Positions 1-56,469 of a DNA stretch of 56,469 nt are shown piece after piece; the stretch's first letter is position 1; every line of letters starts with the position of its first letter. Origin of the DNA: Nitrosomonadales bacterium (GTDB taxonomy: Bacteria > Pseudomonadota > Gammaproteobacteria > Burkholderiales > Gallionellaceae); NCBI GenBank assembly GCA_016214695.1, contig JACRNY010000005.1, positions 144,372 to 200,840 on the forward strand, in the 5' to 3' direction. Under the pieces are notes generated by a model. It ran no database searches, had not been told where the DNA came from, and saw nothing but the letters and a program-made list of their open reading frames with translations. The translations under genes and the position numbers were made by a program.

Positions 1-6
1 AATCAT
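1..6 (-). CDS. flgG: flagellar distal rod protein FlgG, first two codons only
   Basis: Only ATG ATT (Met-Ile) is inside the window. The minus strand shows AAGGA eight bases before this ATG. FlgG proteins normally begin Met-Ile-Arg-Ser, and flgG normally follows flgF, so the identity is inferred from position plus two residues. A 163-base gap separates it from flgF. No promoter was recognised in that gap. Confidence 0.6.
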
Positions 7-169
7 GGTGTGCGTCCTTTCAGTGTCCTGTGCATGAATGACACATTACGCGCGGGCAAGCAAAACCATCCGCTGAAAACGCGCGGAAAAACGACTCAAT
101 TCAGGATTTAGGCGGGAGAAGAGAAGAATCGGGGAAAGGCATCAGCACGCGGCGGGATGCCCTTCAGGT

Positions 170-913
170 TCAGCCGTTGACGCGCAGGATCGAACTGGCC
201 TGCTGGGCATTGTCCTTCGCCGTCTGCAACAACTTCATCTGGGTGTCGAACTGGCGCGCCAGCGAGATCATGCTCACCATCGATTCGACCATGTCCACGT
301 TGCTGCCTTCCAGGCTGCCCGATGCCACGGTGACTTTGGCATCGGCCTCGGCGGGGTTGCCGTCGCGGGTGCGGAACAGCGAATCCTCGCCGCGCACCAG
401 TTCTGCCTCGGGCGGGTTGACCAGTTTGAGACGGCCCACCACGATCACGCTGTTCTTCTGGCTGGTGCTGGGCACGGTGGAGATGGTGCCGTCCTTGGCG
501 ATGGTCACCTCGGTGTCCGGCGGGATGGTGATCGGGCCGGCATCGCCCACCACGTTCAGCCCGTCGCGCGTCTGCAATATGCCGTTCGGCAATATCTGCA
601 GGCTGCCGTTGCGGGTGTAGGCCTCGCGGCCGGCGGCGTCCTCGACGGCGAGCCAGCCTTTGCCGTCGACGGCCACGTCGAGCGTGCGTCCGGTCATCTG
701 CATGACACCGGGACGGAAATCCGTACCCGAGGTCGAATCCACCACGAAGGTGCGCGTGGGCAATCCTTCGCCCTGCAGCGGCACCGCACGAAAAGTGTCG
801 ATGGTGGCGCGGAAGCCGGGGGTGTTGACGTTGGCCAGATTCTGCGACACCGATGCCTGCTGCTGCAGGATATGCGAGGCGCCGGTCATGGCGGTGTAGA
901 TCAGTCTGTCCAT
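170..913 (-). CDS. flgF: flagellar proximal rod protein FlgF
   Basis: This 247-residue protein is a component of the periplasmic flagellar rod, which carries torque from the basal body to the hook. The N-terminus (MDRLIYTAMTGA, then a QNLANVNTPGF segment near residues 25-34) is the rod/hook family heptad region. The C-terminus (SNVDMVESMVSMISLARQF) is the matching helix that packs against it. The length is normal for FlgF. It lies 50 bases downstream of flgE and is probably in the same flgBCDEF transcript. The absence of the much longer FlgE middle domain and the MDRLIY start separate it from FlgG and FlgE. Confidence 0.93.
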   Translation of the reverse strand: MDRLIYTAMTGASHILQQQASVSQNLANVNTPGFRATIDTFRAVPLQGEGLPTRTFVVDSTSGTDFRPGVMQMTGRTLDVAVDGKGWLAVEDAAGREAYTRNGSLQILPNGILQTRDGLNVVGDAGPITIPPDTEVTIAKDGTISTVPSTSQKNSVIVVGRLKLVNPPEAELVRGEDSLFRTRDGNPAEADAKVTVASGSLEGSNVDMVESMVSMISLARQFDTQMKLLQTAKDNAQQASSILRVNG

Positions 914-963
914 ATCATCCCCGTTTTTCCTCAGTACTCAGCACTCGTTACTCAGCACTGTCA

Positions 964-2184
964 TTAACGCAAGTTCACGATCGTCTGCAGCACCTGGTCC
1001 TGCGTCTTCACCGACTGCGCGTTGGCCTGATACACGCGCTGCGCGGTGATCATGTTCACCAGTTCGGCCGTCAGGTCCACGTTGGAGTCTTCCACCGCCG
1101 AGGTCTGCAGCACGCCCAGGCTGGACGAGCCGGGCGCACCCACCAGCGGCGTGCCGGAGGTGGCCGTCTCCGCCCAGTTGTTGCCGCCCAGCGGTTGCAG
1201 GCCCTGCGCGTTGCTGAAGTTCGCCAGCACCACCTGTCCCAGCGTCATGGCCTGGCCGTTGGAATAGCGGCCGTTGATCATGCCGTCCGCGCCGGTACTG
1301 AAGCCGGTCAGGCGACCGGAGGTATAACCGTCCTGGGTCAGGGAGTTCACGCCGAAGAGGCCGCCGAACTGTGAGGTGGATGCAAAATCGAAAGTAAGCG
1401 TCTGCGCCGCCGCACCGGTCGGCGTGAACGGGGCGGAGGTGACCGCCGCCGCCGGCGTCAGGATGGTGCCGTTGGTGCCGAAAGTCATGGTCGTCAGCAG
1501 GCCGGTCGCGGCCGGCACCATGGCGCCATCGATGGTGAGGTAGGCGCTCCAGGCGTTGGTCGCCGTCTTGGCGAAATACACCGACGCCACATGGCTGCTG
1601 CCCAGACTGTCGTACACCGTCATCGAGGTGGAGTTGTTGAAGGTCGCCGAATTGGTCGGGTCGAACGGAGGAGCAGCCGGGATGATCACCGAACGGGAGT
1701 CCAGGTTCAGTCCGGCAGCGATATTGGCGGTCGGATTGGGCAGCAGGTCGGCCGTGGAGATCTGCAACTCGGCCGGCGCCGTCGCCACGATGAGCCCTGC
1801 CGCATTCGGCAGGAATCCGGTCAGCCGGTAACCCTGGCTGGTCACGATGTAGCCGTCCTTGTCCATCTGGAACTGGCCGTTGCGCGAATAGGTGACCGAG
1901 CCGTTGTCACTCAGACGGAAGAAACCGTTGCCGCTCACCGCCATGTCCAGCGAGTTGTTGGTCGTGGTGATATTGCCCTGGGTGAACTGCTGCGCGATGG
2001 CCGTGACGCGCGTTCCGATACCGGCCTGGGTGCCGCCGCCGCCTATCGAGCTGGCATATACATCGGCGAATTGCGCCTGCGAGCCCTTGAAACCCACGGT
2101 GCTGGCATTGGCGACGTTGTTGCCGATCACATCCAGGTTCTTGGCTGCTGCATTCAGACCGCTTAATCCCTGTTGAAAACCCAT
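964..2184 (-). CDS. flgE: flagellar hook protein FlgE
   Basis: This 406-residue subunit builds the flexible hook between rod and filament. It begins MGFQQGLSGLNAAAKNLDVI with the GNNVANASTVGFKG motif, and ends with the EDSNVDLTAELVNMITAQR helix typical of axial proteins. The middle (about residues 130-300) is Thr/Ala/Ser-rich, as expected for the surface-exposed hook domains. The start has an AGGAGGAT ribosome site directly upstream. It sits between flgD, which encodes the hook cap needed to assemble it, and flgF. The length is within the family range. Confidence 0.95.
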   Translation of the reverse strand: MGFQQGLSGLNAAAKNLDVIGNNVANASTVGFKGSQAQFADVYASSIGGGGTQAGIGTRVTAIAQQFTQGNITTTNNSLDMAVSGNGFFRLSDNGSVTYSRNGQFQMDKDGYIVTSQGYRLTGFLPNAAGLIVATAPAELQISTADLLPNPTANIAAGLNLDSRSVIIPAAPPFDPTNSATFNNSTSMTVYDSLGSSHVASVYFAKTATNAWSAYLTIDGAMVPAATGLLTTMTFGTNGTILTPAAAVTSAPFTPTGAAAQTLTFDFASTSQFGGLFGVNSLTQDGYTSGRLTGFSTGADGMINGRYSNGQAMTLGQVVLANFSNAQGLQPLGGNNWAETATSGTPLVGAPGSSSLGVLQTSAVEDSNVDLTAELVNMITAQRVYQANAQSVKTQDQVLQTIVNLR

Positions 2185-2229
2185 GACATCCTCCTATCAA
2201 AATCGATCACACGCTTCGGCGCGACGCTC

Positions 2230-2886
2230 TTAAAAAATCTGCCGGACGGCATCCAGCCCGATCTCACCCAGTCCCGCCATGTTCAGTTTCGTGCCGCCGG
2301 AAGTCAGCGACACACTGTCCACCAGGCCGTACGACAGGGTGGTCGGCAGGCTCTTCTTGCCGCTCAGTTCGGCGCTGACACTGAACTTGTAGTTCCCGTT
2401 CGCCACGGCCGCCCCGCTATCGTCCAGGCCGTCCCACTGGAAGCCGACGATGCCGCTATCCTTTGCGCCCAGCTGCAAGGTGCGCACGGTATTGTCCTTC
2501 GCATCCATGATCGTCACGGTGACTTTGTCCGCCGGCTGGGTCAGCTCCACTGCCGCATCCGATTTGCCATTCGCCATGCTGATCTGCGATCCCGGCACCA
2601 GCGCCGCATGACCGATCATGGCGGCCGCCTGCAGCGATTGCGCGGCACCCATGCTGTCGCTGAGCGCCTGCACCGTGGCATTCAGTTTGTCGATGCCGCT
2701 CACTGTGGAGAGCTGCGCCATCTGCGACGTCACCTGGGCGTTGTCGAGCGGGTTGAGCGGATCCTGGTTCTTCATCTGCGTGACCAGCAGCTTGAGGAAA
2801 CGGTCCTGCGTGTCCGCCGCCTGCGAAGTCATCGATGCGGGCTGTGTTGCGCCGGCGGAACCACTACCTTGAACTGATGTGACCAT
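2230..2886 (-). CDS. flgD: flagellar hook assembly (cap) protein FlgD
   Basis: FlgD caps the growing hook and allows FlgE subunits to polymerise. The protein has 218 residues. The N-terminal region contains the DRFLKLLVTQMKNQDPLNPLD signature (about residues 28-48), which is diagnostic of FlgD. The C-terminal half has the FlgD Ig-like pattern, with FQWDGLDDSGAAVANGNYKF near residues 148-167. It lies 11 bases after flgC and 45 bases before flgE, in the expected flgB-C-D-E-F order. Confidence 0.94.
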   Translation of the reverse strand: MVTSVQGSGSAGATQPASMTSQAADTQDRFLKLLVTQMKNQDPLNPLDNAQVTSQMAQLSTVSGIDKLNATVQALSDSMGAAQSLQAAAMIGHAALVPGSQISMANGKSDAAVELTQPADKVTVTIMDAKDNTVRTLQLGAKDSGIVGFQWDGLDDSGAAVANGNYKFSVSAELSGKKSLPTTLSYGLVDSVSLTSGGTKLNMAGLGEIGLDAVRQIF

Positions 2887-2897
2887 GTCCTGTCTCC

Positions 2898-3302
2898 TTA
2901 TTGTCCGATGGTGAGCGTCTTGAGCAGCAACGACTTGGAAGTGTTCAACACATCCACATTATTCTGGTATGACCGCGATGCCGAGATCATGTTCACCATC
3001 TCGTCCACCGGATTCACGTTGGGCAGGGTCACATAACCCTGCTCGTTGGCCATCGGGTGTTTCGGATCGTATATCACTTTCATCGGCGAGTTGTCTTCGA
3101 CCACCTTCGATACCTTGACGCCCGCTCCCGGTTGCCCGGCGATGGGGCTCGTCTCGAACACCACCTGCTTGGCCTTGTACGGTTTGCCGTCCGGCCCGGT
3201 GGCGCTGTCGGCATTGGCGAGGTTGCTCGCCACCACGTTGAGACGCTGCGATTGCGCCGTCATGGCGGAGCCGGCGATATTGAAGATGTTGAATAAAGAC
3301 AT
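2898..3302 (-). CDS. flgC: flagellar proximal rod protein FlgC
   Basis: This 134-residue rod subunit is the usual length for FlgC. It begins [20 protein letters not shown] and carries [23 protein letters not shown], the FlgC version of the axial-protein motif. It ends [38 protein letters not shown]. An AGGAGG-type ribosome site precedes the start. It is separated from flgB by 95 bases that contain a C-rich hairpin repeat. Confidence 0.94.
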
Positions 3303-3336
3303 TTTGTATCCTCCTTGTTACTGTCTTGCGCCAGAA

Positions 3337-3374
3337 GCCCCCACCCTAACCCTCCCCCACAGGGAGAGGGGACA
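3337..3374. repeat. C-rich hairpin intergenic repeat between flgB and flgC
   Basis: The plus strand reads a C-rich leader (CCCCCACCCTAACCCTC) followed by a small hairpin, CCTCCCC / GGGAGAGGGG. This is the common short palindromic repeat of proteobacterial genomes, recognisable because its translation gives the telltale LTLPHRERG-type peptide. A relative of it lies inside flhG at 8681-8727. Here it falls between the flgB stop and the flgC start, so it could act as a transcript-processing or stability hairpin. That role is inference. Confidence 0.65.
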
Positions 3375-3397
3375 ACCGGGAAAGACGCTTTTCAATA

Positions 3398-3802
3398 CTA
3401 GCCTTGTAATGCGGCCAGCACAGCCTTGGCCTTGTCGCTGACAAAACGCACGCTGGCCTCGTAACGCAATGCGTTGTCGGCGAACTGCGCGCGCTCCACA
3501 TCCATATCCACCGTGTTGCCGTCGGCGCTGGGCTGCAGGGGTTTGCGATACAGCACCGGCGCTCCCATCACGCTCTCGCCTGCCACACCGGCCAGGTGAC
3601 CGGGCGCCGTCTTCGCCACCGCCAGCGCATCGCCGCCGCCCTGCAACGCACCCTTCATGGCGCTGGAGAAATCGATGTCCCTGGCCTTGTAGTTCGGCGT
3701 GTCGGCATTGGCGATGTTGGCCGCAAGCAACTCCTGCCGCGCTGCGCGCAGGTTCAATGCCGTCTGGTGAAAGCGGTACATATCGTCTATGCTGTTACTC
3801 AT
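3398..3802 (-). CDS. flgB: flagellar proximal rod protein FlgB
   Basis: This 134-residue protein is the first rod gene of the flgBCDEF set. It starts MSNSIDDMYRFHQTALNLRA and carries ELLAANIANADTPNYKARDIDF near residues 24-45, the FlgB signature. It ends in the conserved EASVRFVSDKAKAVLAALQG helix. A GGAGGGCAAG ribosome site lies just upstream of the ATG. It is divergent from flgA across a 134-base intergenic region that must hold promoters for both directions. Confidence 0.94.
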   Translation of the reverse strand: MSNSIDDMYRFHQTALNLRAARQELLAANIANADTPNYKARDIDFSSAMKGALQGGGDALAVAKTAPGHLAGVAGESVMGAPVLYRKPLQPSADGNTVDMDVERAQFADNALRYEASVRFVSDKAKAVLAALQG

Positions 3803-3936
3803 CTTGCCCTCCTGCTCGCCTGTTAGGACTTTTCATGGCTTGCATACTAATCAGGGCCAGTCACCGGCTATCCGGCGATTAAGGGTGAAAACCCGCTTTA
3901 TTTCCCCCCTTAGAAAAACCCTTTCGGTTCCACAAT
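3803..3936. promoter_or_regulatory. divergent flgB/flgA promoter region
   Basis: This 134-base gap separates two divergent class 2 operons, so it should carry FlhDC-dependent promoters. On the minus strand there is an AAATAAAGCG segment (plus-strand positions about 3894-3903) that resembles half of an FlhDC box (AAATAnCG) with extra bases. I found no full inverted pair of boxes and no sigma-54 GG-N10-GC element. Only the location is firm. The binding site is a weak suggestion. Confidence 0.4.
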
Positions 3937-4638
3937 ATGGACATGAGATACCTCGTTTCCATATTGCCGGCCTTGTTCACGCTCTGCGTCGCACCCGTCT
4001 GGGCCGCAACAGCGCAGGGCCATGAGAGCCATGAACGGATACGCGGAGCGGCCCTGGCTTACGCACAGGCCCAGACCCGGACCCTGCCCGGCCAGGTCAG
4101 CATCCAGATCGGCACGATAGACCCGCGCGCCGTTTTGCGCGCCTGCGCGACACTCGATGCCTTTCTGCCCGGCGGCTCGCAGTTGATCGGCAAGACCAAC
4201 ATCGGCGTGCGCTGCAACGAGAAGCCGGGGTGGTCACTCTTCGTGCAGGCGACCATCCGCGTCACTGTGCCCCTGCTGGTCGCCAACCGCCCCCTGTCAC
4301 AGAATACGGTATTGAGCGAAAAGGATTTTTCACTGCAAAGCGGCGAGCTGGGACAGCCCGGCATCCTCACCGACCCCGCACAGGCGGTCGGCAAGACGCT
4401 CAAGTTCGGCATCGGTGCCGGACAGGTGTTGCGCCAGGACATGTTGCGCGCGCCTTTCGTCGTGACCCAGAACCAGACCGTCGAAGTGAAAGTACAAGGC
4501 AAGGGCTTCACCATCCGTTCGGCCGGACAGGCGCTGAACAACGGGGCGGAAGGGCAGAACGTGCAATTGCGCATGGCTTCCGGCCAGATCGTCAACGGCA
4601 CCGCATCCGCCAATGGCTCTGTGGAAGTTCGCCCCTGA
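3937..4638 (+). CDS. flgA: flagellar P-ring assembly chaperone FlgA
   Basis: FlgA is a periplasmic chaperone for P-ring (FlgI) assembly. The protein has 233 residues. Residues 1-23 form a signal peptide ending in APVWA. A family N-terminal domain with Cys residues (VLRACATLDAFLPGG and VRCNEKPGW) follows. The C-terminal half is the SAF-like domain: RPLSQNTVLSEKDF, then GQVLRQDMLRAPFVV and the conserved Q-ASGQIVNGTAS-NGSVEV end. It is divergent from flgB, the classical arrangement, and lies 99 bases before flgM. A second in-frame ATG two codons downstream is equally possible as the start. Confidence 0.92.
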   Translation: MDMRYLVSILPALFTLCVAPVWAATAQGHESHERIRGAALAYAQAQTRTLPGQVSIQIGTIDPRAVLRACATLDAFLPGGSQLIGKTNIGVRCNEKPGWSLFVQATIRVTVPLLVANRPLSQNTVLSEKDFSLQSGELGQPGILTDPAQAVGKTLKFGIGAGQVLRQDMLRAPFVVTQNQTVEVKVQGKGFTIRSAGQALNNGAEGQNVQLRMASGQIVNGTASANGSVEVRP

Positions 4639-4674
4639 GGCACCTATAATGCCGGGCGATCGAAAAAAACAGCC

Positions 4675-4701
4675 TAAAGTTTTTCCGGGTTCGGCCGATG
4701 T
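4675..4701 (+). promoter_or_regulatory. sigma-28 (FliA) promoter for flgM-flgN
   Basis: The sequence reads TAAAGTTT, 11 bases, GCCGATGT, against the enterobacterial sigma-28 consensus TAAAGTTT-N11-GCCGATAA. That is 14 of 16 matches with exact spacing. It ends 36 bases before the flgM ATG. Class 3 transcription of the anti-sigma factor gene is well established in enterics, so this site is both well formed and expected. Read-through from flgA could supply class 2 expression. Confidence 0.85.
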
Positions 4702-4737
4702 AGTGCTTAACCGAGTCAATGAGAAGGGGAATACCCA

Positions 4738-5046
4738 ATGAAGATCGAAAAGACCACCCAAACGTTGCCCGCCAGCCAAATCGGCGAAGCGACCGCGCGC
4801 AACCCGGCCGCCCGTGCGCCGGAGACGCAAACGTCTGCCGCCGGTACCAGCGTGCATCTGGGGTCGACGACCGCGCAATTGCGCAGCATCGAGAGCAACA
4901 TCGCCAGTACGCCGCTGATGGATCTCAACAAGATCGCCGAGATCAAACAGGCCATCAGCGAGGGGCGTTTCCAGGTGAATTCCGGCGTGGTCGCCGATCG
5001 CCTGATCGACACCGTGCGCGACCTGATCACTGCGAGCAAGCGTTGA
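4738..5046 (+). CDS. flgM: anti-sigma-28 factor FlgM
   Basis: FlgM binds FliA until it is exported through the completed hook. This 102-residue protein has a low-complexity, probably disordered N-terminal half (Ala/Thr/Ser-rich to residue 40). The conserved C-terminal sigma-binding half is NKIAEIKQAISEGRFQVNSGVVADRLIDTVRDL. GAGAAGGGGA precedes the ATG. A sigma-28 promoter lies directly upstream, giving the usual negative feedback loop with fliA at 7042-7785. The stop codon overlaps the likely flgN start. Confidence 0.92.
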   Translation: MKIEKTTQTLPASQIGEATARNPAARAPETQTSAAGTSVHLGSTTAQLRSIESNIASTPLMDLNKIAEIKQAISEGRFQVNSGVVADRLIDTVRDLITASKR

Positions 5047-5516
5047 CCGACGAACGCACGCCTCCCTCCGCGACAGTCTTCCTGTCCAACCTCAACGACG
5101 AATGCGCCGCACTGGGCGCATTCGTCGTTTTGCTTGAAGATGAGCAACGCATCCTGCTCGGCCAGCACAGCGAGGCCTTGATGCAACTGGCCGAAGCCAA
5201 GATACAGCTGGCCAACAAGATCACCACCCTGTCCGAGACGCGCAAACACTTCCTGCCGGAAGGGACGCGCGACATCGTGGAATGGCTGAGGACGAATGCC
5301 CCGCAGGGACTGCCGAAATGGCACGAGGCGCGCCAGTTGGCCGCCAAGGCGCAGCGCCTCAACCAGACCAATGGCGAACTGATACAAATCAAACTGCGCT
5401 ACAACCAGCAGGCGCTCGGCGTGCTGTACAGTGCCGCCCAAAGCGCTGCCGGACTCTACGGCGCCAACGGCCAGACCAGCCTGCCCAGCGCCAGCCGCCC
5501 GCTCGGCAGCGTCTAA
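5043..5516 (+). CDS. flgN: flagellar export chaperone FlgN, TTG start
   Basis: FlgN escorts the hook-filament junction proteins FlgK and FlgL to the export apparatus. In this frame no ATG occurs until deep inside the gene (5177). A TTG at 5043-5045 overlaps the flgM stop (TTGA), so the start is probably TTG with translational coupling, giving 157 residues. The all-helical sequence (LNDECAALGAFVVLLEDEQRILL, then QLAEAKIQLANKITTLSETR, then NGELIQIKLRYNQQALGVL) matches FlgN organisation, including the conserved N..LI..KLRYN-QAL segment. The 3' end is convergent with motD, only 4 bases away. Confidence 0.85.
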   Translation: MTDERTPPSATVFLSNLNDECAALGAFVVLLEDEQRILLGQHSEALMQLAEAKIQLANKITTLSETRKHFLPEGTRDIVEWLRTNAPQGLPKWHEARQLAAKAQRLNQTNGELIQIKLRYNQQALGVLYSAAQSAAGLYGANGQTSLPSASRPLGSV

Positions 5517-5520
5517 CCCC

Positions 5521-6297
5521 CTATTGTTGTTCTGTCGGGACCGGAGTCGGCTCGGTCTCGGGCTCCGGCGTCAGCACGGTGATGGTCACGCGCCGGTTGC
5601 GTGCACGACCTTCGGAGGTATCGTTCGGCAGCACCGGATGATTATCGGCGGCGCCTTTGGCGGTGAGGCGTTTGGCGACGATGCCCTGCTCGATGAACAG
5701 GCGCACCACGCTGCTGGCGCGCGCCGATGACAGTTCCCAGTTGGAGGGGAATTGGGCGGTGCTGATCGGGAGGTTGTCGGTATGCCCTTCCACTTCGATG
5801 GCGAACTCGTCGGCTGTCAGCACCTTGGCGACATCGGCCAGGGTCTTGCGCGCTTCCGCCTGGATGGCGGCCTCGCCCACATTGAACAGCGCACTGGCAT
5901 TGATCTCCAGCTCCACCCCTCTGCCCGTCTGCGCCACCTTCATCTGCCCGCTCTTCACGAAGGCCGCCATGCTCTGGTCGAGGTTTTTGGCGAGGTTCTG
6001 CATGCGTTCGTTCTGCTTGCGCTGTTTTTCGGCGAGGCGCGCATTGCGGCGGTCGACCAGCGATTTGAAATAGACCTCCTCTTCGGTCAGGCGGATCGAG
6101 CCGCCTTCCGTTTCGCTCGATTTGGTGCCGAACGCCTGGTTGATGGCGGCGCCGAACACCTTGTACTTGCCCTCGTTGACCGAGGAGATGCCGTACATCA
6201 CGACGAAGAAGGCGAACAGCAGGGTGATGAAGTCGGCGTAGGAGACCATCCAGCGCTCGTGATTGTCGTGCTCGGCTCTTTTCGGACGGCGCGCCAT
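5521..6297 (-). CDS. motD: flagellar stator protein MotD (MotB family)
   Basis: This 258-residue stator subunit anchors the motor to peptidoglycan. Residues about 17-38 form a single membrane segment (YADFITLLFAFFVVMYGIS) that includes the proton-carrying Asp of the YADF motif. The C-terminal OmpA-like peptidoglycan-binding domain has VEGHTDNLP and the SARASSVVRLFIEQGI and GRARNRRV elements. It lacks the His-rich N-terminus of the MotB at 28501-29535. It starts 1 base after the motC stop, and the pair follows fliA as in Pseudomonas-type motCD. It forms the second stator set of this window. Confidence 0.92.
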   Translation of the reverse strand: MARRPKRAEHDNHERWMVSYADFITLLFAFFVVMYGISSVNEGKYKVFGAAINQAFGTKSSETEGGSIRLTEEEVYFKSLVDRRNARLAEKQRKQNERMQNLAKNLDQSMAAFVKSGQMKVAQTGRGVELEINASALFNVGEAAIQAEARKTLADVAKVLTADEFAIEVEGHTDNLPISTAQFPSNWELSSARASSVVRLFIEQGIVAKRLTAKGAADNHPVLPNDTSEGRARNRRVTITVLTPEPETEPTPVPTEQQ

Positions 6298-6298
6298 T

Positions 6299-7042
6299 TC
6301 AGGACGGGACGTAGCCCTTGAGTTTGTTTTCGATGAAGCGCGGATTCTCCGCGTTGGCGATCATGCACAGACCGTCGATCAGCATCTCGCGCATGTGCAC
6401 CTGCTCCTGGATGAGTATCTTCAGTTTGCCGGCGATCGGCAGGAACAGCAGGTTGGCGGAACCGACGCCGTAGATGGTGGCGATGAAGGCGACGGCGATG
6501 CCGGCGCCCAGCTTGGCCGGCTCGGCCAGGCTCTGCATCACATGCACCAGCCCCAGCACCGCGCCGAGGATACCGATGGTCGGCGCATAGCCGGCAGCCG
6601 ATTCCCACACCCGCGCGGCTTGCCAGCGCAAGGTCTCGTAGCTTTGCAGGTCGATGTCGAGTATCTCGCGGATCTTCTCGGCACTGTTGCCGTCGACCAG
6701 CAGTTGCAGGCCTTTCCTGACGAAGGGGTCGTCGACGTTCTTGAGTTGCGCTTCCAGTGCCAGGATGCCGTCCTTGCGCGCGATGCCGCCCCAAATGCCG
6801 ATCTGGTGCGCCAGCTTCTGCATGTCGACGACGGGGGTGACGAACACCCATGCGCCCATCTTCACGCCGGTGACGAAAACCCGCGCCGGGTGCTGCAGCA
6901 TCACCGCACCGATGGTGCCGCCGAACACGATGAAGAAGGCGGCCAGCTGCATCAGCACATTGGCCGAGCCGCCCTCCAGCAGCTGGCCGCCGAGGATGCC
7001 GACGACCGCAACCAGAATGCCGAACAGGCTCAGCTTGTCCAT
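6299..7042 (-). CDS. motC: flagellar stator protein MotC (MotA family)
   Basis: This 247-residue stator protein conducts protons with MotD. Four hydrophobic segments are visible: residues 1-20 (MDKLSLFGILVAVVGILGG), about 30-50, and a pair near 150-205 with the conserved GYAPTIGILGAVLGLVHVM and VAFIATIYGVGSANLLFLP blocks. The ATG used here overlaps the fliA stop by one base (TGATG). A longer reading would begin inside fliA and lacks support. The PTIGILG-LGLVHVM segment marks the MotA/ExbB family. Confidence 0.92.
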   Translation of the reverse strand: MDKLSLFGILVAVVGILGGQLLEGGSANVLMQLAAFFIVFGGTIGAVMLQHPARVFVTGVKMGAWVFVTPVVDMQKLAHQIGIWGGIARKDGILALEAQLKNVDDPFVRKGLQLLVDGNSAEKIREILDIDLQSYETLRWQAARVWESAAGYAPTIGILGAVLGLVHVMQSLAEPAKLGAGIAVAFIATIYGVGSANLLFLPIAGKLKILIQEQVHMREMLIDGLCMIANAENPRFIENKLKGYVPS

Positions 7043-7785
7043 CAGTAACCCTTCATTGAAGCTCTCAAGCGCGCCACTGCCTGGGTGTGCAACTGGCACA
7101 CGCGCGATTCGGACACGCCCATCACAGCGCCGATCTCGCGCAGGTTCATGTCCTGTTCATAGTGCATGCCCATCAACTGGCGTTCGCGTTCGGGCAGGCG
7201 CTCGATGGCCTTGATCAGCGCCTCGCGGAAACGCTCGTCCTGCAACAGTTCCAGCGGGTTGCTGTCGCTGTCGAACTCGAAACGGTCGAAGAAGTCTTCA
7301 TCCCCGTCGCCGTGGAAATCCTCGTAATAGACCAGTTGCGCGCCGCGCGCTTCCTGCAGCAACTGCTGGTATTCCGGCAGCGGGACGCCCAGCTCCCTGG
7401 CGATATCGGTCTCGTTCGGCATCTTGCCCAGCTTCTGCTGCAGGCGGCTGATCGCGCTCTCGATCTTGCGCATGTCGCGGCGCATGCTGCGCGGCAGCCA
7501 GTCGGCACCGCGCAATTCGTCCAGCATGGCACCGCGGATGCGCTGTGCCGCATAGGTCTCGAACTGCGCGCCGCGCAACTCGTCGTAACGGCTGGCTGCG
7601 TCGAGCAAGCCCATCATGCCGGCCTGAATGAGGTCGTCCACTTCCACGCTGCCGGGGAGCTTGAGCATCATGTGGTGCGCGATACGCTTCACCAGATGGG
7701 CGTATTCCTTGAGGCACTCTTCCTTGTCGCTCAATCCGTTCGGCGTGTACATGGCCTTCGTCTTCAGGTTGCTGGCGATTCTCAT
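7042..7785 (-). CDS. fliA: flagellar sigma factor FliA (sigma-28)
   Basis: This sigma factor for late flagellar and chemotaxis genes has 247 residues. Region 2 (VDDLIQAGMMGLLDAASRYDE, FETYAAQRIRGAMLDELR, then WLPRS) and region 4 (REIGAVMGVSESRVCQLHTQAVARLR) are both clear, and region 1.1 is absent as in all sigma-28 proteins. The ATG overlaps the flhG stop by four bases (ATGA). An internal ATG at 7752 would give a more typical N-terminus (MYTPNG) and cannot be excluded. Its promoters in this window are proposed at 4675, 28477 and 31695. Confidence 0.95.
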   Translation of the reverse strand: MRIASNLKTKAMYTPNGLSDKEECLKEYAHLVKRIAHHMMLKLPGSVEVDDLIQAGMMGLLDAASRYDELRGAQFETYAAQRIRGAMLDELRGADWLPRSMRRDMRKIESAISRLQQKLGKMPNETDIARELGVPLPEYQQLLQEARGAQLVYYEDFHGDGDEDFFDRFEFDSDSNPLELLQDERFREALIKAIERLPERERQLMGMHYEQDMNLREIGAVMGVSESRVCQLHTQAVARLRASMKGY

Positions 7786-8747
7786 GTGATCGTCGCCATT
7801 CTGTTGTTCGCCGGACGCGCTTGGCGCATCAGGCGTTGCATCACACTGCCCAGGGCATCATGCCCCGCATCCGTTGCGCTCGGCGCACGCAACAGCCCTT
7901 GCGCGATCTCGCGCATGGCGTAGGACGCCGGCGTCGCCGGGAACGCTTCGATCAGCGGACGCCCCAATTGTGTCGCACGTTTGAGCTTTTCATCAACCGG
8001 AATATGTCCAAGGTACTCCAGATGGACCTGCAGATGGCGCCTTGCGACCCCCGCCATATTGTCGAAGACCGCCAGCGCCTCGCGCTCGCTGGCCACCTTG
8101 TTGACCACGATATCGAACGCCTGCCTGCCATTATGCATCGCCATCTGCTTGAGCAAGGCATAACTTTCCGTGATACCGCTGGCGGTCGCGTTCAGCACCA
8201 GCAACAGCGGCTCGTCGCCGGACAGGCTGGCACAGACCGAGTGCCCGTCGCGCGCCGCATCCACCAGCACCACATCCATATCCCTGGCTGCGGCGCTCAG
8301 CGATTCCAGCAATCTTTCGCGCTGCATCTCGTCCAGCCTGGGCAGGCTCTGGATCGCGCGTGCCACCGGCAATATGCGCACCCCTTCCCCCGCCCGCAGG
8401 ATCACGTCCTGCCAGGTCCTTTCCCCGTGCGCCACGTTGAGCAGGTCGTGGCGCACCTTCAGTGCCAGCGTGTTCGCCACGTTGTCGTGCGAGAGGTTCT
8501 CGTCCAGCACCAGCACATCCTTGCCGGAACTGCCCAGTACCGCGGCCAGATTCACCACGATGCTGGTCGCGCCCAGCCCGTCGCGCGCGCCGACCACCGT
8601 CACCACGCGCGCAGTGGAGCGCGCCAGCAGGCGGCGCAGCCCGGCAGCCTGATCGGGGATATAAGATTGCCGTTCTCGTTTGCCTCCTCCCCCGTTCACG
8701 GGGGAGGATTGAGGAGAGGGGGTGTTCGTAAAATCATCAGAGCGCAT
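7782..8747 (-). CDS. flhG: FlhG/FleN-like MinD-family protein with degenerate P-loop
   Basis: FlhG partners FlhF in setting flagellar number and place. The start chosen, ATG at 8747, has GGGAGG seven bases upstream, overlaps flhF by 11 bases and gives 321 residues. Residues 8-21 (NTPSPQSSPVNGGG) are encoded by a C-rich palindromic repeat, so the N-terminus carries a repeat-derived insertion. A GLRRLL segment like that FlhG uses to contact the FlhF GTPase follows. The Walker A region reads GARDGLGATS, so the P-loop Lys of a canonical GKT/S is Ala. The DxPAG-like switch reads DAARDG. The rest (VVNLAAVLGSSGKDVLVLDEN, LVLNATASGITESYALLK, YLGHIPVDEKLKRA) is FleN-like. ATPase activity is doubtful. 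Confidence 0.82.
   Translation of the reverse strand: MRSDDFTNTPSPQSSPVNGGGGKRERQSYIPDQAAGLRRLLARSTARVVTVVGARDGLGATSIVVNLAAVLGSSGKDVLVLDENLSHDNVANTLALKVRHDLLNVAHGERTWQDVILRAGEGVRILPVARAIQSLPRLDEMQRERLLESLSAAARDMDVVLVDAARDGHSVCASLSGDEPLLLVLNATASGITESYALLKQMAMHNGRQAFDIVVNKVASEREALAVFDNMAGVARRHLQVHLEYLGHIPVDEKLKRATQLGRPLIEAFPATPASYAMREIAQGLLRAPSATDAGHDALGSVMQRLMRQARPANNRMATIT
8681..8727. repeat. C-rich palindromic repeat inside the flhG 5' coding region
   Basis: A 10-base inverted repeat (CCTCCCCCGT at 8686-8695, ACGGGGGAGG at 8698-8707) is followed on the plus strand by a G-rich tail GATTGAGGAGAGGGGG. It belongs to the same family as the element at 3337-3374. It is read through in frame in flhG as TPSPQSSPVNGGGG. 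The minus-strand transcript would carry a strong hairpin about 40-62 bases after the flhG start codon. Confidence 0.75.
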
Positions 8748-10026
8748 ACTGGCCTCCCAGCATCTTCTGCGCGCCACCCAGGCCGGCCATGAAGACCGGC
8801 AGATCGGCTTCCGGCATGTCGAATGCCGCGCTGGATTTCCCCACGTCCTTGAACACGCGGTGCAGCAGATATTCCAGGTTCACCTCGTGCAGGTCTTCCG
8901 GCACGCGCTGGCCGCTGGCGATGTAGTGCATGGTCAGCTTGTGGCGCACCACCACGTCCAGCACGGTACCCAGCGTCACCGCCTCGTCCAGCTTGGTCGG
9001 GATGCAGCCGATCACGCCGGTGCCGCCGTACATCTTGACCACGTCATCGAGGGTGCCGCCGGAGCTGGTGGCGTTCAGCAGCAGCAGGCGCTGCACGCCG
9101 ACCGCGTCGAACATCTGCGCCTGTTCCGCCACGCGGCTGTCGCGCTGGCCGACGCCCATGGTGTCGATGATGACCAGATGCTTGTGCTTGAGGCCGGACA
9201 GGGTGAGGCGCAGGTCTTCGGTGTCGCGCACCGCATGCACCGACACGCCCAGGATCTTGCCGTATATCTTCAGTTGTTCGTGCGCGCCGATACGGTAGCT
9301 GTCGGTGGTGACCAGCGCCACCTTGTCGGCGCCGTAGCGCACCACGGCGCGTGCCGCCAGTTTCGCGGTGGTGGTGGTCTTGCCGACGCCGGTGGGGCCG
9401 ACCAGCGCATACACGCCGCCGCGCGTCACCACGTCTTCCTGCAGGGTCGCCACACGCAGGTTGTGGGCGAGAGCACGGCGCAGCCAGTCGAGACCGCCGT
9501 CGGCCGGGCTCTTCTCCAGCAACTGGCGCGACAGCACCGGGCTGAAGCCGACGTTGAGCATGTCGCGCAGCAGGCCGCTGCGCGCCGGGTCGCGTTGCTG
9601 CATGTCGGACCAGGACAGGCGCGCCATCTGTTCCTGCATCATGTTGCGCATGGTCTTGATCTCGGACAGCAGCGATTGCTGTTCCGCGCTTGCATCCTTG
9701 TTATCGCGCGGCGCGGCGATCTCGCGCTTGCTGCCGGCATCCAGCACTTTCGCCCCCAGCGTGGCGGCCTGATGCGCGCCCTGCGCAGTGAGCTTGCCGG
9801 GGTTCGCCGCCCTGGCTGCGCTCTCCGGCATGCGCGCCTGGTCCGCGCGCGTCTCGCCGACGCGGGTCTCGCTCAGATGTGCCAGAGCGTCGCCGGCCAC
9901 GGCCACGATCTCGACACCTTCCGGCACCTTGCGGTTGGACAGGATCACGGCGTCTGCGCCGAGTTCGACACGGACCAGCTTCAGCGCGTCGCGCGAACTG
10001 GCTGCGATGAATTTTCTTGCGTTCAT
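8737..10026 (-). CDS. flhF: flagellar SRP-family GTPase FlhF
   Basis: FlhF is an SRP-type GTPase that directs flagellum placement. The protein has 429 residues. The N-terminal B domain (MNARKFIAASSRDALKLVRVELGADAVILSNRKV) is followed by a variable linker and the NG domain. Nucleotide motifs are GPTGVGKTTTTAKLAAR (near residue 215), TTDSYRIGAHEQLKIYG, IDTMGVGQRD and PTKLDEA. The flhA stop and flhF start overlap by four bases (ATGA), and the flhF end overlaps flhG. All G-motif residues are present, in contrast to the degenerate FlhG. Confidence 0.94.
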   Translation of the reverse strand: MNARKFIAASSRDALKLVRVELGADAVILSNRKVPEGVEIVAVAGDALAHLSETRVGETRADQARMPESAARAANPGKLTAQGAHQAATLGAKVLDAGSKREIAAPRDNKDASAEQQSLLSEIKTMRNMMQEQMARLSWSDMQQRDPARSGLLRDMLNVGFSPVLSRQLLEKSPADGGLDWLRRALAHNLRVATLQEDVVTRGGVYALVGPTGVGKTTTTAKLAARAVVRYGADKVALVTTDSYRIGAHEQLKIYGKILGVSVHAVRDTEDLRLTLSGLKHKHLVIIDTMGVGQRDSRVAEQAQMFDAVGVQRLLLLNATSSGGTLDDVVKMYGGTGVIGCIPTKLDEAVTLGTVLDVVVRHKLTMHYIASGQRVPEDLHEVNLEYLLHRVFKDVGKSSAAFDMPEADLPVFMAGLGGAQKMLGGQYAL

Positions 10027-12101
10027 GCTCTACCTCCCACCATGGATGTGACACGTACCGTCTTGAATCCCGGCACTTCTTCGTGCGAAATGACTTTGAG
10101 TTGCGGCAACGCACGCTTGAGGAAGCGTGCCAGCAGGTCGCGGATGTGCCCCGGCACCAGCAATACCGTGGGCAGGCCCATCTGCTCCTGGGTCTGGGTC
10201 GCGCTGCGCGCTTCGCGCAGCAGGGTGTTGGCCAGGCCGGGCTCGATGGCCGAGCCGCCCGCCTGCAGGGCCTGCGCCAGGACGTATTCGAGTTCCTTGT
10301 CCATGCCGATGACCTGCAGTTCCTGCGCCGACGGATAGAACTGCTGCACGATGGCCGGGCCGAGCGCGACGCGCACGATCGAGGTCAGCACGTTGGTGTC
10401 CTGTGTAAGCGGCGCGTGTTCGGCCAGCGTCTCGAGGATGGTGCGCATGTCGCGGATATGCATGCCCTCGTCGAGCAGGTTCTGCATGACCTTCTGCACC
10501 GTCGCCAGCGACAGCAGCTTGGGCACCAGGTCTTCGGTCAGCTTGGGTGCGAACTTGCCGAGGTGATCCAGCAGTTGCTGCACCTCCTGGCGTCCCAGCA
10601 GCTCGGCGGCATGGGAATGGATCAGGTGGCTCATGTGCGTCGCCACCACGGTGCTGGCATCGACCACGGTATATCCCATGGCCTGCGCCTGTTCGCGCAC
10701 TCCGGCCTCCACCCAGATCGCGGGCAGACCGAAGGCCGGATCTTTGGTGACCGTGCCCGGCAACATGCCGTTCACGTTGCCCGGATTGATGGCCAGATAA
10801 AGGTTGGGATAAGCCTCGCCGGTGCCGATCTCGGCGCCCTTCAGCGTGATGCGGTAAGCGTTGGGACGCAGATCAAGGTTGTCGCGGATATGCACGGCCG
10901 GCGGCAGGAAACCCATCTCCTGGGTGAATTTCTTGCGGATGCCCTTGATGCGGCGCAGCAGGTCGCCGTCCTGCGCCTTGTCCACCAGCGCGATCAGGCG
11001 GTAGCCGACTTCCAGTCCCAGCACGTCCACCTGTGCCACATCCTCCCAGCTCGCTTCCGGCGCTTCGTTGCTCGGGACGGGCACGGGGCTCTCCGCCTCG
11101 GCCGCTTTTTCCTCATCGAGTTTGGCGCGCTGCAACATGAACCAGGCGAACCAGCCCAGCCCGCCCGCCAGCAACAGGAAGGGGAAGTGCGGCATGCCGG
11201 GGATCAGCCCCATGATGCCGATGATGGCGGCGGTGAGGATGAGCAGTTGCGGGCTGTTGATCAGTTGCTTGGCCAGCTGCTGGCCGATGTTGTCTTCGCT
11301 GGCGACGCGGCTCACCACCATACCGGCGGCGGTGGAGATGATCAGCGCCGGGATCTGCGCCACCAGACCGTCGCCGATGGTCAGCAGGGTGTAGTTCTTG
11401 GCTGCGGTGGCCAGGTCGAGGTCGTGCTGCAGCACGCCGACCGCCAGGCCGCCGATGATGCTGATCAGCATGATGATGATGCCGGCGACGGCGTCGCCGC
11501 GCACGAACTTGGAGGCACCGTCCATGGCACCGTAGAACTCGGCTTCCTGCGCGATCTCGGCGCGGCGCTTGCGCGCCACCTCCTCGCCGATCAGGCCGGC
11601 GTTGAGGTCGGCGTCGATCGCCATCTGCTTGCCCGGCATCGCATCCAGGGTGAAACGCGCGCCCACTTCGGCGATACGGCCGGCGCCCTTGGTGATGACC
11701 ACGAAGTTGATGACCACCAGGATCACGAACACCACGATACCCACGGCGTAGTTGCCGCCGACCAGGAAGTGGCCGAACGATTCGATCACCTTGCCGGCCG
11801 CATCCGGACCGGTGTGGCCTTCCAGCAGCACCACGCGCGTGGAGGCGACGTTGAGCGAGAGGCGCAGCAGGGTGGAGATCAGCAGCACGGTGGGGAACAC
11901 CGCGAAATCGAGCGGCTTGGTGGTGTTCATCGCCACCAGCAGGACCATGATGGCCAGCGCGATGTTGAAGGTGAACAGGATGTCGAGCAGGAAAGGCGGC
12001 AGCGGCAGCACCATCATCGCCAGGATCATCACGATCAGGATAGGGCCGGCCAGCCCCCGCACACCGCCGCGCATCAACGCTTGCTTCAACACTTCGAACA
12101 T
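10023..12101 (-). CDS. flhA: flagellar type III export gate protein FlhA
   Basis: FlhA forms the export gate ring of the flagellar secretion system. With the ATG at 12101 (GGGAG eight bases upstream) it has 692 residues, normal for the family; a further 12 upstream codons are possible but lack a ribosome site. The N-terminal half has eight membrane segments and the FHIPEP-family block around KGAGRIAEVGARFTLDAMPGKQMAIDADL. The C-terminal cytoplasmic domain includes ATHMSHLIHSHAAELLGRQEVQQLLDHL. It precedes flhF with a four-base overlap. Confidence 0.95.
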   Translation of the reverse strand: MFEVLKQALMRGGVRGLAGPILIVMILAMMVLPLPPFLLDILFTFNIALAIMVLLVAMNTTKPLDFAVFPTVLLISTLLRLSLNVASTRVVLLEGHTGPDAAGKVIESFGHFLVGGNYAVGIVVFVILVVINFVVITKGAGRIAEVGARFTLDAMPGKQMAIDADLNAGLIGEEVARKRRAEIAQEAEFYGAMDGASKFVRGDAVAGIIIMLISIIGGLAVGVLQHDLDLATAAKNYTLLTIGDGLVAQIPALIISTAAGMVVSRVASEDNIGQQLAKQLINSPQLLILTAAIIGIMGLIPGMPHFPFLLLAGGLGWFAWFMLQRAKLDEEKAAEAESPVPVPSNEAPEASWEDVAQVDVLGLEVGYRLIALVDKAQDGDLLRRIKGIRKKFTQEMGFLPPAVHIRDNLDLRPNAYRITLKGAEIGTGEAYPNLYLAINPGNVNGMLPGTVTKDPAFGLPAIWVEAGVREQAQAMGYTVVDASTVVATHMSHLIHSHAAELLGRQEVQQLLDHLGKFAPKLTEDLVPKLLSLATVQKVMQNLLDEGMHIRDMRTILETLAEHAPLTQDTNVLTSIVRVALGPAIVQQFYPSAQELQVIGMDKELEYVLAQALQAGGSAIEPGLANTLLREARSATQTQEQMGLPTVLLVPGHIRDLLARFLKRALPQLKVISHEEVPGFKTVRVTSMVGGRA

Positions 12102-12267
12102 TTTCGCACTCCCTGAGTCCATTCCCGCGACCGGCAAAGGCCGCTTCTCTTGTATGCATTATCTGCAACGAGCGTCAAACCGATGGCGTGAATAGAGGGG
12201 GATTTCCGCGGCAATTCAGCAGTGTCGGAAAACTGCCTACAGTGCTGCGGTGCAAACCGGGAATGTC

Positions 12268-12359
12268 TCTCGCCAAGACGCCAAGAACGCCAAGAGAACC
12301 GACTGCCTTCCGCAAATCCGGATATTTGCAGTCTTTGCGTTCTTGGCGTCTTGGCGAGA
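12268..12359. repeat. 28-base inverted repeat (hairpin element) between flhB and flhA
   Basis: The 304-base gap from 12102 to 12405 holds little besides this element. Arms at 12268-12295 and 12332-12359 are complementary over 28 bases with one mismatch and are built on an AAGACGCCAAGAACGCCAAG-like core. The 36-base loop contains a further small palindrome (GCAAAT near 12312, ATTTGC near 12324). This resembles the dispersed 'gcaaagacgcaaag' intergenic palindromes of many proteobacteria. It could fold in RNA in either direction and may attenuate or process the flhB-flhA transcript. No flhA promoter was recognised. Confidence 0.8.
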
Positions 12360-12405
12360 ATTCATTGTTCTTTCCATCCCCGGATTCGGCGGACTTGATG
12401 TCGGG

Positions 12406-13548
12406 TCAAGCCGCATTTGCCGGATCGAGCTCTTTCGGCACGGGGAGTTCCTGCGGTTCCTGCGGATAGGCGCCGCCGAGCTTCTGGTAGCGGCGCAGTT
12501 GATAGACGTAGGCCAGCACTTCGGCGACGGCGGTGAACAGCGCCTCGGGAATGGCCTGGCCGAGGTCGCAATGCTTGTGCAGTGCACGCGCCAGCGGCGG
12601 CGCTTCGAGGATGGGAACGTTGTTCTCTTTGGCGATCTCCTTGATCTTCGCCGCCAGCAGGTGCGAGCCCTTGGCCACCACGATAGGCGCGCGCATCTTG
12701 TTCTCGCTGTACTTGAGCGCGACGGAATAGTGCGTCGGGTTGGTCACCACCACATCGGCGGTCGGTATCTCCGCCATCATGCGGCGGCGTGCCATCTCGC
12801 GCTGCATGCTGCGGATACGCGACTTGACCTGCGGGTCGCCTTCGGTCTCCTTGGCCTCCTGGCGCACCTCTTCCTTGGTCATCTTCAGTTTCTTGTTGTG
12901 CTCCCACAGCTGGAACGGCACATCCACCGCCACCAGCAGCAGCATGCCGCCCATGATGGCGGCGAAGCAGCCCCACACCAGGCCGCCCAGATGCGGGATG
13001 GCGATATGCACCGGCTCGCTCACCAGCATCAGCACGGCATCGCGGTTGTGCCACACCACCCAGGCGCCGATGCCGCCGACCACCACCGATTTGGCGATGG
13101 CCTTGGCCAGTTCCATCAGGCTATTGGTGGAGAACATGCGACCGATGCCGGCGATCGGGTTGAGTTTACTGAGGTTGGGTTGCAGGGGTTTGAGCGTGAA
13201 CAGCCAGCCGTTCAGCAGCAGCGGCGAGAACGCCGCCACCAGCAGCAGCAATCCGAGCAGGGGCAGAAAGGCGAGCAGCGCCGCCATGCTCAGCTCATGC
13301 AAGCGCGGCAGCAGCAGTTCGCTGTTGAACGCCATCTCCTTGTCCAGCGTGAGGCCTTCGCGCAGAAGGTCGATGAGGCTTTGCGACAGCCTGGAACCCA
13401 TCAGCCACACGCCCGCACCGCCCGCCATGAGTACGGCGAAGGTGGAAAGCTCGCGCGAACGCGCGACTTGGCCATCCTCGCGGGCCTGGTCCAATCGTCG
13501 TTGCGAGGGTGATTCGGTCTTTTCTAGGTCGCTGTCCTGTTCGGCCAT
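12406..13548 (-). CDS. flhB: flagellar type III export switch protein FlhB
   Basis: FlhB switches export specificity from hook to filament substrates. The 380-residue protein starts MAEQDSDLEKTESPSQRRL (EKTE-PT-RR-like family start) after an AAAGGA ribosome site. Four membrane segments span about residues 35-215. The cytoplasmic domain contains the autocleavage motif NPTH in VVVTNPTHYSVALKY (near residue 270), followed by VVAKGSHLLAAKIKEIA and ENNVPILEAPPLARALH. It is separated from flhA by the 28-base inverted repeat. Confidence 0.95.
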   Translation of the reverse strand: MAEQDSDLEKTESPSQRRLDQAREDGQVARSRELSTFAVLMAGGAGVWLMGSRLSQSLIDLLREGLTLDKEMAFNSELLLPRLHELSMAALLAFLPLLGLLLLVAAFSPLLLNGWLFTLKPLQPNLSKLNPIAGIGRMFSTNSLMELAKAIAKSVVVGGIGAWVVWHNRDAVLMLVSEPVHIAIPHLGGLVWGCFAAIMGGMLLLVAVDVPFQLWEHNKKLKMTKEEVRQEAKETEGDPQVKSRIRSMQREMARRRMMAEIPTADVVVTNPTHYSVALKYSENKMRAPIVVAKGSHLLAAKIKEIAKENNVPILEAPPLARALHKHCDLGQAIPEALFTAVAEVLAYVYQLRRYQKLGGAYPQEPQELPVPKELDPANAA

Positions 13549-13624
13549 GGCTGTGTCCTTTGCACATGGCGATTATCGCTGTCCCGGAACGGATCAATCC
13601 GCCGAACAGCGGCGGAAATACGGC

Positions 13625-14194
13625 TTATCTAGCTTTGGCGAGCACCCGCGCCGCCATGTCGGCCAGCGGCACGACCTCGTCCACGGCCCCCACGGCGACG
13701 GCTTCGCGCGGCATGCCGAACACCACGCAACTGGCCTCGTCCTGAGCGAAGTTGTAAGCGCCCGCTCGCTTCATCTCCAGCATCGCCGTGGCGCCGTCCT
13801 TGCCCATGCCGGTCAGCATCACGCCGATGGCATCCGCGCCAAGGTGCTTTGCGGCGGAACGGAACAGCACATCGACCGACGGGCGGTGACGGTTCACCGG
13901 CGGCTCCTGGTTGAGCACGGTGCGATAGCCCGTCCCGGCACGCTCGAGCAGCAGATGGGAATGACCGGGCGCAAGATAGACATGACCGGCTTCGATCTTT
14001 TCATGATGCCCAGCCTCATGCACCTGCATTGCACTCAACTGGTCCAAGCGCTCGGCAAAGGACCTGGTGAACAGTTCGGGCATATGCTGGGCGATGAGGA
14101 TGGCGGGACTGTGCGCCGGGATGCCGGAGAGGAACACCTTGAGCGCTTCGGTGCCGCCGGTGGAGGAACCGATGACGATGATCTTCTGGCCCAT
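13625..14194 (-). CDS. cheB: stand-alone CheB methylesterase domain, no receiver domain
   Basis: This protein removes methyl groups from chemoreceptor glutamates. It has only 189 residues and corresponds to the C-terminal catalytic domain of CheB. The Ser of GSSTGGTEA, the His of IAQHMP and the Asp of GMGKDGA supply the catalytic triad, and the [11 protein letters not shown] and [11 protein letters not shown] blocks are present. The usual N-terminal receiver domain (about 120 residues) and linker are missing. The ATG overlaps the cheR stop (TGATG), so there is no room for an upstream domain in this frame. Activity would not be controlled by CheA phosphorylation of this protein. Another full-length CheB may exist outside the window. 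Confidence 0.87.
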
Positions 14195-15027
14195 CACGCG
14201 GCCTTGCCGGCAAGCACGTACACCGTACTGCCGCGCAGCTTGAAGAGGGAGCTGGCGTGATAGAAGCTCTCGGAATGTCCGGCGAACAGCAGGCCGTTAC
14301 TGTGCAACAGGGGCGCGAACTTCTTCAGGATGGAGAATTGCGTCTCCTTGTCGAAGTAGATCATCACATTGCGGCAGAAGATCGCATCCAGCGGGGCATG
14401 GAGCGGCCAGCCGCTCTCCAGCAGATTGATGCGGCGAAAGTCGATCATCTTCTTCAGCTCGGGCTTGACCTGCACGTAGCCGGCATTCGCCCCGCTCTCG
14501 CGTATGAAGAACCTCTCCACCTGCTGCTGCGGCATGCGCGCGACCGCCTCGGCCTTGTACCTGCCTTCACGCGCGGTCTGCAGCACCCTGGTGTCGAGGT
14601 CAGAGGCGATGATGTGGACCGGACGCTCGTAGCCGAGTGTCTCCACCGCGGTCATCGCCATCGAGTAGGCTTCCTCGCCGGTGGAACAGGCCGAACACCA
14701 CAGCGTGATCGTGCGCCCCGCCTCCTGCTTGCGCAGGTGCTCGGCCAGCAGGGGGAAATGGTGCGGCTCGCGGAAGAAGGAAGTGAGATTGGTGGTCAGC
14801 GAGTTGGTGAACGCCTCCCGCTCCGCCACGTCGCCGCGTTGCAGGCGGTCCAGGTATTCGGCGAAGCTGCGGATGCCGGTGGCGCGCAGGCGCCGCGCCA
14901 GGCGGCTGTACACCAGTTCCTGCTTCTGCTCCCCCAGCGAGATCCCCGCGTAATCGTAGATCAGCTTGCGGATGCGCTGGAAATCCTGGGGGGTGAACTG
15001 GAATTCGCGGTTCTGTTCATTGCTCAT
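14194..15027 (-). CDS. cheR: chemotaxis protein methyltransferase CheR
   Basis: CheR methylates receptor glutamates using S-adenosylmethionine for adaptation. The 277-residue protein has the N-terminal helical domain ([28 protein letters not shown]) and the SAM-binding catalytic domain with [34 protein letters not shown] and [14 protein letters not shown]. Its ATG overlaps the preceding receptor stop (ATGA), and its stop overlaps cheB. Length and motifs are normal. Confidence 0.95.
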
Positions 15028-16163
15028 GCCGCCATTTTACTTGGAGAATGGCGGAGCAAACCATTATCCGCCTCGCCGGCAACAGCCATGCGCTCCAGCG
15101 CACTCAGCACGTCCATGCTGTCCGCCTCCATCCTGGCGACCAGTTCCATGCCGTGCAGTGCATCTCCGCCGCGCAGCGCCGCCACCGCATCCTTGCCGTG
15201 TTTGTGGAAGGAGCTGTGCGGACTCTCGATGGCGGCATAGCCGTCCAGCCTGGAGAAACGTTCCTTGCCTTCGCCCTCGTAATACCACTTGCCCAGACGG
15301 CAATCGGAATGCGAGGAGAAACTCTCGGCCGCACGGTCCGAGATACCCATGAACACCTTGTAGATCTCGAACTTGTAAAGGATATGGTCGATCTTGGCGA
15401 CCTCGACGAAGCTGCGCAACGCCGCTGCCGAGATCGTACCCTCCATGCTGTGCGAGAGGTCGAGCAGGTGTTTCATGTTCTCCATCACGTTGCCGACATC
15501 GTGGCTGAACGCCCGCGACTTGTCTGCCCAGCCGTGCATCTGGATCTGGGTGCGTTCGGTCTCGCCCTGGATGGCCGTGACGATGGTGGATATCTCGCTG
15601 GTCGCCTTGGCGGTGCGCTCGGCAAGCTTGCGCACCTCGTCCGCCACCACCGCAAAACCGCGTCCCTGCTCGCCGGCGCGCGCCGCCTCGATCGCCGCAT
15701 TGAGCGCGAGCAGATTGGTCTGGTCGGCGATCTCCTTGATGAGCTGGACGATGCTGCCGATCTGCGCGGCGCGCTCGGTCAGGTTCTGCACATTCTGCGA
15801 AGTATTCAGGGTATCGCCGGAAAGGGCGTCCAGGCTGGCGGCGATCTTCATCACCGCCTCGCGGTTCCTGACCGAAACGCCGGCCGCCTCCGTCGCCTTT
15901 TCCTGCTGCTGGCGCAGCAGATTCGCCGCTTCGGCCTGCGACTGTTGCAGCGCCACGAAGGAGACGCCGAAATTCTGCATGTTGCCGTAGATCTTTTCCG
16001 TCACCTGCGTGGCGTCGCGGGCTCCGCTCAGCTCGGCACGCAATCCATCGCGCTCCGCTTCGAGTCGCGCCAGTCCTTCCCTGGTCCGGTCGATCTCCTG
16101 TTCGGTTTCGGCCAGCTTGCGTTGCAACGACTGGTGATCCTGCTTCAACTTTCCGCAGAACAT
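15024..16163 (-). CDS. soluble chemoreceptor with C-terminal CZB zinc-binding domain
   Basis: This 379-residue methyl-accepting protein has no membrane segment. Residues about 1-60 are a charged coiled coil. The signalling hairpin ([38 protein letters not shown]) lies near residues 140-180. The C-terminus has the chemoreceptor zinc-binding pattern: a His in [12 protein letters not shown], then [17 protein letters not shown], then [11 protein letters not shown], giving the expected His/Cys/His/His ligands. CZB receptors such as TlpD and McpA sense zinc or oxidants such as hypochlorous acid in other bacteria. Strong GAGGAGG lies upstream. It sits between cheA and cheR. The ligand here is inferred only. 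Confidence 0.88.
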
Positions 16164-16227
16164 GGCATTCCTCCTCTTGGGCGATGGCGCTCCTGGGCGC
16201 CATCATTATGGTTGTCGACCGCAGCTG

Positions 16228-18105
16228 CTAGTGCCCGCTGCGGACGTCGCTGAGCAATTCTTTTATATCGAGGATTAGCACGATATCGCCCTCGCTGGAC
16301 ATGGTGACGCCGGCCACCCCTTTCGGGCGGAAGGTATCAAGCGATTTGATCACCACATCCTCGTGCCCGACGAAACCGTCGGCCGTCAGGATGAAACTGT
16401 TGCTGCCGAACTGCATGAGCACGCCGACTTCGGAATTCTCGTTGCTGCCCCAGCCGATCAGCTGCGCCAGCGGCAGCACCGGCAATACTTCGCCGCGCAC
16501 CACCATGGTCGCCTTGCCGGAGACCTTCTGCAGTTCCTGTTCCGTGACCGGCAATATCTCGCGCACCATGGACAACGGCACGGCGAAGGACTGGTCGGCC
16601 AGGCGCAGCACCAGCACCGGCAGGATCGCCAGCGTGAGCGGCAACGAGATGGAGAAGGTCGAGCCCTTGCCCACTTCGGAATGGATACTGACCGTGCCGT
16701 TCAGCTTCTGGATGTTGGTCTTCACCACATCCATGCCGACACCGCGGCCGGACACGCTGGAGATCTCGTCCTTGGTCGAGAATCCCGGCAACAGGATGAG
16801 CTCCAGGCAGCGCGCCTCATCCAGTGTATTGGCCATCTCGGCGGTGATCAGACCTTTCTCGACCGCCTTGTTGCGGATCACTTCGGGGCGCATGCCCTTG
16901 CCGTCATCGGTGATGGTGATGAGGATATGGTCGCCTTCCTGGCGCGCGGAGAGTTCCACGATGCTCTTCTCCGGCTTGCCGGCGGCAAGACGCTCCTCGG
17001 GCGTTTCCACACCGTGGTCGACCGCGTTGCGCACCAGGTGCACCAGCGGGTCGTTCAGGTCCTCGATCATGGTCTTGTCCATCTCGGTCTCTTCCCCGGA
17101 CAGCACCAGTTCGACATCCTTGCCGAGCGAGCGCGCCAGGTCGCGCGCCAGACGCGGGTATTTCTTGAACAGGCGCCCGATCGGCTGCATGCGCGTCTTC
17201 ATCACCGCGTTCTGCAGGTTCACCACCAGCATGTCGAGCTGGCTGACCGACTGGTCCAGCTCGCGCAGGGTGTCGGCATCGTTGCGCCCCTGCAGGATGT
17301 CGGAACGCAGATGGGTAAGACGGTTCTTGGTCAGGCCGATCTCGCCGGACAGGTTAAGCACCTGGTCCAGACGGTCGGTGTCGACGCGGATCGTGGTCTC
17401 TTTCGCTTCCGTCGTGGGCACATCGCCGGCGCGCCGGCCGACGGTCGTTCCCGGCACATCGGTGGAACGGCGACCGAAGGCCTTGCGGGTGGATTCTTCC
17501 TCGTTGATCGCAGCGGTGATCTTGGTCTCGTCGCGCGTCGCGCCGACCTCCTTGACGATATCTCCGCCGGTGATCACGTTGTAGAGCGCATCCCAGTCCA
17601 CATTGTCCGCGCCTGCCGGTGCCGTGGCCGGCGCTGCAACTGCCGGTGCTGCAACGGGAGCCGGTGCCGCCGCGGCCGGTTTCGCCGCGCTCTTCGAGAT
17701 CGCCGCGACCGCCTTGCCGCTCAGCGCATCCTTCAGGGCATTGATCACCTCTGCCGGCGCCGCAGCCGGCTGCAGGCTCTGCTGCAGCGCCCCGAACATA
17801 CCGCGCACTTCGGCCGTGGCCGCAAAGATCACATCCATCAGTTCGGCATTCAGGGTCAATTCGCCGTTGCGCAACTTGTCGAACAGGTTCTCGGTCAGGT
17901 GACACAGGGTCACCAGCTCAGCCGCATTGAGAAAGCCCGCCCCGCCCTTGATGGTGTGGAATCCGCGGAAAATCTCGTTCAGCAGACCGCTGTCGGAAGG
18001 GTTCTTTTCCAGCTCCATCAACTTGCTGTCCACATCGGAAAGCATGTCCCCGGCTTCCATCAGGAAGTCCTGCAGCAATTCTTCCATTCCTACGAAATCG
18101 TTCAT
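16228..18105 (-). CDS. cheA: chemotaxis histidine kinase CheA
   Basis: CheA phosphorylates CheY in response to receptor state. The 625-residue protein starts with the P1 domain carrying the phospho-accepting His in FHTIKGGAGFLNA (near residue 50). An Ala/Pro-rich linker (about 135-170) stands where P2 would be. The P3 dimerisation region follows (DRLDQVLNLSGEIGLTKNRL). The P4 ATPase domain has NAVDHGVE, DDGKGM and GRGVGMDVV. The C-terminal P5 CheW-like domain ends IKELLSDVRSGH. An AGGAGACGAAC ribosome site precedes the start. No clear P2 CheY-docking domain was recognised. Confidence 0.95.
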   Translation of the reverse strand: MNDFVGMEELLQDFLMEAGDMLSDVDSKLMELEKNPSDSGLLNEIFRGFHTIKGGAGFLNAAELVTLCHLTENLFDKLRNGELTLNAELMDVIFAATAEVRGMFGALQQSLQPAAAPAEVINALKDALSGKAVAAISKSAAKPAAAAPAPVAAPAVAAPATAPAGADNVDWDALYNVITGGDIVKEVGATRDETKITAAINEEESTRKAFGRRSTDVPGTTVGRRAGDVPTTEAKETTIRVDTDRLDQVLNLSGEIGLTKNRLTHLRSDILQGRNDADTLRELDQSVSQLDMLVVNLQNAVMKTRMQPIGRLFKKYPRLARDLARSLGKDVELVLSGEETEMDKTMIEDLNDPLVHLVRNAVDHGVETPEERLAAGKPEKSIVELSARQEGDHILITITDDGKGMRPEVIRNKAVEKGLITAEMANTLDEARCLELILLPGFSTKDEISSVSGRGVGMDVVKTNIQKLNGTVSIHSEVGKGSTFSISLPLTLAILPVLVLRLADQSFAVPLSMVREILPVTEQELQKVSGKATMVVRGEVLPVLPLAQLIGWGSNENSEVGVLMQFGSNSFILTADGFVGHEDVVIKSLDTFRPKGVAGVTMSSEGDIVLILDIKELLSDVRSGH

Positions 18106-18155
18106 GTTCGTCTCCTGACTGCACCCATCATGCCGATCGATGATGGTCTCTTGAT

Positions 18156-18893
18156 TTAGAACCCCAGGCTTTCCAGCAGGTCATCCACCTGATCCTGGCT
18201 GGTCACCACATCCGAACGCCCCTTGGCGTTGATGACCGGGCCGTTGAGTTGTCCGGCGTTCAGTTCCGCCTTCACCGAAGCGGGGGCGTTCTCGATCAGC
18301 AAGGACAGCAACTGCTGCTCCATGTTCTGCGTCACCTCGATGATCTTCTTGATGACCTGTCCGGTCAGATCCTGGAAGTCCTGGGCCATCATGATCTCGG
18401 TCAGTTGCGCATTGGTCGCCTTGGCCTGCCCGGGCGTTTCGTGCAGGAAGGCATGGGTCTGGGTGACCAGGTCCCTGAACTGCTGCACATCGAGCTTCTT
18501 TTCGAACAGCAGATCCCACTGCTTGGCCAGATGCTGCGACTGGCTGCCCAGCTTTTCGACCACAGGCTGGGCCGCCTCGGTGGCATTCAGCACGCGCTCT
18601 GCAGCCTGCTGCGTCAGGGTCGCCACATAGTTCAGGCGGTCGCGCGCGTCCGGGATGGTCGCCGCAGCCTTCTCGATCTCCTTGTGCAGCCCGAGCTCGC
18701 GCAAAGTATCGTGCAGTACGCGCGCCATGTGGCCGATCTGGTTGATGACCTTGGTTGGATCGCCTTCGGCAGCTGCCGCCGCCGACGCGGCAGCGGTCGC
18801 CGGCGCTTTGGCTTCGTCGTTGTTGGCCGCGATGATGCTGTCGAACAGCGCTTCGAGATCGTCGGAATCCTGTGTTGCAGTATTGGTAGCCAT
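18156..18893 (-). CDS. cheZ: CheY-P phosphatase CheZ
   Basis: CheZ dephosphorylates CheY-P. The start at 18893 has GAGG six bases upstream; an in-frame GTG four codons earlier overlaps the cheY stop and is less likely. The 245-residue helical protein has the active-site segment MMAQDFQDLTGQVIKKI, with the Asp and catalytic Gln of D-x-x-D-L-T-G-Q. It ends with DQVDDLLESLGF, the CheY-binding tail. An Ala-rich stretch follows the N-terminal DDLEALFDSIIA. It lies directly downstream of cheY. Confidence 0.92.
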   Translation of the reverse strand: MATNTATQDSDDLEALFDSIIAANNDEAKAPATAAASAAAAAEGDPTKVINQIGHMARVLHDTLRELGLHKEIEKAAATIPDARDRLNYVATLTQQAAERVLNATEAAQPVVEKLGSQSQHLAKQWDLLFEKKLDVQQFRDLVTQTHAFLHETPGQAKATNAQLTEIMMAQDFQDLTGQVIKKIIEVTQNMEQQLLSLLIENAPASVKAELNAGQLNGPVINAKGRSDVVTSQDQVDDLLESLGF

Positions 18894-18901
18894 GGCCAGC
18901 C

Positions 18902-19300
18902 TCACTTGTTTAGCTGCGGGAATGCCGCAAATATCTTCTTCAGCTTCTCGTCCAGCGTGGCGGCCGTGAACGGTTTGACCACGTAACCGGAAGCGCCTGC
19001 TTGTGCCGCCTCGATGATGTTCTCCTTCTTCGCTTCCGCCGTCACCATCAATACCGGCAGATGCTTGAGAGCGGCGTCGGCGCGGATGTTGCGCAGCAAC
19101 TCAATGCCGGTCATGTTGGGCATGTTCCAGTCCGACACCACGAAGTCGAATTTCTCGCCGCGCAGCTTGTTGAGCGCATCCACGCCGTCCTCGGCTTCCT
19201 GCACGTTGGCGAACCCGAGTTCTTTCAGGAGATTCCGCACGATGCGCCGCATCGTGGAGAAATCGTCCACCACCAGGAATTTCGTATCTTCTATGCCCAT
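18902..19300 (-). CDS. cheY: chemotaxis response regulator CheY
   Basis: CheY-P binds the flagellar switch. The single-domain receiver of 132 residues has the acidic pair in [13 protein letters not shown], the phospho-acceptor Asp in [13 protein letters not shown], Thr in [13 protein letters not shown], the switch aromatic in ASGYVVKPF, and Lys in VKPF. This is the canonical CheY pattern, including the DFSTMRRI helix 1 that binds FliM and CheZ. The ATG at 19300 follows GGAGAAAGTG. It is followed by cheZ and cheA. The 99 bases upstream show no clear sigma-28 site. Confidence 0.95.
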
Positions 19301-19399
19301 CACTTTCTCCTAAGATTCATTTACAGTCGCAAGTCCGTGTCGGTGCCGAAAGCACCCGCGTCCGCCATTTTCAACCACCGACTCGCGACTCACAACTGT

Positions 19400-20347
19400 T
19401 TATGTCAACAACGGTCGCAGGGTCGTCGACAGCACCATCGAATCGAACTTGGGCACGTAGTAATCCACCCCGACGCGCTTGCCCATGGCACGGTTCGCAT
19501 CCGAAGACAGCGAAGAATGCATCACCACCGGGATGTTATCGAAGCGATGGTCGCTCTTGATGTTCTGGGTCAGCACATAACCGTCCATCTCCGGCATCTC
19601 GGCATCGGTCAGAATGACCTGGATCTGGTCGTGCAGATTGATGCCGGCGCTCTGCGCGGCATCCGCCATCGCCTTCAGGCGTTCCCAGCCTTCGCGGCCG
19701 TTGTTCGCCTGGATATGCTTGACCCCCATCTTGTCGAGCACTTCGACGATCTTGCGGCGGGCGACCAGCGAATCGTCGGCGAAGAACACGCACAGCTCGT
19801 GCTCCGACTCCACGCGTTCGACGTTGCCGACCACCCCTTCGCCGAAGGCATCGGCCAGGATCTGCTCGACATCGAGGATGGACACCAGCGCGCCGTCATC
19901 CAGCTCGGTGATGGCGGTGATGAGCGCCGCCTTGTCGGACAGCATGCCTTCGGTGGGGCGCACCTTGTCCCAGTCGACGCGGATGATGCGATCCACACCT
20001 TCGACCAGGAATCCCAGGATATGGCGGTTGAACTCGGCGACCAGCATGGTCGTGTGCGCGACATCGCTCCTCATGCCCATGAACTTGGCCAGGTTCAGCA
20101 CCGGCATCACATGCCCGCGCAGACTCACGATGCCGTCCACGCCGCCCGGCATGTTCGGCGTGCGGGTGATCTTGCTGATCTGGCAGACCTCCTTGACCTT
20201 GAACACGTTGATGCCGAACTTCTCGTTGCCGCCCAGGTTGAACAGCAGGATCTCCATCTTGTTGGTTCCCGCCAGATTGGTGCGCGCATCGATCTGGTCC
20301 ATCAATCCGTCGTGCCCCGAACTCAACATGTCTTCTGCGTAAGTCAT
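19400..20347 (-). CDS. cheV: CheV coupling protein (CheW domain plus receiver), downstream copy
   Basis: CheV couples receptors to CheA and can be phosphorylated. This 315-residue protein has a CheW-like domain (residues about 15-165, KMEILLFNLGGNEKFGINVFKVKEV, GGVDGIVSLRGHVMPVLNL) and a receiver domain (about 185-310) with FFADDSLVARRKI, the phospho-acceptor Asp in VILTDAEMPEMDGY and MHSSLSS, and VPKFDS near the end. ATG at 20347 has GAGGAGAGAAAG directly upstream; a GTG six codons earlier is weaker. It begins 14 bases after the upstream cheV stop. Confidence 0.9.
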   Translation of the reverse strand: MTYAEDMLSSGHDGLMDQIDARTNLAGTNKMEILLFNLGGNEKFGINVFKVKEVCQISKITRTPNMPGGVDGIVSLRGHVMPVLNLAKFMGMRSDVAHTTMLVAEFNRHILGFLVEGVDRIIRVDWDKVRPTEGMLSDKAALITAITELDDGALVSILDVEQILADAFGEGVVGNVERVESEHELCVFFADDSLVARRKIVEVLDKMGVKHIQANNGREGWERLKAMADAAQSAGINLHDQIQVILTDAEMPEMDGYVLTQNIKSDHRFDNIPVVMHSSLSSDANRAMGKRVGVDYYVPKFDSMVLSTTLRPLLT

Positions 20348-20361
20348 CTTTCTCTCCTCGA

Positions 20362-21303
20362 TCACGCCAACAGCCGTGTCAGCGTCTGCGCCAGCTTCTG
20401 CGGCTCGAATTTCGGCACATATTCATCCACCCCCACGGTCTTGCCGAGTTGCTGGTTGGACGAACTGGACAACGACGAATGCATCAGCACGGGGATGCCG
20501 GAGAAACGCTTGTCCGCCTTGATCTTGCGCGTGAGCATGTACCCGTCCATCTCCGGCATCTCCACGTCGGTGAGGATCACCTGCACCAGGTCCTTCATCG
20601 GCGTATGCGAAGCGTCGGCGTAGTCGGCCATCTTCGACAGTTCGATCCAGGCCTGGCGACCGTTGATGGCGGCGATGGATTTGACCCCCATCGCATCCAG
20701 CGTGCGCTGGATCTGGTGCCGCGCCACCGAGGAATCGTCGGCGAAGAACACTGTGCGTTCCTTGCCCAGCGGCTTCACGTTCTTGAAGATCATGTCGTCG
20801 GTGTCGAAGCGGCTGGTCTCGGACAGCACCTTCTCCACATCCATCATCATCACCAGACGCCCGTCCTTCAGCTCGGTGATGGCCGTGACCAGACCGCCCA
20901 GCTCGGCCACCAGCATGGCGGGCGGCACGCGCATCGCCGACCAGTCCAGGCGCAGGATGTTGTCCACCGCCTTGACCAGGAAACCCTGCGTATGCCCGTT
21001 GTACTCGGTGACGATCATGATGTCGGACTTCTCGTCGGTCTGGATGCCGGCATATTTCGCCAGATCGATCACCGGCACCAGGGCTCCGCGCAGGCTCACC
21101 ATGCCCTCCACCGCTTCCGGCATCTCCGGCGCGCGCGTGATCGGCGGGATGCGCATCACTTCGCGCACCTTGAACACGTTGATGCCGAAGGTCTCCTCGC
21201 GCCCGGTGCGCTTGTCCAGCCCGAGCGTGAACATCAGGATCTCCAGCTTGTTGGTGCCGGCCAGCTTGGTGCGGGCATCGATATTCTTCAACAGTTCAGA
21301 CAT
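20362..21303 (-). CDS. cheV: CheV coupling protein (CheW domain plus receiver), upstream copy
   Basis: This 313-residue paralogue of the next gene has the same layout. The CheW-like domain (LEILMFTLGLDKRTGREETFGINVFKVREVM, VEGMVSLRGALVPVIDLAKY) contains a small insertion, DKRTGREE, not found in the downstream copy. The receiver domain has FFADDSSVARHQI, VILTDVEMPEMDGYML and LMHSSLSSSSNQQLG. ATG at 21303 follows GAAGGAGAATGAA; longer readings to 21369 extend into untranslated sequence. Two tandem CheV proteins and no separate CheW are visible, so these may carry the coupling role. Confidence 0.9.
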   Translation of the reverse strand: MSELLKNIDARTKLAGTNKLEILMFTLGLDKRTGREETFGINVFKVREVMRIPPITRAPEMPEAVEGMVSLRGALVPVIDLAKYAGIQTDEKSDIMIVTEYNGHTQGFLVKAVDNILRLDWSAMRVPPAMLVAELGGLVTAITELKDGRLVMMMDVEKVLSETSRFDTDDMIFKNVKPLGKERTVFFADDSSVARHQIQRTLDAMGVKSIAAINGRQAWIELSKMADYADASHTPMKDLVQVILTDVEMPEMDGYMLTRKIKADKRFSGIPVLMHSSLSSSSNQQLGKTVGVDEYVPKFEPQKLAQTLTRLLA

Positions 21304-21352
21304 TTCATTCTCCTTCGGGCGATCCCTGCGGATACCATCGCCCCTGTTTGCA

Positions 21353-23431
21353 TCATTTACCCATGGCACATTTGGTCAGCGGATAACCGGCCTTGCTCAG
21401 TTCATCGGCAGATTTCGCCAATTCTTCTGTCGCTGACTTGGCATCCTGTGCCGAATGTGTGTTGCTATCCACCAGTCCGGTGATCTGCTCCAGGCTCTGC
21501 GCCACGCTCTCACCCGCCGCGGACTGCTCCTTCGACGCCACCGCGATATGGTCGATGCGTTCCGACACCAGCACGGTGGCGTTCATTATCTGCTTCAGTC
21601 CCTCGCCGTTCTTGCGGATCAGGGTGATGCCGCCTTCGACCTCGGTCACCGCTCCCTGCATCGATCTTACCGCCGCATCGGAGATTGAATTGATCTCGGC
21701 GATGGTCTTGGCGATATCCTTGGTGCTGGTCGCCGTACGTTCGGCCAGCTTGCGCACCTCGTCCGCCACCACGGCGAATCCGCGCCCCTGCTCGCCCGCC
21801 CGCGCCGCCTCGATGGCGGCATTGAGCGCCAGCAGATTGGTCTGCTCGGCAATCTCCTTGATGGCATTGGCGATCACGCCGATACGCTGGATGGACTCGC
21901 CCAGATCGGTGATGGTCTTGCTGGAAGACTGCACTGTGGTGGCCACTTTGCCGGTCGCCACGATGCTGAGTTCCATGTTGCGATTGTTCTCATCGACGAT
22001 CTGCTTCATGGCCTGCGCTTCCTTGAGCGAATCGGCGGCCATGTTCGCCACTTCCGCGACGGACTGGCTGAACTGCTCCATGGTCGCGGCGATCTGCTGG
22101 ATATGGTCCTGCTCGGTCAGGGCATTGTTTGCCACCACGCTCACCTTCGCATCCACGTCGCCGATACTTTCCTGCATCTGCTTCACCGGCGTGACGATCT
22201 CGTCCACCATGGTGCGCAGATAGGATTGCATGGTCTGGATCTCGCACAGCAACGATCCCATCTCGTCATGGATCGAGATATCAAGTTCGCCATCCAGATT
22301 GCCTTCCATGATGTTGCGGAATTCCCGGTCGACGGCGTTTGCCGGCACCCGCACATAGCGTTTGACGCTGAAGCCGATGAAGAAGAACAGGAAGATATGC
22401 AAGGCGACCTGCCCCACTATGGTCTGCATCTCCATATGGTTGATGCGATCGTAGTCGGGTTGCAGATTGATCACCACGTCCGACGCGCCCAGCACCGTGC
22501 CTTCTTCAGCCTGGTGACAGACCGTGCAGTCGGTACCGTGGAAATCCTTGCTCGCCTTGTACGGGGTGATCACCCGCAACAGCTGGTTGCCCTGCGCATC
22601 CTTGGAGTAGCTCACATTCACCTGCTTGCTCTCTATCGCGCGGCGCTGGGCATCGTCCTTGACCTGCTCTTCCGGCAGTCCCGCGCCGTACAGGTCGATG
22701 ACCGGCTTGGCGCGAACGATCTGCGCAGATCTGACGTTCACTCCCGAACTGACCTTGTGGATGAGCAGCTTGCGGTTGCTCGCCTCGCCGATCTGTCCCG
22801 TCACCATCAGCATGTTGGCGCTGTCGATGATCTCGTTGGCGATCTGCGCGCCTTTCTCTTCCGCCAGGGTCTTCGATTCCTCGCGCAGATTGGCGGAGAC
22901 GAACACCTGCGCCGCACTCAGCACGATCACCAGCGAAGCCTGGATCATGAACTGCAGCTTGGAGATCAGCGTCCAGTTCTTGAACTTGTACGGCTCGAAT
23001 CTCGAAACGACCTGCCTGCCGGTCTGGTTCAGCTCGCGATACAGCGCCTCCGCCTCCGCCACCTGCTCGCGCGTGGGAGCACGCCGCACCGAGACGTAGC
23101 CGATGATGCCGCCGTTCTCGATGATGGGCGCCACGGTGGCGCGCACCCAGTAATGGTCGCCGTTCTTGCTGCGGTTCTTCACCATGCCGCGCCAAGGCCG
23201 CTCCGATTTCAGCGTATCCCAGAGCCACTTGAACGCCTGCGGCGGCATATCGGGGTGGCGCACGATGTTGTGATTCTGGCCGATCAGCTCCTCGCGGGTG
23301 TAACCGGATATCGCCACGAAGGCCTCGTTCGCATAGGTGATGACACCCTTGGTATCGGTCTTGGAAACCAGCACCGCCCCTGCCGGGAAAGGCACCTCCT
23401 TTTGCGATACATATGCGTTCTTGTTCTGCAT
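21353..23431 (-). CDS. chemoreceptor with Aer-type PAS and periplasmic c-heme (CxxCH) domain
   Basis: This 692-residue receptor is an unusual combination. Residues 18-125 form a PAS domain almost identical in pattern to the FAD-binding PAS of Aer: [37 protein letters not shown] membrane segment (about 158-179) follows, then an external domain to about 340 containing [16 protein letters not shown] (Cys302, Cys305, His306; bases 22514-22528), a c-type heme attachment motif. A second membrane segment (about 341-358), a HAMP-like region and a full signalling domain with the [20 protein letters not shown] hairpin complete it. AAGGAGAGAACC precedes the ATG. The cytoplasmic flavin and periplasmic heme readings are inferred from motifs. 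Confidence 0.88.
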
Positions 23432-23452
23432 GGTTCTCTCCTTGTAGCCGCT

Positions 23453-25105
23453 CTAGGCCCTGAAGCGCCCGGCAGCTGCCTGCAGTTCGCGTGCCAGCGT
23501 TTCCAGATGCATGATCTCTTTCGAGTTCGAATCGACTGCCGCATGGTTCTCTTCCGACATCTGCGCGATCTTCTCCACGTTGCGCGCGATCTCGGTGCTG
23601 GCCAGGCTCTGTTCGCTGACGGAGGAAGCGATGTCGCTCACGCCATTACTGGACAGCTTGACGGCATCCCCGGTCGCCGCCAGCACTTCGGCCACTTTCT
23701 CGACCTGATCCTGGGTGGTCTGCAGGGAGCGCAGTCCGGTCTGTACCGTTGCCTCGACATGCGCGGATTTCTGGTTCAGCGCATTGGTGACCAGGTCGAT
23801 CTCATTGGCGGACTGCGCGGACTTCTCGGCCAGCTTGCGCACTTCGTCCGCCACCACCGCGAATCCGCGCCCCTGCTCGCCGGCACGTGCCGCCTCGATC
23901 GCCGCGTTCAATGCCAGCAGGTTGGTCTGGTCGGCGATATCCTTGACCTGCTGCGTCATGCTGGCGATCGCCTTGGTGCTGTCGACGAACTCCTTGACCG
24001 AGCTGGCGATCAGATTGACCGAATCCTGCACATTGTCGATCTCGGCCATCATCACGGTGACGCTATGGTTACCTTCCATGGCCTGCTGCAAACTCTGTTC
24101 GGCGACCTTGCGCACCTCTTCGGTGTTCGCCGCGACCGAGTTGATACTCACCGTGATCTCTTCCACCGCCGCGGCCGTGGAAGCGGCCGCTTCGCTCTGC
24201 ACTTGCGAGCCCTGGGTGATCTGCGTGGACGATGCCGCGAGGTGCGTTGCCGTGGCCAGCACACTCTCGGCGCTGCCATGCACCTGCCGCAACGTCTGGC
24301 GGAAACTGTCCATCAGCGCGTTGAAGGCCTTGGCGGCCTGCGCCACCTCGTCATCGCCCTTGACGGCGACGGTTCTGGTCAGATCGCCGTCGGCAACGGT
24401 ACGCGTCATGACATCGCGCATCGCGCTGGTCGAGCCGACGATGCCGGAAACGATCGAGTAACCCATCCAGCCGCACCCGACCAGACAGATCAAGCCGCCG
24501 ATGACCATCATCCGCTCCAGATTCTTGGCGGACGCCATGGCTTGTTCCAGTGCATGTCTGGCACCCTCGTCCTCATGCGCCGCCAACGCGCGCGCCTTCT
24601 CCAGCACGCCGTTCAGCAGCGGGTTCACCTTGGTCAGCAGCACCTTTTCTGCCTGGTCATAATCGCCGTCCTTGATATGCGCGAACGCGGGGGCGATCCC
24701 CTCGTTGACATACAGGTTCCGCGCGTCGACCAATTCCTGCAGGTACTTCTTGCCGGCTTCGCTTTTCGCCCCTTTTTCCATTTCGGCAAAATATCCGCTG
24801 ATCGCCACCTTGTTGGCGTCGATCTTGTCGAGATGCTTGCTGAGCGGATGATCGTGCATGCCCGCCACTTTTCCGTGGGGATCGTGCTGCAGCGCCAGCA
24901 ATATCTCGCTGCGGTTGTCGGCCATGCCGTACATGATGCGGTTCGCATTGCGGATAAGCTGGATACGCCGCTCGGCGATATCCCGGGTCGCTTCCTGCAG
25001 GGCGGAGATGCCGACGAAGGCCCCCGCGATGACGAGCAGCAGCACCAGCATGCCCGCGGTCAGCAATGTCACCAATCTCGTTTTGATCGTCATTCTGGCT
25101 AACAT
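23453..25105 (-). CDS. chemoreceptor with His-rich four-helix-type sensor domain
   Basis: This 550-residue receptor has a membrane segment at residues about 10-33, a helical periplasmic domain, a second segment near 190-212, HAMP ([27 protein letters not shown]) and a standard signalling domain. The periplasmic part lacks the CxxCH motif of its neighbours. Residues 71-95 instead carry five His in [18 protein letters not shown] plus KHLDKI (His74, 77, 84, 86, 91), a dense cluster that could bind a metal or heme. The overall length and helical pattern resemble 4HB_MCP sensors. A strong AGGAGG sits before the ATG. The ligand is unknown. Confidence 0.88.
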
Positions 25106-25130
25106 ATCATCCTCCTCTCAACAGCTCTTC

Positions 25131-26762
25131 TTATGCTTTGAATCTGGCGACTGCGTTCTGCAGCTCCACACCCATGTGTTCCAGTTCGGTTATGTCGTGC
25201 GCCGTCTGTTCGATGGCGGCATGGTTTTTTTCCGCCATCCTGGCGATCTGCTCGATGTTGCGCGTGATCTCGTTGCTGGCCCCGCCCTGTTCGGCGACCG
25301 ACTCGACGATCTGCCCGACGCCGACGTTCGACTCTTTCACGGCCGCGCCGGCTTCTTTCAACACGGCCGACATCAATTCGACATGCTTGTGCGTCGTTTG
25401 CAGGGACTGCACGCCGGAAGCGATGGACTGCTCCACCCGTGCGGACTTCTCGTCCAGCTTGCTGGTGACCTTGTCGATCTCGCTGGCCGACTGGGCGGAC
25501 TTCTCCGCCAGTTTGCGCACCTCGTCCGCCACCACCGCAAAACCGCGCCCCTGCTCGCCGGCGCGTGCCGCTTCGATCGCGGCGTTCAATGCCAGCAGAT
25601 TGGTCTGGTCGGCGATATCCTTCACCTGCCGCGTCATGTTGGCAATGGTGCGGGCGCTTTCCACGAACTCGTTGGCGGACATGGCGATCTGCTCCACCGC
25701 CCCCTCGATGCTCTGGATCTCGCGCACCATCTCGGCCACACTGCGGTTGCCCCGCTCGGTCTGCTGCAGGCTCTTCTCCGACAGGTCGCGCACCACGGTG
25801 GTGTTTTCGGCCACCGAGTTGATGCTGACCGTGACTGCTCCGACCGCGGACGCGGTGGAAGCGACCGCCTCGTTCTGCGCACGCGAACTGCTCGCCACTT
25901 CCGCAGAAGTCGCGGCGATATGACTGGTGGTCTTGTTGATCTGGTCCACCCCCCCCAGCACCTGACGGATGATGGAGCCGAAATTATCGATCAACGCATT
26001 GAATGCCACGGCCGTTTGCCCGACTTCATCCTTGCTGCGTACTGCCACGCGGCGCGTCAGGTCGCCATCTGCCTGCATCGCCAGCATGGTCTGCTGCAAC
26101 TCGCGCGTGGGACGCGTCACCTGGTTGATGAGCCAGCCGATGACAAAGAACAGCAGGACCTGTATCGTGATCTGCCCGCCCCAGAGGATCGCACTGGCCT
26201 GGCTCATCGCCTTGTACTCGTCGCTGATATCCAGACTGACACTGACTGCCCCGACCACCACTCCGTCTTCGGTGACATGGCACTGCAAACAATTGGTGCC
26301 GGTACCGCGAAAATCCTTCGCCGCCGCCACAGGCTCGACCACGCGCAGGATGCGCTTGCCGTCCCTCTCGAAGAACTCGCTCTGCTGCTTGCCGGTACTC
26401 AACGCGGCACGGTCCAGATCGTCCCTGCTCTGCTCTTCGGCTGCCCCGGCGCCGAACTGCGCCTCCACCGCCTTGCCGCGTATGATGCGCAACTCTTCCG
26501 CCTTGCTGGATACCGCCATCTTCTTGATGAACAGTTTGCGCTGCTCCGCATCCGAGATGCTGCCGTTCAGCATCATCATGTTCAAGCCGTTGAATGCGCC
26601 GTCCGCCGGGATCACCGCGCGGTTCTTGGCATCTTCCAGGACCCGCATCTCGTAGCGGTCGAATGCCCAGCGCTGCGCGAACACCAGCACCACCAGCAGT
26701 ATCAGCTGGATGGGTATCTGCAACTTGTTCTTGATAGATAAACCGCTCCACCATTCGCTCAT
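25131..26762 (-). CDS. chemoreceptor with periplasmic c-heme (CxxCH) domain, copy 2
   Basis: This 543-residue receptor has a membrane segment at about residues 14-30 ([17 protein letters not shown]) and an external domain with [18 protein letters not shown] (Cys158, Cys161, His162; bases 26277-26291). A second segment near 193-210 ([17 protein letters not shown]), HAMP and the signalling hairpin follow. The ATG at 26762 has AGGTGG upstream; a GTG three codons earlier is possible. Its external domain aligns along its whole length with that of the next gene ([28 protein letters not shown]), showing a recent family expansion. The heme reading rests on the motif. Confidence 0.88.
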
Positions 26763-26792
26763 CTCAACCACCTTTAATAGGTTCGCCAGCCG

Positions 26793-28418
26793 TCACACCT
26801 TGAACCGGCCCACGGTCTGGTTCAGGTTCTCCGACAAGGCCTCCATCGATTCCACCGCAACGACGGTGCGCTTGACCACATCGTTGCTGCTGCTCGCCAT
26901 CACCGCGATCTGCTCGACGTTGCGCGCGATATCCTGGCTGGCATCGCGCTGCTTGTTGATGGATTCGGAGATGCTCTCCAGTCCGCGGTTCACGCTATCC
27001 ACCGAGGCGTTCGCCTCGACCAGCACGGCGGTCACTTCACGGATATGTTCCTGGCTGCTTTGCAACGCCCCCATGCCGCGCTGCACGGTCTTTTCGACCT
27101 GGCCAGACTGCGCCCCCAGCGACTTGGTGACTTCGTCGATCTGGGTCGCCGATTGCGCGGACTTCTCCGCCAGCTTGCGCACCTCGTCCGCCACCACGGC
27201 GAAACCGCGCCCCTGTTCGCCCGCGCGTGCCGCCTCGATCGCCGCATTCAGCGCCAGCAGATTGGTCTGCTCGGCGATGTCGCGCACCTGCTGCGTCATG
27301 TTGGTGATGCTCTGCGTGTTGTTGACGAACTCGCCGACCGCCGTGGCGATCTCGCGCACCGAGCTCTCCACCCGCTCCAGCTCCTGCATCATCTCCTGCA
27401 GACTCTGCTGTCCGCGGTTGGCGCGCTCCAGACTCTCGTTCGACAGTTTGGAGACATGATCGGTGCCTTCCGCGACTTGCGCGATGCTGGCGCTGACCTG
27501 CTCGACCGCCCTGGATGTGGAAGCCGCCGTATCGCTCTGTTGCTGCGCGCTCTGCGCCAGCTGCTGGGCATCCTGTGCCAGCGAATGCGCCGCGCTGGCC
27601 ACCTGATGGGCATGCCCATCCACCTGCCTGACGATGCTCTGGAAACTGTCAGTCAGCTCGTTGAACGACTTGGCGGTCTGGCCGATCTCATCCTCGCTGC
27701 GCACCACGACGCGCTTCGACAGATCCCCGTCCTTTTGCATGGTCTGCATGGCCGACTGCAGTTCGCGGGTCGGGTTGGTGACGAAACCGATCAGCCAGCC
27801 GATGCCGAAATACAGGAATATCTGGACGGCTATCTGGGCCGCCCACAGCGCCATGTTCGCCCGGTCCATCACGTCATATTCTTCTGTTATATCCACCGTG
27901 ATGCTTGCGGCGCCGTTCACCGTGCCTTCCGGCACGGTATGGCACATCAGACAGTTGGTACCGCGGAAGTCGCTCTTCGCGATGAACGGAACGACCACGC
28001 GCAAGGTGTGCTTGCCGCCTTGCTCCTGCAGCCTGGTCTGCTCTTTCGCGGAAGACAGGGTTTCCCTGTCCATCTCGTCCTTCACCTGCTCGGACGGCAA
28101 ACCGGGACCGAACTGGTCCTGCACCGGCTTGTTGCGAATGACGCGCAGTTCCAGCACGCGGTCGGAAGCACCCATCTTGTCGACGTAAAGCTTGCGCTGG
28201 TCGCTGTCGCTGATGATGCCGTTCAGCATCAGCATGTTCAGGCCGTTCAACACGCCATCGGCGGAGACCACGGCCTTCTGCCGCGCCTCTTCCAGTACGC
28301 GCTCTTCGAATTTGTCCAACGCCGTGCGTTGCGCCATGACCATGATGACCAGCAGGATGAGCTGGATCGGTATCTGCAACTTGTTTTTCAGCGAAAGCCT
28401 GCTCCACCAGTTATTCAT
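26793..28418 (-). CDS. chemoreceptor with periplasmic c-heme (CxxCH) domain, copy 3
   Basis: This 541-residue receptor is a close paralogue of the 25131-26762 gene. Membrane segments lie at residues about 14-30 and 190-208. The external domain carries [17 protein letters not shown] (Cys156, Cys159, His160; bases 27939-27953). HAMP ([26 protein letters not shown]) and a signalling domain with [20 protein letters not shown] follow. It is the first receptor after motB and has a sigma-28-like promoter directly upstream. The conserved block D-F-R-G-T-x-C-L-x-C-H-x-x-x-x-G is shared by all three heme-type receptors. Confidence 0.88.
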
Positions 28419-28476
28419 ATCTCTTCCCTTCAGTTCCAGGCAGCTGTTCTTGTATCTTTGCCGCCCCTTATGTTCC

Positions 28477-28503
28477 TTAGCGGCAAGCCGCTGCGAACCT
28501 TTA
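28477..28503 (-). promoter_or_regulatory. sigma-28-like promoter before the chemoreceptor cluster
   Basis: The minus strand reads TAAAGGTT, 11 bases, GCCGCTAA, two mismatches from the sigma-28 consensus with exact spacing. The -35 element overlaps the motB stop codon. It ends about 59 bases before the first receptor ATG. The same bases include AGCGGC-AA-GCCGCT, a small palindrome that might alternatively act as a motAB 3' hairpin. Expected regulation of receptors by FliA favours the promoter reading. Confidence 0.6.
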
Positions 28504-29535
28504 ATGCCCCGTTGCCGCCGCCCCCGAGTGGGCGGCCCCCTCCGCCTGCATCGCCACGGCCGCTTCCGGCGCAGATGCCGTCACGGCAACGCCGGACCCT
28601 GCATCCAGTTGCGCCTCTTCCAGCGGATCGCCGGTCTCTGCATCGATATCGACGCTGCCGCCATCTTTCTGCGCCGCCTCTTCAGCCCGCTTGTTCATGA
28701 CGATGATGCTGATGCGGCGGTTGATCGGATTGAGCGGTTGCGTCTTGTCGAACAGCACCGCCGACGACAGGCCGACCACGCGCACGATCTTCTCCTCCAC
28801 CAGACCGCCCCGGATCAGTTCGCGCCGCGACGCATTGGCGCGGTCCGCGGACAGCTCCCAGTTACTGTATTTCCGGTCCGCCGTCACGTAGGGCTGCGCG
28901 TCGGTATGACCGGACAGGCTCACCTTGTTCGGCATCTCGTTCAGCATCTTGCCGATCTCGCGCAGGATATCCTTGGTATACGGCTCCAGGTCGGAGCTGC
29001 CGCTCTGGAACATGGGGCGGTTCTTTTCATCCACGATCTGTACGCGCAACCCTTCCGAGGTGAGGTCGAGCAATATCTGGTTTTTGAACTTCTTCAGCTT
29101 GGGATCGTTGTCGATCACCTGCTCGATGTTGAATTTCAGCTCCTTCAGCTTTTCCAGCTCCTTGATGCGCTCCAGGCGCAGGAACTCCTCCCGCGCCGCT
29201 TTCAGGTTGATGACCTTCGCTTCCGGCGGCAACTCGCCCGCCTTGACCTGACCTTCGCTGCGCGTGAGATCCTGCCCGCCGCCCTTGATGATGCTGGAGC
29301 TGTCGCCGCTGCCGGTGCCCCCCATCAATGCCACCTTGAGCGGCGTCTTGAAATATTCCGAGATCCCTTGCAAATCGCCTTTGGCGGTCGAGCCCAGCAA
29401 CCACATCAGCAGGAAGAACGCCATCATCGCCGTGACGAAGTCGGCATAGGCAATCTTCCAGGCGCCGCCATGGTGGCCGCCGGCCACCTTCTTGATGCGC
29501 TTGATGACGATGGGTCTTTTGTCTTCTTTCGTCAT
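28501..29535 (-). CDS. motB: flagellar stator protein MotB
   Basis: This 344-residue stator anchor has a basic, His-containing N-terminus ([17 protein letters not shown]), one membrane segment near residues 27-47 ([22 protein letters not shown]) with the proton-binding Asp, and an extended plug and linker. The OmpA-like peptidoglycan-binding domain has [26 protein letters not shown] and NRRISIIVM. The last 60 residues are Ala-rich and acidic and probably disordered. It follows motA by 34 bases. It differs clearly from MotD at 5521-6297, so the cell encodes two stators. Confidence 0.95.
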
Positions 29536-29569
29536 GACTCGGTTCTATGGGCTCTGTGTGTGATGACGA

Positions 29570-30424
29570 TCAGCGTTTCTGCTTGACGTGTTCTTCCAGT
29601 TCGGCAAAGCCCGGACGGTCGGTCGAGTTCAGCACCTTGCGCCCGAATTCCACCGCCATCGCGGGGGCGTAGCCGTTCAGATTGGCCAGCAGCACGACCT
29701 TGATGGCCTGGAACATCTTGCCGCTCTCCTCGGCCTTCTGCTCCAGCAAGCCGGCGAGGGGGCCGACGAAACCGTAAGCCAGCAGGATGCCGAGGAAGGT
29801 ACCCACCAGCGCGTGCGCGATCAGGATGCCCAGCTCGGCGGGCGGGATGCCTACCGATTCCATGGTGTGCACCACGCCCATCACCGCGGCAACGATACCG
29901 AATGCAGGCATACCGTCGCCCACCTTGGCAATCACATGCGAGGAGACCATCGCTTCATGGTGATGCGTCTCGATCTCGACGTCCATCAGGTTCTCGATCT
30001 CCATGGCATTGAGGTTGCCGCTGACCATGATGCGCAGGTAGTCGGTCATGAATTCGACCACATGGTGGTCGGCCAGTATCTTGGGATATTTCGCGAATAC
30101 GGGACTCTCGTGCGGGTTCTCGACATCACCCTCGATGGACATCAGGCCTTCCTTGCGCACTTTGCCGAGCAACTCGTACATCAGCGCCATCAGTTCCATG
30201 TACGTCTCTTTGTTGTATTTGGAGCCTTTGAGTACGGTAGGCAGATCCTTGAGGGTGGCCTTGATCGCCTTGCCATTGTTACCGACGAAAAAGGCGCCCC
30301 CCGCTCCGCCGCCGATCATCAGCAGCTCAAGCGGTTGCCACAGTGCGCCCAGATGCCCGCCGGCCATGGCAAAGCCGCCGAACACTGAGCCCAGAACCAC
30401 GATATATCCAATGATCACCAACAT
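29570..30424 (-). CDS. motA: flagellar stator protein MotA
   Basis: This 284-residue proton-channel subunit begins MLVIIGYIVVLGSVFGGFAMAGGHL and has four membrane segments. The conserved blocks DGMPAFGIVAAVMGVVHTMES and GTFLGILLAYGFVGPLAGLLEQ lie in the last pair. It has the long cytoplasmic loop (KGSKYNKETYMELMALMYELLGKVRKEG) typical of enterobacterial-type MotA. It lies downstream of flhC across a 188-base gap that includes a hairpin terminator-like structure. Confidence 0.95.
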   Translation of the reverse strand: MLVIIGYIVVLGSVFGGFAMAGGHLGALWQPLELLMIGGGAGGAFFVGNNGKAIKATLKDLPTVLKGSKYNKETYMELMALMYELLGKVRKEGLMSIEGDVENPHESPVFAKYPKILADHHVVEFMTDYLRIMVSGNLNAMEIENLMDVEIETHHHEAMVSSHVIAKVGDGMPAFGIVAAVMGVVHTMESVGIPPAELGILIAHALVGTFLGILLAYGFVGPLAGLLEQKAEESGKMFQAIKVVLLANLNGYAPAMAVEFGRKVLNSTDRPGFAELEEHVKQKR

Positions 30425-30557
30425 GATTTCGCTCCTAAATAGTGCGCAGTTGCCGAACCTCTATGATGGCATGCTAGCAGCCCGGCCATTCACCGATGTT
30501 TCGAACAAGGTGGGAAATTCGCGACATTTCCCCTGTTTCAAAGGCACAGACGCACAA

Positions 30558-30598
30558 ACGCCGCTACTGCTGATGCCTCCCGTCAGAAGTAGCGGCGT
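30558..30598 (-). terminator. hairpin terminator-like structure after flhDC
   Basis: A perfect 11-base inverted repeat (ACGCCGCTACT at 30558-30568, AGTAGCGGCGT at 30588-30598) with an inner CTGA/TCAG pair lies 15 bases after the flhC stop. The bases beyond it on the minus strand are not a strong T-run, so termination may be partial. It separates flhDC from motAB. Confidence 0.6.
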
Positions 30599-30612
30599 GA
30601 TATCGGATAACT

Positions 30613-31155
30613 TTAGATGAGCGCGGCTTCAAGCTGCGCAGCCTTCCTGGTCTTGCCGGCGCGCGAAGGTGGACGGCAGATGCCGCAACTATACGACTCG
30701 CACAGTTCGTTGGTATGCACCACGAAGTGCCCGCCGCATTCCTTGCATTCGGTCAATTGCAGCATCTTGGCATCGAAGAAGCGGATCAGGAACCAGGCGC
30801 GCGTGATGCTCAATTCCGGCTCCCCCATCGATATCCTGACCTGCTCCAGATACAGGCGGTAGCTCTTGATCAGCGCCTCGACGCCGGACACATTGGCATT
30901 CCGGATCAGGTACTGATAGATGCCCATGAACAGGGACGAGTGTATGTTGGGTAGCCAACTCATGAACCAGTCAGTCGAGTATGGCAGCATGCCCTTGGAC
31001 GGCGATTCCCCCTTGACCTCCTTGTAGAGCCGCAGCAAGCGCTCCCGGCTCAATGCCGTCTCTTCCTGCAGCAGCTGGAGCCGCGCACCCAACTGGATAA
31101 GATCGACCGCGATCTGGATCTCGCGCGCCTCGTTCACCACACTCTTGTTCCGCAT
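30613..31155 (-). CDS. flhC: flagellar master regulator subunit FlhC
   Basis: FlhC is the DNA-binding subunit of the FlhD4C2 activator of class 2 flagellar genes. With the ATG at 31155 the 180-residue product aligns from MRNKSVVNEAREIQIAVDLI with enterobacterial FlhC; a GTG three codons upstream nearer the ribosome site is an alternative. KGMLPYSTDWFMSW and IKSYRLYLEQ are family motifs. The zinc site is visible as CKECGGHF and CESYSCGICRPPSRAGK (four Cys). The C-terminus is somewhat shorter than in E. coli. It starts 12 bases after flhD. Confidence 0.94.
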   Translation of the reverse strand: MRNKSVVNEAREIQIAVDLIQLGARLQLLQEETALSRERLLRLYKEVKGESPSKGMLPYSTDWFMSWLPNIHSSLFMGIYQYLIRNANVSGVEALIKSYRLYLEQVRISMGEPELSITRAWFLIRFFDAKMLQLTECKECGGHFVVHTNELCESYSCGICRPPSRAGKTRKAAQLEAALI

Positions 31156-31167
31156 GACGGACACTCC

Positions 31168-31485
31168 TCAGGCCAGCACTTCGGCGGGCTGACCGGCCAT
31201 CAGGATGGTCGCATGCGCCTGTGACATCATGCGGTCCTTGTTGTAGTCCGTGATCATGTTGAGCAGCAGGCGCTCATCGAAGCGGAAACGGCACAGCAGC
31301 ATGTTGGACGATGCCATCTTCAGCAGTTGCGCGGGAGAGAGGCCGACGATCAGATCGGCCAGTTCCTCGCTCACCCCCAGACGGAAGATCGCGCTGGGCT
31401 TGTCGTCACGTATCATCTGTTGCGCCAACAACATATAAGACAGGTTGGTTTCCTTGATTTCTTCGTGCACTTGTTGAGTGTTCAT
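31168..31485 (-). CDS. flhD: flagellar master regulator subunit FlhD
   Basis: FlhD forms the ring of the FlhDC activator. The ATG at 31485 has GAGGGGA eight bases upstream and gives 105 residues that match FlhD from its N-terminus (ETNLSYMLLAQQMIRDDKPSAIFRLGVSEELADL, CRFRFDERLL). A reading starting at 31551 adds 22 residues with no family resemblance. The 5' region is long: an exact sigma-28 consensus lies about 210 bases upstream, and bases around the ribosome site are complementary to the start of that predicted leader. Confidence 0.93.
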   Translation of the reverse strand: MNTQQVHEEIKETNLSYMLLAQQMIRDDKPSAIFRLGVSEELADLIVGLSPAQLLKMASSNMLLCRFRFDERLLLNMITDYNKDRMMSQAHATILMAGQPAEVLA

Positions 31486-31486
31486 T

Positions 31487-31673
31487 GCGGTCCCCTCGCT
31501 TAAACATTGAAGTCTTGTTACGACGGTTGCATTCTCGGGGACGAAACCCAAGAAAAAAATCGGATATCTTCTGATTATCGTGTAGGAAGAAATATTACAA
31601 GGAAGCCGGAACAGCCCTGCCAGCCTGGATCCGGCAGGAGCGACTCTGGTTGTGGGGACCGCCGCGAGGGGAC
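31487..31673 (-). promoter_or_regulatory. flhD leader with anti-Shine-Dalgarno complementarity
   Basis: The minus-strand ribosome-site segment GCGAGGGGACCGC (31487-31499) directly precedes the flhD ATG. Two leader segments are complementary to it: GTCCCCTCGC (31664-31673, 10 bases) and GCGGTCCCC (31654-31662, 9 bases). They lie roughly 15-34 bases after the start expected from the sigma-28 promoter. Pairing would hide the ribosome site. An RNA switch or an sRNA target is inference. Confidence 0.5.
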
Positions 31674-31694
31674 GCAGTCAGGCATACGGTTTGT

Positions 31695-31721
31695 TTATCG
31701 GCAGGGATATGGAAAACTTTA
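31695..31721 (-). promoter_or_regulatory. exact sigma-28 (FliA) consensus promoter upstream of flhDC
   Basis: The minus strand reads TAAAGTTT, 11 bases, GCCGATAA, matching the sigma-28 consensus at all 16 positions with exact spacing. It is the best such site in the window. The expected start is near 31688, giving a leader of about 200 bases before flhD. No other gene is visible on this strand between the promoter and flhD. Confidence 0.85.
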
Positions 31722-31730
31722 GGGGCAATT

Positions 31731-31746
31731 GGAAAAATATTTTTCC
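31731..31746. repeat. 16-base perfect palindrome beside the flhDC promoter
   Basis: GGAAAAATATTTTTCC is a perfect palindrome centred about 18 bases upstream of the -35 element of the sigma-28 promoter. Its AT-rich centre could act as an UP element or as an operator for a dimeric regulator. Which of these applies cannot be told from sequence. Confidence 0.55.
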
Positions 31747-32009
31747 GCCGCCTCGCTATCGCAACCATTTGAATTTGATATGTTTGATTCGCAGCGACAG
31801 CAAAATCACCTGCATTCGGGAATCATGTTTCTGCAGCCCGTTATTCGCCCCCGCAAGTCGGCACAGTGACGAGAGGAAATCCCGCGCATGGGATATCATC
31901 GGCAGCGTGCACGTTGAAGAGTGAACGCATTCGAATGGCAGCAATGCTCACATGGGTATCGCCGCCAGTCTTTGCATGTCATCCATAGCCCGAATCAGAC
32001 GAGAATATT

Positions 32010-33296
32010 GTGGATCAAAACGTTATTGCCGTAGTAGGCCTCGGTTATGTCGGACTGCCGCTTGCTGTCGAGTTCGGCAAAAAGTTCAAAACCATCGGCC
32101 ACGATCTTTCCGAGAGCAAAATCGCGCATTACCGTGACTTCAGGGATCCCACCGGCGATGTCTCGCCGGAAGACCTGCGCGCGGCCAGTCACCTGGCTTT
32201 CACCAGCGATCCTGCGCTGCTTTCCGCGGCCGACTACATCGTTATCGCAGTCCCCACCCCGGTGGACACTGCGCACCAACCGGATTTCTCCCCCTTGGTC
32301 TCCGCTTCTGCCGCTGTAGGGGAGCATCTGAAACGCGGCGCTACTGTCATCTACGAATCCACCGTATATCCCGGTGCGACCGAGGAGATATGCATCCCGG
32401 TGCTTGAGCGCGCATCCGGCCTGCAATGGAAAAAGGATTTCAATGTCGGCTACTCGCCGGAACGCATCAACCCCGGCGAAAAGGAAAGGACCGTCACCAA
32501 AATCATCAAGGTCGTTTCCGGAGATTGCGCAGCGACGCTCGACAAGGTGGCCCGGCTCTACGAGCACATCATCTCCGCCGGCGTGCATCGAGTCAGCTCC
32601 ATCAAGGTCGCCGAAGCCGCCAAGGTGATCGAGAACACCCAACGCGACCTGAACATCGCATTGATGAACGAATTGGCGGTCATCTTTAACCGGCTCGGTA
32701 TCGACACGCTGGAAGTGCTGGAAGCCGCCGGCACCAAATGGAACTTCCTGCCGTTCCGTCCCGGTCTGGTCGGGGGGCACTGCATCGGAGTGGACCCGTA
32801 TTATCTGACGCACAAGGCGGAAATGACGGGATACCACCCCGAGGTGATCCTTGCCGGTCGCCGCATCAACGACGGCATGGCCGCGTTCGTCGCCCAGCAG
32901 ACGATCAAACAGCTGATCCGGGCGGGCAGCCCGGTCAAGGCGGCAAAAGTCATCGTACTGGGGATAACCTTCAAGGAGAACTATCCGGACCTGCGCAATT
33001 CGAAAGTGGCCGACCTGGTGCACGAGTTGCAGGATTTCGGCTGCGAGGTGCATGTGCATGACCCGGTGGCCGACCCGCATAACGCGATGCATGAATATGG
33101 CATATCGCTGGCGGCATGGGACAGTCTTCCCGCGGCTGACGCGATCGTCGCTGCCGTTTCGCACAGGGAATATCTGGCCATGCCAAAGACCGAACTGCTG
33201 GCAAAGTTGAAGGCCGGCGGCGTGTTCGTGGACGTCAAATCGGCGCATGATGCGGCGGGGATCGCGGCGGCGGGGTTCAGATTGTGGCGCCTGTAG
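32010..33296 (+). CDS. tviB: UDP-sugar 6-dehydrogenase (TviB/WbpO type)
   Basis: This 428-residue enzyme oxidises a UDP-N-acetylhexosamine or UDP-hexose to the uronic acid using two NAD. The N-terminus has the Rossmann motif VVGLGYVGLPLAVEFGK; the catalytic Cys lies in PGLVGGHCIGVDPYYL; FKENYPDLRNSKVADL marks the C-terminal UDP-binding domain. SPERINPGE and the 428-residue length favour the TviB/WbpO group over UDP-glucose dehydrogenase. The start is GTG at 32010. It supplies an acidic sugar for the following cluster. The exact substrate is not readable. Confidence 0.88.
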   Translation: MDQNVIAVVGLGYVGLPLAVEFGKKFKTIGHDLSESKIAHYRDFRDPTGDVSPEDLRAASHLAFTSDPALLSAADYIVIAVPTPVDTAHQPDFSPLVSASAAVGEHLKRGATVIYESTVYPGATEEICIPVLERASGLQWKKDFNVGYSPERINPGEKERTVTKIIKVVSGDCAATLDKVARLYEHIISAGVHRVSSIKVAEAAKVIENTQRDLNIALMNELAVIFNRLGIDTLEVLEAAGTKWNFLPFRPGLVGGHCIGVDPYYLTHKAEMTGYHPEVILAGRRINDGMAAFVAQQTIKQLIRAGSPVKAAKVIVLGITFKENYPDLRNSKVADLVHELQDFGCEVHVHDPVADPHNAMHEYGISLAAWDSLPAADAIVAAVSHREYLAMPKTELLAKLKAGGVFVDVKSAHDAAGIAAAGFRLWRL

Positions 33297-33367
33297 CGCT
33301 CAGCGGTCATTCACTCATTCGCCCACGCCCAGATGCCTCACGCACAATCTAACCATCGTTGGCAAAG

Positions 33368-34195
33368 ATGAACCATCAGAATGAATTGGTGATCGAGGCA
33401 GGCAGAACGGAGCGCCATTACTGGCGGGATCTGTGGCGTTACCGCGAGCTGTTCTTCTTTCTGGCCTGGCGCGATGTTCTCGTCCGCTACAAACAGACCA
33501 CCTTCGGCCTGGTCTGGGCACTGGGGCGCCCGTTGATGACCATGCTGGTGTTCACGCTGGTCTTCAGCAAGCTGGCCAACCTGCCTTCCGACGGCGTGCC
33601 CTACCCTCTCCTGATCTTTGCAGCGCTGCTGCCATGGCAGTTCTTTGCCGGTTCGTTCAGTGGCGCCGGCGACAGCCTGATCAGCAACGCCGGAATGATC
33701 TCGAAGGTCTACTTCCCGCGTCTGGTCATCCCTGCCAGCGCGGTGATCGTCAGTTTCGTGGACTTCCTGCTTTCCGTGATTGTTCTGGCGGGCTTGATGG
33801 CCTGGTATGGATTTGCGCCGAACCTGCGCATACTTGCCTTGCCGTTATTCATCTTCCTTGCCTTTGCCGCAGCCATGGGCGCGGGATTGTGGATCGCGGC
33901 GCTCAACGTCAAATACCGCGATTTCCGCATCGTCGTTCCATTTGTAGTACAGGTCGGACTGTACATATCCCCGGTCGGGTTCAGTAGCGCCATCGTCCCG
34001 GAACAATGGCGCCTGCTCTATTCCCTGAACCCGATGGTGGGTGTGATCGACGGCTTCCGCTGGGCCATCCTGGGAGGCGACACCCAGCTCTACTGGCCCG
34101 GTTTCATGCTCTCCCTATCCCTGATTGTGCTGATACTGGTCACAGGGATAGTATATTTCCGCAAAACGGAAAAGACCTTTGCGGATGTGATCTGA
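33368..34195 (+). CDS. wzm: polysaccharide ABC exporter permease Wzm
   Basis: This 275-residue permease of the ABC-2 type pairs with Wzt to carry undecaprenyl-linked polysaccharide across the inner membrane. It starts with an amphipathic segment (LWRYRELFFFLAWRDVLVRYKQT) and has six membrane segments. Characteristic blocks are FGLVWALGRPLMTM, LLPWQFFAGSF, ISKVYFPRLVIP, VKYRDFRIVVPFVVQVGLYISPVGF and LNPMVGVIDGFRWAI. ATG at 33368 was chosen over a TTG three codons upstream. The stop overlaps the wzt start (TGATG). Confidence 0.92.
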   Translation: MNHQNELVIEAGRTERHYWRDLWRYRELFFFLAWRDVLVRYKQTTFGLVWALGRPLMTMLVFTLVFSKLANLPSDGVPYPLLIFAALLPWQFFAGSFSGAGDSLISNAGMISKVYFPRLVIPASAVIVSFVDFLLSVIVLAGLMAWYGFAPNLRILALPLFIFLAFAAAMGAGLWIAALNVKYRDFRIVVPFVVQVGLYISPVGFSSAIVPEQWRLLYSLNPMVGVIDGFRWAILGGDTQLYWPGFMLSLSLIVLILVTGIVYFRKTEKTFADVI

Positions 34196-35472
34196 TGTCT
34201 ACTGTCATCTCAGTCGAGAACCTGTCGAAAAAGTACGTCATCGACCACCAGAAGCAGGGGCGCCATACTTCGTTGCGTGACGCGCTGACGGAAGGCGCAA
34301 AGCATCTCACCGACAAATTTCTTCATCCATTCTCCGCCACGGAAAACGGCCCGAGCCACGAGGATTTCTGGGCGCTCAAGGATGTCAGCTTCGATATTCA
34401 ACAGGGCGACCGGGTCGGCATCATCGGGCGCAACGGCGCGGGAAAATCCACCCTGCTGAAGATCCTGAGCCGCATCACCGAACCCACATCGGGCCGGGTT
34501 TCCATCAAGGGTCGTGTAGCCAGCCTGCTGGAAGTGGGCACGGGTTTTCATCCGGAACTCACGGGGCGCGAGAACATCTTCCTGAATGGTGCCATCCTGG
34601 GCATGAGCAAGGCCGAGATCAGGAAAAGGTTCGACGAGATCGTCGCCTTTGCCGAAGTGGAGAGGTTCCTCGATACCCCGGTCAAACGCTATTCATCGGG
34701 CATGTATGTCCGCCTGGCCTTTGCGGTCGCCGCGCATCTGGAACCCGAGATATTGATCGTGGACGAGGTGCTGGCAGTGGGCGATGCACAATTCCAGAAG
34801 AAGTGCCTGGGAAAGATGCAGGATGTGTCCGCGCAAGAACGAACCATCCTGTTTGTGAGTCACAGCATGGCTGCAATAAGCAATCTGTGCACAAAGGCCA
34901 TTTATCTTGATAGCGGCAGAGTCCGTTCGATTGGAAACACCGAAGCCGCGATTTCCGCATATTTGAAACTTGGCGCCGAATCGGCCCAAACCGATCTGAG
35001 GAACAGAAAAGACAGGACAGGGAATGGCTTGATCCGCTTCCTGTCTTTCGAACTAAGAAGCTGCGATACGAATGAGCCCCTCAATAGCGTCACCTCCGGC
35101 AGCTCCTGCATTCTGGCCATCAAATTCGAAAGGGGCGCGGCGCATGAAGAAACCATGGACCTCAATGTGGCAGTAGGCATAGATGACCGCCTTGGCAACA
35201 GGATCACACATTTGAGCAACGTCACGACGAACCAGAGCATTCAAAGCCAAAATAATAATAAAGAAGGGATCATTGAAATAGAGATAAAGGAGATGCCCCT
35301 CAGCAAAGGATCATATGGCGTCACCCTATTTTCCACGGTGGCGGGGGATATCGCCGACTGGGTCAAGAATGCAGGCAGTTTTCATGTAGAAGAGGGAGAT
35401 TTTTTCCATACAGGGAAAGTGCCGCATGAGGGACAAGGTGTTTTCTACATAAAGCACTCTTTCCGGGAATGA
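34195..35472 (+). CDS. wzt: polysaccharide ABC exporter ATPase Wzt with C-terminal binding domain
   Basis: This 425-residue ATPase powers glycan export. Walker A is GRNGAGKSTLL, the signature is YSSGMYVRLAFAVA, Walker B is EILIVDEVLAVGD, and the His switch is in FVSHSMAA. After about residue 255 a separate beta-rich domain follows (FLSFELRSCDTNEPLNSVTSG to the end). This is the Wzt carbohydrate-binding domain that in some O-antigen systems recognises a capped chain end. Its presence together with several methyltransferases suggests a capped, length-controlled polymer. It starts one base into the wzm stop. Confidence 0.93.
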   Translation: MSTVISVENLSKKYVIDHQKQGRHTSLRDALTEGAKHLTDKFLHPFSATENGPSHEDFWALKDVSFDIQQGDRVGIIGRNGAGKSTLLKILSRITEPTSGRVSIKGRVASLLEVGTGFHPELTGRENIFLNGAILGMSKAEIRKRFDEIVAFAEVERFLDTPVKRYSSGMYVRLAFAVAAHLEPEILIVDEVLAVGDAQFQKKCLGKMQDVSAQERTILFVSHSMAAISNLCTKAIYLDSGRVRSIGNTEAAISAYLKLGAESAQTDLRNRKDRTGNGLIRFLSFELRSCDTNEPLNSVTSGSSCILAIKFERGAAHEETMDLNVAVGIDDRLGNRITHLSNVTTNQSIQSQNNNKEGIIEIEIKEMPLSKGSYGVTLFSTVAGDIADWVKNAGSFHVEEGDFFHTGKVPHEGQGVFYIKHSFRE

Positions 35473-35549
35473 GCATGGAAGCTTCATGTGCAATATGGAT
35501 TTGCAGTCCGCACTGACAAACACGATCGACCGCAGAGACGAATGCGTAT

Positions 35550-36224
35550 ATGAGAAAACTACTGACTTATCTGGGCGCAAGATACTTCCCGAATCTGGCC
35601 GTCATGGAACGCAATTTCAGCACACTGGCATGCGATCTCGGACAGTGGCGCAGCGTGAAGGCAAAGATGGCTGTCGATGCCAATGGGGCTGAATTGCCCT
35701 GGTACACCTATCCGGCCATTGAATACCTGACCAGTTTTGATTTCAGGGATTGCGATGTATTTGAATTCGGATCCGGCAATTCTTCATTATTCTGGTCTGA
35801 ACGGGCACGGAGCGTCTTCTCGGTCGAAGACAACCTGGAATGGCATGAAGCCGTCAATCGGAAGAAACGGAAGAATCAAACGCTGATCCACCGCAAGGAC
35901 GAGTCGGGTTACGTCAATTCGCTGGCTGAGCAAGACAGGTCGTTCGAGATCATAGTGATCGATGGCAAGTGGAGAATGCAGTGCGCAGAAATGGCCATAC
36001 GCCACCTGAAGGATGGCGGGATGATCGTACTGGACAATTCCGACCGCACGATCGAAAAGAAATGCGGCGAATTCCTCCGTGAGCAAGGGCTTGTTCAAAT
36101 CGATTTCAGCGGATTCGGACCGATCAACGGCTATTGCTGGTCGACATCAATATTCATCAAGACCCCCTTTTTGCTGCAACGCAACTTTGCCGGTCCCGCG
36201 CCGATCGGCGGGTTGAAAAACTGA
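35550..36224 (+). CDS. SAM-dependent methyltransferase-like protein
   Basis: This 224-residue protein has a class I methyltransferase glycine motif, DVFEFGSGNSSLFWS (near residue 70), an acidic residue after beta-strand 2 (VFSVEDNLEWHE), IIVIDGKWRMQCAEMAI and GGMIVLDNSDRTIEKKCGEFL. It lies 77 bases after wzt and 8 bases before the FkbM gene. It may modify a sugar in the exported glycan. The substrate cannot be inferred. Confidence 0.75.
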   Translation: MRKLLTYLGARYFPNLAVMERNFSTLACDLGQWRSVKAKMAVDANGAELPWYTYPAIEYLTSFDFRDCDVFEFGSGNSSLFWSERARSVFSVEDNLEWHEAVNRKKRKNQTLIHRKDESGYVNSLAEQDRSFEIIVIDGKWRMQCAEMAIRHLKDGGMIVLDNSDRTIEKKCGEFLREQGLVQIDFSGFGPINGYCWSTSIFIKTPFLLQRNFAGPAPIGGLKN

Positions 36225-36232
36225 GGGCGAGA

Positions 36233-36952
36233 ATGCTTCCGAAAATGATTGGTTCCATCCTCTCTGCAGTCAGAAGGCGGCTCACTGAAGTCGGCGACAG
36301 ACCATCTGACCTGGGAGAGTTCGCCTTCAAGTCCTATTCCCAGGAGGGGGAGGATATGGTGCTGCGAAGGATATTCGAGGGTCAGCCATCGGGATTCTTC
36401 GTGGATGTGGGAGCGCATCACCCGCAGCGCTTTTCCAATACGTATTATTTTTATCAGCTTGGATGGAGCGGGATCAATATCGAGCCGAATCCCGATGCAC
36501 TTGCAGCGTTCAGCTCAACACGTCCCAGGGACATCAACCTTCAGCTCGGTGTGTCGGATACTCCGGGGATGCTTGCATACTATCGATTTGACGAACCCGC
36601 ACTGAATACATTCGACCATGCAATAGTAAAGTCCAGACTGGCAAAAACCTCATACAAGCTGGAATCGACGAGCGAAGTAAGCGTCAGCCGGCTTGATTCG
36701 ATTCTGGCAACGTATTTGCCGAAAGGCACCAGAATTGATTTTCTGTCGGTCGATGCAGAAGGCTATGATCTGGCGGTATTGAAGTCCAATGATTGGGATC
36801 TGTACAGACCCAGATGCGTCCTTGTGGAAATGCTGAATGCCTCTCTCGAAGATGCCATGCGCGGTGATATCTACCAGTTCATGAAGAGCAAGGATTATGC
36901 GTTATTCGCGAAGACGTTCAATACGCTGATATTTTTATGCCCCCAGGGTTGA
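36233..36952 (+). CDS. FkbM-family methyltransferase
   Basis: This 239-residue protein begins at ATG 36233 (GAGGGCGAG upstream); a longer frame reaches back into the previous gene without support. FkbM hallmarks are YSQEGEDMVLRRIF, GFFVDVGAHHPQRFSNTYYFY, GWSGINIEPNPDAL, SVSRLDSIL and IDFLSVDAEGYDLAVLKS. FkbM proteins O-methylate sugars and polyketides in many surface-glycan clusters. It overlaps the possible upstream start of the sulfotransferase gene. Confidence 0.88.
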   Translation: MLPKMIGSILSAVRRRLTEVGDRPSDLGEFAFKSYSQEGEDMVLRRIFEGQPSGFFVDVGAHHPQRFSNTYYFYQLGWSGINIEPNPDALAAFSSTRPRDINLQLGVSDTPGMLAYYRFDEPALNTFDHAIVKSRLAKTSYKLESTSEVSVSRLDSILATYLPKGTRIDFLSVDAEGYDLAVLKSNDWDLYRPRCVLVEMLNASLEDAMRGDIYQFMKSKDYALFAKTFNTLIFLCPQG

Positions 36953-36966
36953 AGCTCGGAAGAAAT

Positions 36967-37800
36967 ATGGATTTTCAGCGAATCATTCAGTACATCCCCA
37001 AAATATTCAGGAACAGACTGGACGAGGCGAGAATTCGCGCAATGACCGCCAGCTATGATCTGGGCGGTTACAAGAGGATATACCTGGTCCATATCCGGAA
37101 GACGGGGGGCACCTCGTTGAACCACATCTTTCTGAATTTGCAGACAGGTGACTCTGCCTCGTTGTATGAAAATCTGGCCCGGAGTCCGGACCATCGGATC
37201 ATCTGCGGGGACAAGGTTTACGTGGGCTGGAATGTTCGGTACATCAATGCGGGGAATTATTTTTACGCCTTTTCCCACACCCCGCTGCATGAGCTGGATT
37301 TGCCGGAAGGAACATTCACGGTCACTTGCTTCCGCGACCCGGTGAAGAGGGTGATCTCGCACTACAACATGCTGATGAACTTTCAAGTGAACAAGATCGA
37401 TCATCCCTGCATGGCCATCGAGGGGAAGTGGCTGGGGAACTCATTCGAGGACTTTTTGCAGAGGATCCCCGAGGAGCATCTGCTTAACCAGCTATACATG
37501 TTTTCGGCCAGGTTCGACGCCAGCGAGGCATTGGCAAGAGTGGCCGGCCTTTCGCACTATTTCTTCACTGAAGACTTCGCCCGCGGCATCGATGAATTGA
37601 ACACGAAGACAGGACTCAACCTGAAGCCCTTGCATATCCGCAAGGCATCCTTCAGCGCCTCGATCCCCGAGGAAAGCATCGAGAAGCTCAGAGGAATGCT
37701 CGCGAGGGAATATGCTTTCCTCGATCGCGTCCGAAATATGCGCAAGGACATGCAACAGGATGGAACTCCCGATCGGCAGTTGCACGATTGCCCGCCATAA
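36967..37800 (+). CDS. sulfotransferase family protein
   Basis: This 277-residue protein has the PAPS 5'-phosphosulfate-binding loop in IYLVHIRKTGGTSLNHIF (near residue 45) and the 3'-phosphate site in FTVTCFRDPVKRVISHYN. These are the two hallmark motifs of the heparan-sulfate type sulfotransferases. It would transfer sulfate from PAPS to a sugar hydroxyl. An ATG at 36937 overlaps the FkbM gene, while ATG 36967 follows CGGAAG and avoids overlap. It suggests that the glycan is sulfated, which is inference until the substrate is known. Confidence 0.83.
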   Translation: MDFQRIIQYIPKIFRNRLDEARIRAMTASYDLGGYKRIYLVHIRKTGGTSLNHIFLNLQTGDSASLYENLARSPDHRIICGDKVYVGWNVRYINAGNYFYAFSHTPLHELDLPEGTFTVTCFRDPVKRVISHYNMLMNFQVNKIDHPCMAIEGKWLGNSFEDFLQRIPEEHLLNQLYMFSARFDASEALARVAGLSHYFFTEDFARGIDELNTKTGLNLKPLHIRKASFSASIPEESIEKLRGMLAREYAFLDRVRNMRKDMQQDGTPDRQLHDCPP

Positions 37801-37816
37801 CTCACCGCAAACCATC

Positions 37817-38728
37817 ATGACAACCGCCCCGATAGCATTGTTCGTCTATAACCGCCCCGAGCATACGCGCCGGACGGTGGAGGCATTGCAAAAGAATGCA
37901 TTGGCGCAAGAAAGCGACCTGATCGTTTTTTCCGATGCACCGAAGTCTCAATCGCAGACCGAAGCGGTGCGCGAGGTACGCCAGTACATCCATCGGATCG
38001 GGGGATTCAAGTCGATTGTCATCGTCGAGCGGGAGACCAATCTTGGACTTGCGCGCTCCATCATCGATGGCGTCAGCAGAGTGGTAGATGCGCAAGGTCG
38101 CATCATCGTGCTGGAAGATGACCTGGTCACCTCGCCCTATTTCCTGGATTTCATGAACAGAGCGCTCGACGCCTACCAGGATGACGAGAAAGTGATGCAT
38201 ATTTCCGGATACATGTTTCCGATCGACCAGACTGATCTGCCGGAAACTTTCTTCCTTCGAACAGCTTCATGCTGGGGATGGGCGACCTGGAGCAGGGCTT
38301 GGCAGCACTTCGAGAAGAACCCAGGACTCCTGCCTGGTGAATTTGATGCATCCGCGATCAGACGCTTCGATATGGATGGCGCCAACAGTTTCTGGGCGCA
38401 GGTCGAACAAAATGCGCAAGGTTTGATAGATACCTGGGCGGTGTTCTGGTATGCGTCCGTGTTCAAGAAAAACGGATTGTGCCTGCACCCGCGAGTTTCG
38501 ATGGTGAACAATATCGGGCATGACGATTCGGGAGAACATTGCAGGCAGACAGATGTTTTCGCAACCACACTGGCAAGCAAACCTGTATCCGGCTTTGAAG
38601 CGGATATCGCTGAAAGCGCACTGGCACATGCCAGGACCCGCGAATTCTTTTTGGCGCCAGGCGCCCCCGAAACCAGCCGTTCAACATTTCGCCGGCTCCT
38701 TTCGGCCATCAGGCGTCGATTGCCCTGA
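37817..38728 (+). CDS. GT-A fold glycosyltransferase-like protein
   Basis: This 303-residue protein starts MTTAPIALFVYNRPEHTRRTVEAL, a family 2-like nucleotide-sugar-binding start. It has VERETNLGLARSIIDGVSRV, then the acidic metal-binding motif in RIIVLEDDLVTSPYFLDFMN. TASCWGWATWSRAW is typical of a group of sugar transferases that often carry the annotation 'hemolytic/GNT-I-like'. The start is 16 bases after the sulfotransferase stop. Donor and acceptor are unknown. Confidence 0.8.
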   Translation: MTTAPIALFVYNRPEHTRRTVEALQKNALAQESDLIVFSDAPKSQSQTEAVREVRQYIHRIGGFKSIVIVERETNLGLARSIIDGVSRVVDAQGRIIVLEDDLVTSPYFLDFMNRALDAYQDDEKVMHISGYMFPIDQTDLPETFFLRTASCWGWATWSRAWQHFEKNPGLLPGEFDASAIRRFDMDGANSFWAQVEQNAQGLIDTWAVFWYASVFKKNGLCLHPRVSMVNNIGHDDSGEHCRQTDVFATTLASKPVSGFEADIAESALAHARTREFFLAPGAPETSRSTFRRLLSAIRRRLP

Positions 38729-38815
38729 TGCGAGTCGTTAAGTTTTGCGGATTTTGCGATTCGGGGTGGTTCAGGATGATGCGGCGCCGGGCAGAACGGC
38801 TTTATTCTTTGCATT

Positions 38816-39697
38816 GTGGCGAACAGAAAAGGTGGATTTGTGCTTGCACGACAGTCATCAGGCAATGAGATCGTGATGTGGGGCATCCCGTTGCCGACCA
38901 GCGGAATGCATCAGACCGACATCGGATATCTGAGGGATCTCGCCAGTCGTGAGCGCCCCGCTGTCGAATGGATATGGCAGGAGATGGATCGGGCCTGGGA
39001 TGAGCTGGCGCTGGACAACAAGGCCGGTTTGCAGGGGCAGGCGATAGGCGATTTCTATTCGCATCCGGTCTGGATAGTCAATGGCGTATTCTCGGCATCC
39101 GATCCGGTCTCCATTCAGCACCGTGAATCGATCGCCGCTTTTGCCAGCCGGATAGGTGTAAAGCGGATCGCGGATTACGGCGGCGGCTTCGGCGAGTTGG
39201 CGCTGAGAATACATGCAGCAGCCCCCCAGGCTCATATCGATATCGTGGAGCCCTATGCTTCACAGCTTGGCATGCTGAGAATGGAAGGATGTTCCGGCAT
39301 CCGGTTCGTTGAAGAGTTCGACGGCCCGTATGATTGTGTCGTTGCCCAGGACGTCCTTGAGCACGTTGAGCACCCGCTGAAGCTGGCCGAGCAGATGGTG
39401 CTGGCGACCAGACCCGGCGGCTATCTGATCCTGGCCAATTGTTTTTACCCCGTGGTCAAGTGCCACCTGCCTTCGACCTTCTATCTGCGGCATACCTTCA
39501 CCTGGGTGGTCAGCGCCCTGGGGCTCAAGTACGATGGCTGCATCGAAGGTGCCGGTCATGCGCTGGTTTTCAGAAGACGGGGCAACATCAACAGATTTAT
39601 GCTCGCGCTATTCGTTCCGATTGCGAAACTTGCCGGACCCTTGCTGAATATGGCGATCCCCGCGATTGCTTCTCTACGCCGCAGATTGGGGACATGA
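38816..39697 (+). CDS. SAM-dependent methyltransferase
   Basis: This 293-residue protein has the class I SAM motif IADYGGGFGELALRIH (near residue 120), an acidic ribose-binding residue in IDIVEPYAS, and YDCVVAQDVLEHVEHPLKLAEQMV, followed by RPGGYLILANCFYPVVKCHLP. The GTG at 38816 gives the longest reading; a GTG at 38840 has AGGTGG four bases upstream and may be the true start. The stop overlaps the next ATG by four bases (ATGA). Confidence 0.82.
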   Translation: MANRKGGFVLARQSSGNEIVMWGIPLPTSGMHQTDIGYLRDLASRERPAVEWIWQEMDRAWDELALDNKAGLQGQAIGDFYSHPVWIVNGVFSASDPVSIQHRESIAAFASRIGVKRIADYGGGFGELALRIHAAAPQAHIDIVEPYASQLGMLRMEGCSGIRFVEEFDGPYDCVVAQDVLEHVEHPLKLAEQMVLATRPGGYLILANCFYPVVKCHLPSTFYLRHTFTWVVSALGLKYDGCIEGAGHALVFRRRGNINRFMLALFVPIAKLAGPLLNMAIPAIASLRRRLGT

Positions 39698-40953
39698 TGG
39701 CCATCAAACCACTGATGCTCAATGCTTACGACAACGTGGGAGGGGCCGCGATCGCAACCTATCGTTTGCACCGCGGGCTGCTTTCGATCGGGGTCGATTC
39801 CCGCCTGCTGGTGTTGCAGAAGGGATCGAACGACCCTACCGTCATCACCCTGGAACCGCAATCCAGATTGAAGAACAAGATCGCGGCATTCTACGCGCGG
39901 CGGGATGAGGCGGTGACCCGCCAATGCAAAGCCGAAGGCAACAGGTATTTCTCTCCTGCCAGGTGCCCCGACCGACTGGCATCCAAAGTCGCGGCAGCCG
40001 ATCCGGATCTTGTTCATCTATTCTGGGTGAATTCAGGTTTTTTGAAGATCGAGACGCTGAAGCGATTCAAAAAACCGCTCATCTGGACCCTGCATGACAT
40101 GTGGCCGTTCACCGGCGGATGCCATTACGACGATGAATGCAGAAGATTCCGGCAAAGTTGTGGCAAATGCCCGATATTGGGCTCGGGCAGTGACCATGAC
40201 CTGTCGCGACAGATCTTTGAGCGCAAGCGAACCGCCTGGCGTGATGTGCCGATCACCGTGGTCGCGACCAGCAATTGGCTTGCCGACATGGCGCGCTCAA
40301 GCTCGTTGTTCAAAGACCAGCGGATCGAGGTGATCCCCAACGGGATAGACACCGGCAGATACAAGCCGCTTGATAAACATGCAGCGCGTGCAGCCTTTGG
40401 CCTGCCGCAGGATAAGCATCTGGTGCTGTTCTCGGCATTCAGCGCCATAACAGACAAGCGCAAGGGAAACCATCTTCTGGTGCCGGCCCTCAGAAGGATG
40501 GCCGGGAGCGGATGGGGAGAAAGAACGGAATTGGTGGTCATTGGAGCCGGCAAGCCAGAGAACCCTCCCGACCTCGGCATGAAGGTCCACTACATGGGCG
40601 ACTTCCACGACGAGATAAGTCAGGTGTTGCTCTATTCGGCGGCGGATGTCACCGTGGCCCCGTCGATGCAGGAGAATCTGTCCAATACCGTGATGGAATC
40701 GCTCTCCTGCGGCACGCCGGTGGTTGCGTTCGATATAGGCGGCATGCCCGACATGATCGACCACCAGGACAGCGGATTCCTGGCGCGCCCGTTTGAATCC
40801 GATGATCTCGCAGCCGGAATGATGTGGGTGCTGGAAGATAAAACACGTCACGACAAGCTTGCCGAACATTCCCGCAAAACCGCAGTGGAACGGTTCGACC
40901 TGAAGACAGTCGCCAACCTTTATCTGTCCCTCTATCGGGATATGCTGGAATGA
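39694..40953 (+). CDS. family 4 glycosyltransferase (WcaC-like)
   Basis: This 419-residue GT-B enzyme starts MMAIKPLMLNAYDNVGGAAIATYRLHRGL. It has LIWTLHDMWPFTGGCHYDDECRRF, a Cys-rich stretch (GGCHYDDEC and SCGKCPILGSG) seen in colanic-acid WcaC-type transferases. The C-terminal domain shows VIPNGIDTGRYKP, the donor-binding SMQENLSNTVMESLSCGTPVVAFDIGG (Glu of the E-x7-E motif) and GFLARPF. It overlaps the neighbouring genes at both ends (ATGA). Confidence 0.87.
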   Translation: MMAIKPLMLNAYDNVGGAAIATYRLHRGLLSIGVDSRLLVLQKGSNDPTVITLEPQSRLKNKIAAFYARRDEAVTRQCKAEGNRYFSPARCPDRLASKVAAADPDLVHLFWVNSGFLKIETLKRFKKPLIWTLHDMWPFTGGCHYDDECRRFRQSCGKCPILGSGSDHDLSRQIFERKRTAWRDVPITVVATSNWLADMARSSSLFKDQRIEVIPNGIDTGRYKPLDKHAARAAFGLPQDKHLVLFSAFSAITDKRKGNHLLVPALRRMAGSGWGERTELVVIGAGKPENPPDLGMKVHYMGDFHDEISQVLLYSAADVTVAPSMQENLSNTVMESLSCGTPVVAFDIGGMPDMIDHQDSGFLARPFESDDLAAGMMWVLEDKTRHDKLAEHSRKTAVERFDLKTVANLYLSLYRDMLE

Positions 40954-42896
40954 CGGTCGGCCGCCAAGCATCTTCGGCCGTGACATCCGCGGGCTCTGCG
41001 ATGGCGAGTCTGCCAAGGATCACGGTCGTCACTCCCGTTCTCAATGGCGCGGCGCACATCGCAGAGACGCTGGAATCGGTTCTGCGCCAGGATTACCCGG
41101 AACTGGAATACATCGTTGCGGACGGCGGCTCGACGGATGGGACGCTGGACATCATTCGCAGATATGAAACCAGAGACGATTTTCCCCAGCGTATCTCGCT
41201 CGTCATCTCCGGGCCGGACCGGGGAATGTATGACGCGATCGCCAGGGGATTCGAGCATGCCAGCGGCGACATCTATTGCTACCTGAACGCCGACGACCTG
41301 TTCGAGTGCGGCGGGTTAAGATCGGTTGGTGAATATTTCATGCAGCATCCGGAGACCCAGGTCATCTATCACGAGGATATCGTGCAGGTGGATGGCTGGA
41401 AGTTCCCGAATGTGCGCCAGCCCGGGAACGTCGACACTGTCGACCTGCTCAAGGGGCACATCCTCTTTCAGGATGGCGTGTTCTGGCGGCGTTCGGTCTT
41501 CGAGGCCGTCGGCGGAATGCGCAGGGATCTCAAACTGGCAGGCGACTTCGACTTGTGGTTGCGCCTTTCGAGCCGCGCCAGTTTCGTCAGACGCTCCGGT
41601 CATGTGAGCTGTTTCCGTATGCACCCCGGCCAGTTGAGTTCAAGGATGGATCGCTATCAGCGCGAAATGGAGCAGTCGATCGCAGACTTCCTGGCGACTG
41701 TGTCGATAGGCAAACGAGCATCATGGACGCTCCAGAGTCTGTTCCGGAATACCTATAGAAAGCTCGCGCGAAAATGGGGCAGTGAAAGACTTTTCTTTCC
41801 GATCGATTTCCGCAACCTTCCGCCACCCACTGCCACGGTACCTCCCGGCACGGAAGAGATAGCGCGCAGCCCGATCGACGGAAAGCCCGCTGAACGTTTA
41901 CTGTTCACGGCACCAGACACACGATTCGGCGAACGTGAACTCAACCATATCTACCTTGATGAACGCCACGGGATCGCGATCACCCATCCGCATATTGCAG
42001 CCGACAGGTTGGATGCGCTGTATCAAAAGCACTATTCTTCCCCACCGATGGAACTCAAGCTGCCGGAGACCACATCCCCCTACAGGCAGTTCGACGGGAA
42101 ACGATTCTGGGAAAAGCTCCTGTTCAGACTCCCCGTAGGGATCCTGTCGCGCATCCTGTTCCCCGGCGCAGGATCGGACAATACCTTGCAGGAGTTGATT
42201 ACGGTACTTGAGCGATCAAACGTGGACACGGCAACACCGCTTCGCTTCCTCGATGTCGGATGTTTTGAGGGCCATCTGCTGGACCAGATTCGCAGCAACA
42301 CGGGCTGGAAGCCCTCTGGATTGGAACCCAACAAGCTGGCCGCAGATACGGCAAAGGGAAAAGGACACCAAGTGTGGTGTGGACATGCCGAAGATGCCGG
42401 CGCTCTGATCCCGCGGGAACAGAAATTCGATGTCATCCATTTGGGGCAAAGCATCGAGCATGTAGACGACCCGGTTGGCGTGCTCGTGCACCTGAAGCGG
42501 CTGCTTGCCCCGCGTGGAGTGCTTGTGGTGAGCACGCCCAATCTGGATTCGCGCGAGATAGATTGGTTCGGTCCCACCTGGGCACACTGGCACCCGCCCT
42601 ATCACCGCCATGTTTTTTCCGGCAAAGGGTTGCACGCGCTTGCACAAAAGGCGGGGTTCCTGCCGCTTCACTTGCAGACCTTTTCCAACCCGTACTGGAC
42701 CTGCATGTCACTGGCCCAGAACCGGCTTGGCCTGGGTGGCAGCGTCTCGCATGCGGTACATTTCGACCGCCGAACAACCAGGGAAGCGCGCAGGATAAAC
42801 TTCTGGAAAAAGATCATCTGGGACAGGCTGGATAAGGGTGACTACTGCCTCTTTGTCATGAAAGACGCGGCCGCCGGAGACTCGCGCCATGTCTGA
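40950..42896 (+). CDS. fused family 2 glycosyltransferase and methyltransferase
   Basis: This 648-residue protein joins two enzymes. Residues about 22-260 are a GT2 domain: ITVVTPVLNGAAHIAETLESVLRQDYP, VADGGSTDGTLDIIRRY, the metal-binding CYLNADDLFE, and LAGDFDLWLRLSSR. After a linker, residues about 430-600 are a class I methyltransferase: RFLDVGCFEGHLLDQIR, LEPNKLAAD, FDVIHLGQSIEHVDDPVGVLVHLKRLL and RGVLVVSTPNLDSRE. The end overlaps the next gene by eight bases. A single protein could add and methylate a sugar, perhaps a chain-capping step read by the Wzt C-terminal domain. Confidence 0.88.
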   Translation: MTVGRQASSAVTSAGSAMASLPRITVVTPVLNGAAHIAETLESVLRQDYPELEYIVADGGSTDGTLDIIRRYETRDDFPQRISLVISGPDRGMYDAIARGFEHASGDIYCYLNADDLFECGGLRSVGEYFMQHPETQVIYHEDIVQVDGWKFPNVRQPGNVDTVDLLKGHILFQDGVFWRRSVFEAVGGMRRDLKLAGDFDLWLRLSSRASFVRRSGHVSCFRMHPGQLSSRMDRYQREMEQSIADFLATVSIGKRASWTLQSLFRNTYRKLARKWGSERLFFPIDFRNLPPPTATVPPGTEEIARSPIDGKPAERLLFTAPDTRFGERELNHIYLDERHGIAITHPHIAADRLDALYQKHYSSPPMELKLPETTSPYRQFDGKRFWEKLLFRLPVGILSRILFPGAGSDNTLQELITVLERSNVDTATPLRFLDVGCFEGHLLDQIRSNTGWKPSGLEPNKLAADTAKGKGHQVWCGHAEDAGALIPREQKFDVIHLGQSIEHVDDPVGVLVHLKRLLAPRGVLVVSTPNLDSREIDWFGPTWAHWHPPYHRHVFSGKGLHALAQKAGFLPLHLQTFSNPYWTCMSLAQNRLGLGGSVSHAVHFDRRTTREARRINFWKKIIWDRLDKGDYCLFVMKDAAAGDSRHV

Positions 42897-43938
42897 CCAG
42901 GATCAAGCGCTGAAAACCATCGATGAGATGACTGATACCCGTACAGCCCGGATCCATCCCGCTGCGCCTGAGGGCACACAAAAAACAGGGAAGGAAACAC
43001 CCGCCTATCGCCGCATCCTGCGGCCCTTGATCCGGCTGGTGCGCCCTGTATATCGCGGTCTGCAGCCGCGGCTCGGGGTGCTCAACCAGCATCCGCCGCG
43101 CAAGCTGCAAGCAACTGCCGATGGCAGCAAGAATGCCCCGCCCGGAGCGGCCTCGAAGATCTCCATTGTCACCCCCTCGTTCAATCAGTCCACGTTCATT
43201 GAGCGCACCCTGACGAGCGTGCTTGACCAGTCCTATCCGAACCTCGAGTACTATGTGCAGGATGGCGCTTCCAGCGATGGCACGATCGAGATACTCAAGC
43301 GTTACGCGGATCGTCTTGCCGGATGGGATTCACGCCCGGACAACGGACAATCCCAAGCCATCAATCTCGGCTTTGCCAGGACATCCGGCGAGATCATGGC
43401 CTGGCTGAACTCGGACGATATATTGCTGCCTGGTGCATTGTCCTGCGTGGCTGAATATTTCCGCCTTCACCCCGAAGTGGATGTGATCTATGGTTACCGC
43501 GTCCTGATCGATGAGAACGATCAGGAGATCGGCCGCTGGATATTGCCCGCACACGATGACGGAGTCCTTTCGTGGGAAGATTACATCCCGCAGGAAACGA
43601 TATTCTGGCGCAGGCGCATATGGGATAAGGCCGGCGGCAAGATCGATGAGTCATTTCGTTTCGCCATGGATTGGGACATGCTGCTACGTTTTCGCGATGC
43701 AGGCGCGCGCTTTGCCAGATTGCCGCGCTTTCTGGGAGGATTCCGCATCCACCCGCGGCAAAAGACGTCGGCCGAGATATCGAGTACCGGCTTTCAGGAA
43801 ATGGATCGCATCCGCCAGAAAATACATGGGCGCGTCCCCTTGCCCGCGGAAGTGAAAAAGGCCGTGCGAACATACTTGTTGAGACATCTGCTTCTCGATT
43901 GGGCATGGCGCATCAGAGACAGGCTGGGATTCAAGTGA
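42889..43938 (+). CDS. family 2 glycosyltransferase
   Basis: This 349-residue enzyme has a basic N-terminal extension of about 90 residues (RRILRPLIRLVRPVYRGLQPRLG), then the GT2 domain ISIVTPSFNQSTFIERTLTSVLDQSYP, VQDGASSDGTIEILKRY, the metal site IMAWLNSDDILLPG and FAMDWDMLLRFRDAGARF. The extension may tether it to the membrane surface. It overlaps the previous gene by eight bases and the next GTG start by four. Confidence 0.87.
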   Translation: MSDQDQALKTIDEMTDTRTARIHPAAPEGTQKTGKETPAYRRILRPLIRLVRPVYRGLQPRLGVLNQHPPRKLQATADGSKNAPPGAASKISIVTPSFNQSTFIERTLTSVLDQSYPNLEYYVQDGASSDGTIEILKRYADRLAGWDSRPDNGQSQAINLGFARTSGEIMAWLNSDDILLPGALSCVAEYFRLHPEVDVIYGYRVLIDENDQEIGRWILPAHDDGVLSWEDYIPQETIFWRRRIWDKAGGKIDESFRFAMDWDMLLRFRDAGARFARLPRFLGGFRIHPRQKTSAEISSTGFQEMDRIRQKIHGRVPLPAEVKKAVRTYLLRHLLLDWAWRIRDRLGFK

Positions 43939-44756
43939 ATTCTCCCGACCACGTTGCTGTTTCCATCATCATTGCCGTCTTCAACGGCAGGGCGACCCTG
44001 CAGCAATGCATCGACAGCATCAGGCAGCAGACCCTCGCGAACAAGGAGCTGATCGTCATCGACGGCGGATCTCAGGATGGCACGGTCGATTTGCTGCGAG
44101 CGAACGCCGCATGGATCAGCTATTGGGAATCAGAACCAGATCGCGGTATATACCACGCCTGGAACAAGGCACTGGCGCATGCGCATGGCGAATGGATCTG
44201 CTTCCTCGGTGCCGATGATTTCCTCTGTGATCCCTCCGTACTGGAAAGAACGGTCGTGCAACTGCAAAAACTGCCGCAAGATATTCGCGTGGCATATGGA
44301 CGGATCATGCTGATCGGCGAGGACGGCGAACCGACCCGCTCGATCGGACAACCGTGGGCGAGAGAGACTTTCCGGCAGCACATGAGCATTCCGCATGTCG
44401 GCACGATGCATCGACGGACACTGTTTGAACAGAATGGCGATTTTGACGAATCGTTTCAAATAGCCGGCGATTACGAATTGCTTTTGCGCGAATTGAAGAC
44501 GGGCGATGCGGCATTCATTCCCGATATCATCGTCGCTGGTCAGCGGCTGGGCGGCATCAGTACGGCCGCCGGGAACAATCTGAAGATAAAGAAGGAAGTC
44601 TGGCGTGCGCAGAGAATGCATGGACTTCCGCTGCAGTGGGGAGCTGTGCTCAAGGAAGCCGCGGATGAATATCTGCAGCTGGCGCTCAGGAAGGTGCTCG
44701 GAGAAAAGGCAACCGGCAAGCTGCTCGCCTGGCGCAAGAACCATGTGAAGCGGTGA
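43935..44756 (+). CDS. family 2 glycosyltransferase
   Basis: This 273-residue protein starts at a GTG overlapping the previous stop (GTGA). The GT2 core is VSIIIAVFNGRATLQQCIDSIRQQTL, VIDGGSQDGTVDLLR, the nucleotide-sugar Asp in EPDRGIYHAWNKALAHAHGEWICFLGADDFL (GADD metal site), and PHVGTMHRRTLFE, then FQIAGDYELLLREL. This pattern matches the short WcaA/WbdN-like sugar transferases. Confidence 0.87.
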   Translation: MNSPDHVAVSIIIAVFNGRATLQQCIDSIRQQTLANKELIVIDGGSQDGTVDLLRANAAWISYWESEPDRGIYHAWNKALAHAHGEWICFLGADDFLCDPSVLERTVVQLQKLPQDIRVAYGRIMLIGEDGEPTRSIGQPWARETFRQHMSIPHVGTMHRRTLFEQNGDFDESFQIAGDYELLLRELKTGDAAFIPDIIVAGQRLGGISTAAGNNLKIKKEVWRAQRMHGLPLQWGAVLKEAADEYLQLALRKVLGEKATGKLLAWRKNHVKR

Positions 44757-44789
44757 TGGAAACAGACCGAGATCGTTGAGACCGCAATA

Positions 44790-46166
44790 ATGAAGATACT
44801 TCTGACAACCCACGTCTTCCTGCCCGATTATTCATCCGGAACGGAGATACTGACTCTGGATACGGCCAGGGAACTGCGGCGTCTGGGTCACGAGGTAGAG
44901 ATCTGTACAGGATTTCCGGCCCGGCCCGGCCTGAGCGATGCCCAGCGCTTTGACAGCTACGAATACGAAGGCATTCCGGTTCACCGCTTCATGCACGATG
45001 CCGCCCCGATGGGCGGGCAATCAAATGTTGCCGAAGCGGAATACAACAATCTGTTCTTTGCCCACTGGTTTCGCGCTTACCTGAAGCGGTCCCGACCGGA
45101 CATCGTGCATTTCTTCCATCTGGGCCTGCTTTCCGCATCGGCCATAGACGTATGCCATGAACTTGGCATACCGATGGTGATGACGCCGACCGATTTCTGG
45201 CTGATCTGCCCGAACAACCAGCTCCGCCTGCCCGACAATTCGCTATGCACCGGCCCCGACCGCGACAGCGTCAATTGCATGAAGCATGCGGTAACGAACA
45301 ATCAAGCGCCAACCGTAGCCAGGATTTTTAACCTCCTGCCCTATCGGGTGGTTGCCGCGATGATTTCGGCCATCAACCGCGGCGCCTTTTCCGGCTCCTG
45401 GTTCTCGCCGTTAGTGCGAGCCCTGTCGCGGCGGGCGGGATTTCTCAGGGAGCGGATGAACAGACTGGACAGGGTCATCGTGCCTACCCGACTGATGGAA
45501 AGGATGCTGGTGAAGAATGGATTGGATCCGGCCAAGGTAAGCTTCAGCCGCTTTGGCATCCGCCCCACGAATGTCGAAGCACACAAACCGGATGCCGCCG
45601 GAAGGATCCGCATTGGTTTCATCGGAGGGCTGGCCGCACACAAGGGAGCACATTTGCTGATCAGCGCGGTCCGTCGCCTGCCGCCAGACCTGTCTTTCGA
45701 ACTGAAGATATATGGCCGGAACGATCTCTTCCCGGAATATCAGGCAAAGCTGCGGCAGCTTGCCGCAGGGGATCAGCGCATCCGCTTCTGCGGGACGTTC
45801 CCGAACGAGCAGATCGGCAAGATATTCGCGGAACTGGATATGCTGGTAGTACCGTCGATCTGGTATGAGAACACGCCACTGGTCATATACTCAGCGCAGG
45901 CGGCTGACTGTCCGGTGATCGCCACCGATCTTGGCGGCATGGCGGAAGTCATCGAGCACGGCAAGAATGGCCTGTTGTTCGAGAAAGGTGATATCGCAGG
46001 CCTGGCAACTGCCATAGAAAGACTTGCACGTGATCGGGAGCTGCTGCATCGACTGGCGGCAAATGCCATCAAGCCGAGATCGACCGGAGATTATGTGGCC
46101 GATCTACGAGCCATCTACGAGGATGTGCTGGCGGAACGACGCAGCACCGGCAAACCGCTACGCTGA
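44790..46166 (+). CDS. family 4 glycosyltransferase
   Basis: This 458-residue GT-B enzyme starts MKILLTTHVFLPDYSSGTEILTLDTARELRRLGHEV. It has DIVHFFHLGLLSASAIDVCHELGIP and PTDFWLICPNNQL. The donor domain has IGFIGGLAAHKGAHLLISAV, LKIYGRNDLFPEY and VPSIWYENTPLVIYSAQAADCPVIATDLGGMAEVI. It is the last gene of the plus-strand glycan set and ends nine bases into a convergent methyltransferase gene. Confidence 0.88.
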   Translation: MKILLTTHVFLPDYSSGTEILTLDTARELRRLGHEVEICTGFPARPGLSDAQRFDSYEYEGIPVHRFMHDAAPMGGQSNVAEAEYNNLFFAHWFRAYLKRSRPDIVHFFHLGLLSASAIDVCHELGIPMVMTPTDFWLICPNNQLRLPDNSLCTGPDRDSVNCMKHAVTNNQAPTVARIFNLLPYRVVAAMISAINRGAFSGSWFSPLVRALSRRAGFLRERMNRLDRVIVPTRLMERMLVKNGLDPAKVSFSRFGIRPTNVEAHKPDAAGRIRIGFIGGLAAHKGAHLLISAVRRLPPDLSFELKIYGRNDLFPEYQAKLRQLAAGDQRIRFCGTFPNEQIGKIFAELDMLVVPSIWYENTPLVIYSAQAADCPVIATDLGGMAEVIEHGKNGLLFEKGDIAGLATAIERLARDRELLHRLAANAIKPRSTGDYVADLRAIYEDVLAERRSTGKPLR

Positions 46167-47054
46167 TTTTTCGGCAACGACATAAGTCGTGGCTGCCAGG
46201 ATGTGGGCATTGGGTCTATTGCCAAACACCTTGTCCAGCGGCCTGATGGCAACAGCCATAACGCCCCACAATATTCGCAGCGGCAATCTGATGATGCTCG
46301 GCAAATATTCACGTATGAATACTCCCACCACAGTAGTCAGGGTGTATGCCGGCCCCACGCATGGCCCGCATTCGATCACTTTCAGCCCCGCTGCTTCAAA
46401 CAGATGCCTGTGCCCGGTGATGGTGTAGTTCTGGTAGTGATGAGGGTAGCCGTGGTAAGGAAACATGAATGGCGTACAGATGAATATCCTGCTGCCGGGC
46501 TTGAGCACTCGAAAGATTTCCCCGGCTGCCTTGGCGGGGCTATGCAAGTGCTCAAAGACCGCCTCGCTGTAAATCACATCCACGCTTGCATCCGCATATG
46601 GCAGTTGATGCGCGTCGGCCACGACATCCACATTTGGAAATGGCCCGATATTCAAGTTGATCAGCCTGTCATGGGCGCGTGCGGGTCCCCCGCCGATAGA
46701 CAGGCACAACGCATCGCTGGGCAGATCCGCAAACAAACGCTCAAATGCCTGTTTGCTTGCCTCTGTTCTGTAGTCGGAATTCAGCAATTGCCGCAAGCGG
46801 CCGAGCAATGAATCGCTCTTTCGCACGCCTTCCAGAGAATATTCCTCATTCATTCTCTTCGACGCGGATGCATATTGGGAGGTCGCGCCCGAATCTGCCA
46901 GCAGGATCGGGATCTGGCCGTTCAGCAACCTGTAGCGATGCGCATCATCTTCCGTCACCAGCCATTGCCGGTCGCTGGAAACATGCAATCGCTGTCTGGT
47001 GACGGGACAGACCAGTAACCCCTGTTCAATCTGCGTTATGGTATTCATTGACAT
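46158..47054 (-). CDS. SAM-dependent methyltransferase with N-terminal Trm112-like segment
   Basis: This 298-residue protein starts near MSMNTITQIEQGLLVCPVTRQRL; the CPVTRQRL-LLNGQIPIL pattern is the Trm112-like domain seen ahead of many methyltransferases. The catalytic domain has ALCLSIGGGPARAHDR, VVADAHQLPYADASVDVIYSEAVFEHLHSPAKAAGEIFRVLKPGS, FICTPFMFPYH. ATG 47054 follows AGGT five bases upstream; longer readings are possible. The 3' end is convergent with, and overlaps, the glycosyltransferase at 44790-46166. Confidence 0.83.
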   Translation of the reverse strand: MSMNTITQIEQGLLVCPVTRQRLHVSSDRQWLVTEDDAHRYRLLNGQIPILLADSGATSQYASASKRMNEEYSLEGVRKSDSLLGRLRQLLNSDYRTEASKQAFERLFADLPSDALCLSIGGGPARAHDRLINLNIGPFPNVDVVADAHQLPYADASVDVIYSEAVFEHLHSPAKAAGEIFRVLKPGSRIFICTPFMFPYHGYPHHYQNYTITGHRHLFEAAGLKVIECGPCVGPAYTLTTVVGVFIREYLPSIIRLPLRILWGVMAVAIRPLDKVFGNRPNAHILAATTYVVAEKSA

Positions 47055-47101
47055 ATGAACCTGAAAATACGCCCCAAACAAAGCCGTGCCTCATCGCACC
47101 G

Positions 47102-48016
47102 TCAACTCGACCTTAAATTTCTGACCACATAAAGATCCTGATGCCCCCACCAGTCTGCCTTATCCAGGCGCAGGACACTTTGATGCAGGATATCCCCGAC
47201 CGCCCTTGTGACGTACTCGGGCGTGACGATCGTGCTGCCATAATCCGCCACATCCAGATCTTTTTGCTCGCTGCTCGGCGCGAACCATATCCCGGATTCG
47301 GGCATGGCCGGTTTCCCGAGATTCTCCCAGGTGGTCATGCCGTGCGTGGTGAATATCAGGTACCCGCCCGGCTTCACCTTGTCAAAGAGCGTCTTTAGCC
47401 AGCGGCCCCAGGTACGTTCCGGCATGTGGGAGAAAAAGCTCAGGGCAAAGACGGCGTCAAATGAACCGTTCTCGATCCCGAGGTCCTCCGGTTTGGTCGC
47501 GGAGCGTATCGTGTCGACGCCCAGTGCAGACTCGATGAACGTGCAGGCTGCCGCATGGATATCACAGGAAACCAGTTTGACCGGGGCCAGCTCCCTGCTT
47601 AAGTGCCTGGTCACGCAACCATATCCCGATGCGAATTCAAGCAGAGACGTATCCGCTCCTCTCTTCACACCCAGCTGCGAGAACAGCAGGTCAGCCAATT
47701 TTTTTGCCGAGTTCGCCCCATCGTGAAAATAATATTTCACGGCTTGTTCACGGGTGCGGAAACCCGGATATGCAAGGACAAACCGGAAGATAAGGTCGTC
47801 CGGATGAACGGCGGAAGCCACGCCGGTTTCATCCGCATAGCGCACGATGTCATCCTTCATCTTCGCTCTGCCTGTACGGAGGAAATATGCAAGGTCGCCG
47901 ATCCTTTCCATTGCCCGTGCCGGCACCCGGCCAGCCCTGAGTTTGACTTCGTGCGGAAGCCGCTTCAGTTTTCGTTGCAAGTCTTCAAGTGCCACTCTGT
48001 ACCTCGGCTTAAACAT
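47102..48016 (-). CDS. SAM-dependent methyltransferase
   Basis: This 304-residue protein has an N-terminal helical region (about 1-110, including PGFRTREQAVKYYFHDG) and then SLLEFASGYGCVTRHLSREL (SAM motif I), VSCDIHAAACTFIES, NGSFDAVFALSFFSHMPERTWGRWLKTLFDKVKPGGYLIFTTHG. It belongs to the minus-strand glycan set. The substrate is unknown. It could as well act on a lipid or protein, but the setting favours sugar. Confidence 0.82.
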   Translation of the reverse strand: MFKPRYRVALEDLQRKLKRLPHEVKLRAGRVPARAMERIGDLAYFLRTGRAKMKDDIVRYADETGVASAVHPDDLIFRFVLAYPGFRTREQAVKYYFHDGANSAKKLADLLFSQLGVKRGADTSLLEFASGYGCVTRHLSRELAPVKLVSCDIHAAACTFIESALGVDTIRSATKPEDLGIENGSFDAVFALSFFSHMPERTWGRWLKTLFDKVKPGGYLIFTTHGMTTWENLGKPAMPESGIWFAPSSEQKDLDVADYGSTIVTPEYVTRAVGDILHQSVLRLDKADWWGHQDLYVVRNLRSS

Positions 48017-48132
48017 TGCTCATTACACTTTCTTATCTGATGCATTCCATATTCAGGAGAGCCCATAGTGCCAGAAACTCCTGCGATGGCAATCTGACCA
48101 TCCGCATGCGATCGCCCCCTTGTGGCGCTGAT

Positions 48133-50118
48133 TCAGTTCCGGGGAAATTGCGAAACCAGGAATTGCGAGCCCTTCGTGGTCAGATGCACGTGATCATATG
48201 CTGTAAGCGTATCCCCGGTCTCTCCCAATCTGGTGATGCAGCCATCTTCATTGCACAGGATCCTTATGGGAGATATGTAGCTGATGTGCAATTGTCGGGC
48301 AAAATCGGAAAGCACTGGGTCCAGTTGCAGCACATCCTGCCGCAAGCCGAATTCCATCCTTGCCGGAATCTGGCGAAACACATCGGATCTGAATTTCAGG
48401 AATAACAGCCTGGGCAGGTTGTCCGTCCAGCGGGGAGCGGGGCCGATCAGATCTATATCGGTGATCCCGATCTGACGGAGCCGCTCTATCGTGCCTTCCA
48501 GTTGCTTCCAGTCATACTCGTTCCATATGGCCGCGAGTACGACCTTATCCGGTCTTTGCTGCCTGATAGACTCGAAGACGTAGTCGTTGATCTTCCTGCA
48601 ATGCGGACGGATCCCGATCTCCATATCCAGAATCGGGGGACACAAACTGGCTGTCCGCATGGCGATCTGGTACTCCCCGCCAAAAGAGGATTGGTACCCC
48701 GGGTACAAATGCTCTGCATTCGAGTCGCCCCATAACAATAGCAATGGCTTTTTTCCCTGCTCATCCCGCCATAGGCAATGTTTGAAGGCAGTGTAGTCCT
48801 GCGTCTGGCTCAAAGAGCAGCTTGCCCTCCCCCAGCCTTCGAACTTGGCGCGCTTGTATTCCAGCAGTTCCCGCGTGATCGCGGGGAATCTGAATCCCAG
48901 CCCGTCCCGTTTGAAACAGTTATACCCTGCATAACCCGCAGCAATCATCAAGACAAACAGAACGATCACTTTCCCGTTGCTGCGCTCACCGGAACGGATC
49001 GGCCTTTCAACAAACCGGTATGTCAGCCAGGCAAGCGCGATAGAGATGACCACAACGGCGAACCGCACTTCCATCGAGGGCGATTTTCCCTCCGCGATAC
49101 GGGCGAAGGACAGCAAGGGCCAGTGCCATAGATACAGCGGGTAGCTGATCAGCCCGAACCATACCAATACACGGTTGGCAAGAACGGTACGGTTCAGCCA
49201 GGTATCCGGCCCCGCGGAGATGATCAGCACAGCCCCCAGCGTCGGCAGCAGCGCCCACCAGCCCGGTATGGCACTCTCTCTGGTAATGACAAGGACAGCA
49301 AGGATGATCAGGCCTGCACCGAGCAGCGAACGCGAGCTGCTCCAGCTGTTGCCACGGTCAGCCGGACTTTGCCCACAGGCAGTTTGCCCGATCCCGGCAA
49401 ACGGACTCACGCCTTGCTGCTTGCGGTACGCCAGGATGGAACCCGCCAGCAACTCCCAGAATCGCGTTTGCGGTGAATAGAACGCGGTGACCGAGTCGAA
49501 ATAGACCGTGCTTTGGACAATGTTCAGCGCGAAGGAAACGACGGCAATGACGATCGTGACCTTGAGCAGATCGAAGTCTTTTTTCCAGACAAACCACAGG
49601 AGCAAGGGCCAGACGATATAGAACTGCTCTTCAATGCCCAGCGACCAGAGATGCAGCAGCGGCTTTGAATCTGCGGCACCGTCAAAATAGCCGCTCTCGT
49701 TCCAGAACAGCAGATTCGAAATGAAACCCGCACCGCCCGCGATGTGCTTGCCCAGTTGCGCAAATTCCGAGGGCATAAGCAAAAACCAGCCGGCTGCATA
49801 ACTAGCGATCAGAACTAGCAGCAGTGCAGGAAATATGCGCCGGATACGTCGGCTGTAGAATTCGATGAAGCTGAAGCTGTTGTTCTTCAGGTTAGCGAAG
49901 ATGATCGTCGAGATCAGAAAACCGGAAATGACGAAGAAGATATCCACGCCGATGAAACCGCCCCCGATCATGTCCGGGAATGCGTGGAATCCCACAACGG
50001 AAAGAACGGCTATCGCACGGAGTCCGTCGATGTCGGCACGGTATTTCGGGTGGGTCAGGTGTCCGGAAGGAAAGCGGCTCCGCTCTTCGCACCCGCTTTG
50101 ACTGGCGATGATTTCCAA
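48133..50118 (-). CDS. membrane acyltransferase 3 fused to SGNH domain
   Basis: This 661-residue protein O-acylates a surface glycan. The N-terminal acyltransferase-3 domain starts YRADIDGLRAIAVLSVVGFHAF (His) and has GGFIGVDIFFVISGFLIS, FYSRRIRRIFPALL and SLGIEEQFYIVWPLLL among about ten membrane segments. The C-terminal SGNH domain has LLLLWGDSNAEHLYPGY (Gly-Asp-Ser) and the Asp/His pair in AYDHVHLTTKGSQFL. No ATG lies before the conserved start, so TTG at 50118 with GAGG four bases upstream is the likely start. It follows the previous gene by four bases. Confidence 0.9.
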   Translation of the reverse strand: MEIIASQSGCEERSRFPSGHLTHPKYRADIDGLRAIAVLSVVGFHAFPDMIGGGFIGVDIFFVISGFLISTIIFANLKNNSFSFIEFYSRRIRRIFPALLLVLIASYAAGWFLLMPSEFAQLGKHIAGGAGFISNLLFWNESGYFDGAADSKPLLHLWSLGIEEQFYIVWPLLLWFVWKKDFDLLKVTIVIAVVSFALNIVQSTVYFDSVTAFYSPQTRFWELLAGSILAYRKQQGVSPFAGIGQTACGQSPADRGNSWSSSRSLLGAGLIILAVLVITRESAIPGWWALLPTLGAVLIISAGPDTWLNRTVLANRVLVWFGLISYPLYLWHWPLLSFARIAEGKSPSMEVRFAVVVISIALAWLTYRFVERPIRSGERSNGKVIVLFVLMIAAGYAGYNCFKRDGLGFRFPAITRELLEYKRAKFEGWGRASCSLSQTQDYTAFKHCLWRDEQGKKPLLLLWGDSNAEHLYPGYQSSFGGEYQIAMRTASLCPPILDMEIGIRPHCRKINDYVFESIRQQRPDKVVLAAIWNEYDWKQLEGTIERLRQIGITDIDLIGPAPRWTDNLPRLLFLKFRSDVFRQIPARMEFGLRQDVLQLDPVLSDFARQLHISYISPIRILCNEDGCITRLGETGDTLTAYDHVHLTTKGSQFLVSQFPRN

Positions 50119-50122
50119 GACC

Positions 50123-50950
50123 TCAGCTCTTTGACCGGGCCGGCTTTTTCGCCAGCAGCAATATATGGTGCGGATAGATCCGTTCGACTGCCAGCACCTT
50201 CAACCCGGCATATTCGACGAGTCTCACCACAAGCGCCGCATCGAACACATGATGGTGCAGACAGCGGTTCTCGACGTTCTTCATGGAACGCCTCCTGAAT
50301 GCCTCGCTATCACCCGCTTCCGGGTCCCGCTCCAGATCATGCAGTGCCAGGATCTCCGGCAGATGCGTCAAGTCGTCCTCCTTCATCCCGGCTTCGAAAT
50401 CCGCGATCAGATGCTCCATCGTCGTCAGCGGACGTCGATAGTCGAAGGTGTGGGCCCTGTCGGGCAGCAGCAGCACCAGCATCCCGTCGTCGGCAAGCAG
50501 GCGCTTCCATTCGGATAGCGCGAGTATCGGATTGGCCACATGTTCGAGTACATGCGAGGAGAGTACGAAGTCATAAGCACCGGTATCCAGGGCGCTCATG
50601 GCGGTCGCTTCGAGGATATATTGCCGGCCGGGCGGTTTGCTGCGATCGAAGCGGAACGTATGTCCCTGCCTGATATCGCCTTCCCAGACTGTCACATCGC
50701 CGAAGTTGCAATTGTCGAGGTGGCCGACTATCGGATACAGCGGGAATATGCCGCCTCTGGTGAACACCTGGCTCGGCCCGCCGATCTCCAGCCCCCGTCT
50801 GCCAACGAACAGTTCCTGATATGCCGGGAACGATCTGGCGCGTCCTGCCAGCATCCTGCGCAAACGCACAACGACGGCACGCGCCATCCCCGCGATCCCG
50901 CGCACCCGAACGATATGGACGATCTTGCCGATCATTGCCGATACAGCCAT
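50123..50950 (-). CDS. methyltransferase type 11-like protein
   Basis: This protein of up to 275 residues has YQELFVGRRGLEIGGPSQVF as SAM motif I, YDFVLSSHVLEHVANPILALSEWKRLLADDGMLVLLLPDR and RPLTTMEHLIADFEAG, followed by LVRLVEYAGLKVLAVERI. ATG at 50950 has no good ribosome site. The internal ATG at 50935 overlaps the upstream stop (ATGA) and may be used instead. The function is probably methylation of a glycan component. Confidence 0.8.
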   Translation of the reverse strand: MAVSAMIGKIVHIVRVRGIAGMARAVVVRLRRMLAGRARSFPAYQELFVGRRGLEIGGPSQVFTRGGIFPLYPIVGHLDNCNFGDVTVWEGDIRQGHTFRFDRSKPPGRQYILEATAMSALDTGAYDFVLSSHVLEHVANPILALSEWKRLLADDGMLVLLLPDRAHTFDYRRPLTTMEHLIADFEAGMKEDDLTHLPEILALHDLERDPEAGDSEAFRRRSMKNVENRCLHHHVFDAALVVRLVEYAGLKVLAVERIYPHHILLLAKKPARSKS

Positions 50951-51870
50951 TTTTTTTCACACGCCCCCATGCGATGGCGAACCCCGTCCGCGATGCCTGC
51001 AACGAATGCGCGGATCTTGGCGACGCGCTGTCTTTCCAGTGTAGCCAGCAGGATCAGGCCCAGCAGCAGACGCAGCAGACGACGCAGGCACCAGTCTGGC
51101 TCCCGCCACCAGTACTTGGCCAGCGTGACCACGGTATTGCGGGCGATGTAATACTTTCGCAGCGGCGGATGATTGGGCAGGACTCCAAGCAGCGGCAAGC
51201 GCACCCCGCCGCGCTCGCCGACACTGTGATCCATCACCGGTTTCCGGCTGATCACCACCTGATGGCCGTTGGCGCGCATGCGCAAACAGAATTCGTGATC
51301 CACCTGGTCGATGAAGTAATCCTCACGAAAACCGCCCACCGCCCGCGCCACAGCTGCATCGACCAGACTGCCCGAGGTGATGACCGTTTTCTGTCTCAGG
51401 CACCCCGACTCTCCGACGGCGGGGACCTTCAGCCGACCGCTCTGGCTGTCGAAATAGTTCCCGCCGATCACCGCCGCTTTCGGCTCGCAGGACTCATGCA
51501 CCTGGAGCAAGGTCGACACCATGTCGGGATAACTGCGGGTGTCCTGATCGAGGGTCAGCAGCCACTTGCAGCCGATCTGCAGCGCATATTCGAGTCCCTG
51601 GTTCAGGGCTGCCGCAATCCCTGCGTTGCGCCGATTCTCGATGAGATGGATCTTTCCCGCGCTCCCCGCCAGCTGCACAAGCTGCTGTGCGGCTCCCGGT
51701 GTCGGCGTGTTGTCGACCACCACCACAGTACCGACCTGCGGCAGTATGTCTTGCAGGCGACCTGCGAAGCCATCGTCCGGAAAATACGCCACCACCACCG
51801 CGCACACTGCTTCCGCTGCCGCATCGAGCGGCATGGCATCAGCGGGCAAGGTCTGGCGTTCCTGTTTCAT
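50932..51870 (-). CDS. rhamnosyltransferase-like family 2 glycosyltransferase
   Basis: This 312-residue enzyme has VCAVVVAYFPDDGFAGRLQDIL, VVVVDNTPTPGA, HLIENRRNAGIAAALNQGLEYAL and the metal site LLTLDQDTRS. These are the hallmarks of dTDP-rhamnose-type GT2 proteins (NxGIAxxxNxG). FREDYFIDQVDHEFCLRMRANGH and YYIARNTVVTLAKYW near the C-terminus match the same family. ATG 51870 was chosen since the upstream frame (to 52029) overlaps the previous gene and lacks the family start. Confidence 0.88.
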   Translation of the reverse strand: MKQERQTLPADAMPLDAAAEAVCAVVVAYFPDDGFAGRLQDILPQVGTVVVVDNTPTPGAAQQLVQLAGSAGKIHLIENRRNAGIAAALNQGLEYALQIGCKWLLTLDQDTRSYPDMVSTLLQVHESCEPKAAVIGGNYFDSQSGRLKVPAVGESGCLRQKTVITSGSLVDAAVARAVGGFREDYFIDQVDHEFCLRMRANGHQVVISRKPVMDHSVGERGGVRLPLLGVLPNHPPLRKYYIARNTVVTLAKYWWREPDWCLRRLLRLLLGLILLATLERQRVAKIRAFVAGIADGVRHRMGACEKKWLYRQ

Positions 51871-51907
51871 GATGCTTTCACGATCTTGAATGATGGGAAC
51901 CCGGCCA

Positions 51908-53005
51908 TCAGCGCGCGGCCAGGCGCTGATAGAGCGCGGCATAACGAGCGGCACAGTCATCCCAATCCCCGATGGTTTCCTTGATGCATCGGCGCGCCGC
52001 TGCGCCGATGCGCCGATTGGCGGAGACATCCTCCAAATGGTTCAGGGCTTCCACCAGCTGGCTGCGTTCCTGCACCAGCCAGCCCGTGTCCCGATGCCGA
52101 ATGAGATCCAGATGTGCCGGCAGATCCGAGGCGATCACGGGCAATCCTGCCGCCATCGCTTCCAGCATGACTTGCGGGCGGCCCTCATCATGCATACTGA
52201 GGGTGATCAGTCCGGTGGCACGCGGGAACCAATCGTTCCTCAATTCGTCCGGATGGGTGGGACCGTGCCAGACCACCCAGGGAGGCAGCTCCAGTTGCTC
52301 CTGCATCGGGCCGAACAGGTGCAACTGTCGCTGGGCACCGAACAGCCCCTCTCCCCAGGCGAACAGATTCCCGACCTTGTTCCGGGTGAGCCGGGTCACC
52401 GCGATCCAGCACGCGCATTCCGCACCGCTGCGCTCCACCTCGAACCAGCTTCGGCTCACGCCGAAAGGGATCGCTTCCACGTCGGCCACATCGCCGAAAT
52501 CCGCTTGCAGCCGCGGCAGCATCCACGCCGCGTTCGGGGCCAGCACCGTCGGACGTTGCCGGAACACCGCGCGCAGCATGGCTCGCATGCCCGGCTTGTC
52601 CAGCAGGGCGTAATCGCTGCCCAGCACAGTGACCAAAGCCGGAGTAGAGGTACCCCACAAGGGAATGGCATTCTGCAACCAGTTCACATGCACCACTTCA
52701 TGACGTGAATGGCGGTAGGCCCGGCGCAAACGCCGCAACAGATCGAACAGCATGACCACGCTGGTGAGATTCTTCTGGCGCAGGATATGGGCGATCCCGC
52801 CCTGTGCCGACATCTTCTGCAGAAAGCGACTGTCGCCGTCCTCCAGCGCACTTTCAAGCCGGCCCGGCAATTCACCCGGCGGCGCCCACAAGGAAAGTGA
52901 TAGGTCCCGGCGGCGCGCCACGGATTCGGCCATGTCGTAAATGAAACGGCCACGCCAATCCTGCGCGTTTTCCGGGAAGGAGGTACCAACCATCAGGACC
53001 TTCAA
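51908..53005 (-). CDS. family 4 glycosyltransferase
   Basis: This 365-residue GT-B protein starts MKVLMVGTSFPENAQDWRGRFIYDMAESVARR. It has HEVVHVNWLQNAIPL, VTVLGSDYALLDKPGMRAML, VEAIPFGVSRSWFE, and the donor-binding motif SMHDEGRPQVMLEAMAAGLPVIASDLPAHLDLI (Glu of E-G-R-P-Q-x-x-L-E). A short insertion rich in Cys/Trp (ECACWIAVTRLTRNK) replaces the usual VGRL segment. It begins next to the stop of the GT2 gene at 53006. Confidence 0.85.
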   Translation of the reverse strand: MKVLMVGTSFPENAQDWRGRFIYDMAESVARRRDLSLSLWAPPGELPGRLESALEDGDSRFLQKMSAQGGIAHILRQKNLTSVVMLFDLLRRLRRAYRHSRHEVVHVNWLQNAIPLWGTSTPALVTVLGSDYALLDKPGMRAMLRAVFRQRPTVLAPNAAWMLPRLQADFGDVADVEAIPFGVSRSWFEVERSGAECACWIAVTRLTRNKVGNLFAWGEGLFGAQRQLHLFGPMQEQLELPPWVVWHGPTHPDELRNDWFPRATGLITLSMHDEGRPQVMLEAMAAGLPVIASDLPAHLDLIRHRDTGWLVQERSQLVEALNHLEDVSANRRIGAAARRCIKETIGDWDDCAARYAALYQRLAAR

Positions 53006-53974
53006 CTAGTCACCCTCGTGTTTCGACTGATCGATATCCTTGTAATGCAATGCGGAGATCTGTTCCGACACGATACCGATGAGGAAGGTGAGGATCGCCG
53101 AGATGAACAGCAACGCGCTCATGTTGGTGAAGCGCCCCTGGCTCAGGTAGGTAAAAAGATAGTAACCGGTGCCGGTAAGGAAAAAACCGGCACTGACCGG
53201 CAAGAAAAGCTTCTGCGGGGAATACAGCGTGCCGATCTTGATGATGATCAGCAGGAAGCGCATGCCGTCGCGAAGCGGGCGGATGTGACTCCGTCCCGTG
53301 CTGCGCCGGGGCGTGTGGATAGGCAGGTACGTCACACTGAAGCCGGCACGAAAGAAACTCATGGTGATCGTGGTCGGGTATGAAAAACCATTGGGCAGCA
53401 AATAAAGGAATTTGCGGAATTTGTTCGCCCTGACCACCCTGAGCCCGGAGGTGAGATCCTCCACCGGCTGCTGGATCATCCAGGTTGCAAAACGGCTGAA
53501 CAAGTCGTTCGCCACCGCCCGGTGGGCACCCGCATGCGAACCCGACTGGCGCGCACCCACCACCATATCGTAACCCTCGGCGAACTTCTCCAGCAATGCC
53601 GGAAGGTCCTGCGGTTTGTGCTGGCCGTCGGCATCCATGAAAACCAGCACCTCCCCGCTCGCGGCGCGCGCGCCGGATTTGACCGCGGCGCCGTTGCCCT
53701 TCGGGTAGGGATGATTCACCACACGCACGGGAAATTCGACGCACACCGCACGGGTGTCATCGTCCGAGCCATCATTTACGACAATGATCTCCGCCTGTGG
53801 CAGCAACGCCACCAGCTCGGGCAGCAGACGGCGCAATCCATCCGCTTCGTTGCGCGCAGGAAGGATCAGACTCACCAGTTCTTTCTTCACATCAGGTCCC
53901 GGAAGGAGTTCATCGGTTTTCTCTCGCAAGTCGGGATGGAACTCCGCGCTTGGAGCTTGCGCAACGGATTCCAT
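53006..53974 (-). CDS. polyprenyl-phosphate glycosyltransferase, DPM-synthase-like
   Basis: This 322-residue enzyme has a GT2 domain: VSLILPARNEADGLRRLLPELV, EIIVVNDGSDDDT, KGNGAAVKSGARAASGEVLVFMDADGQHKPQDLP (DADGQ metal site) and GSHAGAHRAVANDLFSRFATWMI. At least two C-terminal membrane segments follow (FLPVSAGFFLTGTGYYLFTYL and ALLFISAILTFLIGIVSEQI). This layout fits enzymes that load a sugar onto undecaprenyl phosphate on the inner face. It is the first gene of the minus-strand glycan set and is divergent from the small gene at 54058. Confidence 0.87.
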   Translation of the reverse strand: MESVAQAPSAEFHPDLREKTDELLPGPDVKKELVSLILPARNEADGLRRLLPELVALLPQAEIIVVNDGSDDDTRAVCVEFPVRVVNHPYPKGNGAAVKSGARAASGEVLVFMDADGQHKPQDLPALLEKFAEGYDMVVGARQSGSHAGAHRAVANDLFSRFATWMIQQPVEDLTSGLRVVRANKFRKFLYLLPNGFSYPTTITMSFFRAGFSVTYLPIHTPRRSTGRSHIRPLRDGMRFLLIIIKIGTLYSPQKLFLPVSAGFFLTGTGYYLFTYLSQGRFTNMSALLFISAILTFLIGIVSEQISALHYKDIDQSKHEGD

Positions 53975-53998
53975 CGAGGACAGACGGATGGATGTTAC

Positions 53999-54028
53999 TT
54001 GAACAGGGAATAAATGTTAATGTAATGT
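53999..54028 (+). promoter_or_regulatory. possible sigma-70 promoter for the small gene at 54058
   Basis: TTGAAC at 53999-54004 and TAATGT at 54023-54028 are 18 bases apart, a moderate match to a housekeeping promoter in an otherwise AT-rich stretch. It would give a leader of about 25 bases before the ATG. This is a weak call from inspection only. Confidence 0.35.
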
Positions 54029-54057
54029 TCAGTCTCAAATAGCGCGGGAGAAGCGGG

Positions 54058-54351
54058 ATGATCTTAAGTTGGTTCGATGCAAGCGAGGCCAAGGAATTTG
54101 GCACCTCTCTGGCCCAGTTCTACATCAACAGGGTCCCAGCCGGAGACTCCGTCGGCAAGAGCAAATCCATCGCGAAACAGCAGGAAGTGATCAAGAAGGT
54201 ATTCCAGCAGATGGCCCGATTCAAGCAGGAGCACAAGCTGAACATCTATAAAAAGGCCCAGCTGGGAAACGCATTCAAATGGGCTCTGACCGATGCAGGA
54301 TACGATGCCGAATTCGTGAATCAGCTGACCAAGGAATTGATGCTAATTTAA
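54058..54351 (+). CDS. small protein of unknown function
   Basis: This 97-residue protein starts after GGGAGAAGCGGG. It is helical and basic (KSKSIAKQQEVIKKVFQQMARFKQEHKLNIYKKAQLGNAFKWALTD in its middle) with no signal peptide or membrane segment. The codon pattern and ribosome site support it as a gene. I do not recognise a family. It stands alone between the divergent GT2 gene and the TPR glycosyltransferase gene. Confidence 0.7.
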   Translation: MILSWFDASEAKEFGTSLAQFYINRVPAGDSVGKSKSIAKQQEVIKKVFQQMARFKQEHKLNIYKKAQLGNAFKWALTDAGYDAEFVNQLTKELMLI

Positions 54352-54442
54352 GGTCATATCCACGCCCCTCACCAATCGTTCATCGAGAGTTCTTGCGGCA
54401 CGCGCCGGCGCATCCATGGCGTAGCTGCATGACCATGGATGC

Positions 54443-54583
54443 GGCAACATTCCCGCCCACCTAATCCGCCCGCCGATCATGCTTAACTGGCTCAAAAAGA
54501 CGCTCACCGATCCCGGCAACACGGCGCAGCCGCAAGGCAGCGTTGCACCTGATGCCGGCGCGCCGACGAAGGCCGCTCAGCCC
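54443..54583 (+). repeat. direct repeat, left copy (1886-base period)
   Basis: These 141 bases are identical to 56329-56469. The first 36 bases reproduce the 3' end of the TPR glycosyltransferase coding region (PPNPPADHA and stop), although no full gene precedes them, so they look like the tail of a lost or uncounted copy. The rest encodes the first 35 residues of the gene. Confidence 0.9.
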
Positions 54584-56372
54584 CCAGGGCATGCTGGAAG
54601 AGGCGGCAGCGTGTTACCGCCAGGCTGTTGCCGCCGCTCCCGAGCGTGCCGAAGGTTTCCTCAATCTGGGCTATGTGTTGCGGGAGCTGCGGCTGCTCGA
54701 CGATGCCGAACGCGATCTCAGGCAGGCCATCCTGCTCGACCCGGCGCTGGCCGATGCCCACTACCTGCTGGGCGGCATCGCGCAGGAACGCGGCGATCTG
54801 GCCGCGGCCATCGAGAGTTACCGGAAGACCCTGGAGCTCAAGCCGGATTTCGAGATCGTGTACGGCGAGCTGTGCCAGTTGCTGTTCCAGAGTGGCAAGA
54901 AAGACAGTGCCAGGAAGGTCATCGAACAAGGGCTGGCGCTCTTTCCCGCATCGGCCGAACTGCACTGTTTCCTCGGCAACACCTACATCGACGAGAAGAA
55001 GTACGATCAGGCGATCCCCTGCTATCAGCAGGCGCTGCGGATACAACCGGACTATATAGAGTGCTACCGGAGAGCACTTGAGATCGACCCGGACTCCATC
55101 GACGCGCATACCGGCCTGCTGTTCTTCCTGAGCTTTCAGGCCGGCTGTTCCCCCGAACAGTACCTTGCAGAAGCCCGGCGCAATGGCAGCAAAGTGTTGG
55201 CGAAGGCCCGGCCATATACGCACTGGTCGGTTCATCCGGCCGGCGGCGATATCCGTCCCCTGCGGGTAGGCCTGGTTTCCGGGGACTTCAGGATCCATCC
55301 GGTCGGATATTTCCTGGAAAGTGTCCTGGCCCATCTGGATCCAGCCAGCGTGGAACTGGTGGCCTATACCGCGCAGCCGAAAGAAGACCATCTCACCGCC
55401 CGCCTCAAGCCCTGTTTCTCCGCATGGAACTCCATCGCCGATCTGAGCGACGAGGCCGCGGCCAGAAAGATCCATGACGATGGCATCCATATACTCGTCG
55501 ACCTGTCCGGCCATACCACCCACAACCGGCTTCCTGTGTTCGCATGGAAGCCGGCCCCCGTGCAAGTGAGCTGGCTGGGTTTTTTGGCCTCCACGGGGAT
55601 GCCCGGCATGGACTTCATGCTGGCGACCCCGGTTTCAGTGCCTGAAGCGCATCAGCGGCATTTCACGGAAAAGGTCTGGTATCTGCCCGAGACTGCGAAT
55701 TGCCTCACACCGCCGGTCGCCAGTCCAAAGCTGGCGATCACTCCGCCGCCGGTCATGCGCAACGGCTATATCACCTTTGGCTCTTTCCAGAATCTGCCCA
55801 AGATCAACGATGAGGTGCTGGCTGTATGGGGAGAGATATTCCGTGCACTGCCGCAGGCCAGGTTGCGTTTTCACAGCAAGCCGATGAGCGTTGCTTCCAC
55901 GCGAGAACAGTTCCGGCAGCGACTGTTGCAGCACGGGATACCGCCGGAACGGGTCGTGCTGGAGGGTGCGATAGATCCACGGGAAGATTATCTGGCGACA
56001 CACGCCGAGGTGGACATCATCCTGGACAGCTTTCCCTATACAGGCATCACAACGACCTGCGAAGCATTGTGGATGGGCGTGCCGACGATCACGCTTGCCG
56101 GGGATACCATGCTGTCGCGCCAGGGTGCCAGCCTGTTGAGTTGCGCAGGACTGACGGACTGGATAGCCAACAGCAAAGAGGAGTACATAGCGCTGGCCAT
56201 AGCCCATGCCGCCGATGTCGATCGCCTGGCGCTGCTGCGCGCGGGATTGCGCCAGCAGGTGCTCGCCTCCCCCCTCTTCAGTGCCCCCCGCTTTGCGCGG
56301 GATCTGGAGACTGCGCTGCAAGAAATGTGGCAACATTCCCGCCCACCTAATCCGCCCGCCGATCATGCTTAA
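54479..56372 (+). CDS. TPR/OGT-like (SPINDLY type) glycosyltransferase, apparently frameshifted
   Basis: The gene begins MLNWLKKTLTDPGNTAQPQG in one frame, then shifts by one base at a run of five C (54581-54585) into a long frame; removing one C would join them as KAAQPQGMLEEAAACYRQAV. Four TPR units follow. A short irregular join at QPDYIECYRRALEIDP (near 55050-55085) suggests loss of part of a repeat. The catalytic OGT domain has RVGLVSGDFRIHPVGYFLESVL (His), HTTHNRLPVFAWKPAPVQVSWLGF, TFGSFQNLPKINDEVL (Lys) and DSFPYTGITTTCEALWMGVP. It probably transfers GlcNAc or a similar sugar to Ser/Thr of protein. The shift could be a sequencing error, a pseudogene or a start further inside. Confidence 0.8.
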
Positions 56373-56469
56373 CTGGCTCAAAAAGACGCTCACCGATCCC
56401 GGCAACACGGCGCAGCCGCAAGGCAGCGTTGCACCTGATGCCGGCGCGCCGACGAAGGCCGCTCAGCCC
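56329..56469 (+). repeat. direct repeat, right copy, running off the window
   Basis: These bases are identical to 54443-54583. They include the stop of the first TPR glycosyltransferase gene and the start of another copy. The window stops inside the same C run where the first copy shifts frame, so the true extent of the repeat is unknown. Confidence 0.9.
56365..56469 (+). CDS. second TPR/OGT-like glycosyltransferase copy, 5' end only
   Basis: ATG at 56365 lies inside the last codons of the preceding gene (overlapping GATCATGCTTAA) and encodes MLNWLKKTLTDPGNTAQPQG and 15 further residues, identical to the first copy. It is truncated by the window edge. It implies at least two tandem genes, or an assembly artefact at a collapsed tandem array. 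Confidence 0.75.
   Translation, partial: MLNWLKKTLTDPGNTAQPQGSVAPDAGAPTKAAQP

Follow-up and report, generated by a model that had tools for sequence, protein, structure and literature searches.

The window (the whole stretch of DNA that was analysed, 56,469 nucleotides from a Nitrosomonadales bacterium of the family Gallionellaceae) carries a set of chemotaxis and motility genes on one strand. These encode MotA, MotB, four methyl-accepting chemotaxis proteins (MCPs) with transmembrane segments, two CheW-receiver proteins, a cheY-like ORF, CheZ, CheA, an MCP with a CZB domain, CheR, and CheB. The receptor considered here fits the MCPs by its signalling domain, which matches PF00015 above the cut-off. 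The features of the receptor and of its surroundings are as follows:

21353..23431, minus strand: receptor gene, 692 amino acids plus stop, with PAS, first transmembrane segment (TM1), putative external heme domain, second transmembrane segment (TM2), HAMP-like segment and MCP domain (ORF, Pfam, hydropathy)
23018..23422, minus strand: Aer-type PAS, residues 4-138, predicted FAD site (match to Aer structures, contact residues)
22895..22951, minus strand: TM1, residues about 161-179 (hydropathy)
22427..22891, minus strand: external domain, residues about 181-335, Cache-like fold (model mca7f09152e06, pLDDT 90.6; profiles)
22805..22807, minus strand: Met209, candidate sixth heme ligand (invariant in 63/63; faces Met60 of GSU0582 via L136)
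22514..22528, minus strand: CTVCH, residues 302-306, predicted c-heme attachment (motif, conservation)
22364..22420, minus strand: TM2, residues about 338-356 (hydropathy)
22196..22357, minus strand: HAMP-like segment, residues about 359-412 (conserved P363, G377, D389 and E390)
21473..21940, minus strand: MCP signalling domain, residues 498-653 (PF00015, 150.6 bits, cut-off 34.6)
25131..26771, minus strand: MCP with the receptor's external domain, CLQCH at 161, without PAS, upstream of the receptor (Pfam, motif, alignment A2)
26793..28418, minus strand: MCP with the receptor's external domain, CLMCH at 156, without PAS, upstream of the receptor (Pfam, motif, alignment A2)
28501..30424, minus strand: motB and motA (Pfam)
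16228..21369, minus strand: two CheW-receiver genes, cheY-like ORF, cheZ and cheA (ORFs, Pfam)
20362-21369 and 19400-20365, minus strand: the CheW-receiver genes (Pfam)
18902-19303, minus strand: the cheY-like ORF (by reading only)
15024-16163, minus strand: MCP carrying a zinc-binding CZB domain, next to cheR and cheB (domain search)

An AAGGAG sequence lies shortly 5′ of the receptor ATG. The first-pass annotation had described a single protein with an Aer-type PAS, two membrane segments and CTVCH at residues 302-306 between them, and this description holds: Aer-signature stretches start at residues 53 (11 residues) and 79 (20 residues), hydrophobic peaks fall at 161-179 and 338-356, and the CTVCH motif starts at residue 302. 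A domain-database search for PAS and heme domain together bore this out in part, with Pfam matches for PAS (PAS_3, 1.5e-17) and MCPsignal (5.1e-44) and none for the external domain. The segment after the last transmembrane helix has HAMP-like conserved residues, but Pfam HAMP was unreported there at E 0.01. Within this cytoplasmic segment, Cys396 (window 22244-22246) is identical in 63/63 homologues, and the C-terminus of the protein (window 21356-21391) is conserved as AGYPLTKC in most of 16 orthologues. The model of the full-length receptor is poor (pLDDT 66.6), and from it the PAS cannot be placed relative to the HAMP-like part.

The che genes at 16228..21369 are likely the output path of the receptor. 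Among the 47 receptor loci with full flanks, both CheW-receiver genes, cheY and cheZ stand beside the receptor in 27, motA and motB are found in 25, and cheA in 23; the count of neighbouring heme MCPs (47/47) was left unused, as its matches are the receptor's own domain. Elsewhere in the same genome (L032:1840-3807, minus strand), the heme domain of the receptor, with CMLCH at 252, occurs on a HAMP-PAS-GGDEF protein of 656 residues.

The N-terminal PAS, to which an Aer signature had been ascribed at first reading, is confirmed as Aer-type by its matches to Aer structures and by its FAD-contact residues. Residues 4-138 match full-length Aer (31cj) at 2.1e-43 and residues 10-135 match the Aer PAS (8dik) at 5.7e-43. 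The substitutions described as stabilising the Aer PAS, S28G, A65V and A99V (PMC9668731, available sections), land on receptor residues 29, 66 and 100, and therefore the receptor numbering is that of Aer plus one. Five of the six mapped FAD contacts given in the available text of that paper are identical in the receptor, the exception being M69, which is Leu; the residue called 'T27' there could not be mapped and is outside the six. Across 63 homologues, the equivalents of Aer H53, R57, W70 and N85 are identical in all, and that of R115 in 62. The M69 position is Leu and position 28 is Gly in 62 of the 63, while the position of H92, an N-cap contact, is variable (50 His, 12 Tyr, 1 Phe). This conservation supports an Aer-type PAS with retained FAD contacts, for which FAD binding is predicted.

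The external domain is modelled as a long helix, a helix, a strand, two helices, two strands, a short helix at the CxxCH, a strand and a long helix. This order equals the one given for sCache_heme in the available text of PMC12889525, with the CxxCH between strands 3 and 4. In a set of 63 aligned homologues C302, C305 and H306 are identical throughout and both intervening positions vary; in alignment A2, which has 32 rows, two of them being one window MCP entered twice, 15 columns are invariant, those of the CxxCH and Met209 included. Direct searches gave little. The receptor's own external sequence had no match to the Pfam heme families even at E 1, and against PDB sequences it gave chance rows only, both alone (best 0.11) and as a profile (best 0.64). 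Among the matches listed by Foldseek for the domain model, the best were Cache sensor domains: the three at E ≤ 0.001 were all WalK/YycG, followed by CitA and DcuS; the heme-sensor entries 3B47, 3B42 and 5B82 were absent from the best 50 rows. A Foldseek comparison with viral proteins was uninformative for the receptor.

Profiles were more telling. PF21563 matches 8 of the 32 A2 rows (best 2e-5) and PF11845 matches 7 (best 0.0027), the receptor's row being in neither group. With hhalign, which drew on 9/17 loci of one collection and 30/30 of another, the external-domain profile aligned with nine proteins found by PF21563 at 96.4% (E 1.4e-9) and with two PF11845 sets at 71% and 51%, over parts only; control PAS and MCP profiles gave 0.2%. 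From the Pfam rows and hhalign, PF11845 was dropped as the exact family of the domain in favour of the side of GSU0582 and PF21563. At a neighbouring MCP of the window PF11845 scores 11.7 bits against a cut-off of 24.1. The same genome has two PF11845 matches above that cut-off, at G000:C3:238783-239199 (a frame of 195 residues) and G000:C2:353730-354218 (841 residues).

The connection with GSU0582 of Geobacter sulfurreducens passes through L136. This MCP comes from a different family within the class, and the external-domain HMM matches it at 1.4e-23. L136 reaches 26.9 bits with PF21563 (cut-off 27; 30 bits in the genome scan) and E 0.0088 with 3B47, the structure of GSU0582, with the CxxCH in register. 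This last score is weak in itself, and the link is carried by the register and by the invariant methionine. Since His109 of the 3B47 chain is His143, chain Met26 is Met60, and in the alignment Met60 faces the L136 methionine that aligns with Met209 of the receptor. Through this intermediate the receptor domain is distantly related to the c-heme sensor of Geobacter, and sequence, profiles and the fold model support its kinship with c-heme sensors in general. A covalent heme c at C302/C305 with Met209 as a ligand is predicted from the conserved residues. In GSU0582, Met60 is described as ligating the reduced heme and as leaving it upon oxidation or binding of NO or CO (PMC8396549, available sections).

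Each module has known counterparts. E. coli Aer (31cj, 8dik; PMC9668731, in the text available) shares the N-terminal PAS with FAD contacts, a membrane segment, a HAMP-like part and the MCP domain. It has neither a large external domain nor a heme, whereas the receptor has about 155 external residues with a CxxCH between its transmembrane segments, and for this reason it is not filed as Aer. GSU0582 and GSU0935 (3B47, 3B42; PMC8396549) are likewise MCPs with a periplasmic Cache/PAS-like domain, a CxxCH near the domain end and, by alignment, a Met ligand at the place equivalent to Met209, but their sequences are only remotely similar and the available sections describe no Aer-type PAS for them. 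The sCache_heme, or DUF3365-Tll0287, proteins, as presented in the accessible part of PMC12889525, share a single Cache module, a CxxCH between strands 3 and 4 and fusion to MCPs; unlike them, the receptor is missed by PF11845, and that paper mentions no fusion with an Aer-type PAS ('Aer' occurs 0 times). DcrA of Desulfovibrio vulgaris also joins a periplasmic c-heme domain and a cytoplasmic PAS in one MCP, although its PAS is described, in the part of PMC8396549 available, as lacking heme and is proposed to have an output role; it is by this description that DcrA is set apart.

One published record is a table row. In Table 1 of the Gallionellaceae pangenome (2023; PMC10734462, in the part available), cluster 40, 'MCP with Pas/Pac sensor; Aerotaxis receptor', has one CxxCH and is present in 43 of 87 iron oxidizers, with no accompanying discussion. 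Judged from the row, this cluster is probably the receptor described here. The genes Slit_0546, Galf_0774, Galf_1969 and Galf_2093 are named aer in the available text of PMC3770913, the only paper returned by a literature search for these locus tags. No fusion of an FAD PAS with a c-heme domain appears in the accessible parts of PMC13401364 (a review of aerotaxis), PMC3831638, PMC4643136 and PMC2577667, and the literature searched, which lacked most subscription papers, yielded no work on a receptor that has the two cofactors together. The first-pass annotation had allowed for a combination already common and characterised; it is indeed frequent in Gallionellaceae and probably tabulated (PMC10734462, in part), and no characterisation was found. 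Each module is known singly.

The distribution of the receptor appears narrow. In the genus group of the window, PAS-bearing copies occur in 13 of 19 genomes, with one further copy cut by a contig end. PAS, heme domain and MCP are found together in 60 of 70 named loci, a figure which is not a frequency because these loci were chosen by patterns from PAS-bearing orthologues, and many of them are the same organisms as entries of the genome set. The remainder comprises three cut loci with all three parts, one with a cut PAS and the domain, three with domain and MCP and no whole in-frame PAS (L037, L056, L100), two GGDEF proteins, and one broken frame (L081; intact copies exist elsewhere). A locus is called whole when its frame does not run off it; L047 ends early, at 556 residues, and the frame of L037 starts inside the PAS. 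The titles of 55 of the 70 name Sideroxydans, Sideroxyarcus, Gallionella, Ferrigenium, Gallionellaceae, Gallionellales or Nitrosomonadales (6 only the last), and those of the other 15 give only a broader group.

At the class level the heme domain occurs in 58 of 369 genomes, and the PAS is present in just one of 30 loci fetched, that of the window itself; a search of these 369 with the full alignment gave a full-length match in the window's genome only (at most three candidates scored per genome). At the phylum level an Aer-type PAS occurs in 186 of 398 genomes. Thirty of these loci were fetched; the two from the genus group have a CxxCH and the 28 from outside it have none. The earlier statement that Aer lacks a large periplasmic domain is true of Aer itself, but such a domain behind an Aer-type PAS is not rare: in 6 of the 28 outside loci the gap between transmembrane segments is 161-169 residues (L228 is excluded from the count, its gap of 267 being due to a hydrophobic segment of the MCP region). 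The same genome also encodes, at L031:3350-5461 (plus strand), a receptor of 703 residues with Aer-type PAS, 4HB/TarH external domain, HAMP and MCP and no CxxCH, and the Aer-type PAS has therefore been placed before different external domains. A quick tree, which omitted L037, L056, L064, L081, L085, L087 and L088 of the 70 and took 3 of the 16 PAS loci of alignment A1, put the 63 PAS-bearing rows together with the PAS-less L100 inside, a pattern of two changes; the union of PAS and heme domain may be a single fusion. Given its conservation in relatives and its absence from the outside loci fetched, the receptor joins two known modules in a fusion that is conserved and apparently restricted to this lineage.

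Domain order, conservation, predicted fold and genomic setting were obtained directly for the receptor, and upon them a working model may be built. A flavin sensor inside and a heme sensor outside appear to lie in one protein, which may therefore steer swimming by both sides of the membrane. The cytoplasmic PAS would carry FAD and report how reduced the respiratory chain is; the Cache-fold domain would hold one c-type heme, attached through C302/C305. H306 would be one of the heme ligands and Met209 the other, switchable one, as described for GSU0582/GSU0935. In both models the helix that includes TM1 carries Met209 close to its outer end; the inner end of TM1 leads to the PAS, and the strand that follows the CxxCH runs on to TM2. 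A bond between Met209 and the iron would in this way couple both transmembrane helices by way of the heme, and its making or loss may shift them against each other. Both inputs would act on one HAMP-like/MCP output feeding the neighbouring che genes. That the receptor is such a two-input energy and redox sensor, with redox as the main signal of the heme, is given about an even chance.

The heme could instead sense nitric oxide, the receptor then combining FAD-based energy taxis with NO sensing, which is possible though on the unlikely side. The genome encodes a protein of the cytochrome cd1 family, about 581 residues long, which may make periplasmic NO; the family also includes other members. 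Redox and NO sensing are indistinguishable from sequence. One sCache_heme protein, membrane-bound and linked to a HAMP, behaves as an NO sensor, with tight binding of NO and no stable binding of O2 (PMC12889525, available portion), but it is not a close relative of the receptor; GSU0582 and GSU0935 bind NO in both redox states, but ligation in these same domains also shifts with the redox state alone (PMC8396549, in part). Only one input might work, if the PAS has a structural or assembly role and does not signal redox state, or if the heme domain only binds ligand or is vestigial. The PAS of DcrA, described without heme and possibly part of the output (PMC8396549, same sections), offers a precedent; the residues for both cofactors are kept in 62-63 of 63 rows, which makes a single working input improbable. 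That the CxxCH arose by chance or binds something other than heme, as the lack of a curated heme family matching the domain might suggest, is highly improbable given its occurrence in 2 of 20,000 shuffles of the protein, its invariance, its position in the fold, the profile link to heme sensors and the CcmF encoded in the genome.

Within the two-input reading, a more specific and rather doubtful proposal is that the receptor is a transmembrane redox comparator which positions iron oxidizers, with the FAD PAS and the heme Met209 at opposite ends of a continuous TM1. Flavin state and heme ligation would act on, and could bias, this same helix. The first-pass annotation had likewise suggested, if both cofactors bind, a comparison of electron-transport state inside with redox state outside. 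Iron oxidizers draw electrons from outside into the inner respiratory chain, and the receptor would hold the cell where outer supply matches inner demand.

The tracking of the Fe(II)/O2 zone by iron oxidizers has been little tested, and chemotaxis assays were lacking for ES-1 and ES-2 in 2013 (PMC3770913, available text). The receptor is conserved in bacteria inhabiting narrow Fe(II)/O2 gradients, and it supplies a gene and residues for testing. If the two-input reading is true, one receptor would unite FAD in the cytoplasm with c-heme in the periplasm, both of them redox inputs already known in chemotaxis.
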